Of a DNA stretch of 40,822 nucleotides, positions 1 to 40,822 are shown one piece after another. The stretch comes from Pseudacidovorax intermedius (GTDB lineage: Bacteria > Pseudomonadota > Gammaproteobacteria > Burkholderiales > Burkholderiaceae_C), in assembly GCF_001476815.1 (NCBI RefSeq), contig NZ_LDSL01000134.1, forward strand, positions 1 through 40,822. The letters run 5' to 3'. How positions within the stretch are numbered: position 1 is the first letter of the stretch; every line of letters starts with the position of its first letter. Under the pieces are notes generated by a model. That model saw only the letters and a program-made list of their open reading frames with translations, was not told where the DNA came from and did no database searches. Position numbers and translations under genes: made by a program.

Positions 1-174
1 CGGCTGCCGCAGCGGCTGGCGCAAGGCGGGCCGGGCGGCGTATCGCCTGCGACGCCATGAAAGGGCGGTGAGGACCGGTTGGGGATCGTCGGCATGCGCA
101 TCCAGCGGCCCGGCACGCGCATCCGTTGGCTGGATCGGAGGATTGCCAGCCGCCCAAGACCCGCATCGAGAAGC
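1..174. other. Left edge, no supportable gene
   Basis: The stretch downstream of arsC up to the window edge holds no frame I can assign. On the plus strand short open frames end at 60 and 71 and could be the tail of a gene outside the window. On the minus strand an ATG at 56-58 opens a frame that runs off the edge with a basic, alanine-rich start, but only 19 codons are visible and there is no ribosome binding site. No terminator hairpin is seen after arsC. Confidence 0.4.
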
Positions 175-597
175 TCAGACGCGGCGGCCTTGCGCATCGA
201 CGACCGGCTGGCCGTCTTCCTTGCTGAATGCGCCGCGCTGCGGCCGGGGCAGGATCGCGAGCACCGCCTCCGAAGGCCGGCACAGCCGCGTGCCGAGCGG
301 CGTCACCACGATCGGCCGGTTGATGAGGATCGGGTGCTGGATCATCGCGTCGATGAGCTGCGTGTCGTGCCACGCCGGATCGCCCAGGCCGAGCGCTGCG
401 TAGGGCGTGTCCTTCTCGCGCAGCAGCGCGCGCACGGGCACGCCCATGGCCGCGATCAGGCGCACCAGCGTCGCACGGTCGGGGGGCGTCTTCAGGTACT
501 CGATGACGGTCGGTTCTTCGCCGCTGTTGCGGATCAGGGCCAGCACGTTGCGCGAGGTGCCGCAGTCGGGGTTGTGGAAGATGGTGATGTCGCTCAT
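175..597 (-). CDS. arsC: Glutaredoxin-dependent arsenate reductase ArsC
   Basis: A 140-residue cytoplasmic enzyme that reduces arsenate to arsenite with glutathione/glutaredoxin. It belongs to the plasmid R773 ArsC (ArsC/Spx thioredoxin-fold) family, with a family-typical length. The catalytic cysteine is Cys12 in HNPDCGTSRN, and the three arginines that bind the oxyanion in R773 ArsC are all present at the same numbers: Arg60, Arg94 (LINRP) and Arg107 (LCRPSE). It lies 19 bases downstream of acr3 on the same strand, so it is probably the last gene of an arsR-acr3-arsC operon and feeds arsenite to the Acr3 pump. Alternative assignments such as Spx or YffB are unlikely given the complete arginine set. 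Confidence 0.95.
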   Translation of the reverse strand: MSDITIFHNPDCGTSRNVLALIRNSGEEPTVIEYLKTPPDRATLVRLIAAMGVPVRALLREKDTPYAALGLGDPAWHDTQLIDAMIQHPILINRPIVVTPLGTRLCRPSEAVLAILPRPQRGAFSKEDGQPVVDAQGRRV

Positions 598-616
598 GGG
601 GCAGGGCAGAAACGAT

Positions 617-1699
617 TCAGGAGGCGCGGGCCGCGCCGCGCTCGTACCAGCCGCGCGAGCGGTTGACCAGGCGCACGACCAGCAGCATCACCGGCACCTC
701 GATCAGCACGCCGACCACGGTGGCGAGTGCCGCACCGGACTGGAAGCCGAACAGGCTGATGGCCGCCGCGACGGCCAACTCGAAGAAGTTGCTCGCCCCG
801 ATCAGCGCCGAAGGGCAGGCGATGGCGTGCGTCTCGCCGAGCCGGCGGTTGAGCCAGTACGCCAGGCCCGAATTGAAGAACACCTGGAGGAGGATCGGCA
901 CCGCCAGCATGGCGATGACCAGCGGCTGCTGCAGGATGGCGCGGCCCTGGAAGGCGAACAGCAGCACCAGCGTGAGCAGCAGCGCCCCGATGGACAGCGG
1001 ACCGACACGCGCCAGCGCGCCGTCGAAGGCCGCCTGGCCGCGGCGCAGCAGCGCGCGCCGCCACAGCTGCGCTAGGACGACCGGCACGACGATGTACAGC
1101 AGCACCGAGGTCAGCAGGGTCGCCCACGGCACGGTGATGGCCGACAGACCCAGCAGCAGCCCGACGATCGGGGCGAAGGCGAACACCATGAGTACGTCGT
1201 TCAGCGCCACCTGCGACAGCGTGAACACCGGGTCGCCGCCCGTCAGCCGGCTCCAGACGAAGACCATGGCCGTGCATGGCGCGGCTGCGAGCAGGATGAG
1301 GCCCGCCACATAGCTGTCGAGTTGCTCGGCCGGCAGCCAGACGTCGAACACATGGCGCACGAACAACCAGGCCAGCAGGGCCATCGAGAAGGGCTTGACC
1401 GCCCAGTTGACGAAGAGCGTCACGCCGATGCCGCGCCAGTGCCGCCGCACCTGCCCGAGGGCGCCGAAGTCCACCTTGAGCAGCATCGGAATCACCATGA
1501 CCCAGATCAGCAGCCCCACCGGCAGGTTGACCTGGGCCACTTCCATCCGTCCGATGGCCTGGAACACGCCGGGCGCGATATGGCCCAGACCGATGCCGGC
1601 CGCGATGCAGGCGAGCACCCACAGGGTGAGGCAGCGCTCGAAGCCGCTCATGGCGGAGGAGGCGGGCCGATGGTCGTTGTCCTGGCTTGCGGCGGTCAT
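617..1699 (-). CDS. acr3: Acr3-family arsenite efflux permease
   Basis: An inner-membrane arsenite/H+ antiporter of the Acr3 (BASS superfamily) type, about 360 residues with about ten hydrophobic segments. The signature around the conserved cysteine, LAAAPCTAMVFVWS (Cys142 from the chosen start), and the later GVLIEVPVML with its conserved glutamate identify the family and separate it from the unrelated ArsB pump. The start is uncertain: the frame is open up to 1807, and ATG at 1699 gives a normal cytoplasmic N-terminus, while ATG at 1651 (MSGFERCL) is equally possible. Neither has a clear Shine-Dalgarno. It sits between arsR (65-base gap) and arsC (19-base gap), so it should be co-transcribed and arsenite-induced. 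Confidence 0.93.
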   Translation of the reverse strand: MTAASQDNDHRPASSAMSGFERCLTLWVLACIAAGIGLGHIAPGVFQAIGRMEVAQVNLPVGLLIWVMVIPMLLKVDFGALGQVRRHWRGIGVTLFVNWAVKPFSMALLAWLFVRHVFDVWLPAEQLDSYVAGLILLAAAPCTAMVFVWSRLTGGDPVFTLSQVALNDVLMVFAFAPIVGLLLGLSAITVPWATLLTSVLLYIVVPVVLAQLWRRALLRRGQAAFDGALARVGPLSIGALLLTLVLLFAFQGRAILQQPLVIAMLAVPILLQVFFNSGLAYWLNRRLGETHAIACPSALIGASNFFELAVAAAISLFGFQSGAALATVVGVLIEVPVMLLVVRLVNRSRGWYERGAARAS

Positions 1700-1764
1700 C
1701 GTCGTGGTGTCGCGGTGGTCGGGTGCTGGAAGGTGTCTGGAAGTCGCGGGTCGCATGGCCGCCG

Positions 1765-2097
1765 TCAGCAGGACGTGCACGACCGGGACGCGTCCCCGAC
1801 TTCGCACTCCGCGCCCTGGCAGCAGTGCTCGGTCAGGTAGCCCAGCAGCTGGTTCATGTGCGTGAAGTCCGCGCGGTAGATCAGGTTGCGGCCCTGCGGC
1901 TGCGCCGAAACGAGGCCCGCACGGGCCAGTTCCTTGAGGTGGAAGGACAGGGTGTTGCGTGCCACGTCCAGTTGATCGGCCATGGCACTGGGCGTCGCGC
2001 CCACCGGGCCGGCGACGACCAAAGCGCGGAACACCCGCAGGCGCTGGGCATGGGCGAGTGCACCGAGGGCGGCGACGGCTTGACGCTCATTCATCAT
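1765..2097 (-). CDS. arsR: ArsR-family arsenite-responsive repressor
   Basis: A 110-residue winged-helix repressor of the ArsR/SmtB family. The recognition helix region is ATPSAMADQLDVARNTLSFH at about 34-53. It lacks the R773-type ELCVCDL cysteine pair on the DNA-binding helix. Instead it has a C-terminal cysteine cluster, Cys92-Cys93 and Cys98 in HCCQGAEC, plus Cys107 and Cys110 in the last four residues. This resembles the displaced As(III) site known from the Acidithiobacillus ferrooxidans ArsR, so arsenite sensing through C-terminal thiols is inferred. It is the first gene of the operon. Two ATG codons are adjacent (2097 and 2094), and a dyad starts at the first one. Confidence 0.93.
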   Translation of the reverse strand: MMNERQAVAALGALAHAQRLRVFRALVVAGPVGATPSAMADQLDVARNTLSFHLKELARAGLVSAQPQGRNLIYRADFTHMNQLLGYLTEHCCQGAECEVGDASRSCTSC

Positions 2098-2120
2098 TCA
2101 ATCATACAAGTATCATTGAA
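2097..2120. promoter_or_regulatory. Dyad at arsR start, probable ArsR operator/promoter
   Basis: TTCAA at 2097-2101 is mirrored by TTGAA at 2116-2120 around an AT-rich centre (TCATACAAGTATCA) in otherwise GC-rich DNA. On the minus strand this stretch reads through a TATGAT box just upstream of the first ATG. The position and symmetry fit an autoregulatory ArsR site. If TATGAT is the -10, the transcript would have almost no leader. Binding by ArsR is inference. Confidence 0.55.
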
Positions 2121-2368
2121 TTATTTGGACTGTGCACGCCGGGACGCTGTTCCGCGGGCAGGTCGTCGCGCAGGGCGGCCGCTTCATGTTCGGCTTGCGA
2201 TTGTTTCGTGCGCTGGAACACCACGTTCGGAAACGATGCGGGTTTTCCCTGGGGTCGCGTTCCACAATTCATCTCACGGGCCAGCGATTGAACGCAGACC
2301 CGAAGCCGGCGGGGCGGGTGCCCTGCCAGCTCTGTTCAACGCATTGCCTGCATCACAGGAGAAAAATC

Positions 2369-2722
2369 ATGACCAAGACCTCGAAGATCATCGCCCTCGC
2401 CGCCCTGTCGTTCGCCGCCGTTGCCGGCGCCCACGCCGAGGAATACCAGGGCGTCGTCGCCCCCGTGTCGGCCCTGAGCCGCGCCGAAGTGAACGCCCAG
2501 GGCGTGCAAGCCGCCCGCGCCGAGCAGAACCTGGAATACGTCGGCCAGCAGGTCGCCGCCGCCCCGGCCGCCCCGCGCAGCCGCGCCGCCGTCCAGGCCG
2601 AAGCCGTGGCCGCGGCCCACAACCCCACGTCCAACCTGGATGCCAAGGCCTTCGTGAACAGCACGATCCCGACGCAGTACACCCAGGGCAGCCTGTCGGT
2701 CTACCGCAAGGCCGGCCTGTAA
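2369..2722 (+). CDS. Small secreted DUF4148-like protein
   Basis: 117 residues with a clear Sec signal peptide (MTKTSK, hydrophobic core, cleavage after AGAHA at about residue 23). The ATG is preceded by CAGGAG at 2356-2361, which decides this start over upstream ATGs in the open frame. The mature part is alanine-rich and polar (Ala/Gln/Glu/Arg) and ends with VYRKAGL. The size, composition and signal peptide resemble the DUF4148 periplasmic proteins common as paralogues in Burkholderiales. Their function is unknown and I propose none. It is a single-gene unit, divergent from arsR and followed by a good terminator. Confidence 0.85.
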   Translation: MTKTSKIIALAALSFAAVAGAHAEEYQGVVAPVSALSRAEVNAQGVQAARAEQNLEYVGQQVAAAPAAPRSRAAVQAEAVAAAHNPTSNLDAKAFVNSTIPTQYTQGSLSVYRKAGL

Positions 2723-2795
2723 TCGGACCTTCGTCGCCCGTCCTGGTCCCGTTGTCAGCGGGTCTGGTGAAGGGCGATGGCCTTCGGGCCACTCG

Positions 2796-2834
2796 AAAGC
2801 CGGTATGCGCGTGCATGCCGGCTTTCTGCTTTTC
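2796..2834 (+). terminator. Rho-independent terminator after the DUF4148-like gene
   Basis: AAAGCCGG at 2796-2803 pairs with CCGGCTTT at 2818-2825, extended inward by ATGC/GCAT across a T-G wobble, with a GCGT loop. A T-rich stretch (CTGCTTTTC) follows. It lies 73 bases past the stop codon and before the convergent DUF202 gene. Confidence 0.75.
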
Positions 2835-2882
2835 TGGCGGGAAGCACTGTCCACCCGGACGGTGTGCGTCGCCCGGGGCGCC

Positions 2883-3212
2883 TCATCCCCAATGGCCGAC
2901 AAGCACCGACGCCAGGCCCGTGCCCGTGGCCAGCAGCGTGGCGGCCGTGACGACGCGCATGGCCAGCGGATCGGCCAGCGCTGCGGGGCCGCGCCTCGCC
3001 AACTGGCGGCGCCGCACGCACCCGAAGCCGGACACCGCCGCAGCCGCCACGACCAGCGCGCCCGACAGCACCAGCAGCGGCACGGCATCGTGGACGTAGC
3101 CGCTGCGCAGGTTGAGCATGGCATTGAGCAGCAGGCCGGCGGCGGTCCGCGTCCAGGACAGCGTGGTGCGCTCGGGCTGCAGCCCGGTATCGCGGCTCGA
3201 GTCGGCCGGCAT
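2883..3212 (-). CDS. yidG: DUF202 membrane protein, YidG-like
   Basis: 109 residues of the DUF202 family. The diagnostic motif LQPERTTLSWTRTAAGLLLN occurs near residues 11-30. Three hydrophobic segments follow (around 21-35, 44-62 and 85-106), indicating an inner-membrane protein of unknown function. Its ATG directly follows the stop of the neighbouring DUF202 gene (TGAATG), so the two are almost certainly co-translated. The pair corresponds to the yidH-yidG arrangement in Escherichia coli. The symbol is given by analogy of order and size only. Confidence 0.8.
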   Translation of the reverse strand: MPADSSRDTGLQPERTTLSWTRTAAGLLLNAMLNLRSGYVHDAVPLLVLSGALVVAAAAVSGFGCVRRRQLARRGPAALADPLAMRVVTAATLLATGTGLASVLVGHWG

Positions 3213-3632
3213 TCAGGCGCGGTGGCTGGCGATGGCCCAGGCCATCAGCATGGCGAGCAGCGCGCAGACCAGCACCACGGCCACCGTCAGGATGGCCAGC
3301 ATGCGCGAATGGGGCAGCGCACGCCGGTGGCGCATCGACACCTCGTTGTCGCGCCAGCGCGTGTAGGCCAGCGAGCCCAGCACGCCGGCCACGCCGCACA
3401 GCAGGATGGCCGTGGCGACCACCACCAGATGCGGCTGCAGCTTGGTGGAGAACTGGTCGAGCAGCACGCCCGCCGCCAGCACCGACAGCGCGGTGCGGAT
3501 CCAGGCCAGGAAGGTGCGCTCGTTGGCCAGCGTGAAGCGGTAGTCGGGCTCCTCGCCGCCGGTGCGCCAGGCGGGGCGGGCCGGGGTGCGGGGCGCCCCG
3601 GCTGCTTCGTGTCTTGCATCTGGTTCGGCCAT
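3213..3632 (-). CDS. yidH: DUF202 membrane protein, YidH-like
   Basis: 139 residues. A proline/alanine-rich hydrophilic N-terminus of about 35 residues precedes the DUF202 signature, FTLANERTFLAWIRTALSVL. Three transmembrane segments follow at roughly 45-60, 68-87 and 112-132. It is the first gene of a two-gene unit with the downstream DUF202 protein. The family is an integral inner-membrane one of unknown function; a stable heteromeric complex of the two products is an inference from the abutting genes. Confidence 0.82.
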   Translation of the reverse strand: MAEPDARHEAAGAPRTPARPAWRTGGEEPDYRFTLANERTFLAWIRTALSVLAAGVLLDQFSTKLQPHLVVVATAILLCGVAGVLGSLAYTRWRDNEVSMRHRRALPHSRMLAILTVAVVLVCALLAMLMAWAIASHRA

Positions 3633-3669
3633 CGCCGGAGTATGCGTGGGACGGCTGACTACGGGCTCT

Positions 3670-4656
3670 TCAGTCGGCCACGAAGCCGGTGGCCTTGACG
3701 ATGCGGGCCCAGCGGGCCGACTCGTCGTTCATCTTCTTCAGGAAGGCGTCGCCGCAGATGTCGGCCGAGGGCACGAGGCCCGACGTGGCCATGCGGTTGC
3801 GGAACTCCGGCGACGCCAGCACCTTGCGGTGCGCGTCGGTCAGCCGCTTGGCGACCAGGGCGGGCAGGCCGGCGGGGCCGGTCAGGCCGAACCAGACGGT
3901 GGTCTCCAGCTGCGGCAGGCCCAGCTCCCGCACCGTGGGCACGTCGGGCAGTTCGGGCGCACGCTGCGGGCCCGTGGTGGCGAAGGCGACCAGCTTGCCG
4001 GCCTTGATCTGCGGCGACGCGGTGGCGATCTGCGTGAAGCCCAGGGGCGCGATGCCGCCCACCATGTCGATGATCTGCTGCGGGCCGCTGCGGTAAGGGA
4101 CGTGCGTCATCGGCACATTCGAGGCCTCGCTCAGCTGGTAGCCCAGAAAGTGCGCGGGCGAGCCCGGCGAATAGGAGGAATAGCTCGGCGGTGCCTTCTC
4201 GGCCTTCAGCCACTGCTGCAGCGCCTTGAAGTCCTTCGGTCCCAGCGTGGGGCTGCCCGCCAGCACCAGGCCGGCATCCACACCCTGGCAGATGGGCGTG
4301 AAGTCGGCCGGTTGGTACCTGGCCTTGGGATTGGCGTTGGGCGTGATGGTCATCATGCCGGCGGTGCTGACGAGCAGCGTGTAGCCGTCGGGCTGGGCGC
4401 GCTGCATCTGCTGGGCCGCCACCATGCCGCCGACGGCGGGCGCGTTCTCGACCACCATGGGCTGGCCCAGTTCGCGCGACATCAGGTCGGCCAGGGCCCG
4501 GGCATACACGTCCGGGGCGCCGCCGGCCGTCGAGGGCGCGATCACCTTGATGGGCTTGATGGGCCAAGTCTGGGCCTGGGCGCCCAGACTCGCCAGGCAG
4601 CCAAGCGCCAGTGCGCTGAAGAGGACGGCGCGCCGGCCGAAGGGGATGGTCGTCAT
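3670..4656 (-). CDS. Bug-family (TctC-like) periplasmic solute-binding protein
   Basis: 328 residues with a signal peptide (MTTIPFGRRAV..., cleavage near AQAQT at about 29). The family pattern is clear: WPIKPIKVIAPSTAGGAPDV after the signal, then VVENAPAVGGMVAAQQ, PDGYTLLV, and LPDVPTVRELG near the C-terminus. Bug proteins bind carboxylates or related small acids in the periplasm, sometimes for a TctAB-type transporter, but no transporter subunits are present here. GGAGA sits 8 bases before the ATG. It follows the sulfatase gene by 28 bases, so the two probably form one transcript under the divergent LysR regulator. The ligand cannot be read from sequence; linkage suggests a product or substrate of the sulfatase. 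Confidence 0.92.
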   Translation of the reverse strand: MTTIPFGRRAVLFSALALGCLASLGAQAQTWPIKPIKVIAPSTAGGAPDVYARALADLMSRELGQPMVVENAPAVGGMVAAQQMQRAQPDGYTLLVSTAGMMTITPNANPKARYQPADFTPICQGVDAGLVLAGSPTLGPKDFKALQQWLKAEKAPPSYSSYSPGSPAHFLGYQLSEASNVPMTHVPYRSGPQQIIDMVGGIAPLGFTQIATASPQIKAGKLVAFATTGPQRAPELPDVPTVRELGLPQLETTVWFGLTGPAGLPALVAKRLTDAHRKVLASPEFRNRMATSGLVPSADICGDAFLKKMNDESARWARIVKATGFVAD

Positions 4657-4684
4657 GGTTGTCTCCGTGAATCGTGAAGGGGGC

Positions 4685-6013
4685 TCAGCGCTGCGGCATG
4701 TCGCGGTAGGAGTAGCCGAGGCTCACGGCCGCGTCCTCCGGAATGGCGGGCACGGAATCGTTCCAGGCCAGCCAGTCCGCGCGCATCGCCGCCAGGCGCT
4801 CGAGCTCGCGCGCCGCCAGGTTGGCGCGCTCGCGCTCGTCGGCGCGCAGGTCGAACAGGTACTCGTGGCCGTCGACCTGCAGGTACTTCCAGGGCCCGCG
4901 GCGCAGGGCGCGCTGGCCGCGGTGGTTCATGCGCCAGTAGAGCGCCCTTTCGAAGCGCTGCTGCGGATCGCGCAGCACGGCGGCGAGCGAGACGCCATCC
5001 AGCGTATGGCCGGCCGGTGGCGCGCCGCCGCCGAGTGCCAGCATCGTGGCCGACCAGTCCATGGTCATGCAGTGCTGGTCGCTGGTCATGCCGGCGGGAA
5101 TGGCCGCCGGCCAGTGGGCGATCCAGGGCACGCGGATGCCGCCTTCGGTGAGGTCCATCTTGCCGCCCACCAGCGGCCAGTTGTCCGAGAAGCGCTCGCC
5201 GCCGTTGTCGCTGGTGAAGACGATCAGCGTGTCGTCCAGCAGGCCCTCGGCGCGCAACGCCTCGACCAGCTGGCCGATGCCCTCGTCCATGTGGTGGATC
5301 ATGCGGCGGTACGTGTGGATGTTGCCGCCGTCCAGGTGGAACAGGTTGGCGGCGGTCTGGGCGGCCACGTGTTCGTCGTCGCGGGTCTCCCATGGCCAGT
5401 GGGGCGCCGTGTAGTGCAGGCTGAGGAAGAAGGGCTTGCCGGCCCGGGCGTCGGCGGCACGGGTGCGCACGTGATCGACCGCGCGCGCGGACAGCAGGTC
5501 GGTGAGGTAGCCGGGCTCGTGGTGCTCTTCCTCGTCCAGGTACAGGTCGTGGTCGCCCTTGCCCGAGCAGTGGGTGAAGTAGTCCACGCCGCCGGCCATG
5601 ATGCCGTAGAAGGCGTCGTAGCCCGAGCGCAGCGGCCCGAAGGCGGGCGGGTAGCCCAGGTGCCACTTGCCGATCAGCGCGGTGGCATAGCCGGCCTCGC
5701 GCAGCAGCGAGGGCAGGGTGGGCATCGTCGGCGGCAGGCCCAGCGTGGTGCTGCCCTTGCTGCGGCTGTTGATGGGCTCTTCCATGCCGCCGCGCAGCCG
5801 GTACTGGTAGCGCATGGTCATCAGCGCGAAGCGGGTGGGCGAGCACACCGGCGAGTTGGCATAGCCCTCGGTGAAGCGCAGGCCGCCGCGGGCCATGGCG
5901 TCGATGTTCGGCGAGACCGGGCCGAAGTCGGCGCTGCGGCCGCCGTAGCAGCCCAGGTCGGCATAGCCGAGGTCGTCGGCGACGATGTAGATGATGTTCG
6001 GTCTGGCGGTCAT
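4685..6013 (-). CDS. Type I sulfatase (formylglycine-dependent)
   Basis: 442 residues of the alkaline-phosphatase superfamily sulfatases, hydrolysing sulfate esters. The metal-binding Asp13-Asp14 lies in YIVADDLGYADLGCYGG. The formylglycine site is Cys57 in SPVCSPTR (C-x-P-x-R), followed by GKWHLG (Lys116, His118), TAPHWPW (His204) and FTSDNGG (Asp269, Asn270), with Lys285 further on. These make a complete active site. No signal peptide is visible, so a cytoplasmic location is likely, which is unusual for scavenging sulfatases. The start at ATG 6013 is preferred over an upstream TTG. Activity requires a maturation enzyme not seen in this window. The substrate is unknown; the adjacent Bug protein hints at a small sulfated organic compound. 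Confidence 0.93.
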   Translation of the reverse strand: MTARPNIIYIVADDLGYADLGCYGGRSADFGPVSPNIDAMARGGLRFTEGYANSPVCSPTRFALMTMRYQYRLRGGMEEPINSRSKGSTTLGLPPTMPTLPSLLREAGYATALIGKWHLGYPPAFGPLRSGYDAFYGIMAGGVDYFTHCSGKGDHDLYLDEEEHHEPGYLTDLLSARAVDHVRTRAADARAGKPFFLSLHYTAPHWPWETRDDEHVAAQTAANLFHLDGGNIHTYRRMIHHMDEGIGQLVEALRAEGLLDDTLIVFTSDNGGERFSDNWPLVGGKMDLTEGGIRVPWIAHWPAAIPAGMTSDQHCMTMDWSATMLALGGGAPPAGHTLDGVSLAAVLRDPQQRFERALYWRMNHRGQRALRRGPWKYLQVDGHEYLFDLRADERERANLAARELERLAAMRADWLAWNDSVPAIPEDAAVSLGYSYRDMPQR

Positions 6014-6102
6014 GGCGGAGGAAGCAGGAAGCAAGCGCCGAGCTTAGGCAGCGCGGACCCATCCGTAAAATTGAAAATCACGCGCCAACCATAAAAATTC
6101 CG
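6014..6102. promoter_or_regulatory. Divergent promoter region between sulfatase and LysR
   Basis: This 89-base gap holds the starts of two divergent units. It contains the only AT-rich patch nearby (GTAAAATTGAAAATCA and CCATAAAAATTCC, 6065-6101). LysR-type regulators normally bind such shared gaps, but I cannot point to a convincing T-N11-A dyad. Confidence 0.4.
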
Positions 6103-7008
6103 ATGGATCCCCGGCACCTGGTCCAGCTTGCGACCATCCTGGAAAAAGGCTCGATCACTCAGGCGAGCCGGCACCTGCACCTGACGCAGCCCACCCTCAC
6201 GCACAACATGCAGACGCTGGAGATGCAGGCCGGCGGCCAGCTCTTCGAGCGCAGCCGTTATGGGGTGCGCAGCACGCCGCTGGGCGAGATGCTGGCGCGC
6301 GAGGGCCGCGCCATCGCGCGCCGGCTCAAGGACGCGGCCGAGGTGAGCGCGCGGCATCGGGGCGGCATCCGCCGGCAGTTGCGCATCGGTTCGGGCCCCA
6401 TGGTTGGCGCCGCCGTGCTCGACGAGGTGACGCGTGCCTTGCTCGCGCGCTTCGACGACCTCGCCCTGTCGGTGCGCAGCGACCGGCCCCACGTGCTGGT
6501 CGAGCAGCTGATCGACGGCCAGCACGACTTCGTCATCGGACCGTCCTGGCTGGAGCGGCCGCCCGAGGGCATCGAGCGGCGGCTGCTGGTGGCGGACAGC
6601 CTGGGCGTTTATGCCGGACTGGGCCATCCCTTCGCGGGACGGGCATCGATCGCCCACGGCGAGGCCGAGGCGGCGGACTGGATCAGCCTGGGCACGGCGT
6701 CGCCCTTCGACCAGGACGTGCGGGCCATGCTGTCCGGCGGCGGCGTGCAGCAGATGCGCGCACAGGTCACGGTGCTGGGCGAGGCCTTCGTGCTGCTGGA
6801 GATGCTGGCGCGGGGCCGGCACCTGTCGGTGCTGCCGGACTTTCCCTTGCGCCGCCTGGGCCGGCGCTTCGGGCTGGCCCAGCTGCCCTGGCCGGGGCCG
6901 GCGGCCGCCCGGCCGATCTACCTCTGGAACCGCGTGACGACGACGGAGAGCGGGCTGATGGCGGAGGTGGGAGAGCTGATCCTGAACGAGGTGCGGGCGC
7001 TCGGCTGA
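6103..7008 (+). CDS. LysR-type transcriptional regulator, probably of the sulfatase operon
   Basis: 301 residues. The N-terminal winged helix-turn-helix is typical of LysR proteins (GSITQASRHLHLTQPTLTHN at about 16-35, then LEMQAGGQLFERS). A periplasmic-binding-like effector domain runs from about 90 to 295. The gene is divergent from the sulfatase/Bug pair with an 89-base gap, the classic layout for a LysR regulator controlling the divergent genes and itself. The effector is unknown. Regulation of the sulfatase is inferred from position only. Confidence 0.92.
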   Translation: MDPRHLVQLATILEKGSITQASRHLHLTQPTLTHNMQTLEMQAGGQLFERSRYGVRSTPLGEMLAREGRAIARRLKDAAEVSARHRGGIRRQLRIGSGPMVGAAVLDEVTRALLARFDDLALSVRSDRPHVLVEQLIDGQHDFVIGPSWLERPPEGIERRLLVADSLGVYAGLGHPFAGRASIAHGEAEAADWISLGTASPFDQDVRAMLSGGGVQQMRAQVTVLGEAFVLLEMLARGRHLSVLPDFPLRRLGRRFGLAQLPWPGPAAARPIYLWNRVTTTESGLMAEVGELILNEVRALG

Positions 7009-7077
7009 ATGCCGCCCATCCGAATCCGTGCCGCACGTGGCCCGACGCCATCGGGCTGGCCCTGCCTGCACCGGGAC

Positions 7078-7129
7078 AAAGAAAAACCGCCCGCGTGAAC
7101 CGGGTCGACGACCCAGCCCACGCGGGCGG
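7078..7129 (-). terminator. Rho-independent terminator of the minus-strand unit
   Basis: CCGCCCGCGTG at 7087-7097 is perfectly complementary to CACGCGGGCGG at 7119-7129, with a smaller GGGTCG/CGACCC helix possible inside the loop. Read on the minus strand the stem is followed by TTTTTCTTTG (7078-7086), so it ends transcription of the DUF3309 gene and anything upstream of it. Confidence 0.88.
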
Positions 7130-7150
7130 CTTGACGATGCGGCGTGGGGA

Positions 7151-7309
7151 CTAGATGCGTCCCATCAGCAGCAGCACGATCACGATCACCAGCACCAGAC
7201 CCAGGCCGCCGCTCGGGCCATAGCCCCAGCTGCGGCTGTAGCCCCAGCTCGGCAGCGCACCGATCAGCAGCAGGATCAGGACGATGAGGAGGATGAAGGA
7301 CAGGGACAT
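7151..7309 (-). CDS. Small DUF3309-like membrane protein
   Basis: 52 residues with two hydrophobic helices (about 3-19 and 35-50) joined by a Trp/Tyr/Gly/Ser hairpin (PSWGYSRSWGYGPSGG). This composition and layout are typical of DUF3309 proteins, very small membrane proteins of unknown function often induced by stress in proteobacteria. GGAG lies 8 bases before the ATG, and a strong terminator follows 21 bases after the stop. It may have its own promoter in the 113-base gap to the aminotransferase gene, since the gap is long compared with others in this run. Confidence 0.8.
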   Translation of the reverse strand: MSLSFILLIVLILLLIGALPSWGYSRSWGYGPSGGLGLVLVIVIVLLLMGRI

Positions 7310-7422
7310 GGCGGGCTCCGTGCTCTGGAAGTTGTTGATGGCGCAGATGCTCAGTGCATCCCGGTGCATGCCCGGCCGGCCGCCGGCCTCTTGCGCTGTC
7401 AGGCCATCGGCCCGGTCCGCTG

Positions 7423-8583
7423 TCAGAGTTTTGCCAGCCGCGCCAGGGCGCTGCGCAGCGTCTCGTCCTTCTTGGCGTAGCAGAAGCGCACCACGCGCTG
7501 GTCGAAGCCGTCGCCGTAGAAGGCCGACAGCGGGATGGCCGCCACGCCGATCTCGCGCGTGAGCCATTGGCAGAAGTCCGACTCCGAGAGGTCGCTCACC
7601 GCGGAGATGTCCACGCACTGGAAGTAGCTGCCTTCGCTCGGCAGCAGGCGCAGCCGCGTGCGGGCCAGGCCCTCGGCGAAGAGGTCGCGCTTGCGCTGGT
7701 AGAAGGCCGGCAGTTCCAGATAGGGCGCCGCGTCCGCCATGAAGTGCGCCAGCGCATGCTGCATCGGCGTGTTCACAGTGAAGACATTGAACTGGTGCAC
7801 CTTGCGGAACTCGGCCGTCAACACGGCCGGCGCGGCCACGTAGCCCACCTTCCAGCCGGTCACGTGGTAAGTCTTGCCGAAGCTGCTGACGATCAGGCTG
7901 CGCGCCGCCAGGCCCGGGAAGCGGGCCACGCTCTGGTGCAGTGCGCCGTCGTAGACCATGTGCTCGTAGACCTCGTCGCTGATCACGAACACGTCCGTCG
8001 GCGCGAGCAGTTCGTCCAGCCGGCGCATCTCCTCGGCGGTCCACACCGTCGCGCTGGGGTTGTGCGGCGTGTTGACGATGATGGCCCGGGTGCGCGGCGT
8101 GAGCGCGGCGGCGATGCGGTCGAAGTCGGGCCGGAAACTGCCCGGCACCAGCGGCACGCGCACCACCACGCCGCCGGCCAGTTCGATGTTGGGGACGTAG
8201 CTGTCGTAGCAGGGCTCGAGCACGATCACCTCGTCGCCCGGCCGCACCAGCGCCAGCACGGCGGTGATGATGGCCTGCGTGGCGCCGGCGGTGACGGTGA
8301 TCTCGCTGCCGGCGTCGTAGCGGCGGCCGTAGAGCGCCTCGATCTTGCCCGCGATGCGCTCGCGCAGCAGCGGCACGCCGGTCATCGGCGGGTACTGGTT
8401 GTGGCCGGCGGCCATGGCGGCGGTGACGGCCTCCAGCAGCTTCGGATCGCAGCCGAAGTCCGGGAAGCCCTGGCCCAGGTTGACGGCGCCGTGCTCGGCC
8501 GCCAGCGCGGACATCACGGTGAAGATGGTGGTGCCCACGGCGGGCAGCTTGGTGCCCGGCTCGGGCGTGCGGGGTGCGGTCAT
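7423..8583 (-). CDS. ybdL: PLP-dependent aminotransferase, YbdL/methionine type
   Basis: 386 residues, the same length as Escherichia coli YbdL. A fold-type I aminotransferase with NLGQGFPDF (about 35-43), NTPHNPSA (Asn175), ISDEVYEH (Asp203, Tyr206) and the PLP lysine at Lys237 in SSFGKTYHVTGWKVGY, where the motif has the form of the class I/II family. YbdL-type enzymes prefer methionine, phenylalanine or histidine with a 2-oxo acid. Assignment to methionine is supported by neighbourhood: the gene lies 26 bases downstream of a cysB-like sulfur regulator on the same strand. Kynurenine aminotransferase-like activity is an alternative. Confidence 0.9.
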   Translation of the reverse strand: MTAPRTPEPGTKLPAVGTTIFTVMSALAAEHGAVNLGQGFPDFGCDPKLLEAVTAAMAAGHNQYPPMTGVPLLRERIAGKIEALYGRRYDAGSEITVTAGATQAIITAVLALVRPGDEVIVLEPCYDSYVPNIELAGGVVVRVPLVPGSFRPDFDRIAAALTPRTRAIIVNTPHNPSATVWTAEEMRRLDELLAPTDVFVISDEVYEHMVYDGALHQSVARFPGLAARSLIVSSFGKTYHVTGWKVGYVAAPAVLTAEFRKVHQFNVFTVNTPMQHALAHFMADAAPYLELPAFYQRKRDLFAEGLARTRLRLLPSEGSYFQCVDISAVSDLSESDFCQWLTREIGVAAIPLSAFYGDGFDQRVVRFCYAKKDETLRSALARLAKL

Positions 8584-8609
8584 GGCAGTGAGAGCGCGAT
8601 GCGGCGGTT

Positions 8610-9551
8610 TCAGAGTTCGTAGTCGTCGTAATGGCCGCTCAGGGCCTTGGCGATCAGGTTGCGGTCCAGCCGGTCCGACAGCAGCTCGGCGAACTTGAAG
8701 ACGAAGTTGCGCAGGTAAGCGCCGCGCTTGAAGGCCACGCGCGCCACGTTCTGGCCGATCACCTGGCCCATGGGCCGCACGGCGAGGTCGTCGTTGCTGT
8801 CCTCGCGCACCGCCATCTCGGCCACGATGCCCACGCCCAGGCCCAGGCGCACATAGGTCTTGATGACGTCGGAGTCGATCGCTTCCAGCGCGATGCGCGG
8901 CGACAGCTTCTTCTGCGCGAAGGCATGGTCGATGCGCGTGCGGCCGGTGAAGGAAGGGTGGTAGGTGATCAGCGGCTCGGCCGCCAGGTCCTCCAGGCTC
9001 ACGCGTTCCTTGGTGGCCAGCGGATGGTCCTTGGGCAGCACCAGCACGTGCTGCCATTCGTAGCAGGGCAGGGTGACCAGGCCGTCGTAGGCATCGAGCG
9101 ACTCGGTGGCGACGCCGATCTCGGCGACCTCATCGAGCACCATCTGCGCCACCTGGGCCGGCGAGCCTTGGTGCAGGCTGACGTTGACCTTCGGGTACGC
9201 CTCGCGCAGCTTCACCACCGGCACCGGCAGCACGTAGCGGGCCTGCGTGTGGGTGGTGGCGATGGACAGCGTGCCGCTGTCCTGGGCACTGAACTGCTCG
9301 CCGATGCGCCGCAGGTTGCCCACCTCGCGCATGATCAGCTCGATGCTCGCGATGACGTGCTGGCCGGGCTCGGTCACGCGCTTGAGCCGCTTGCCGTGGC
9401 GGGCGAAGATCTCCACGCCCAGCTCTTCTTCCAGTTCGATGATGGCCTTGGAGACGCCGGGCTGCGAGGTGTGCAGCGCCTTGGCGGCTTCGGTCAGGTT
9501 CAGGTTGCGGCGCACGGCCTCCTGAACGAACTTGAACTGGTGAAGGTTCAT
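8610..9551 (-). CDS. cysB: CysB-family LysR regulator of sulfur assimilation
   Basis: 313 residues. The N-terminal helix-turn-helix (LNLTEAAKALHTSQPGVSKA at about 17-36) is that of CysB/Cbl. The ligand pocket residues known from Klebsiella CysB, Thr100, Thr102, Gln103 and Thr202, fall at exactly the same numbers here (TTHTQARYVLP and PSFTGRT). It should activate sulfate/thiosulfate uptake and cysteine synthesis genes in response to N-acetylserine or sulfur starvation. Upstream (43 bases) is cbiX and downstream is an aminotransferase. The short AT-rich gap with two dyads before its ATG suggests its own autoregulated promoter. Cbl or a related alkanesulfonate regulator is the alternative. Confidence 0.93.
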   Translation of the reverse strand: MNLHQFKFVQEAVRRNLNLTEAAKALHTSQPGVSKAIIELEEELGVEIFARHGKRLKRVTEPGQHVIASIELIMREVGNLRRIGEQFSAQDSGTLSIATTHTQARYVLPVPVVKLREAYPKVNVSLHQGSPAQVAQMVLDEVAEIGVATESLDAYDGLVTLPCYEWQHVLVLPKDHPLATKERVSLEDLAAEPLITYHPSFTGRTRIDHAFAQKKLSPRIALEAIDSDVIKTYVRLGLGVGIVAEMAVREDSNDDLAVRPMGQVIGQNVARVAFKRGAYLRNFVFKFAELLSDRLDRNLIAKALSGHYDDYEL

Positions 9552-9560
9552 AACAAATCC

Positions 9561-9594
9561 CGATATTTATCGCGATTCATTATGCCTTATGAAT
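9561..9594 (-). promoter_or_regulatory. Dyads in front of cysB, likely promoter/autoregulatory site
   Basis: In the 43-base AT-rich gap between cbiX and cysB, ATTCAT (9575-9580) and ATGAAT (9589-9594) form an inverted repeat around TATGCCTT. CGATATTTATCG (9561-9572) is a second near-perfect palindrome. Such an AT-rich gap is unusual in this GC-rich run and is the best candidate for a cysB promoter bound by CysB itself. Binding is inferred. Confidence 0.5.
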
Positions 9595-9966
9595 CTATCG
9601 AGGCGGGTTCAGCGCGAGGCGTGCCAGCAGGTCGATGACGGCCGGATCCTGGCCCACGGCGGGCGCCTGGGTGAAGTGCACGCCGGGGTGTCGCTGCCGA
9701 AGTTCGGCCATCAGCACGGGCAGATCCTCGCGCGCGTGGCGGCCCATGCCGAGGAAGAGCGGCACCACGTGGATGCTCGCCACGCCCTCGGCCACCAGTT
9801 CGGCGACTGCGGCGGGCAGATCGGGCGCCACCAGTTCCAGGTAGGCGCAGCGCACGCGCGCATCGGGCGCCTGCTCGGCCACGCGCCGGGCCACGGCTTC
9901 GACGGGTGCGCGCCACTGCGCGTCGCGCGAGCCGTGAGCGAACAGGACGATGCCGCGCGCCGTCAT
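9595..9966 (-). CDS. cbiX: Short CbiX-type sirohydrochlorin chelatase
   Basis: 123 residues, the size of the short CbiX (CbiXS) chelatases that work as dimers. It inserts cobalt (or iron or nickel, depending on lineage) into sirohydrochlorin. The two active-site histidines are His11 in LFAHGSRD and His77 in FLGMGRHAREDLP. The ATG overlaps the lptG stop (ATGA), implying translational coupling to lptG. The next gene downstream is cysB. Because siroheme is the cofactor of assimilatory sulfite reductase, a role as ferrochelatase (SirB-like) in sulfur assimilation fits the neighbour better than cobalamin synthesis, but this is inference. Confidence 0.88.
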   Translation of the reverse strand: MTARGIVLFAHGSRDAQWRAPVEAVARRVAEQAPDARVRCAYLELVAPDLPAAVAELVAEGVASIHVVPLFLGMGRHAREDLPVLMAELRQRHPGVHFTQAPAVGQDPAVIDLLARLALNPPR

Positions 9967-11072
9967 CGCCGCAGCACCAGCCAGCCGAAGGCGCCCAGCG
10001 ACATCAGCGAGTACAGGAGGCCCGGCGCCGCTGCCGTGGCCCAGGGCCACCAGTCGCGCAGGTTGCCGATGTAGCCGAACACGTTGTTCAACAGGAAGAA
10101 GCTGATGCCGATCATCACGCCGGCGAACACATAGCCGGCGATGCCGCTCTGGCGGAAGTGCAGGTAGGCGAAGGGCAGGGCCAGCACCACCATCACCAGG
10201 CAGGACAGCGGGTAGAACACCTTGCGCCAGAACTCGATCTTGTAGCGCTGCGTGGCCTGGCCGTTGGCGTCCAGGTGGCGCGTGTATTCGAACAGGTCCA
10301 TGGTGCGCATGCGCTCGGGCTTGAGCAGCGCCACCGCCACCATGTCGGTGGTCAGGCCGGTCTGCCAGGCCATCAGCGGCTGGTGGACGTTGACGACCTT
10401 GGGCGCGGCATTGTTCGGCCCGGTCTGGAATTCCTGGCGCTGCGCGTCCTGCAGCACCCAGCCGCCGTCGACGATGCGCGCCGTGTTGGCCGTGGTCAGC
10501 GAGCGCAGGAAGCCGCGGTTGTCGAACTCGAAGATGCGCGGCAGCTTCAGCGTGCCGTCGCGGTCGATGGAGACGACGTTCACGGCGAAGGAATCGTCGC
10601 CGCGGCGTTCCTTGAGCCAGCCGCCCGTCAGCCCCGCCGTCGCCAGGTAGCCCTGGTAGCGCGACTTGAGCAGCTGCGCCGCGCGGTCCGACAGCGGCGC
10701 CACGTAGTCGCCCACGGCAAAGGTCAGCAGCACGAAGCCCAGGCCCAGCGTGAGCAGCATGCGCAGCGCCCGCCACGGCCCCAGGCCGCTGGTGCGCAGG
10801 ATGGTGTATTCGGAGCTGCGGGCCAGGTTGGCCATGACGAAGATGGTGCCGATCAGCACCGCGATGGGCAGCAGCTCGTACAGGTGGCTGGGCACCAGCA
10901 GCGTGACGTACAGCAGGGCCTGCGGCAGGCCGTAGGGCGCGACCGTGCCCTGGCCCACCGAGGACAGCTCGTCCACGAAGTCGAAGAAGAAGAACAGGCT
11001 CAGGAAGCCCAGCGTGACGAAAGCGATCGACTTGATCGCCTCCACGTAGATCAGGCGGCGCAGGGTTCTCAT
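9963..11072 (-). CDS. lptG: LPS export permease LptG
   Basis: 369 residues, YjgP/YjgQ family. With LptF and LptB it forms the inner-membrane ABC exporter that extracts lipopolysaccharide and passes it to LptC. Three helices lie at the N-terminus (about 14-35, 58-80, 98-120), then a large periplasmic beta-jellyroll region (about 130-270), then three C-terminal helices. The N-terminus MRTLRRLIYVEAIKSI and the ARSSEYTILRTSG stretch on the cytoplasmic coupling side are typical. It follows lptF by 25 bases and overlaps cbiX by four bases. Confidence 0.94.
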   Translation of the reverse strand: MRTLRRLIYVEAIKSIAFVTLGFLSLFFFFDFVDELSSVGQGTVAPYGLPQALLYVTLLVPSHLYELLPIAVLIGTIFVMANLARSSEYTILRTSGLGPWRALRMLLTLGLGFVLLTFAVGDYVAPLSDRAAQLLKSRYQGYLATAGLTGGWLKERRGDDSFAVNVVSIDRDGTLKLPRIFEFDNRGFLRSLTTANTARIVDGGWVLQDAQRQEFQTGPNNAAPKVVNVHQPLMAWQTGLTTDMVAVALLKPERMRTMDLFEYTRHLDANGQATQRYKIEFWRKVFYPLSCLVMVVLALPFAYLHFRQSGIAGYVFAGVMIGISFFLLNNVFGYIGNLRDWWPWATAAAPGLLYSLMSLGAFGWLVLRR

Positions 11073-11097
11073 GCGGTCGGGAGGCGGTCCTGTCGGG

Positions 11098-12192
11098 TCA
11101 GCGGGCGACGGCCGGGGCGACCGCGCGCGGCCGGCGCCAGCTGTGCTGGCGCAGCCACAGCCAGGCCAGCACCGCCACCAGCACGCCGCCATGCAGCGCG
11201 ACCACGAAGCCGGGCAGCGGGAAGCGGCCGCTGCCCACCCAGTTCTGGCCCAGGTTGAGCAGGTTGAAGTAGATGACGAAACAGAAGAGGGCGAACAGCA
11301 GGTTGCCGCTGCGCCCCACGCGCGGATTGACGTTGGACACCACCAGCGCGATCAGCACGAAGTTGATGGCCGCCAGCACCATGCCGATGCGCCATCCCAG
11401 CTCGCCCTGGTTGGCCGGCGTCGGGCTGGCCAGCAGCGACAGGGTGGACTGGGCCTTGGGCGGCACGGCATCGCCCGGCAGCGGGCTGTCGTCGCCCATG
11501 CGGGCGCCGTAGGTGGCGAATTCGCTGATCTTCAGGTCGTTGTTGTCGAAGCTGCGTTCCAGCCGCTGGCCGTTGCTCAGCACCAGATAGCGGCCGCCAT
11601 CCAGCGACTCGATCTTGCCGCTCTGGGCCGAGGTGATGATCTGCTGGTTGCGCTCGAGCGAGGAGATGAACACGTTGGAGGCCGAGGTCGCGCCCGGCGA
11701 GTCCTTGTCGATGTAGAAGACGCGGTTGCGGGCGGCCGATTCCTGGAACTGCCCGGGCGCCACGCGCTCGAGGTCGCCGCGCCGCTCGTACTGGTCGCGC
11801 ATGCCCTGCGTCTGCGAATTGGCCCAGGGCCAGCCCACCAGCGCCAGCACGGCGATCAGCAGCAGCACCGGCCAGGCGAAGCGCAGCAGCGGCGAGATGA
11901 AGTCCGCCAGGCCGCGGCCGGCCGAGAACCAGATCACCATCTCGCTGTCGCGGTACATGCGCGAGAGCGTGCCGACGATGGAGATGAACAGGCTCAGGCT
12001 CAGGATGGTGGGCATGTAGCCGATCACCGTATAGGCCATCACCAGGAAGACTTCGGAGGGATTGACGCTGCCGCGCGAGGCGAGGCCCAGCGTGCGGATC
12101 AGGATGATCGTCATCACGATCGCGATCAGCACCACCAGCGTGGCCCCGAAGCTGCGCGACAGCTCCTTGCGCAAAGTGGAATGGAATAACAT
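11098..12192 (-). CDS. lptF: LPS export permease LptF
   Basis: 364 residues, the partner of LptG in the LptB2FG exporter. It has the same architecture: N-terminal helices (MLFHSTLRKELSRSFGATL..., about 15-35, 55-75, 100-120), a periplasmic domain and three C-terminal helices. RMYRDSEMVIWFSAGRGL is the coupling-helix region equivalent to that of LptG. The ATG at 12190-12192 lies only 22 bases from the divergent pepA start, the classical beta/gamma-proteobacterial arrangement. Calling it LptF rather than LptG follows the gene order lptF-lptG away from pepA. Confidence 0.94.
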   Translation of the reverse strand: MLFHSTLRKELSRSFGATLVVLIAIVMTIILIRTLGLASRGSVNPSEVFLVMAYTVIGYMPTILSLSLFISIVGTLSRMYRDSEMVIWFSAGRGLADFISPLLRFAWPVLLLIAVLALVGWPWANSQTQGMRDQYERRGDLERVAPGQFQESAARNRVFYIDKDSPGATSASNVFISSLERNQQIITSAQSGKIESLDGGRYLVLSNGQRLERSFDNNDLKISEFATYGARMGDDSPLPGDAVPPKAQSTLSLLASPTPANQGELGWRIGMVLAAINFVLIALVVSNVNPRVGRSGNLLFALFCFVIYFNLLNLGQNWVGSGRFPLPGFVVALHGGVLVAVLAWLWLRQHSWRRPRAVAPAVAR

Positions 12193-12214
12193 CGTCCGAG
12201 CGAAAAGACGGATT
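12193..12214. promoter_or_regulatory. Very short lptF/pepA divergent gap
   Basis: Only 22 bases separate the two ATG codons, so the promoters must lie inside the opposite gene's 5' coding region and the two divergent transcripts must overlap. No canonical -10/-35 pair is obvious inside the gap itself. Confidence 0.45.
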
Positions 12215-13711
12215 ATGGACTTCCAACTCAAGACCCTCGGCCTCGCGCAGGCTGCCGCAGAAAAGGCCGACGTGCTCGTCGTCCTCCTCCATGACGACTT
12301 CAAGCCGGCCGGCAACGACGGCGTCTCCGGCCTGCTCGCCCAGGCCCGCAAGGCCGGCGACCTGAAGGGCAAACCCGGCAAGCTGGTGGCGGCCTATGCG
12401 GCGGCCGGCGTATCGGCCGCGCGCCTCGTGCTGTGCTGCGCCGGCGACCTGTCGCCCGCGGCCGTGCGCAGCGCGGTCGGTGCCGCGGTGCAGGCCGTCA
12501 AGTCGTCGGCACCCAAGAAGATGGTCATCGCCTTCGCCGGCGACGTGGGCGAGCAGGCCCTGTATGCCGCCGTGCTGGCCGTGGCCGATGCCAGCTACGT
12601 CTACACCACCACCCTGTCCAAGCCCGAGCCGCGCTCGCTGCGGCAGGTGGTGATCGGCACGCCCGCGGCAGCCGGCCTGCAGGCCGCCTTCGACGTGGCG
12701 CGCGGCACGGTGCGCGGCATCGAATTCGCCAAGGAATGGGCCAACCGCCCCGGCAACCACAGCACGCCCACCATGCTCGGCGAGGCCGCGCAGTCGCTGG
12801 CGCGTGGCCCCAAGCTCAAGGTCGAGGTGCTGGGCCCGCGCGAGGTTGCCAAGCTGGGCATGGGCGCTTTCATGGCCGTGTCGCAGGGCTCGGAACAGCC
12901 GCTGCGCTTCATCGTGCTGCGCTACCAGGGCGCGGGCAAGGACGTGGCGCCGCAGGTGCTGGTGGGCAAGGGCATCACCTTCGACACCGGTGGCGTGTCG
13001 CTCAAGCCCGCCGCCGACATGGACGAGATGAAGTTCGACATGGGCGGCGCGGCCAGCGTGCTGGGCGTGTTCCGCGCGCTCGGCGAGATCCAGCCGGCCA
13101 TCAACGTCGTCGGCCTCATCCCCAGCTGCGAGAACATGAACGACGGCCGTGCGGTCAAGCCCGGCGACGTGGTCACCAGCATGGACGGCCAGACCATCGA
13201 GATCCTGAACACCGATGCCGAAGGCCGGCTGATCCTGTGCGACGCGCTGTGCTACGCCAAGCGCTTCGAGCCGGCGGCGGTCATCGACATCGCCACGCTC
13301 ACCGGCGCCTGCGTGGTGGCCCTGGGCGGCGTGCGCAGCGGCCTGTTCGCCACCGACGAGGCCCTGGCGCAGGCACTGCAGGCGGCGGGCGATGCGTCGC
13401 AGGACCTGTGCTGGCGCCTGCCGCTGGACGACGACTATGCGGACGGCCTCAAGAGCCGCTTTGCCGACGTCGCCAACGTGGGCGGGCGCGCGGGCGGCGC
13501 CATCACGGCGGCCAAGTTCCTGCAGCGCTTCACCTCGGCCTACCCGTGGGCGCACTTGGACATCGCCGGCACCGCCTGGAAGAGCGGCGGCGCCAAGGGC
13601 GCGACCGGCCGCCCGGTGGGCCTGCTGCTGAGCTACCTGCTGGCGCAGGCGGGGCAAGGCGCAGCCACCGCCGCGCCGCGCAAGCGCGCCCGCAAGACGG
13701 CGGCCGCCTGA
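12215..13711 (+). CDS. pepA: Leucyl aminopeptidase PepA (M17)
   Basis: 498 residues. A cytosolic, hexameric, two-metal M17 aminopeptidase that releases N-terminal amino acids. The signature NTDAEGRLIL is present. Lys252, Asp257, Lys264, Asp275, Asp334, Glu336 and Arg338 match Escherichia coli PepA residues 270, 275, 282, 293, 352, 354 and 356 with a constant offset of 18, so the active site is complete. The C-terminal 20 residues are a basic tail (PRKRARKTAAA) beyond the usual end. It is the first gene of a unit with holC, 15 bases downstream. PepA of enterobacteria also binds DNA; whether this one does is unknown. Confidence 0.96.
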   Translation: MDFQLKTLGLAQAAAEKADVLVVLLHDDFKPAGNDGVSGLLAQARKAGDLKGKPGKLVAAYAAAGVSAARLVLCCAGDLSPAAVRSAVGAAVQAVKSSAPKKMVIAFAGDVGEQALYAAVLAVADASYVYTTTLSKPEPRSLRQVVIGTPAAAGLQAAFDVARGTVRGIEFAKEWANRPGNHSTPTMLGEAAQSLARGPKLKVEVLGPREVAKLGMGAFMAVSQGSEQPLRFIVLRYQGAGKDVAPQVLVGKGITFDTGGVSLKPAADMDEMKFDMGGAASVLGVFRALGEIQPAINVVGLIPSCENMNDGRAVKPGDVVTSMDGQTIEILNTDAEGRLILCDALCYAKRFEPAAVIDIATLTGACVVALGGVRSGLFATDEALAQALQAAGDASQDLCWRLPLDDDYADGLKSRFADVANVGGRAGGAITAAKFLQRFTSAYPWAHLDIAGTAWKSGGAKGATGRPVGLLLSYLLAQAGQGAATAAPRKRARKTAAA

Positions 13712-13726
13712 TCTGCCGCGCCAGCC

Positions 13727-14182
13727 GTGACCGAGATCGACGTCCACTACAACACGTCCGACAAGCTGCGCCACGCCTGCCGGCTGCTGCGCAAGGCGGT
13801 GCTGGGTGCGGGGGCGCAGGTGGTGGTGCAGGGGCCGGCGCCGCTGCTGGATGCGCTGGACGAAGCGCTCTGGCTGTTCTCGCCGGCCGACTTCATCGCG
13901 CACTGCAAGGCCGATGCGCCGGTGCACGTGCGCGGCCGCTCGCCGGTGGTGCTCGGCCTGGCCGAGGGCGACGCGCCTTCGCACCGGCAGGTGATGCTCA
14001 ACCTGGGCGTCGACCTGCCCGCGGGCTTCGAGCGCTTCGAGCGCCTGATCGACATCGTGGGCCTGGACGATGCCGAGCGCCTGGCAGGCCGCAACCGCTG
14101 GCGCCACTATGCCGACCGCGGCTATGCCATCACGCGCCACGACGTGGGCGCACGGACGGCACAGGCGGCCGACGCGGCATGA
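13727..14182 (+). CDS. holC: DNA polymerase III chi subunit HolC
   Basis: 151 residues starting at GTG. The chi subunit links the clamp loader (through psi) to single-strand-binding protein. The family pattern is visible: FHYN-like start IDVHYNTSDKLRHACRLLRKA, LDEALWLFSPADFIAHC and the later VMLNLGVDLPAGFERFERLIDIVG. A C-terminal GYAITRHDV with an alanine-rich tail follows. It sits directly after pepA, as in many proteobacteria, and its TGA overlaps the ATG of the next gene. Confidence 0.94.
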   Translation: MTEIDVHYNTSDKLRHACRLLRKAVLGAGAQVVVQGPAPLLDALDEALWLFSPADFIAHCKADAPVHVRGRSPVVLGLAEGDAPSHRQVMLNLGVDLPAGFERFERLIDIVGLDDAERLAGRNRWRHYADRGYAITRHDVGARTAQAADAA

Positions 14183-14757
14183 GCAACGTCGGGCCGCGCC
14201 GTCCGCCGCGCTTCGTGCCCACGCTCACGGCGGTGGTCGACCTGGACGCGCCGCCACCCCTGGCCGAGCCGGAACTGAAATGGCCGCAGGCCGGGTTGCT
14301 GGACCTGTCGCCGGGGCGCGCCGAGGGTGCTGGTCTCGAGGCCGGCGATGCTGCGGCGCGCTCGGCGGCATTACCCGCAAACGCGCCGTCGGCGGCGCCC
14401 CCGAGCGGTGCACCGGCACCGACCATGGCACCGTCCGCATCGCCCGCCGGACCGCGCACCGTCGACGCCAGGCATGCCGCCGCGCCGTCGATGGTCGCCA
14501 TTCGGCCGGACGACGTCTTCGCCATCGAGGAAGAGCTGCTGCACCGCGTGCTCCAGCGCGTCGATCTGCGGCTGGAAGAGGCGCTGACCGACGTGGTGTC
14601 CGAGGCGGTCCAGCAGCAGCTGGACGCCATGATCCCCGTCATCCGCGCGCGCCTGGAAGGCCGCTTGCGCCGCCTGATCGGCGAGGCGCTGGCGCAGGAA
14701 CTCGACGCCGCCGAACCCCGTGTTTTCGCCGGGGGAAGCGCACCATCGTTGGGCTAA
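14179..14757 (+). CDS. Hypothetical protein coupled to holC (DUF2486-like)
   Basis: 192 residues. About 110 residues of low-complexity Pro/Ala sequence precede a C-terminal helical segment (about 112-180, DDVFAIEEELLHRVLQRVDL...) with heptad-like spacing and many Glu/Arg/Leu residues, probably a coiled coil or amphipathic helices. No membrane segment or signal peptide is seen. The ATG overlaps the holC stop (ATGA), so it is translated with holC. A DUF2486-type hypothetical often follows holC in Burkholderiales and this is likely its counterpart. No function can be assigned. Confidence 0.75.
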   Translation: MSNVGPRRPPRFVPTLTAVVDLDAPPPLAEPELKWPQAGLLDLSPGRAEGAGLEAGDAAARSAALPANAPSAAPPSGAPAPTMAPSASPAGPRTVDARHAAAPSMVAIRPDDVFAIEEELLHRVLQRVDLRLEEALTDVVSEAVQQQLDAMIPVIRARLEGRLRRLIGEALAQELDAAEPRVFAGGSAPSLG

Positions 14758-14898
14758 ACTGGCCCGCAGGTCGGCAGGCGCGAGGGTGCCGAACGCCGGC
14801 GCTGCGGCCTGGAACTTGCTCCATGTCGGTGCTCCGGTCGGACCGACCGGTAGAGCTAAATCTGTCTATTCCTGTTCCTCATCGTTTGGAGGTTTCTC

Positions 14899-16110
14899 AT
14901 GCAATTGAAATGGACCGCGGTCGCCCTGGCTGCACTTTCGCTGGTGGCTTGTGGCAAGAAGGAAGAAGCCGCGGCACCTGCGACGAGCCCTGCGCCCACG
15001 GCGGCTGCTCCCGCGCCGGCCACGCCTCCCGCCGGTGAGACCCTGACGGTGAAGATCGGCCACGTGGCCCCCACCAGCGGTCCCATCGCCCACCTCGGCA
15101 AGGACAACGAACTCGGCGCCAAGATGGCCATCGAGGACCTGAATGCCCAGGGCGTCAAGATCGGCGACAAGACGGCCAAGTTCGAACTGATCGCCGAAGA
15201 CGATGCCGGCGATCCGAAGCAGGGCACCGCCGTCGCCCAGAAGCTGGTGGACAGCCAGGTCAACGGCGTGGTGGGCCACCTGAACTCGGGCACCACCATC
15301 CCGGCCTCCAAGATCTACAGCGACGCCGGCATTCCGCAGATCTCTCCCTCGGCCACCAACCCCAAGTACACCCGCCAGGGCTTCAAGACCACCTTCCGCG
15401 TGGTGGCCGACGACACCCATCTGGGTGGCACGCTGGGCAAGTACGCCGTCGACACGCTCAAGGGCAAGAACATCGCCGTGATCGACGATCGCACGGCCTA
15501 CGGCCAGGGCGTCGCCGACGAGTTCGAGAAGGCCGCCAAGGCCGCCGGCGCCACCATCGTGGGCCGCGAGTTCACCACCGACAAGTCCACCGACTTCAAC
15601 GCCATCCTGACCAAGCTGAAGGGCGCCAAGCCCGACATCCTGTTCTTCGGCGGCATGGACGCCGTGGGCGGCCCGATGCTCAAGCAGGTCAAGCAACTCG
15701 GCCTGAACGTCAAGTTCATGGGCGGCGACGGCCTGTGCACCGGCGAACTGGCCAAGCTGGCCGGCGATGCCGTGGGCGAAGAGATGGTCTACTGCGCCGA
15801 AGCCGGCGGCGTGGACGGCGACTTCAAGGCCCCGCTGGACGCCTGGAAGACCAAGTTCAAGGAAAAGAACGGTGTGGACGTGCAGATCTACGCCCCGTAC
15901 GTCTACGACGCCGTGCAGGTGCTGGCCGCTGCGATGCAGAAGGCCGGCTCGGCCGATCCGGCGAAGTACCTGCCCGAAGTCGGCAAGATCGAATACAAGG
16001 GCCTGACCGGCCCCATCGCCTTCGACGAGAAGGGCGACATCAAGAACGGCGCCCTGACGCTGTACACCTACAAGGGTGGCCAGCGCACGCAGATCGCCGT
16101 GGTGCGCTGA
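14899..16110 (+). CDS. Liv-type branched-chain amino acid binding lipoprotein
   Basis: 403 residues. The N-terminus ends in the lipobox LVAC with Cys at about residue 18, followed by a charged, Ala/Pro-rich linker, so it is probably a lipoprotein rather than a free periplasmic protein. The rest is the periplasmic-binding-protein type I fold of LivK/LivJ (VKIGHVAPTSGPIAHLGKDN, IPQISPSATNP, GQGVADEF, DILFFGGMDAVGGPML). GGAGG lies 7 bases before the ATG. No livHMGF permease or ATPase genes adjoin it, so it must serve a transporter elsewhere. A terminator follows 29 bases downstream, so it is a monocistronic unit. The ligand is not predictable. Confidence 0.93.
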   Translation: MQLKWTAVALAALSLVACGKKEEAAAPATSPAPTAAAPAPATPPAGETLTVKIGHVAPTSGPIAHLGKDNELGAKMAIEDLNAQGVKIGDKTAKFELIAEDDAGDPKQGTAVAQKLVDSQVNGVVGHLNSGTTIPASKIYSDAGIPQISPSATNPKYTRQGFKTTFRVVADDTHLGGTLGKYAVDTLKGKNIAVIDDRTAYGQGVADEFEKAAKAAGATIVGREFTTDKSTDFNAILTKLKGAKPDILFFGGMDAVGGPMLKQVKQLGLNVKFMGGDGLCTGELAKLAGDAVGEEMVYCAEAGGVDGDFKAPLDAWKTKFKEKNGVDVQIYAPYVYDAVQVLAAAMQKAGSADPAKYLPEVGKIEYKGLTGPIAFDEKGDIKNGALTLYTYKGGQRTQIAVVR

Positions 16111-16139
16111 AAAAACGGCAGCGGTTTCCGCGCCAACGA

Positions 16140-16165
16140 GAAAGGGGCCTGCGGGCCCCTTTCTT
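16140..16165 (+). terminator. Rho-independent terminator after the binding-protein gene
   Basis: GAAAGGGGCC at 16140-16149 pairs with GGCCCCTTTC at 16154-16163 with a TGCG loop, followed by TTC. It also lies between convergent genes and could act on both strands. Confidence 0.85.
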
Positions 16166-16225
16166 CATGCCCGTTCGCCGGCATGCGGCGACACGGACCG
16201 GCTTCTGTCGATGGCCCCGTTCTGG

Positions 16226-17476
16226 TCAGTCGGCGTGCTCGTACACGTACAGGCCCACGTCGATGCGGCCCTGGCGGAAGCCCGCTTCGCAGTAGGCCAG
16301 GTAGTACTCCCACAACCGGTGGAAGCTCTCGTCGAAGCCCAGGGGGGCGATGGCGGGCCACTGGGCCATGAAGCGCCGGCGCCATTCGGCCAGCGTGAGC
16401 GCATAGCTCTGGCCGAAGCGCTGGACCTCGGCCAGGCGCAGGCCGACGCGCTCGCCGTGCTCGCGCATCAGCGTGGGCGTGGGCAGCATGCCGCCGGGGA
16501 AGATGAAGCGCTGGATGAAGTCCGCGCCGGCGCGGTAGCGGGGGAAGGCGTCTTCGTCGATGGTGATGGCCTGCACGACGATCCGGCCGCCGGCGGCCAG
16601 CCGGTCCTTCAGCACCTGGAAGTAGGTCGGCCACCAGGCCTCGCCCACGGCCTCGATCATCTCGATGGACACGATGCGGTCGAAGTGGCCCGGCACGTCG
16701 CGGTAGTCCTGCAGGCGCAGGTCGATGCGCGGCTGCATGCCGGCGGCCTCGGCGCGCCCCTGGGCGCAGCGCAGCTGCTCGGTGGACAGGGTGAGGCCGG
16801 TGACCTGCGCGCCCGCTTCGGCCATGCGCAGCGCCAGGCCGCCCCAGCCGCAGCCGATCTCCAACACGGACTGCGCGGGGTCGATCCTCAGCAGCTCGAC
16901 GATGCGCGCGAGCTTGCGGTCCTGCGCGGCTTCCAGCGTGTCGTCGCTGCGGGCATAGATGGCGCTGGAATACTGCAGGCCCGGGTCGAGCCAGCGTTCG
17001 TAGAAGGCATTGCCCAGGTCGTAGTGGAAGGCGATGTTGTCGCGGCTGCCGGCGCGCGTGTTGTCGCGCCGGCGGTGCGCGAGGCGGGCCAGCCACCGCG
17101 CGAGCCCGGTGCCTTCGACGCTGCCCTGCCAGGCGGCTTCGTTCAGGGCGCCGAGTTCCAGCAGGGCCGGCAGGTCGGGGGTGGACCAGTCGCCGTCGCG
17201 GTAGGACGTGGCCAGGCCGAGATCGCCCTGTGCCAGCAGGCGCAGCAGCGGCCGCCAGCGGTGCAGGCGCAGCAGGGCCTGCGGGCCGGGCTGGCCGCCG
17301 CGGGCCTCCAGGCGGGCACCGTGCGGCAGCTCGACCACCAGATGGCCGGCCCGCAGCCGGGCCAGCAGCGGTTGCAGCAGCCGGCGGGCCAGAAGGCTGG
17401 CAACCGGCCCCTTGCCACGCGGGCGCGGGCTTGGCGTCAGGTCGCAGTCGCAGGCGGGATCGAGCGGTCGGGTCAT
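16226..17476 (-). CDS. cfa: Cyclopropane-fatty-acyl-phospholipid synthase
   Basis: 416 residues. An SAM-dependent enzyme that methylenates unsaturated acyl chains of membrane phospholipids. An N-terminal variable domain (1-140) is followed by the CFA catalytic domain: NIAFHYDLGNAFYERWLD (about 147-164), the SAM motif VLEIGCGWGGLALRM (204-218), SIEMIEAVGEAWWPTYF with the conserved glutamate, and FIQRFIFPGGMLPT. Its ATG overlaps the stop of the DUF1365 gene (ATGA), which itself overlaps the FAD protein gene, forming a tight three-gene operon. The order FAD protein, DUF1365, CFA synthase is a recurrent conserved trio. A sigma-E-like promoter precedes the operon at 19742-19769. Confidence 0.92.
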   Translation of the reverse strand: MTRPLDPACDCDLTPSPRPRGKGPVASLLARRLLQPLLARLRAGHLVVELPHGARLEARGGQPGPQALLRLHRWRPLLRLLAQGDLGLATSYRDGDWSTPDLPALLELGALNEAAWQGSVEGTGLARWLARLAHRRRDNTRAGSRDNIAFHYDLGNAFYERWLDPGLQYSSAIYARSDDTLEAAQDRKLARIVELLRIDPAQSVLEIGCGWGGLALRMAEAGAQVTGLTLSTEQLRCAQGRAEAAGMQPRIDLRLQDYRDVPGHFDRIVSIEMIEAVGEAWWPTYFQVLKDRLAAGGRIVVQAITIDEDAFPRYRAGADFIQRFIFPGGMLPTPTLMREHGERVGLRLAEVQRFGQSYALTLAEWRRRFMAQWPAIAPLGFDESFHRLWEYYLAYCEAGFRQGRIDVGLYVYEHAD

Positions 17477-18318
17477 GGCGTCGTGGGCGGCAGGGTGGCG
17501 GAAGGGCCGGCGGATGCAGGGGCTGGGCCGGCATTGTGAATGCTGACGGCATGGCCGGGCGGCGCGGGCCGCGGCACCAGGCCGACACCCTTGAGCCACA
17601 GGCGCAGCGCCTCCCAGTGGATGGCGCCGATCACCTTGAGCGTGAGCAGCGGATGGCTGACGAAGGCGGCCAGCAGCGCCCGGTCGTCCAGCGGCCGCGC
17701 CGTGGCGTCCAGGCGCGCCACCAGCAGCGGGCCCTGGGCATCCACCGCATCCACGCCCACCGACAGCGGACTGTGGGCCGGCGCATCGGCGGCCGGCGGC
17801 CGGATGCGGAAGCGGTAATGCATGTCCAGCCCCATGAAGGGCGACACGTACAGCGCCTTGTCGCAGCGCTGCTCGACGCGCTCGCCCGTCCCCGGTTCCA
17901 CCGGCAGCAGGTAGCTGTGCCGCTGGCCGAAGGTGTTGTTGACCTCGTAGAGGATGGCCCGCAGCCCGCCGCCCGGCGCATCGCAGAAGTACACGCTCAG
18001 CGGGTTGAAGGCGTAGCCCAGAATGCGCGGCATGGTGAGCAGCCGGATGCGCCCGCCAACGGGCAGGCCGGCCGCAATCAGCTGGGCTTCCACGTGGGCA
18101 CGCGGGCCTTCGGCGTCGCCCGCGCCGTAGTCGCACCAGCGCAGGCTGAACAGGTTGAAGCGGCCGAGGGAGAAAAGCCGGCTGCGCTGCGACAGCGCTT
18201 CCACCCGGTCGATGTCCAGCAGCAGCGAATAGACCCGGTAGGCCAGGCGGTGGCGCCGCGGACGCATCCGCTGGTGCATCACGCGGCCGCTGTAGAGCGC
18301 CTGTCCGTCGCCGCTCAT
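17473..18318 (-). CDS. DUF1365 protein of the CFA operon
   Basis: 281 residues, a DUF1365 (COG3496-type) protein. The start ALYSGRVMHQRMRPRRHRLAYRV and the middle RILGYAFNPLSVYFC with YEVNNTFGQRHSYLLPV are typical. The function is unknown; it is nearly always next to an FAD-dependent amine-oxidase-like protein and a CFA synthase, so a role in acyl-chain modification or transfer is inferred. It overlaps both neighbours by four bases. The C-terminal 35 residues are Pro/Ala-rich and probably disordered. Confidence 0.88.
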   Translation of the reverse strand: MSGDGQALYSGRVMHQRMRPRRHRLAYRVYSLLLDIDRVEALSQRSRLFSLGRFNLFSLRWCDYGAGDAEGPRAHVEAQLIAAGLPVGGRIRLLTMPRILGYAFNPLSVYFCDAPGGGLRAILYEVNNTFGQRHSYLLPVEPGTGERVEQRCDKALYVSPFMGLDMHYRFRIRPPAADAPAHSPLSVGVDAVDAQGPLLVARLDATARPLDDRALLAAFVSHPLLTLKVIGAIHWEALRLWLKGVGLVPRPAPPGHAVSIHNAGPAPASAGPSATLPPTTP

Positions 18319-19718
18319 GGGACCGTCGTGCCGAGGGTGCCGGCCGCTGCAGCAGGGCTGGCGCCGAGGTGGATGCGGCCCGACTCGTTGGCCACCTGCC
18401 AGGGGCGCCGCACGCCGCCCAGGGCCTCGGCCACGGCCAGACCGGACTGCAGCCCGTCCTCGTGGAAGCCCGAGCCGAAGTAGGCGCCGCAGAACCACAC
18501 GCGCCGCTGGCCCTGCAGCGACCACAGCGAACGCTGGGCCTCGATGGCCCGGGCATCGAACAGCGGGTGTTCGTAGACCTGGCTGCGGATCAGGTGGTCG
18601 CCGTGCGGCTCCACCGTGGGGTTGAGCGTGACGAACAGCGGCGTCTTCTCGTCGATGCCCTGCAGCCGGTTCATCCAGTAGGTGACGCAGGGCGCGGCAT
18701 CGGGGTTGCGGCTGTCGGCCAGGTAGTTCCAGCTGGCCCACACGCCGCGGCGCCTGGGCATCAGCGCGGGGTCACTGTGCAGCACGGTGTGGTTGCGCGA
18801 ATACTGGAAGGCGCCGAGCAGGCGGCGCTCGTCGGCGCTCGCGTCGCCGAGCAGGCCCAGCGCCTGGTCGGCATGGGCGCCCACCACGACGGCGTCGAAG
18901 CGCTCGGGCCACCAGCCGCCAGCGGTGCGCAGCCAGGCGCCCTCGTCGTCGCGGCGGACGGCGATTACCGGCTGGTCCAGGTGCAGGCGGTCCGCGAAGC
19001 CGGCCACCAGCCGCTGCACATAGCTGCGGCTGCCGCCCTGCACGGTGCGCCACACGGGGCGCCCATCGACCTGCAGCAGGTGATGGTTCTGGCAGAAGCG
19101 GATGAAGGCCTCGGTGGGATAGCGGCCGATCTGCCCGGCCGGCGTGGACCAGATGGCGGCGGCCATCGGATAGAGGTGGTCTTCGCGGAAGGCGGCGCCG
19201 TAGCCGTGCGCGTCCAGAAACTCCTCCAGGGGCTGCAGGCCGGCGGCGGCGGCCTGGCCAGGGGCCTCGCGGTAGAAGCGCATTAGGTCGCGCAGCATGG
19301 CCCAGAAGCGGGGCCGAACCAGATTGCGCGGCTGGGCGAACAGGCCGCGCAGATCGGTGCCGGCATATTCGAGCGCGCCGCCGTCGCGGCTGACCGCAAA
19401 GGACATGTCGGAGGCCACGGTGGGCACGCCCAGGTGTGCGAACAGGGCCGTGAGGTTGGGGTAGGACGGTTCGTTGTAGACGATGAAGCCCGTGTCCACC
19501 GGCACGCGCTGGCCACCCGGCACGGGCGCGTCCACCGTGTGGCTGTGGCCGCCGGGGCGCGGCTCGGTCTCGAACACCGTCACCCGGTGGCGCTGGCCAA
19601 GCAGCCAGGCGGCCGAGAGCCCGGCGATGCCGGCGCCGACCACCGCGATGTTCAGCGGCGCGCCGGCGTGGGCCGCATCGGGCGGCAGAGGGTGGGCGAC
19701 GGGGACAAGGTGGCTCAT
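18315..19718 (-). CDS. FAD-dependent amine-oxidase-like flavoprotein (COG2907 type)
   Basis: 467 residues. A hydrophilic 22-residue leader is followed by a dinucleotide-binding motif, VVGAGIAGLSAAWLL (27-41, Gly28, Gly30, Gly33), with the second ETEPRPGGHSHT stretch, as in amine oxidase/desaturase flavoproteins. The C-terminal FAD motif WFCGAYFGSGFHEDGLQSGL is present. This type is found with DUF1365 and CFA synthase; oxidation or desaturation of a modified fatty acid is plausible but unproved. GGAGT lies just before the ATG. The gene starts an operon, divergent from rpoE with a 120-base gap carrying two opposed promoters. Confidence 0.9.
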   Translation of the reverse strand: MSHLVPVAHPLPPDAAHAGAPLNIAVVGAGIAGLSAAWLLGQRHRVTVFETEPRPGGHSHTVDAPVPGGQRVPVDTGFIVYNEPSYPNLTALFAHLGVPTVASDMSFAVSRDGGALEYAGTDLRGLFAQPRNLVRPRFWAMLRDLMRFYREAPGQAAAAGLQPLEEFLDAHGYGAAFREDHLYPMAAAIWSTPAGQIGRYPTEAFIRFCQNHHLLQVDGRPVWRTVQGGSRSYVQRLVAGFADRLHLDQPVIAVRRDDEGAWLRTAGGWWPERFDAVVVGAHADQALGLLGDASADERRLLGAFQYSRNHTVLHSDPALMPRRRGVWASWNYLADSRNPDAAPCVTYWMNRLQGIDEKTPLFVTLNPTVEPHGDHLIRSQVYEHPLFDARAIEAQRSLWSLQGQRRVWFCGAYFGSGFHEDGLQSGLAVAEALGGVRRPWQVANESGRIHLGASPAAAAGTLGTTVP

Positions 19719-19741
19719 CGTGACTCCAGGTGCTCGATGCC

Positions 19742-19769
19742 TATACGCGCCGCGGAGCGGCTTGGATTC
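19742..19769 (-). promoter_or_regulatory. Predicted ECF sigma promoter of the FAD/DUF1365/CFA operon
   Basis: On the minus strand GAATCCAA (-35, around 19769-19762) is followed by N13 and GCGTATAGG, with TATA at 19745-19742. The spacing between GAATCC and TATA is 18 bases. It shares ATCCAA-N13-GCGTA(A/T)AGG with the sites before rpoE and before the second operon. The leader to the ATG at 19718 would be about 17 bases and contains the Shine-Dalgarno. Confidence 0.8.
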
Positions 19770-19801
19770 GCGCCGTCCTACATGCGATGCGGCGGGCGCC
19801 G

Positions 19802-19829
19802 TGATCCAATCCGCGGCCGGCAGCGTAAA
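19802..19829 (+). promoter_or_regulatory. Predicted autoregulatory ECF sigma promoter of rpoE-chrR
   Basis: TGATCC at 19802-19807, then 18 bases, then TAAA at 19826-19829 within GCGTAAAGG. This is the consensus form described for Rhodobacter sphaeroides RpoE-dependent promoters (TGATCC-N18-TAA). The -10 lies only 9 bases before the ATG at 19839, so the message is nearly leaderless or translation begins at a GTG further in. Confidence 0.85.
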
Positions 19830-19838
19830 GGCTCCATC

Positions 19839-20495
19839 ATGGAAGCCCGGCCCCTGCCATCGAATACACCCCGGCCACGGACGCGTCCGCTGCCCGTGTC
19901 GATCGTGAACCTCGCCGACGCCCAAGCCATACTGCCGACCTCTGCCGAACTGTGCGATCTGGTGCAGGCGGTGGCCGAACGCCAGGACAGAACGGCCTTC
20001 GCCGTGCTGTTCAAGCATTTCGCGCCACGGATCAAGACCTACCTGATGCGCGCAGGCGCCGAGGCCGAGCTGGCCGAGGACCTGGTGCAGGAAACCATGG
20101 TCATGCTCTGGCGCAAGGCGGCGCTGTTCGACCCCCGCCAGGCGGGGGTGTCGACCTGGGTGTTCACCATTGCCCGCAACCTGCGCGTCGACCGCTTCCG
20201 CCGCCAGGGCGGCGCCGTGGAAATGGTGACGACGGAGGCCGCCGGCCTGGACGCCATCGCAGAAGACGCACCCGCGCCCGACGAGCGCCTGCACAGCCTG
20301 CGCTGCGAAGGCCGGCTGCGTGAGGCGCTGCGGCGCCTGCCCGCCGACCAGTTGCGGGTGCTGCACCTGTCCTATTTCGAAGAACAGCCGCATTCACGCA
20401 TCGCCCAGGATCTGGGCATTCCCCTCGGCACCGTCAAGTCGCGCGTGCGGCTGGCGGTGGCCCATCTCCGCAAGTTGTTGGATGGCCTGGCATGA
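19839..20495 (+). CDS. rpoE: ECF sigma factor, RpoE of the ChrR-controlled type
   Basis: 218 residues from the ATG. Sigma region 2 spans about 50-120 (AEDLVQETMVMLWRKA, GVSTWVFTIARNLRVDRFRR) and region 4 about 155-215 (LPADQLRVLHLSYFEEQPHS, LGIPLGTVKSRVRLA). There is no region 3, as in ECF factors. It overlaps the chrR gene (ATGA), so sigma and anti-sigma are made together. The ATG at 19839 leaves almost no leader after the predicted promoter; in-frame GTG codons at 19896 and 19905 would give about 199 or 196 residues and a more normal size. This family responds to singlet oxygen in Rhodobacter. Confidence 0.93.
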   Translation: MEARPLPSNTPRPRTRPLPVSIVNLADAQAILPTSAELCDLVQAVAERQDRTAFAVLFKHFAPRIKTYLMRAGAEAELAEDLVQETMVMLWRKAALFDPRQAGVSTWVFTIARNLRVDRFRRQGGAVEMVTTEAAGLDAIAEDAPAPDERLHSLRCEGRLREALRRLPADQLRVLHLSYFEEQPHSRIAQDLGIPLGTVKSRVRLAVAHLRKLLDGLA

Positions 20496-21154
20496 CGGCA
20501 ATTCATCATCATCCGTGCGACGACCTCCTCGTCGCACTGGCCGCCGGCACGCTCGCGGCTGGACCGGCCGCCGTCGTGGCGAGCCACGTCGAAGGTTGCC
20601 CGGCCTGTGCGAACCGTCTTGCCGAACTGGAAGCTCTCGGCGGCGCGTTGCTTGAAGAACTGCCCGGCGCGGACCTGGCCCCGGAGGCCCTGGTGAACAC
20701 CCTTGCCGCCATCGACGCGCTGCCCGTCACCGAGGCAGAGCGCGTGATTCGCACCGCGCGCCGGCCGGACCTGCCTGCCGGTGCCCGCTGGCCCAGGGCG
20801 CTGGCGGATTGCAGCGGCACGCCCTGGCGCTGGATCGGCCCGGGCATGCGCTGGAGCCGCCTGACGCTGCCCAGCGACCCGTCCGCCAACCTGTTCCTGC
20901 TGCGCATCGGCGCGGGCAAGTTCCTGCCGCCGCACACCCACAGTGAGCTGGAGTTGACCCAGGTGCTGTGGGGCAGCTTCCACGACGGCCGCGCTCTGTT
21001 CGGCCCGGGCGACTTCGATGCGGCGGACGGCCGTGTCCACCACCAGCCGGTGGTGGAACCCGGTTGCGAATGCATCTGCCTGGCGTCGGTGGACGGCCGC
21101 GTGGTGTTCGACAGCTTCCTGGCCCGCGCACTGGGGTCGATGGTCGGCATGTGA
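20492..21154 (+). CDS. chrR: ChrR-type zinc-binding anti-sigma factor with cupin domain
   Basis: 220 residues. The N-terminal anti-sigma domain has a zinc site: a histidine near the start (His5-His7) and His32-x3-Cys36-x2-Cys39 in SHVEGCPAC. The C-terminal cupin-like domain carries His148, His150, Glu154 and His184, with the same spacing as the second zinc site in Rhodobacter sphaeroides ChrR (141, 143, 147, 177). Both metal sites are therefore intact. It should bind and silence the adjacent sigma factor until singlet oxygen or organic peroxide triggers its turnover. A strong terminator follows. Confidence 0.95.
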   Translation: MTAIHHHPCDDLLVALAAGTLAAGPAAVVASHVEGCPACANRLAELEALGGALLEELPGADLAPEALVNTLAAIDALPVTEAERVIRTARRPDLPAGARWPRALADCSGTPWRWIGPGMRWSRLTLPSDPSANLFLLRIGAGKFLPPHTHSELELTQVLWGSFHDGRALFGPGDFDAADGRVHHQPVVEPGCECICLASVDGRVVFDSFLARALGSMVGM

Positions 21155-21200
21155 GTGCGTGGCCGGCACGCACGGGCTGGAGCCCGGCTGCCACCGATGC

Positions 21201-21238
21201 AAAAAAAACCGCGCGGCCAAGACCGCGCGGTTTTTTTC
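21201..21238. terminator. Bidirectional Rho-independent terminator between chrR and the DUF2177 gene
   Basis: CCGCGCGG at 21209-21216 and again at 21223-21230 form a stem with loop CCAAGA, flanked by eight A (21201-21208) and seven T (21231-21237). The symmetrical A/T tracts allow it to end both the chrR transcript and the convergent minus-strand operon. Confidence 0.95.
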
Positions 21239-21265
21239 TGCCAGCCCCTGGCTGGGGCGCGGCGC

Positions 21266-21682
21266 TCAGCCGCGCCAGGCCAGCGTCAGCCGCGTGGCCA
21301 CCGCCGAGGAGACGCCGGTCACGAACGCGCCCCAGGCCAGGTCGGCCAGCGTCACGGCCCAGGGCCACTGCTTGAGCGTCGCCTGGTTGGTCAGGTCGTA
21401 GGTCGCGTAGCAGATCAACCCGAGCAGCGCGCCCATGGCCAGCGCCTGCAGCGGCTTGCGGGCCTCCAGCGCCGGGCCGATGGCGAAGACCACCATGCCC
21501 ACCAGATACAGCAGGTAGAACAGCACGGCCGGTGCCACCGCGAAGCCGTCCGCCATCAGGTGGCCGATGGCCGGCCGGTAGAGCCGGGAGGCCATGGTGC
21601 CGAGCCAGATGGCATCCAGGCCGAGAAAGACGACGGCGGCGATGCCGTAGGCGGTGAGATAGTGGGCGAAGGGGAGGTTCAT
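21266..21682 (-). CDS. DUF2177 membrane protein
   Basis: 138 residues with four hydrophobic segments (about 9-28, 45-70, 80-98, 112-132), an inner-membrane protein of the DUF2177 family. The pattern FLGLDAIWLGTMASRLYRPAIGHLM and ICYATYDLTNQATLKQWPW is diagnostic. It is the last gene of the second minus-strand operon, 49 bases after the DUF6134 gene. DUF2177 proteins recur in ChrR-sigma regulons, but the biochemical role is unknown. Confidence 0.9.
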   Translation of the reverse strand: MNLPFAHYLTAYGIAAVVFLGLDAIWLGTMASRLYRPAIGHLMADGFAVAPAVLFYLLYLVGMVVFAIGPALEARKPLQALAMGALLGLICYATYDLTNQATLKQWPWAVTLADLAWGAFVTGVSSAVATRLTLAWRG

Positions 21683-21731
21683 GGTCGGAGCCGTTGAGGG
21701 GGCGAAGCGGACGAAGGGAGAGGGCGAAACT

Positions 21732-22382
21732 TCAGCGCAGGCGGTAGCTCAGCAGCCGGCCGCCTTCGAGCGTGCCGTCCAGGCCGACCCAGTTGCCGCT
21801 GGCGTCGTACCACAGGTCGATGCGCTGCTTGAGGGCCACGATGCGCCAGCGCTGGGCGGTCACGGCCTGACCGCGTACGTCGAGCGTGGCCGGCGGCAGG
21901 GGCTCGACGCGCACCGGTTCCAGCTTGCCCGTCTGCGCATTGAGCAGTTCGCGCTGCTGCAGCAGCGCACGGTTCCAGTAGGCGAAGCTCATGACGCAGC
22001 CGGCCAGCAGCGCATCGCCAGGTGGCAGGCGCACGGCCAGCTTGTCGCCGTTGTCGTCGGTCTCGGCCTGCAGCGTCTGCAGGCAGTCGCCCTGCCAGCG
22101 TTCCTGGGCGCGGTGGCGGTAGCGGTAGACGGTGATGCCGAGCAGCTTAACGTCGAAGCGGGCCTCGCTGCGCAGCAGGCGGATGCCGTCGGGCTGGGTG
22201 TCGAGCGCGAAGACGTGCTCGCCGATGGGCTTGCCGTCCAGCGCGGCGTCGAAGTTCCAGATTTGCCGCGGCTCAGCGGCGGCGGCCGGCAGTGCCCAGG
22301 CTGCGAACGCCAGCACGGCGATGACGTGCCGCGTGCGCCTGCCCGAAGCCGTTCGCCCTGCCGCCAGCCACCGGTCGCTCAT
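21732..22382 (-). CDS. Secreted DUF6134-like protein
   Basis: 216 residues with an N-terminal basic region and a hydrophobic segment (about 19-36, cleavage plausible after AAAAE), so periplasmic. The mature part begins with IWNFDAALDGKPIGEHVFAL and is beta-rich, resembling the DUF6134/DUF3108 group. Its ATG overlaps the DUF1295 stop (ATGA). Family function is unknown; in this operon it may handle a lipid product in the periplasm, by context only. Confidence 0.75.
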   Translation of the reverse strand: MSDRWLAAGRTASGRRTRHVIAVLAFAAWALPAAAAEPRQIWNFDAALDGKPIGEHVFALDTQPDGIRLLRSEARFDVKLLGITVYRYRHRAQERWQGDCLQTLQAETDDNGDKLAVRLPPGDALLAGCVMSFAYWNRALLQQRELLNAQTGKLEPVRVEPLPPATLDVRGQAVTAQRWRIVALKQRIDLWYDASGNWVGLDGTLEGGRLLSYRLR

Positions 22383-23167
22383 GCGCCGGCCTTTCTTGGC
22401 GGCCAGGGCACGAAGGCGCTGGTCCGCGCCACGTAGTCGCGGTAAGCGGGCCGGCGTGCGTGCAGGTCTTTTTCCAGCAGCGTCACGCCCGACACGCGCA
22501 GCAGCATGAAGGTGATCAGCATTGGCGAGACGAAACACCAGGCGGCGCCCAGGCCCCCGGCCTCCAGCGTCATCAGGGCCAGGCCCCACCACACGCAGCT
22601 CTCGCCGAAGTAGTTGGGATGCCGGGTATAGCGCCACAGGCCGCGGTCCATCACCGCCTTGCTGCCGCGGTGCCGGGCACGGAAGCTGGCCATCTGCGCA
22701 TCGGCCACGGCCTCGAAGACGATGCCGAACAGCGCCAGCGCGGCGCCCAGCAGGTCGATGGCACCGAAAGGCCGGGCGCCGGCCAGTCCGGCCAGCAACG
22801 GTGCGGAAATGATCCAGCCCAGCAGCCACTGCAGGCCGAAGACGATGAACAGGCTCTTCCAGGCGAAGGCGGGGCCGTGGCGTTCGCGCATCTCGGCGTA
22901 GCGGCGGTCTTCGCCATGGCCCCAGTTGCGCCAGCTGATGTAGACGCACAGGCGCAGGGCCCAGGCGCAGGCCAAGACCAGCATCGCGCCGCGCCGCGTG
23001 GGGTCGGCGGCCGGCAGGGCCCAGGCATAGGCCAGCGCGGGCAGGGTGATGAGCCAGGGCCAGATGCGGTCGGCCAGGCTGGCGTCGCGCTGGCGCAGGC
23101 TGGCGAGCCAGCCGGCCAAGGCCAGCGGCAGCGACACGAGCAGGCCGAAGAGGGCGGCATGCAGCAT
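22379..23167 (-). CDS. DUF1295 membrane protein, steroid 5-alpha-reductase-like
   Basis: 262 residues with about six transmembrane segments. The C-terminal motif RGLWRYTRHPNYFGE followed by WWGLALMTL, and the ending AYRDYVARTSAFVPWPP, define the DUF1295 (COG3752) family, related to steroid 5-alpha reductases and isoprenylcysteine methyltransferase-like membrane enzymes. Reduction of a double bond in a lipid is a reasonable family-based guess. It starts 3 bases after the CFA-like gene and overlaps the next gene by four bases. Confidence 0.9.
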   Translation of the reverse strand: MLHAALFGLLVSLPLALAGWLASLRQRDASLADRIWPWLITLPALAYAWALPAADPTRRGAMLVLACAWALRLCVYISWRNWGHGEDRRYAEMRERHGPAFAWKSLFIVFGLQWLLGWIISAPLLAGLAGARPFGAIDLLGAALALFGIVFEAVADAQMASFRARHRGSKAVMDRGLWRYTRHPNYFGESCVWWGLALMTLEAGGLGAAWCFVSPMLITFMLLRVSGVTLLEKDLHARRPAYRDYVARTSAFVPWPPRKAGA

Positions 23168-23170
23168 GGC

Positions 23171-24217
23171 TCAGCGCTTTTCGAACAGGTAGTGGCCGAC
23201 CCACCAGCGCTGGCCGCCGTCCCAGCCGAACAGCTCTTCGACCGACAGAAAAAACAGGCGCCAGCGCATCCACCAGCGGTCGGCCTCGTTGGCGCCATAG
23301 GCAGCCGCGATCACGGGCAGCAGTTCGGCGCGGCGTGCGTCCATGTTGTCCAGCCAGGCGCGGGCGGTGCGCTGGTAGTGGCGGCCATCCCAGCGCCAGC
23401 GGTCGAGCAGGCGCAGGTCGTCCTGGCACTGCATCGCCAGGTCGTCGCTGGGCATCATGCCGCCGGCGAAGAAGTAGCGCGTCATCCAGTCGCTGGCGTC
23501 ACGCTCGACGAAGGGGTAGGGCGCTTCCTTGTGCACGAAGACGTGCATGAAGAAGCGGCCGCCTGGCGCCAGCCAGCCGGCGACGCGGCCGAAGGCGGCC
23601 GCCCAGTTGCGCAGGTGCTCGAACATCTCGACCGAGACGATGCGGTCGAAGCGCTCGTCGATGTCGAAGGCATTGATGTCGCAGGTGATGACGCGCAGGT
23701 TGGCCAGCTTGCGGCGCGCCGCTTCGCCTTCGATGTAGGCGCGCTGCGAGTGCGAGTTGGAGACGACGGTGATCGGGCTGTTCGGATAGTGCGCCGCCAT
23801 CCACAGCGAGAGCGAGCCCCAGCCGCAGCCCAGCTCCAGAATCTTCTGGCCGTCCACCAGGCCGGCGCGCTCGCAGGTGGTGGCCAGGGCGGCGGCCTCG
23901 GCGGCGCCCAGGTCCTCGACGCCGGGCCCCCATTCGCAGCAGCTGTACTTGCGGTGCGGGCCGAGCACGCCGCCGAAGAATTCGGCGGGCACCTCGTAGT
24001 GCTGCTCGTTGGCCTTCTCGGGCAGCGGCGCCAGCGGGGCAGCACGCATGGCGGTGAGGAAGTCGCGCGTCTGCCGGGCCACGGCCTCGGCGTCGCCGCA
24101 CTGCAGTTCGTCGATGCGCTCGCGCAGCAGGCGGCGGATGCCGAGGCGGATCACGCTGTCGGGCACGTAGCCCTGTTCGACCCAGCGGATGGCGGTGGCG
24201 GTGTTGTCTCGGGGCAT
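23171..24217 (-). CDS. Second CFA-like SAM-dependent methyltransferase
   Basis: 348 residues. The SAM motif is ILELGCGWGSLSLWM (126-140). The preceding NEQHYEVPAEFF and YSCCEWGPGVEDL, and the later SVEMFEHLRNW and MTRYFFAGGMMPSDD, place it in the CFA synthase superfamily. It differs clearly from the first CFA gene and is closer in form to the group that includes methyltransferases other than true cyclopropane synthases (for example coclaurine N-methyltransferase-like and Rhodobacter fatty-acid methylase-like proteins). It leads the second operon and has a sigma-E-like promoter at 24262-24289. A methyl-branched or furan fatty acid step is a hypothesis. Confidence 0.88.
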   Translation of the reverse strand: MPRDNTATAIRWVEQGYVPDSVIRLGIRRLLRERIDELQCGDAEAVARQTRDFLTAMRAAPLAPLPEKANEQHYEVPAEFFGGVLGPHRKYSCCEWGPGVEDLGAAEAAALATTCERAGLVDGQKILELGCGWGSLSLWMAAHYPNSPITVVSNSHSQRAYIEGEAARRKLANLRVITCDINAFDIDERFDRIVSVEMFEHLRNWAAAFGRVAGWLAPGGRFFMHVFVHKEAPYPFVERDASDWMTRYFFAGGMMPSDDLAMQCQDDLRLLDRWRWDGRHYQRTARAWLDNMDARRAELLPVIAAAYGANEADRWWMRWRLFFLSVEELFGWDGGQRWWVGHYLFEKR

Positions 24218-24261
24218 GGGGTCGGTCCTGGCGGGCGGGTGATCGGTGCGGGTCTGCCACC

Positions 24262-24289
24262 TTTACGCAGCGCAGGGGCTTTTGGATTT
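24262..24289 (-). promoter_or_regulatory. Predicted ECF sigma promoter of the second operon
   Basis: On the minus strand AAATCCAA (-35, 24289-24282), N13, GCGTAAAGG with TAAA at 24265-24262; AAATCC to TAAA spacing is 18 bases. It is the third copy of ATCCAA-N13-GCGTA(A/T)AGG in the region. The leader to the ATG at 24217 is about 38 bases and contains AGGA. The site lies in the divergent gap with mltB. Confidence 0.8.
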
Positions 24290-24318
24290 GGCGCGGCAGG
24301 TCGGAAGGGCTGTGGACA

Positions 24319-25641
24319 ATGCCGGCCATGCGCCTGCGCCCCCCGATCCGCTCCCTCCCCATCGCGCCCGCCCTTGCCGGCGCCCTGCTGCTCGCCGGCT
24401 GTGCCTCCACCCCCGTTCCGGTCCCGCCGCCGCAGCCGGGCCGTGTGGCGACGGCGCCTTCCGCTGCCCCGGTCGCACCGCCTGTGTCGAAGCAGGCTGC
24501 CCCTGTTCCCGACGAGCGCCAGGCCGCGTTCTCTGCGTGGCTGGCCCAGTTCCGCCAGCAGGCGGCCGCCGCCGGCATCCAGGAGCCAACGCTGCGCGCC
24601 GCCCTCGACACGGCACGCCTTCTGCCGTCGGTGGTGGAGCGCGACCGCAGCCAGCCCGAGTTCACCCGCAGCGTCTGGGATTACCTGGACACCGCCGTCT
24701 CGCCCCAGCGCGTGACGCGCGGCCAGGCCAAGCGGCAGGAGGCGGCCGCGGCCGCCGATGCCGCCGCGGCCCGCTACGGCGTGCCGGCCGAGGTGCTGGT
24801 GGCCGTCTGGGGCATGGAGAGCAATTTCGGCAGCAACTACGGCGACATCCCCACCATCGATGCATTGGCCACGCTGGGCTTCGACGGCCGGCGCGCCGAC
24901 TGGGCGCGCCAGCAACTGATCGCCGCCCTGCGCATCGTGCAGAACGGCGACATCGACGCCGCCCACATGATCGGCTCCTGGGCCGGCGCCATGGGGCAGA
25001 CGCAGTTCCTGCCGACCAACTTCCTGGCCTATGCGGTCGATGCCGACGGCGACGGCCGCCGCGACATCTGGTACAGCATGGCCGACGTGATGGCCTCCAC
25101 CGGCAATTTCCTGATGCGCGAAGGCTGGCAGCGCGGCCAGGGCTGGGGGGCGGAAGTGCGGCTGCCGGCCGGCTTCGACCTGGCGCGGGCCGATCCATCG
25201 GTGCGCCAGTCCGCATCGCAATGGGCGGCCGAGGGCGTGAGCGCCGCGGCAGGCGGCCCGCTGCCCGAGCTGGGCGATGCCTACGTGCTGTTGCCGGCCG
25301 GCGCGCGCGGGCCGGCCTTCCTGGTCGGGCCCAACTTCCGCGCGCTGCTGCGCTACAACAATGCGACCAGCTATGCGCTGGGCGTCGGCCTGCTCGCCCA
25401 GCGCATCGCCGGCGGTCCGGGCGTGATCGCGGAATGGCCGCGCGACCTGCAGCCGCTGGGCCGCAGCGACATGCTGGCCTTGCAGCAGGGCCTGGCCGCC
25501 CGCGGCTTCGATCCCGGCACGCCGGACGGCCTGCTCGGCCCGGCCACGCGCGGCGCCATCCGCGCCTGGCAGCGCAGCAGCGGCCAGCCGGCGGACGGCT
25601 ATCCCACCCAGCAGATGCTCCAGCAGTTGCGCGGGCACTGA
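24319..25641 (+). CDS. mltB: MltB-type lytic murein transglycosylase lipoprotein
   Basis: 440 residues. The lipobox LLAGC (Cys28) indicates outer-membrane anchoring. A Pro/Ala linker (30-65) leads to the SLT/MltB catalytic domain with Glu167 in VWGMESNFGSNYG, then WAGAMGQTQFLP and DADGDGRRDIW. A C-terminal PG_binding_1 domain lies at about 375-437 (LQQGLAARGFDPGTPDGLLG). It cleaves glycan strands to 1,6-anhydromuropeptides. The start could also be the second ATG at 24328. It is divergent from the CFA-like operon and is followed after 20 bases by a glycosidase-like gene. Confidence 0.93.
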   Translation: MPAMRLRPPIRSLPIAPALAGALLLAGCASTPVPVPPPQPGRVATAPSAAPVAPPVSKQAAPVPDERQAAFSAWLAQFRQQAAAAGIQEPTLRAALDTARLLPSVVERDRSQPEFTRSVWDYLDTAVSPQRVTRGQAKRQEAAAAADAAAARYGVPAEVLVAVWGMESNFGSNYGDIPTIDALATLGFDGRRADWARQQLIAALRIVQNGDIDAAHMIGSWAGAMGQTQFLPTNFLAYAVDADGDGRRDIWYSMADVMASTGNFLMREGWQRGQGWGAEVRLPAGFDLARADPSVRQSASQWAAEGVSAAAGGPLPELGDAYVLLPAGARGPAFLVGPNFRALLRYNNATSYALGVGLLAQRIAGGPGVIAEWPRDLQPLGRSDMLALQQGLAARGFDPGTPDGLLGPATRGAIRAWQRSSGQPADGYPTQQMLQQLRGH

Positions 25642-25661
25642 ACCTGCATGTTTCCTGGCCG

Positions 25662-26852
25662 ATGAAGGACCTGAGCCCCGACGACCATGCCCTGCTGGAC
25701 CAGTGCGAGCAGGCCTCGCTCGACCTGCTGGTGCGCAACCTCTCGCCCCACGGCATCCTGGCGGCCAGCCGCACCGAGGCGGCGGTGGCGCGGCGCTACA
25801 CCCGCATCTTCGGCCGCGATGCGGCCATCTGCATCATGGCCATGGCCGGCAGCGGCGTACCGGCGCTGGAGGAGGGCGCCATCGCCAGCGTGCAGGCGCT
25901 GGCCGACCAGCAGGCGGCCAACGGCCAGATTCCCAAGTACGTGGACCCCGAGGGTCAGGACGCCGACTTCTGGTACCTGGGCTGCATCGACGCCACGCTG
26001 TGGTGGCTGATCGCCATCGACCACCTGCGGGGCCTGGGCCGCGTGCCGGCCGGACGCTGGGCGCCCGGCGAGGCGCTGGCCATCCAGTGGCTGCTGGCCC
26101 AGGAGCACCAGCACTTCCGCCTGCTGCAGCAGAACGAGGCCAGCGACTGGGCGGACATCATGCCGCGCTCGGGCTTCGTGCTCTACACCAATGCGCTGTG
26201 GTACGAGGTCAAGCGCCGCTTCGGCCTGGCGAATGCAGAAGAGACGAAGCACCACTTCAACCACCTCTTCAACCCCTTCCAGCGCGACCTGCCCGAATAC
26301 CACCGCGCCCGCCTGCTGCGTCACTACGCGCGGCGCGGCCGGCGCGATCCGGGCATGTACCTGAGCTTCGTCAACCTGTCGGTGGTGGGCGACGAGGGCG
26401 ACGTCTTCGGCAACGTGCTGGCCATCCAGAGCGGCCTGGCCGATACCGACATGGCGGCCCGCATCGTGCAGCGCATCGGCGAAGCCGGTGCCAGCGTGCC
26501 CTGGCCGGTGCGGGTGGTGCTGCACCCGCTGTCGCAGCAGCATCCGCTGTGGCGGCCCTACATGGGGCGCCACCAGCAGAACTACCTGCACCAGTACCAC
26601 AACGGCGGCATCTGGCCCTTCGTCGGCGGCTTCTGGGTGATGGCGCTGGCGCAGCTCGGCCTGCACGCGCAGGCCCGGGCCGAACTGGTGAAGCTGGCCC
26701 GCGCCAATGCGCACGGCGGCTGGCGCTTCACCGAATGGTTCCACGGCAAGACGCTGGCGCCCATGGGCATGGCGGGGCAGAGCTGGAATGCGGCGGCGTT
26801 TCTGCTCGCGTCGAAGGCGCTCGGTATGGCAGCGTCCAGCCCCGTGCGATAG
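25662..26852 (+). CDS. GH100/debranching-like (alpha/alpha)6 glycosidase
   Basis: 396 residues without a signal peptide. The features are those of the neutral/alkaline invertase and glycogen-debranching-like alpha-helical barrel glycosidases: RIFGRDAAICIMAMAGSG near the start, QIPKYVDPEGQDADFWYLGC, LLQQNEASDWADIMPRSGF with acidic residues in the expected catalytic area, HNGGIWPFVGGFWVMAL, and a C-terminal GMAGQSWNAAAFLLASK. Substrate could be sucrose, a glucan or another alpha-glucoside. It is probably co-transcribed with mltB; whether that reflects a functional link to cell wall glycans is open. Confidence 0.75.
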   Translation: MKDLSPDDHALLDQCEQASLDLLVRNLSPHGILAASRTEAAVARRYTRIFGRDAAICIMAMAGSGVPALEEGAIASVQALADQQAANGQIPKYVDPEGQDADFWYLGCIDATLWWLIAIDHLRGLGRVPAGRWAPGEALAIQWLLAQEHQHFRLLQQNEASDWADIMPRSGFVLYTNALWYEVKRRFGLANAEETKHHFNHLFNPFQRDLPEYHRARLLRHYARRGRRDPGMYLSFVNLSVVGDEGDVFGNVLAIQSGLADTDMAARIVQRIGEAGASVPWPVRVVLHPLSQQHPLWRPYMGRHQQNYLHQYHNGGIWPFVGGFWVMALAQLGLHAQARAELVKLARANAHGGWRFTEWFHGKTLAPMGMAGQSWNAAAFLLASKALGMAASSPVR

Positions 26853-26959
26853 GGCGTTTCTTCCTCGCTCGCCACAACCCGAACTATTCTGACGACGGCC
26901 ACAATCGCGCCAATGCGGCCCCTACGCTCCGCCTCCTTTTGTCAGGAGGGAAGCGTCCA

Positions 26960-28648
26960 ATGTTCGTCAGGCCATCGTGGGCCCCCGTGTATCTGGGGTG
27001 TGCTGTTCTACTCGTCGCGTGCGGCGGAGGCGGGAGTGGCGGCGGCGGAGGCCTTGGCGGCTTCGCCCCGCCAGCCGCCGGGTCGGGCGGTGGCGGCGCC
27101 AGCGGCTCCGGCGGTGCGTCCACCCCGGGCTCGGGCGGCGCCGCTGGCAGTGGCGGCACCGCGGCGGCCTCGACCGTGCTCTCTGGCCGGGTCACCTACG
27201 AGTCGGTGCCCAGCGCCAACGGTGTCCTCGACTACGGTGCCGTGGCGCGCAAGCCCGTGCGCGGCGTGCCGCTGGACGTGGTGGATGCCGCAGGCAACGT
27301 GAAGGCATCCGCCACCACCGATGCGGACGGGCGCTATAGCGTGACGGTAGCGGCGGGTGGGCCCGTCGCCGTGCGGGTCCTCGCGAAGCTGGTGCGCGGT
27401 TCGGGCAGCGGCAGTGCAGACGTCGCGGTGCGCGACAACACCCAGTCGGGCGGCATCCATGGCATCCAGACCAACTTCTTCGCGCTGGGTGGCGCCACTG
27501 CGACGCGCGACATCAACGCCGCCTCCGGCTGGACCGGCAGCGCCTATGGCAGCGACCGGCTGGCCGCACCCTTCGCGGTGCTGGACGCCATCTACGCCGC
27601 GCAGTCGAAGGTGCTGTCTACGGCGGCGGGCACGGTCTTTCCGCCGCTTGACGTCTACTGGAGTCCGGACAACCGGCCGGCTGGCGGGGCGCCGGAACTC
27701 GGCCAGATCGGCACGAGCCATTTCGAAGACCGTACGCGCAGCGGCGGCGGGCGCAGCATCTACGTGCTGGGCCAGGAGAATGTCGACACCGACGAGTACG
27801 ACACCTCCGTGATCGCCCACGAATGGGGGCACTATTACCAGTCGGCCTTCAGTCGCGACGATTCGCCCGGCGGTCCCCATTCGACCGGCGATTTGGCCGA
27901 CCGGCGCCTGGCCTTCTCCGAAGGCTGGGGCAATGCGTGGTCCGGCATCGCGCTGGGTCGCCGCGACTATTCCGACTCGGCGGGCCCCCGCCAGTCGCAG
28001 GGTTTCGCGTTTGCGCTCGACACGGGGGCGCCTTCGACGCCGGGTTGGTATAAGGAGTTCTCCGTCCAGTCGGTGCTGTGGAACCTGAACAACCAGATCG
28101 GCTTCACGCCCATCCATCAGGCCATGACCCAGGGTCTGAAGAACACCCCGGCCGTGACCTCGATCCATGCGTTCGCCTCCGCCTTCATCGCGGTGGCCTC
28201 GTCGGCGCAGCAAGCGGCGCTTAACAGCCTGCTGGCCGGCCAGCGGATTACTGGATCGTCCGACGCCTTCGGCGGCTCGGAGACAAACGACGGCGGCCTG
28301 GGCGCCTTCGCCCTGCCGCTCTACACCAGCGCGGCGGTGGGTACGCCGAAGCAGGTCTGCGTGACCGACCAGGCGGATCCCGGCGGATCGGGCAACAAGC
28401 TCGGTAGCTTCGCCTACCTGCGGCTGCCCATCTCGCAGGCGCGCGACTACACGGTCAACGTGAGCGGCCCGGCGGGTTCCGACCCGGACTTCCGGGTCTA
28501 CCAGGGTGCGCTCGTCGGCGGTGCCGCCAACGTGCAGGCTGGCAGCGACCAGGCCAAGGTGAAGCTGGGCGCCGGCACTGCGGTGGTGGCCGTGCAGGAC
28601 TTCAATGTCTCTTCCGCCAACACGTGCTTCACGGTTACTGTCAACTGA
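26960..28648 (+). CDS. Lipoprotein zinc metalloprotease (HExxH), family uncertain
   Basis: 562 residues. A signal peptide ends in LLVAC with Cys21 as the lipid-modified residue, then about 50 residues of Gly/Ser/Ala repeat linker (22-70). A beta domain (about 72-155, SGRVTYESVP..., DADGRYSVTV) resembles carboxypeptidase-regulatory-like folds. The catalytic zinc site is His287-Glu288-x-x-His291 in VIAHEWGHYYQ with Glu321 in FSEGWGN as probable third ligand. The last about 100 residues resemble a PPC-type beta domain and hold two cysteines that may pair. AGGAGG lies 9 bases before the ATG. The secreted partner gene follows 11 bases downstream. The MEROPS family is not certain, gluzincin-like. 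Confidence 0.8.
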   Translation: MFVRPSWAPVYLGCAVLLVACGGGGSGGGGGLGGFAPPAAGSGGGGASGSGGASTPGSGGAAGSGGTAAASTVLSGRVTYESVPSANGVLDYGAVARKPVRGVPLDVVDAAGNVKASATTDADGRYSVTVAAGGPVAVRVLAKLVRGSGSGSADVAVRDNTQSGGIHGIQTNFFALGGATATRDINAASGWTGSAYGSDRLAAPFAVLDAIYAAQSKVLSTAAGTVFPPLDVYWSPDNRPAGGAPELGQIGTSHFEDRTRSGGGRSIYVLGQENVDTDEYDTSVIAHEWGHYYQSAFSRDDSPGGPHSTGDLADRRLAFSEGWGNAWSGIALGRRDYSDSAGPRQSQGFAFALDTGAPSTPGWYKEFSVQSVLWNLNNQIGFTPIHQAMTQGLKNTPAVTSIHAFASAFIAVASSAQQAALNSLLAGQRITGSSDAFGGSETNDGGLGAFALPLYTSAAVGTPKQVCVTDQADPGGSGNKLGSFAYLRLPISQARDYTVNVSGPAGSDPDFRVYQGALVGGAANVQAGSDQAKVKLGAGTAVVAVQDFNVSSANTCFTVTVN

Positions 28649-28659
28649 AAGGGAACGCC

Positions 28660-29175
28660 ATGAACGGAAGAAACTGGAACCGTCGTGCCGCATTGGCGCT
28701 GATCCTGGCGGCGGTGGCAGCCGCGGGCAGTGCGTGGGCAGGCGCAAGCACGGAAGCGAAGAAAGAAAAGCGCACTTGGACGGCCGCGCCGGCCAAGGCC
28801 AACGGATCGGGCATCGCGGTAAGCTACAGCGTGGAGCCCCATCCCGTAACCGGCCGTTCCACGCGGATCATGCTGCGCTTCGTGGAAGTCGGTCCGGCCG
28901 GCGGCTCGGTGCGCGTCGTGGCGGAGCCAGGCCTGTCGCTGCTGACCGTGCCTGCGCAACGCGCATTGCCCTCCGGCGAGTCGATGTGGGCGGTGGACGT
29001 GCAGCCACTGGCGGATGGCCTGGCCTACATCGATGTCTTCACGACCCAGGGCAATGCCACCAGCGCCGTGTCCATCCCGGTCCAGACCGGCACCGGTGCC
29101 CAGAAGCTGCCGGTCTCGCCGCACCTGAAGACGGGGCCCCAAGGCGAGACGCTGCTCATCAAGCCGGTGCCCTGA
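28660..29175 (+). CDS. Secreted hypothetical protein paired with the metalloprotease
   Basis: 171 residues with a Sec signal peptide (MNGRNWNRRAALAL..., cleavage near GSAWA at about 27). The mature protein is beta-rich with a start of charged residues (ASTEAKKEKRTW) and no cysteines. I do not recognise the family. It starts 11 bases after the protease stop with AAAGGGA upstream, so the two are translated from one message. It could be a substrate, inhibitor or chaperone of the protease; none of these is shown by the sequence. Confidence 0.8.
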   Translation: MNGRNWNRRAALALILAAVAAAGSAWAGASTEAKKEKRTWTAAPAKANGSGIAVSYSVEPHPVTGRSTRIMLRFVEVGPAGGSVRVVAEPGLSLLTVPAQRALPSGESMWAVDVQPLADGLAYIDVFTTQGNATSAVSIPVQTGTGAQKLPVSPHLKTGPQGETLLIKPVP

Positions 29176-29185
29176 GGACGGCACA

Positions 29186-29209
29186 GCGGCGGCGCTGGGC
29201 CGCCGCCGC
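29186..29209. terminator. GC-rich hairpin between convergent genes
   Basis: GCGGCGGCG at 29186-29194 pairs with CGCCGCCGC at 29201-29209 with a six-base loop. There is no T tract, so termination activity is uncertain. Its place in the 54-base gap between convergent units makes it a reasonable candidate. Confidence 0.45.
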
Positions 29210-29229
29210 GCTCGCACCCCACCGGTTCG

Positions 29230-29727
29230 TCAGGGTCGAGGCTCGCGCCCCGCCCCGCACTCCGCGCACAGTCCGTACAGCGTCAGCTCGTGCGCTTCCA
29301 CCGCGAAGCCGGCCGGCGCCAGGCCGGACAGGTCGCCCGGGCAGGCATGGATGTCGAACACGCGCTCACAGCGCCGGCACTGGAAGTGGTGGTGGTGCGC
29401 ATGGCGCGCCGATTCATAGCGGGCCGCCGCGCCCGGCAGTTCGACGGCGCGGATGGCGCCGCCTTCCAGCAGCAGCTTGATGTTGCGGTAGATGGTGGCG
29501 ATGCCCAGGGCCGGCACCTCCTGCTGCGCCACGGCGAGGATCTCCGCGGGCAGGAGCGGACGCTGCGATTCGTCGATCACCCGCCGAATAGCGGCCCGCT
29601 GCCGGGTGCCGCGGCTGCCGATGGGCGAGTTGGCGCCCGGCATCTCCCCGGCTTCCAGCGCCGCGGGTTCGCCGTCGGTGGCCGGCCCGTGGTCGTGGCG
29701 GTGAGGATGGGGGTGCGGGGCACTCAT
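29230..29727 (-). CDS. zur: Fur-family repressor, probably Zur
   Basis: 165 residues. A histidine-rich N-terminal extension (PHPHPHRHDHG) precedes the winged helix (about 40-100, LGIATIYRNIKLLLEGGAI). The dimerisation domain carries a His-rich run (RHAHHHHFQC) and two CxxC pairs, Cys117/Cys120 and Cys154/Cys157, for structural zinc. Being the last gene of a zinc-uptake operon makes Zur the best identity rather than Fur or PerR. The extra N-terminal histidines may act as a metal reservoir (inferred). It follows the binding-protein gene by 70 bases. Confidence 0.87.
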   Translation of the reverse strand: MSAPHPHPHRHDHGPATDGEPAALEAGEMPGANSPIGSRGTRQRAAIRRVIDESQRPLLPAEILAVAQQEVPALGIATIYRNIKLLLEGGAIRAVELPGAAARYESARHAHHHHFQCRRCERVFDIHACPGDLSGLAPAGFAVEAHELTLYGLCAECGAGREPRP

Positions 29728-29797
29728 GGCTTCAGTCTAGCGAGGGCCGGCCGCCGGGGCCGTCAGCCTGGACCGGCAACGCCGATGCCTGCGTGGT

Positions 29798-30733
29798 TCA
29801 GCGCACCTTGGCGCCCATCAGGGCCGCCGCGATCGTGTCGGCGTTGTAGGCGAACAGCCTGAGGTAGGTCGACGCCTCAGTGCCGGGCGCGGAGAGGGCG
29901 TCGGAGTACAGCTTGCCACCGACCGTCACACCGGACTCCCGCGCGATGCGCTCCACCAGGCGAGGGCTGGAGATGTTCTCCATGAAGACGGCGCTGACCT
30001 GGCCCTTGCGGATCTGGCGGATGAGCTGCGCCACGTCGGCGGCGGAAGGCTCGGCATCGGTGTTGATGCCCTGCGGCGACAGCAACTTCACGCCATAGGC
30101 GGCGCCGAAGTAGCCGAAGGCGTCGTGCGAGGTCAGGATGCGCCGGCGCTGCGCCGGAATGGCGGCGAAGCGCGTGCGCAGGTCGCGGTCCAGGGCCTGC
30201 AGCTTCGCGGTGTAGGCGGCCGCGCGCTCGCCGATGGCAGCGGCCTGCGCGGGCCGCAGGGAGGACAGCGCATCGCGGACGTTGGCGACGTAGCGCACTG
30301 CGTTGCGCAGATCCTGCCAGGCATGCGGATCGGTGCCCTCGCCATGCGCCCCATGGCCGTGGCCCTCGTCGTCGTCGGCCTTGCGCGGCGTGATGCCGGC
30401 GCTGGCCACCACCACGCTGCCGCGGTAGCCGGAGGTCTTCACCAGCCGGTCGATCCAGCCTTCGAAGCCCAGGCCGTTGACGACCACCAGGTCGGCCGCC
30501 GCCAGCGCGCGGGCATCCGCCGGCGTGGGCTGGAAGACGTGCGCATCGGCATCGGGGCCGACCAGCGATTGCACCTGCACCTCCGGCCCGCCGACCTCGC
30601 GCACCAGGTCGGCCAGGATCGAGAAGCTCGCCACGACGCGCAGCGGGCGCTCCTGCGCATGGACAGGCGCGGCTGCGGCCGCGGCGACGAGGCCGGAGAC
30701 GAAGAGGCGGCGGGACAGGGTTTGGGAAGGCAT
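29798..30733 (-). CDS. znuA: Zinc ABC transporter periplasmic binding protein ZnuA
   Basis: 311 residues. The signal peptide starts MPSQTLSRRLFVSGL, a twin-arginine-like pattern, with cleavage near VHAQE. Metal ligands of the cluster A-I family are His65 (DADAHVFQPTP), His137 (TDPHAWQ), His203 (TSHDAFGY) and Asp278 (YSDAL). A His/Asp-rich loop (DDDEGHGHGAHGEG, about 120-133) is characteristic of zinc-specific members. Three His plus the loop favour zinc over manganese. It belongs to the znuC-znuB-znuA-zur operon. Confidence 0.93.
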   Translation of the reverse strand: MPSQTLSRRLFVSGLVAAAAAAPVHAQERPLRVVASFSILADLVREVGGPEVQVQSLVGPDADAHVFQPTPADARALAAADLVVVNGLGFEGWIDRLVKTSGYRGSVVVASAGITPRKADDDEGHGHGAHGEGTDPHAWQDLRNAVRYVANVRDALSSLRPAQAAAIGERAAAYTAKLQALDRDLRTRFAAIPAQRRRILTSHDAFGYFGAAYGVKLLSPQGINTDAEPSAADVAQLIRQIRKGQVSAVFMENISSPRLVERIARESGVTVGGKLYSDALSAPGTEASTYLRLFAYNADTIAAALMGAKVR

Positions 30734-30782
30734 GGTGTGTGACAGCAGGAAAATGAGAAAGCCGGCGCGGGTAGGGACGGCG

Positions 30783-31655
30783 TCAAGCCACCCGGTGCGG
30801 CCGCCGCAGGCGCTGCCACAGCAGGCCTTCGCGGCTGCCGGCACACAGCGACAGCAGGTAGACGGCGCCGGCCACCAGCACGATGGCCGGGCCGGAGGGC
30901 CATTGCGCGTGGTACGACAGCAGCAGCCCTGCAAAGCCGGAGAAGGCGGCGATCAGCGCCGCCACGGCGATCAGGCCGCCGACGGTGCCGGCCCAGAAGC
31001 GGGCCGCGGTCGCGGGCAGCATCATCAGGCCCACGGCCATCAGCGTGCCCATGGCCTGGAAACCCGCCACCAGATTGGCGACGGTGAGCATCAGGAAGGC
31101 GAGGTGCACCCAGCGTCCGGGGCCGCCGACGCTGCGCAGGAAGCCCGGGTCCACGCATTCGGCGATCAGCGGCCGCCACAGCAGCGCCAGCACCGCCAGT
31201 GTGAGGCTGCTCACGCCGCAGATCAGCAGCAGGGCGCTGTCGTCCACGGCGAGGATGGTGCCGAAGAGCAGGTGCATCAGGTCCACGCTGGTGCCGCGCA
31301 GCGACACCAGCATCACGCCCAGGGCCAGCGCCATCAGGTAGAAGGCGGCGAAGCTCGCGTCCTCGCGCTGCGCGGTGCTGCGGGCGACGATGCCCGCGCC
31401 CAGCGCCACGCCGATGGCGGCCAGGAAGCTGCCGATGCTCATGGCGGCAACCGAGGGGCCGGCGATCAGGAAGCCCAGCGCCGCGCCCGGCAGCAGCGCA
31501 TGGCCGGTGGCGTCGCCCATGAGGCTCATGCGGCGCAGCACCAGCAGCGTGCCCATGGGCGCACTGCCCAGCGCCAGCGCCAGCGCGCCGACCAGGGCGC
31601 GGCGCATGAAGCCGAAGTCCAGGAAGGGCTGGATCAGCAGGTCGTGCAAAGTCAT
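30783..31655 (-). CDS. znuB: Zinc ABC transporter permease ZnuB
   Basis: 290 residues with about eight transmembrane helices, ABC-3 family permease. Recognisable segments are LRRMSLMGDATGHALLPGAALGF (about 40-62), matching the conserved region that contacts the ATPase, and MGTLMAVGLMMLPATAARFW. The gene starts 25 bases after znuC and ends 49 bases before znuA, so the transporter subunits are co-expressed. Confidence 0.93.
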   Translation of the reverse strand: MTLHDLLIQPFLDFGFMRRALVGALALALGSAPMGTLLVLRRMSLMGDATGHALLPGAALGFLIAGPSVAAMSIGSFLAAIGVALGAGIVARSTAQREDASFAAFYLMALALGVMLVSLRGTSVDLMHLLFGTILAVDDSALLLICGVSSLTLAVLALLWRPLIAECVDPGFLRSVGGPGRWVHLAFLMLTVANLVAGFQAMGTLMAVGLMMLPATAARFWAGTVGGLIAVAALIAAFSGFAGLLLSYHAQWPSGPAIVLVAGAVYLLSLCAGSREGLLWQRLRRPHRVA

Positions 31656-31680
31656 GGCACACGGCCCCCGGCGGCAGGTT

Positions 31681-32499
31681 TCATGGCCGCTCGCGGACCA
31701 GATGCGGCGCGCCGGCGCCCTCGCACACCGGCGCCGTCTCGTCCCAGGCCTGCGCCATGCGCCGCGCTGCGGCCAGGTGCTCCGGCCGCAGCGCCTCGGC
31801 CACTGGGCCCCAGGCCACGCAGCGGCGCGCCAGCAGCAGGGCCTGGTCGAAATGCGCCTGCACCTGGGCCATGTCGTGCAGCACGGCGATCACCGTGCGG
31901 CCCTGCGCGCGCCAGCCGTGCACCACGGCCAGCAGGTCGTCGGTGGTGCGGGTGTCGACCGCGTTGAAGGGTTCGTCCAGCAGGATCACCGGCGCGTCCT
32001 GCAGCAGCACGCGGGCGAACAGCACGCGCTGGAACTGTCCGGCCGACAACTCACCGATCTGGCGGCGCTCGAAGCCGGACAGCCCGACGGTCTGCAGCGC
32101 GGCCATCGCCTGCTCGCGGTGCGCCGGCCGCAGGCGGCCGAAGCTGCCCACCTGGCGCCACAGCCCCATGGCCACAAGGTCGAACACCTGGACGGGGAAG
32201 CTGCGGTCGATTTCCGCCTGCTGCGGAAGCCAGGCGATGCGGCCCGCGCAGTCCCCGGCCAGCTCGACCCGGCCGCTGGCCGGGCGCAGGCGGCCCATGA
32301 CGGCATTCAGCAGCGTGGTCTTGCCGGCGCCGTTGGGCCCGACGATGGCCGTCAGTGCGCCGCCAGCAAAGCCGCCGCTGACGTGGTGGACAGCCGGATG
32401 GCCGCGGTAGGCCACCGTGAGGTCATGCAGGCGGATGGGGCAAGGTGCGGCGGCGGCGAGCGCCTCCGGCCCGTCCTCCATGAAAGCGACGGCGTTCAT
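31681..32499 (-). CDS. znuC: Zinc ABC transporter ATPase ZnuC
   Basis: 272 residues. Walker A is GPNGAGKTT (54-62), the signature is LSAGQ (151-155), Walker B is VILLDEP (171-177) and the switch histidine His208 is in VLHDM. The ATG at 32499 overlaps the stop of the small upstream ORF (ATGA), which supports this start over an upstream GTG in the same frame (32529) and over ATG 32481. The C-terminal region after 230 is polar and less conserved. Confidence 0.93.
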   Translation of the reverse strand: MNAVAFMEDGPEALAAAAPCPIRLHDLTVAYRGHPAVHHVSGGFAGGALTAIVGPNGAGKTTLLNAVMGRLRPASGRVELAGDCAGRIAWLPQQAEIDRSFPVQVFDLVAMGLWRQVGSFGRLRPAHREQAMAALQTVGLSGFERRQIGELSAGQFQRVLFARVLLQDAPVILLDEPFNAVDTRTTDDLLAVVHGWRAQGRTVIAVLHDMAQVQAHFDQALLLARRCVAWGPVAEALRPEHLAAARRMAQAWDETAPVCEGAGAPHLVRERP

Positions 32500-32639
32500 T
32501 CCAGCATGGCCCACCAAGCGGCCAGACACAGCACGGCCATGAGCACGACGGCACCCGCAAGCCGCAGGCCAGCGCCCATGCCGAGCAGGCTGCGGGGCGG
32601 CGATGCAGCCGTTGGACGATCGGATGAAACGGCATTCAT
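32496..32639 (-). CDS. Small single-pass membrane protein leading the zinc operon
   Basis: 47 residues beginning MNAVSSDRPTAASPP, then one hydrophobic helix (about 22-44, LRLAGAVVLMAVLCLAAWWAML) ending with a glutamate. Coding is supported by three facts: the ATG sits at the edge of a Zur-box-like palindrome where the operon's first gene should start, the stop overlaps the znuC ATG (ATGA), and the composition is that of a membrane segment. I do not recognise a family. A role as ZnuBC accessory or operon leader peptide is inferred. With the probable -10 inside the palindrome the message would be nearly leaderless. Confidence 0.65.
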   Translation of the reverse strand: MNAVSSDRPTAASPPRSLLGMGAGLRLAGAVVLMAVLCLAAWWAMLE

Positions 32640-32662
32640 TGATAACGATTGTACGTTATCAA
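32639..32662. promoter_or_regulatory. Zur-box-like palindrome controlling the zinc operon
   Basis: TTGATAACG at 32639-32647 and CGTTATCAA at 32654-32662 are perfect inverted repeats around ATTGTA. Read on the minus strand the centre is TACAAT, a good -10. The palindrome borders the small ORF start and lies in the 91-base gap to tex, so bound Zur would block the znu promoter and might also affect tex. Zur identity follows from the operon's own regulator gene. Confidence 0.82.
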
Positions 32663-32730
32663 TAGCCGCCTGAGCCGACTGCAGCCCTATGGCAAACTGC
32701 CGCCCTTTTTCTCGGACAGACCAAGCAAGC

Positions 32731-35106
<2,376 letters not shown>

Positions 35107-35169
35107 TCGCACGGGGAATCTTCTCGAAACTTGCGTTTCGTGAAGTGCAAGTGACTGATGGGAAATGGA

Positions 35170-35196
35170 ATTTCTGAATAGAATCTTTTCAGAAAT
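35170..35196. promoter_or_regulatory. Inverted repeat upstream of the HipA-like gene, candidate operator
   Basis: ATTTCTGAA at 35170-35178 and TTCAGAAAT at 35188-35196 are perfect 9-base arms separated by TAGAATCTT, in an AT-rich patch 13 bases before the ATG of the next gene. A second small dyad, CGAAAC (35125-35130) with GTTTCG (35135-35140), lies upstream. Since the product has its own N-terminal DNA-binding-like segment, autoregulation is a natural guess. Confidence 0.6.
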
Positions 35197-35209
35197 CGTT
35201 TCATAACCC

Positions 35210-36592
35210 ATGCGGCCTATCCAGCTCACCCCGGACGCGCTGCGCCAGCAGCTGGCCCGCCAGCCGGCGCAGGCGGCTCCAGACCTGGCGGCCGCGCTCG
35301 GCGTCAGCGTGCCGACGCTGCATCGCCAGATGGCCAGGCTGCCGGCCGGCGAGGTGCTCAGCGCCGGCCGGGCGCGGCGCACCCGGCATGCCCTGACGCG
35401 TCGCCTGCGCGGCGGCCCCGCGCAGCTGCCGGTGTTCGCGGTGGACCGCGAAGGCCGGCTGCAGGCCGTTGGCCCGCTTGCGCTCACCCAGCCCGAAGGC
35501 AGCCACCTGCTGCTGGCGGACGCCGGCTGGCCGGTGCCGGACGAGGCGCGCGACGGCTGGTGGCCGGGCCTGCCGTATCCGCTGCACCAGATGCGGCCCC
35601 AGGGCTACATGGGCCGGCAGTTCGCCCGGCTGTCCCATCGCCGGCTGCAGGTGCCGGAGGACGTGGCCCGCTGGAGCGACGACGACGCGCTCTTCGCCAT
35701 GAGCGTGGCCGGCAGCGACCTGAGCGGCCACCTCGTCGTCGGCGAGGCGGCCTGCCAGCAATGGCTGGCCGACCGGGCGCAGCCCCCGGCGCCCGTGGCC
35801 GAGGCCGCGACCGTGGCCCATTACCGGCAACGCGCCGACGAAGCGGTGGCCGCCGGCGTGCCCGGTTCCAGCGCGGCGGGGGAGTTTCCCAAGTTCACCG
35901 CGGTGCGTGCGCTCCCGGGCGCCGCCACGCCGCATGTCATCGTCAAGTTCTCCGGCGCCGACGATTCGGCCACCGTGCGGCGCTGGGCCGACCTGCTGGT
36001 CTGCGAGCACCTGGCGCTCGAAGCGGCCGCCACGCTGCCGGGCTTGCACGCGGCGCGCAGCCGCATCCTGGCAGGCGGCGGGCGCACTTTCCTGGAAGTC
36101 GAACGCTTCGACCGGCACGGCGAGGCGGGCCGCAGCCCCCTGTGCGCGCTCGACGTGCTGGACGCCGCCTTCCTGGGCCGGGGCGGCAGCCAGTGGACGG
36201 AACTGGCGGCGGGGCTGGCCGGCCTGGGCCTGCTGGCGGATGGCGCGGAAGCGGCCGTGCAGCGGTTGTGGTGGTTCGGCCGCCTGATCGCCAACAGCGA
36301 CATGCACACCGGCAACCTGGCCTTTGTGCCGGTCGATGGACGGCTGGCCCTGGCGCCGGCCTACGACATGCTCCCGATGCGGCTGGCGCCCCTGGCGGGC
36401 GGCGAACTGCCGGTCCGCTCGCCCGAGTTCGCCCTGCCGCTGCCGCAGGAGCGCCCGGCCTGGCTGGCGGCCTGCACCGCCGCCCTCGGCTTCTGGGACG
36501 CCGCCGCGGCGGACGGGCGCATCGGCCCGTCGTTCCGCGCCGTCTGCGCCGAGCATGGCGCGGCCCTGCGCCGGCTGGCGGACAAGGCTTGA
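35210..36592 (+). CDS. yjjJ: HipA-like Ser/Thr kinase with built-in HTH (YjjJ type)
   Basis: 460 residues, similar in size and layout to Escherichia coli YjjJ (443 aa). The first about 60 residues contain a helix-turn-helix-like stretch (PDLAAALGVSVPTLHRQMAR). The HipA kinase fold follows: GEFPKFTAV and HVIVKFS for nucleotide binding, LEVERFDRHG, then the catalytic NSDMHTGNLAF with Asp364 and Asn369, and the metal-binding Asp386 in APAYDMLPMRL. All kinase residues are present, so it should be active. There is no hipB antitoxin gene beside it, consistent with this single-gene subfamily in which the HTH is fused to the toxin. Targets are unknown. Confidence 0.9.
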   Translation: MRPIQLTPDALRQQLARQPAQAAPDLAAALGVSVPTLHRQMARLPAGEVLSAGRARRTRHALTRRLRGGPAQLPVFAVDREGRLQAVGPLALTQPEGSHLLLADAGWPVPDEARDGWWPGLPYPLHQMRPQGYMGRQFARLSHRRLQVPEDVARWSDDDALFAMSVAGSDLSGHLVVGEAACQQWLADRAQPPAPVAEAATVAHYRQRADEAVAAGVPGSSAAGEFPKFTAVRALPGAATPHVIVKFSGADDSATVRRWADLLVCEHLALEAAATLPGLHAARSRILAGGGRTFLEVERFDRHGEAGRSPLCALDVLDAAFLGRGGSQWTELAAGLAGLGLLADGAEAAVQRLWWFGRLIANSDMHTGNLAFVPVDGRLALAPAYDMLPMRLAPLAGGELPVRSPEFALPLPQERPAWLAACTAALGFWDAAAADGRIGPSFRAVCAEHGAALRRLADKA

Positions 36593-36630
36593 GGCCCTGC
36601 GGCACAATCCGCCGCCCATCCGTCCCGTCC

Positions 36631-37701
36631 ATGAAAGCTCTGCGCATCCACGCCGGCCCCGCGGCCCGCGCCCACCTCGAGAAGAACGGCCTCGCGCCCG
36701 ATCACGTGCGCGTGGTGCCCGGCGCCGCCGGTGGGCCCAAGGGGCTGATCCTCGGGCCGCTGGACCGCTTCCTCTTCGGCGAATGGCTGCCGCAGTCGCG
36801 CCAGCCGGTGGACCTCGTCGGCGCCTCCATCGGGGCGTGGCGTCTGGCCACTGCCTGCCTGAACGATCCGGCCGCGGCCTTCGGCCGCTTCGAGCGCGAC
36901 TACATCGCCCAGCGCTTCGACCCGCCCGAAGGCCGCAAGCGCATGAGCGCGCAGCAGGTCAGCCAGCGCTTCGGCGCCGACCTGGCGGGCTTCTTCGGCC
37001 AGCGCGTGGCCGAGGTGCTGAACCATCCCCGGTGGCGGCTGCACGTGGTGACGGCGCACGGGCGCCACCTGCTGGGCCGCGAAGGCGGCGTGCGCACGGT
37101 GGCCGGCTACCTGGGCGCCTTCGTCGCCAACGGGCTGCACCGCCGCAGCCTCGGCGGCTGGCTGGAGCGCTGCGTGTTTTCGGCCGGCGGCGCCGAACTG
37201 CCTTTCGACCCGCGCGACTTCCGCACCCGCCGCGTGCCGCTCGACGCCGCCAACTTCCATCCCGCGCTGCAGGCGTCGTGCGCCATTCCCTTCGTGCTGC
37301 AGGCGGTGCACGACATTCCCGGCGCGCCGCCCGGTGCCTACTGGGACGGCGGGATCACCGACTACCACCTCCACCTGCGCTACCGGGCGGAGGAGGGCAT
37401 CGTGCTCTATCCGCATTTCCAGCAGGCCGTGGTACCCGGCTGGCTGGACAAGGGCCTGACCTGGCGCCACCGCGCCACGCCGGCCCTGGACCGCATGGTG
37501 CTCATTGCGCCCGACCCGGACTGGGTGCGCCGCCTGCCGCGCGGCAAGCTGCCCGACCGCAAGGATTTCACCGACCCCGGCCTGAGCCCCGAGGCCCGCG
37601 CCGCCGCCTGGCGCCGCGCCGTCGGCGAGGCGAGCCGTCTCGCGGAAGAGTGGGCCGAGTGGCTCCGCCGCCCGGACATGGCGGCCGTCCTACCCCTTTG
37701 A
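36631..37701 (+). CDS. Patatin-like phospholipase
   Basis: 356 residues. The serine hydrolase nucleophile is Ser66 in LVGASIGAW (GxSxG) and the dyad aspartate is Asp239 in YWDGGITDYH (DGG). The Gly-rich oxyanion loop is PGAAGGPKGLI (30-40). No signal peptide or membrane helix is seen, so it is probably cytoplasmic or peripheral. It hydrolyses acyl esters or lysophospholipids; the substrate is unknown. It begins 38 bases after yjjJ and may share its transcript. Confidence 0.88.
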   Translation: MKALRIHAGPAARAHLEKNGLAPDHVRVVPGAAGGPKGLILGPLDRFLFGEWLPQSRQPVDLVGASIGAWRLATACLNDPAAAFGRFERDYIAQRFDPPEGRKRMSAQQVSQRFGADLAGFFGQRVAEVLNHPRWRLHVVTAHGRHLLGREGGVRTVAGYLGAFVANGLHRRSLGGWLERCVFSAGGAELPFDPRDFRTRRVPLDAANFHPALQASCAIPFVLQAVHDIPGAPPGAYWDGGITDYHLHLRYRAEEGIVLYPHFQQAVVPGWLDKGLTWRHRATPALDRMVLIAPDPDWVRRLPRGKLPDRKDFTDPGLSPEARAAAWRRAVGEASRLAEEWAEWLRRPDMAAVLPL

Positions 37702-37937
37702 CCTCATCGCGCTCGCAGGCGCTGGCGACCGCGGCCGGCGCCGAATTCGGCGGGCAGGTCTCCAATTCGTTCAGCGTTAGACATTTGGTTTGCAAAATTT
37801 GAATTCTTTTGGATTAATCGATGCCGTCCAATGGGAAGAATTTGCACGAATTCGGCGCCCACGGGTTCCCAGGCCCTCAAGCCGGCGCCCCGCTGGCCGA
37901 TAAACAAGGCATCGGATTAGTTGCCGGGAGGCCCGCC
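37702..37937. other. 236-base gap before the EAL/HDOD gene
   Basis: This gap is far more AT-rich than its surroundings. It contains a repeated CGAATTCGGCG sequence (37741-37753 area and 37849-37859 area), the first as the palindrome GCCGAATTCGGC. A candidate promoter is described separately. I see no gene; the frame open from 37821 upstream of the chosen start lacks a ribosome binding site. Confidence 0.45.
37790..37818 (+). promoter_or_regulatory. Candidate sigma-70 promoter of the EAL/HDOD gene
   Basis: TTGCAA at 37790-37795, 17-base spacer, ATTAAT at 37813-37818, four of six matches in each box. It is the only AT-rich promoter-like sequence before the gene and would give a leader of about 110 bases. 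Confidence 0.4.
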
Positions 37938-39182
37938 ATGCTCGATTCCTTGTCGTCCTCCCCGGCTGCATTGCCCGACGAGGCACCCCAGCCCATTCAT
38001 GCAGACATCGCGCCCTCGCTGGGCCGGCGGGTGATGGTCGATGCCCACCGGCGCATCGCCGGCTACCAGGCCGTGGCCCTGCGCGGCGTGCCTGCCCAGC
38101 GGCTGGCCGATCCCAGCCTGCGCGAGCCCGCCCCTGGCGCCGCCGCCAGCCTGCGCAGTCCGACCTTCTTGACCTGCACCTGCGACGACCTGGCGGGCCC
38201 AGCCCTCGATGCGCTGGACCCGGAACATGTCGTCATCCAGGTGACCAACGGCGGTGCCAGCGTCGGTTTCGACCCCGAGCGCCTCAAGGCCGCGCGCGCC
38301 CGCGGTTTCAGGCTGGCCTTCGATGCGCGGTTGATGAAGGAATACGAAAGCGCCGTCCCGCTGGCGTCCTACGTGGTGCTGGAGATGGGCGTGCTGCCGC
38401 TGGATCTGGCCTCGATGATGGCCCGCGCCATCCAGAAGACCACCCAGGCCGTGCCGCTGGCGGTACAGGTGCGCACGCCGGTGCAGTTCAAGCAGCTCGC
38501 CGCCTCCGGCGTGCGCCTGTTCGAAGGCCGCTGGTATCTGCAGCCGCCCACCACGCCCGACCGCAGCGTGCAGCTGTCCTATTCCGCGCTGATCCGGCTG
38601 CTCAACCTCGTGGCGCACGACGCCGAGGTCTTCGAGATCGAATCGCTGCTCAAGCACGAGCCGACGCTGGCGCACAAGCTGCTGAGCCACCTGAACACCG
38701 CCGGCGCCGGCCTGGGCCAGAAGATCGAGTCCTTCCGCCATGCCGTCATGGCCGTGGGCAGCAAGCCGCTGCTGCGCTGGACGGCCATGCTGGTGGCGGG
38801 CACCGCGCCCGGCAGCGTGGCGCCCGCCGCCGGCACCCTGGCGGTAGTGCGTGGCCGGCTGATGGAGCTGATCGCGCTGCAGCACATGGCGCCGGCCGAC
38901 GCCGACCAGGCCTTCATGGCGGGCCTGTTCTCCATGCTGGACGTGCTGATGGCCACGCCGCTGCGCGAGGCGCTTGCGCTGATGCCGCTGCCTGCGCCGG
39001 TGTCGGAAGCCATCCTGCATGGCAGCGGCCCGTATGCCGGGCTGCTGGAGATTGCCAAGGCCTGCGAAAGCGCCGATCCGGCCTTGCTGGAGATCGTCTC
39101 GCAGCGCTACCGCATGCCGTCGGGCACGCTGCTGGCGATGCACCTGGAGGCCCTGGGCTGGGCCGAGCAACTGGCGGGCTGA
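37938..39182 (+). CDS. Degenerate EAL plus HDOD signalling protein (YuxH-like)
   Basis: 414 residues from ATG 37938, chosen because GGGAGG precedes it; the frame is open 39 codons further upstream. The N-terminal half (about 30-220) has an EAL-like fold, but the EAL motif itself is replaced (AGYQAVALRG) and the loop-end motif is altered (LFEGRWYLQPP), so c-di-GMP hydrolysis is not expected. The C-terminal HDOD domain (about 225-400) begins IRLLNLVAHDAEVFEIESLL with LKHEPTLAHKLLSHLNTAG. Such proteins act as inactive sensors or scaffolds in signalling. Neighbours give no clue. Confidence 0.88.
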   Translation: MLDSLSSSPAALPDEAPQPIHADIAPSLGRRVMVDAHRRIAGYQAVALRGVPAQRLADPSLREPAPGAAASLRSPTFLTCTCDDLAGPALDALDPEHVVIQVTNGGASVGFDPERLKAARARGFRLAFDARLMKEYESAVPLASYVVLEMGVLPLDLASMMARAIQKTTQAVPLAVQVRTPVQFKQLAASGVRLFEGRWYLQPPTTPDRSVQLSYSALIRLLNLVAHDAEVFEIESLLKHEPTLAHKLLSHLNTAGAGLGQKIESFRHAVMAVGSKPLLRWTAMLVAGTAPGSVAPAAGTLAVVRGRLMELIALQHMAPADADQAFMAGLFSMLDVLMATPLREALALMPLPAPVSEAILHGSGPYAGLLEIAKACESADPALLEIVSQRYRMPSGTLLAMHLEALGWAEQLAG

Positions 39183-39234
39183 GGCCCGCCCGCTATCCTG
39201 CAGCGGCGCCCCGCAGGCCGCCGCACGCGCGCCG

Positions 39235-40371
39235 TCACATCGACGACGCCAGCATCTCGCGGTAGTCCTCGCGCGTGGCCAGCCGCGGGTTGGTCTTGTG
39301 GCAATGGTCGACCATGGCGCCGTCGATCACCTTGTCGAACATGGCCTCGGTCACGCCGATCTCCGCCAGGCCGCTCGGCAGGCCCAGGCGGGCATTCATG
39401 TCGCGGATGGCCTCGCCGATGTCGCCCGGCTGGTCCAGGTGCATGGCGCGCGCCATGCGCTGCAGGCGATGCTCCTTCTGCACCGACTCGGCCCCGGCAT
39501 TGAAGCGCACCACGGCCGGCAGGAAGAGGGCGTTGAGTGTGCCGTGGTGCAGACGCGGATCGACGCCGCCCAGGCTGTGGCTCAGGCTGTGCACGCAGCC
39601 CAGGCCCTTCTGGAAGGCCATGGCGCCCTGCATCGACGCGCTCATCAGGTTCAGGCGGGCCTCGCGGTCGCTGCCGTCCTTCGTCGCACGCTCGATGTGG
39701 TTCCAGGCTCGCTCCAGGCCATCGAGCGCAATGCCGTCGGCCGGCGGGTTGAAGGCGCCGGCCATGAAGGTCTCCATGCAGTGCGCGATGGCGTCCATGC
39801 CCGTGGCGGCGGTCAGGCGCGGCGGCAGGCCCAGCGTGAGCTCGGGGTCGCAGATGGCGGCCTTGGGCATCAGGTGCCAGCTGTGGAAGCCCAGCTTGCG
39901 GTGGTCGTCCACGATGATGATGGCGCCGCGCGCCACCTCGCTGCCGGTGCCGGCCGTGGTGGGCACCGCGATCAGCGGCGCCACGCCGTCGGTGATCTTC
40001 GGCGAGCCGCCCTCGATGGTGGCGTAGGTCTTGAGCGGCCCCTCGTGCGTGGCGGCGATGGCCACGCCCTTGGCGCAGTCGATGGCCGAGCCGCCACCCA
40101 CGGCGATCAGCCCGTCGCAGCGGCCGGCGCGGTAGGCCTGCACCGCGGCGCGCACCGCGGCCTCGGTGGGGTTGGACGGCGTCTGGTCGAACACCGCGGC
40201 TTCCAGGCCGTCCAGCGCCGCCAGCGTCCTGTCGAGCAGGCCGGCCGCGCGCACGCCGGCGTCGGTCACCACCAGCGGCCGGGCAATGCCGATGCGCCGG
40301 CACTCGTCGGCCAGCAGGCGCAGCGCGCCGAACTCGAACTGGATCTGGGTGAGGTAATTGATGAGGGCCAT
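39235..40371 (-). CDS. Iron-dependent alcohol dehydrogenase
   Basis: 378 residues, group III Fe-ADH. The nucleotide-binding loop is GLIAVGGGSAIDCAKG (about 87-102), with PTTAGTGSEV (137-146). The metal ligands are Asp193 and His197 in GMDAIAHCMETF, His261 in CVHSLSHSLGG and His275 in DPRLHHGTLNALFLP, in family spacing. NAD(P)-linked oxidation of an alcohol such as 4-hydroxybutyrate, or reduction of an aldehyde, is likely; the substrate is not defined. GGAGA lies 7 bases before the ATG. It converges on the EAL/HDOD gene and diverges from the hydratase-like gene. Confidence 0.92.
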   Translation of the reverse strand: MALINYLTQIQFEFGALRLLADECRRIGIARPLVVTDAGVRAAGLLDRTLAALDGLEAAVFDQTPSNPTEAAVRAAVQAYRAGRCDGLIAVGGGSAIDCAKGVAIAATHEGPLKTYATIEGGSPKITDGVAPLIAVPTTAGTGSEVARGAIIIVDDHRKLGFHSWHLMPKAAICDPELTLGLPPRLTAATGMDAIAHCMETFMAGAFNPPADGIALDGLERAWNHIERATKDGSDREARLNLMSASMQGAMAFQKGLGCVHSLSHSLGGVDPRLHHGTLNALFLPAVVRFNAGAESVQKEHRLQRMARAMHLDQPGDIGEAIRDMNARLGLPSGLAEIGVTEAMFDKVIDGAMVDHCHKTNPRLATREDYREMLASSM

Positions 40372-40449
40372 GCGTGTCTCCGCGTTTAGGATGCCGCCCC
40401 ATCCTATAGCCATCGGCGCCGCGGCCCATTCAACCAGGAGACAGCCCGC

Positions 40450-40822
40450 ATGCACTTTCCCTCACCGACGCGCGGCCGGCGCCCGGCGCACCTGCTGCTC
40501 GCGCTCGCCGCTGCGGCGGCGCTCGGCGGCTGCAGCCTGCCGAAGTTCATGTCGCGCGGCGGCGGCGAGCCGGCCCGCGCCGCGGCGCCCGCGGCCGCAG
40601 CGCCGGCGGCGCCCGCCACGGCCGCGGCCGCGCCGCCGATGGCGCGCGTGCCCGGCTGCCTGAGCCCGGCGCAGATCGACGGCTGGATGCGGGCCTACGA
40701 GGCGCGCCGCCCGGTGCCCGACCTGCCCGCCGGCTTCGGCAGCGATGCCGCCGACTGCACCCGCGCCTTCTTCCAGCAGGCGCTGGCCGCGCGCATGGGC
40801 CCGCTGGTCGGCTACAAGGCCG
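40450..40822 (+). CDS. Hydratase-like lipoprotein, truncated by the window edge
   Basis: The first 124 residues are visible. The N-terminus has a signal peptide ending in the lipobox LGGC (Cys at about residue 28), then an Ala/Pro linker (about 38-65). What follows (LSPAQIDGWMRAYEARRPVPDLPAGF... and LVGYKA at the end) resembles the start of the 2-keto-4-pentenoate hydratase/fumarylacetoacetase-like fold, where IGYKVGLT-type sequences are common. A lipid-anchored or periplasmic member is unusual. GGAG precedes the ATG by 10 bases. The rest of the protein is outside the window. Confidence 0.65.
   Translation, partial: MHFPSPTRGRRPAHLLLALAAAAALGGCSLPKFMSRGGGEPARAAAPAAAAPAAPATAAAAPPMARVPGCLSPAQIDGWMRAYEARRPVPDLPAGFGSDAADCTRAFFQQALAARMGPLVGYKA

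Follow-up and report, generated by a model that had tools for sequence, protein, structure and literature searches.

The window, a stretch of 40,822 nucleotides from Pseudacidovorax intermedius, carries an ECF sigma factor gene between two operons. It raises the question if one sequence pattern, present in three copies, marks the promoters of this sigma factor, and what the genes behind these promoters make. The pattern ATCCAA-N13-GCGTAWAGG has three exact matches in the window, at 19740-19767 (minus strand), 19804-19831 (plus strand) and 24260-24287 (minus strand). A window scan with up to 3 mismatches gave no further site of this pattern, and 0 of 100 shuffles reached three matches. Throughout the genome (5,546,132 bases) there are no exact matches but these three, and 0 for the reversed control; allowing up to 2 mismatches, 5 matches were found versus 2 for the reversed control. 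The three copies in front of rpoE, the FAD operon and the second operon, reported in the preliminary description, were thus recovered and are unique in the genome. The spacing of 18 between the TGATCC box and TA was recomputed and is the same at all three sites. Only the rpoE copy has the complete TGATCC, also described before; in its place the FAD operon site has GAATCC and the second-operon site AAATCC.

19802..19831, plus strand: putative ECF11 promoter of rpoE-chrR, from sequence (TGATCC 19802-19807, N16, CGTA 19824-19827)
19740..19769, minus strand: putative ECF11 promoter of the FAD-DUF1365-CFA operon (GAATCC(AA) 19769-19764, CGTA 19747-19744; TG-less, AA-type -35)
24260..24289, minus strand: putative ECF11 promoter of the second operon (AAATCC(AAAA) 24289-24284, CGTA 24267-24264)

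The motif agrees with published ECF11 motifs, and the sigmaE-ChrR consensus reported for R. sphaeroides, TGATCC(N15)GCGTA (PMC5036791), is alike. On its boxes and spacing, the pattern is an ECF11 (sigmaE-ChrR) promoter. The bases around the -10 box had been regarded as an extension specific to this lineage. For GCG this does not hold, since it is the canonical ECF11 -10 and part of the R. sphaeroides consensus. The trailing GG is not generally conserved either: just five genus loci share TA[AT]AGG with the window at FAD and rpoE promoters, and among the related loci the window alone has it at the second operon.

19839..20495, plus strand: rpoE, ECF sigma factor (Pfam Sigma70_r2/r4; best PDB match R. 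sphaeroides RpoE, 2q1z_A, E 5.4e-36)
20492..21154, plus strand: chrR, anti-sigma factor whose zinc-finger-like N domain is followed by a cupin C domain (TIGR02451; 2z2s_B, E 8.6e-34)

As in R. sphaeroides, a site precedes the sigma factor gene itself, and the RpoE and ChrR structures of that organism are the best matches of the window pair. The rpoE start ATG at 19839 lies 11 nt past CGTA; for this reason the mRNA may be nearly leaderless. chrR and rpoE overlap by 4 nt. ChrR scored 190.2 bits against TIGR02451 (cut-off 124.5) and stayed below the narrower equivalog NF051881 (159.2 vs 300). Its residues 3-210 align to R. sphaeroides ChrR 2Z2S (E 8.6e-34), and both the N-terminal His/Cys pairs and the cupin HxHxxxE...H fall in register. 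The presumed metal-ligand positions are kept in this alignment, in line with the intact zinc sites claimed earlier.

Conservation was examined in 22 related loci of the family. ATCC-N16-CGTA occurred 64 times, versus 0-9 times for each of 13 other spacings. A site of this type precedes rpoE in 21 of the 22 loci (with TG at 20 of these sites), the FAD gene in 18/20 and the second operon in 19/19. At both FAD exceptions (L042, L045) the FAD gene stands in line behind the head gene of the second operon; the one rpoE-chrR pair without a site in front is that of L047. Spacing and boxes are kept before the same genes in relatives, and the spacer sequence diverges. G before CGTA was present at 17/21 rpoE, 11/18 FAD and 14/19 second-operon sites. 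All TG-less boxes in these loci carry AA after ATCC (27/27), and because of this they look constrained, not decaying. The -35 box would thus follow the rule of TG before or AA after ATCC, which refines scanning for such promoters.

The sites also go along with the regulator. Upstream of the CNMT-like gene that heads the second operon, a site was detected in 13/13 loci with ChrR versus 6/66 without ChrR in the DNA examined, and ATCCAA-N14-CGTA gave 33 matches in 7 genus genomes with ChrR versus 4 in 8 without. Five weak ChrR matches (L021-L025) were left out of the strong-match count. In a Rhizobacter locus (L162, 70% identical) no site was found in the about 315 nt examined upstream. For all three sites promoter identity and conservation were shown by comparison, and there is strong support for a single ECF sigma factor, paired with ChrR, that acts through them on its own gene and on both operons.

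The first operon comprises three genes.

18315..19718, minus strand: FAD-dependent amine-oxidase-like protein, ufaD candidate (Pfam Amino_oxidase/NAD_binding_8; gene order as R. palustris RPA2571-2569)
17473..18318, minus strand: DUF1365 protein, ufaO candidate, furan-forming oxygenase (PF07103, E 1.4e-76)
16226..17476, minus strand: CFA-synthase-like methyltransferase, ufaM candidate (PF02353, E 1.3e-81; best PDB match CFA synthase 6bqc, E 2.2e-52)

Encoded together, these genes have the domains and order of ufaD-ufaO-ufaM. For R. palustris RPA2571-2569 the order FAD, DUF1365, CFA type is reported, with DUF1365 contained in UfaO (PMC7380195). The product of that pathway is 9M5-FuFA; the window operon would make a mono-methyl furan fatty acid. 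For the links to UfaD/UfaO/UfaM, and to FufM below, the basis is domain content, gene order and percentages given in the literature. A Foldseek search with the DUF1365 model gave no match at E 0.001 or better.

The second operon contains four genes.

23171..24217, minus strand: CNMT-like SAM methyltransferase, fufM candidate (best PDB match coclaurine N-methyltransferase 6gkv, E 5.1e-65; CFA synthase 6bqc, E 1.7e-29)
22379..23167, minus strand: DUF1295 membrane protein, steroid-5-alpha-reductase-like (PF06966, E 1.7e-64)
21732..22382, minus strand: DUF6134 protein with hydrophobic N-terminus (PF19630, E 4.2e-44; beta-rich model, pLDDT 87)
21266..21682, minus strand: DUF2177 membrane protein (PF09945, E 1.3e-46)

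The nine genes described for the window were all confirmed with named Pfam domains. The label CFA-like for the head of the second operon was replaced: CFA synthase was rejected as best label, as the protein is closer to coclaurine N-methyltransferase both by 6gkv and by family profile (4.5e-90 vs 1.2e-36 for CFA synthase). The DUF1295 and DUF6134 genes overlap by 4 nt. For the DUF1295 protein no PDB sequence match was obtained up to E 1, and no NCBIfam model was returned for any of the window's four DUF proteins. The DUF6134 model weakly resembles the lipid carriers LolA/LprG/MucB (Foldseek best E 5.9e-4; TM at most 0.50 among the 50 matches listed).

A link from the CNMT-like gene to furan fatty acids leads through Arabidopsis AT4G33110, which we take to be a member of the CNMT family. 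FufM is a proven methylase of furan fatty acids, and its identity to AT4G33110 is reported as 37.87% (PMC10940516). From this report together with the assumed identity of AT4G33110, we infer that FufM belongs to the CNMT family. Through the same two steps the window enzyme would fall into the FufM group. FufM (R. palustris RPA0924), Arabidopsis LIME1 and Chlamydomonas CPLD27 would likewise be CNMT-type methyltransferases with ties to genes for furan fatty acids or the singlet oxygen response. Unlike in R. palustris, where the locus numbers set fufM apart from ufaMOD, the CNMT-like gene of the window is linked to a sigma factor. The gene at 23171..24217 is thus a candidate for a FufM-type enzyme for dimethyl furan fatty acids.

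The surroundings of this gene were followed beyond the family. From 80 CNMT-like loci kept, none of them titled Rhodopseudomonas, linkage was counted in the 60 with at least 6 kb of downstream sequence: DUF1295 in 50/60, FAD in 47/60, DUF1365 and CFA each in 46/60 and DUF6134 in 39/60. Across several phyla the gene clusters with DUF1295 and ufa genes, often also with DUF6134 and DUF2878. The core of CNMT-like, DUF1295 and ufa genes is present in Planctomycetes, Opitutia, Nitrospira and Proteobacteria. Since the cassette occurs without ECF11 in distant phyla, lipid function and regulator are separable.

The sites could be sigmaE-ChrR promoters and the second operon nevertheless stand outside furan fatty acid synthesis, with an amine (a small molecule or a phospholipid head group) as the N-methylation substrate of the CNMT-like enzyme and another membrane repair role for the DUF proteins. 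The nearest solved relatives are plant N-methyltransferases, the residue preceding [ML]FEH is E in both the CNMT-like enzyme and the plant N-methyltransferase in the profile alignment, and 7/60 CNMT-like loci have no FAD, DUF1365 or DUF1295 gene in the DNA examined. Against this stand the linkage to ufa-type genes across several phyla and the likeness of proven FufM to AT4G33110. Furthermore, a Chlamydomonas gene annotated as coclaurine N-methyltransferase is reported to be induced by singlet oxygen with CFA1, DUF1365, DUF2177 and DUF1295 genes (PMC4067076). We regard N-methylation as rather unlikely, while it keeps a real share of the probability.

An answer of the operons mainly to another regulator, such as a LitR-type MerR protein or a housekeeping sigma factor, with weak or relict ECF11-like boxes, is improbable. 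Both operon sites lack TG, and LitR homologues of the light-inducible LitR/PplR regulon are reported to control ufaM in Pseudomonas, namely P. putida and P. mendocina; the pmlR1 region of P. mendocina also has an FAD oxidoreductase gene (PMC9758184). LitR-like MerR genes lie by the same cassette in 21/67 ChrR-less loci; in 15 of these, among them the locus of the LitR query itself, identity is at least 45%. However, they were found in 0/13 ChrR loci of that set; no LitR-like MerR/B12-binding regulator was detected in the window, which uses an ECF sigma factor, and the 22 family loci gave one weak match (L045, with ChrR, 24% identity). Relicts are also disfavoured by the constancy of boxes and spacing at the same genes despite divergent spacers, and by the AA of every TG-less box. 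A chance or recently duplicated repeat devoid of promoter function has next to no probability and was rejected. Among 150 family genomes the exact pattern with both extensions occurs in the genome under study alone, as such a repeat would suggest, but these include just one other genome of the genus, and that one lacks ChrR. The exact pattern was also found at rpoE of four genus loci (L048, L049, L050, L052), boxes without the extensions recur before the same genes in other genera, the three copies have the boxes alone in common, the whole genome has no further exact copy, and the spacing control is clear.

The reading that we hold to be highly probable is that of an ECF11 (sigmaE-ChrR) island which, in a Pseudacidovorax-like betaproteobacterium, controls its own expression, with RpoE promoters at rpoE itself, at ufaD-ufaO-ufaM and at the second, FufM/CNMT-like operon, extended by DUF2878, tspO and katG. 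By analogy with R. sphaeroides, ChrR would keep RpoE inactive until singlet oxygen or organic hydroperoxide frees it. Free RpoE would guide RNA polymerase to ATCC-N16-CGTA promoters that have either TG ahead of ATCC or AA behind it, hence to its own gene and both operons. The first operon would then yield, by homology, a mono-methyl furan fatty acid; the second may add another methyl group, and its DUF proteins might handle or traffic the lipid. Both operons probably make protective furan fatty acids and appear to be switched on by a stress sigma factor with its zinc-binding inhibitor.

This type of regulon is already known: furan fatty acid genes belong to the core sigmaE-ChrR regulon of R. 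sphaeroides (PMC6852236), and ufa-type genes, identified here by domain and order, stand under the same promoter. In contrast to R. sphaeroides, the Pseudacidovorax lipid genes form one island with the sigma factor, and the window adds the CNMT-like gene, DUF1295, DUF6134 and DUF2177, with tspO, DUF2878 and katG as candidates. The candidate FufM assignment and the proposed DUF links are new. By these, DUF1295, DUF6134, DUF2177, DUF2878 and the CNMT-like methyltransferase become linked to furan fatty acids, and the sigmaE-ChrR response of a betaproteobacterial lineage gains a defined, testable regulon. Tentatively, with a probability just short of even, the CNMT-like protein and DUF1295, DUF6134, DUF2177 and DUF2878 may be the missing second half of the dimethyl furan fatty acid system (second methylation and lipid handling). 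The core of this set would be an old cassette, spread over Planctomycetes, Opitutia, Nitrospira and Proteobacteria. Some lineages would have it under sigmaE-ChrR and others under LitR-type light sensors, and its gene families recur in the green-algal singlet oxygen response. As most gene families of the island are reported as singlet-oxygen induced in Chlamydomonas, a functional test in bacteria would bear on algae and plants.

Further promoters of like form would widen the regulon elsewhere in the genome. Six of the 15 genus genomes have DUF2878 and tspO, in each case with the promoter; the tspO site of the own genome was seen at L055, its tspO locus L240 lying outside the stretch covered by the genus-wide scan. 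katG carries a site in the own genome (L059) and two relatives (L135, L145). The control of nine genes by one sigma factor, as first described, stands for rpoE, the FAD operon and the second operon, which share conserved sites, and is incomplete as a set: DUF2878 and tspO would belong to the regulon, and katG probably. Some of these targets may already be listed in a comparative regulon study reportedly published by Dufour et al. in 2008. phrA and msrAB had been proposed as genes to look at; two further strict-pattern matches of the own genome belong to neither photolyase nor msrAB genes, and one photolyase query gave no match in the 22 related loci. From 37 and 54 motif matches of two scans, 40 stretches were read; many of these matches are located within genes and look like chance.

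A probable terminator was noted where the chrR and DUF2177 transcripts converge.

21202..21238, no strand assigned: probable bidirectional terminator, read from the sequence (inverted repeat ACCGCGCGG...CCGCGCGGT, A and T runs on the flanks)

In the genus genomes L050-L052, 5 kb separate chrR and DUF2177. This segment was considered as an extension of the regulon and rejected; by eye, it reads as a sigma-like ORF and a TonB-receptor-like gene.

A pattern search of the window returned three exact copies of ATCCAA-N13-GCGTA(A/T)AGG, before rpoE, the FAD gene and the head gene of the second operon, at the positions named in the preliminary description. The spacer between the six-base -35 and CGTA is 16 bases at all three sites, and the full TGATCC was confirmed for the rpoE copy alone. 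The whole genome (5,546,132 bases, 295 contigs) has no exact match besides these three; the reversed control gave 0 in the same bases. With up to two mismatches to the 28-base pattern two further genome sites were found, and two with the reversed control.

The system belongs to the known ECF11 type. The sigma factor matches best the solved RpoE of R. sphaeroides (2q1z_A, E 5.4e-36) and the anti-sigma factor the solved ChrR of R. sphaeroides (2z2s_B, E 8.6e-34). ECF11 promoters were reported as TGATCC(N15)GCGTA for R. sphaeroides (PMC5036791), TGATCC-N16-CGTA for P. syringae (PMC5507510), TGATCC with CGTAAT or CGTATT for Shewanella (PMC4336711) and TGATC-N16-18-CGTAW for Vibrio cholerae (PMC5241685). 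The rpoE copy of the window matches the R. sphaeroides consensus exactly and thus GCG is canonical. Its former interpretation as a lineage-specific extension was not borne out, since it is part of that consensus (PMC5036791).

Among 150 family genomes ChrR was matched in 20, strongly in 15 (own genome included) and weakly in five, which were left out of the footprint analysis. It is present in 7 of 15 genus genomes. In the footprint sample of 22 loci (21 regions and the window, 444,536 bases) the arrangement FAD-DUF1365-CFA < > rpoE-chrR > < DUF2177-DUF6134-DUF1295-CNMT-like is widely kept. ATCC-N16-CGTA occurs 64 times in these bases, 13 other spacings (10 to 23) 0 to 9 times. A site of the form ATC(C/T)-N16-CGTA stands upstream of rpoE (21 of 22 loci), the FAD gene (18 of 20) and the CNMT-like gene (19 of 19). 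In both FAD exceptions (L042 and L045) the FAD gene lies in line downstream of the CNMT-like and DUF1295 genes, hence a common promoter is probable. On comparative grounds the promoters are real, and so is the regulon. Among the 150 family genomes, a sample with one other genus member, which is without ChrR, only the own genome has the exact 28-base pattern including both extensions; it was also read at rpoE of four genus loci (L048, L049, L050 and L052).

The rpoE and FAD promoters of the window stand back to back (19740-19831) with their -35 boxes 32 bp apart. At locus L041 the distance is only 5 bp, so simultaneous binding of two polymerases would hardly be possible there. A second rpoE-chrR pair in one relative (L047, genome G069) has no lipid cassette in the 19.9 kb examined and no motif upstream. 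In three genus genomes (L050, L051, L052) the island is split between chrR and DUF2177 by an insertion of about 5 kb, in which a sigma-like ORF and a TonB-receptor-like gene were read by eye.

Two kinds of -35 were distinguished. TG was present in 20 of 21 rpoE sites and in none of the 18 FAD operon sites, all of which have AA after ATCC. For all 58 sites AA was found in 27/27 TG-less boxes versus 14/31 TG boxes (Fisher p 1.4e-6), and after removal of five close genus loci in 17/17 versus 9/26 (p 1.2e-5); the rows share ancestry, hence neither value is a true probability. The effective -35 seems to be TGATCCAA, in which one or the other end can be missing, which would explain why the pattern of the preliminary description starts at ATCCAA. 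A regulon site beyond the 58, upstream of DUF2878 in the own genome, has neither TG nor AA (GCATCCAG).

The FAD amine-oxidase-like, DUF1365 and CFA-like genes of the first operon correspond in domains and order to ufaD, ufaO and ufaM, where we take UfaD to be of the FAD type and UfaM of the CFA type. PMC10940516 is a further source for these types. The three genes are described for the conversion of vaccenoyl chains to furan fatty acids, whose furan oxygen derives from O2 (PMC7380195). Genes for furan fatty acids belong to the core sigmaE-ChrR regulon, and the turnover of ChrR under singlet oxygen depends on them (PMC6852236).

The head gene of the second operon, formerly labelled CFA-like, is closer to coclaurine N-methyltransferase (6gkv, E 5.1e-65), its best solved relative, than to CFA synthase (6bqc, 1.7e-29); the family profile gave 4.5e-90 versus 1.2e-36. 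The first-operon CFA gene shows the reverse (6bqc 2.2e-52, 6gkv 1.2e-9). AT4G33110/LIME1 is presumably CNMT-like, too. FufM, the R. palustris enzyme making dimethyl furan fatty acid, is reported to be 37.87% identical to it (PMC10940516). In Chlamydomonas, CFA2, CFA1, DUF1365, DUF2177 and DUF1295 genes need SAK1 for induction by singlet oxygen; CFA2 (Cre09.g398700) is elsewhere in that paper named coclaurine N-methyltransferase CPLD27 (PMC4067076). Whether this alga carries out furan modification was described in 2021 as under study (PMC8491031). What is new is the proposal of candidate roles in furan fatty acid metabolism for a CNMT/FufM-like enzyme and four DUF families. The titles, abstract openings and passages covered by the literature search, to which Dufour et al. 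2008 as the main comparative study did not belong, held nothing linking the second operon to an ECF11 promoter.

A regulon of nine genes had been proposed; its core promoters hold, but the set is incomplete, with tspO, DUF2878 and probably katG to be added. Whole-genome motif scans yielded the sites before katG and tspO. ATCCAA-N14-CGTA has four matches in the own genome, the fourth 144 nt upstream of the katG start, and TGATCC-N16-CGTA two, the second 69 nt upstream of the tspO start:

G000:C231:21727-21750 (L059, own genome), katG site, GAATCCAAA-N13-CGTA, a TG-less AA-type box like that of the FAD operon
G000:C45:10586-10611 (L055, own genome), tspO site, TGATCC-N16-CGTAAGG, overlapping the end of the preceding open frame

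In two relatives (L135, L145) katG has a TGATCC-type box instead of the AA-type. The katG gene of P. syringae is an ECF11 target, too (PMC5507510). The tspO site was found in the own genome and five relatives (L235-L239), the DUF2878 site in the same six genomes. Both genes occur in exactly these 6 of the 15 genus genomes, and G151, the seventh with ChrR, gave no match for either. As the six genomes are the most alike, this co-occurrence may be simple descent. The DUF2878 start codon follows CGTA by 8 nt in all six (L234, L241-L245), thus the mRNA is probably leaderless; that of rpoE, where 11 nt separate CGTA from ATG, may have almost no leader. ATCCAA-N14-CGTA gave 33 matches in the seven ChrR genomes and 4 in the eight without (reversed control: 3 in all 15), TGATCC-N16-CGTA 39 and 15 (reversed control: 6), which agrees with the extension of the regulon. 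Furthermore, the motif recurs upstream of a dienelactone-hydrolase-like gene in five relatives and of a MHYT-GGDEF gene and a nitroreductase gene in two examined relatives each (one protein per gene checked against Pfam). Related small lipoprotein-like genes (L126 and L129) in G151 and in G150, a genome where ChrR was looked for and not found, also have the AA-type motif in front; at these genes a similar box may be used by another ECF sigma.

Genome contigs were scanned for the CNMT-like family and the best 80 of 583 loci retained. Of these, 60 have at least 6 kb downstream, with DUF1295 in 50, FAD in 47, DUF1365 and CFA in 46 each, DUF6134 in 39 and DUF2177 in 11; in seven, FAD, DUF1365 and DUF1295 are all absent from the stretch examined. 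DUF2878 lies within the examined stretch of 53 of the best 80. Linked loci in this set are titled Gammaproteobacteria, Methylophilaceae, Nitrospira, Planctomycetes and Opitutia, among others; DUF6134 was not found in its Planctomycetes and Opitutia loci.

For 79 of these best 80 the upstream sequence was long enough, and ATCC-N16-CGTA lies before the CNMT-like gene in 13/13 loci with ChrR and in 6/66 without. These six come from records titled Variovorax, Pseudorhodoferax or Rhizobacter, and a ChrR gene may lie elsewhere in their genomes. A looser pattern added one locus, L211, titled Flavobacteriaceae; the CNMT-like gene of L162, a second Rhizobacter locus, lacks an upstream site. A LitR-like MerR gene was detected in 21 of 67 ChrR-less loci versus 0 of 13 ChrR loci of the best 80, where six of the 21 matches are weak (25-29% identity) and one is the query's own locus. 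The family locus L045, with ChrR, has a LitR-like match at 24% identity. As light induction of Pseudomonas ufaM by LitR homologues was reported (PMC9758184), one cassette appears, from gene neighbourhood, to be wired to differing light or singlet-oxygen sensors. A third way of wiring may exist in Pseudomethylobacillus (L189:7315-9916), where genes for an ECF sigma with RskA-type anti-sigma and for a B12-binding MerR protein are found close to the cassette.
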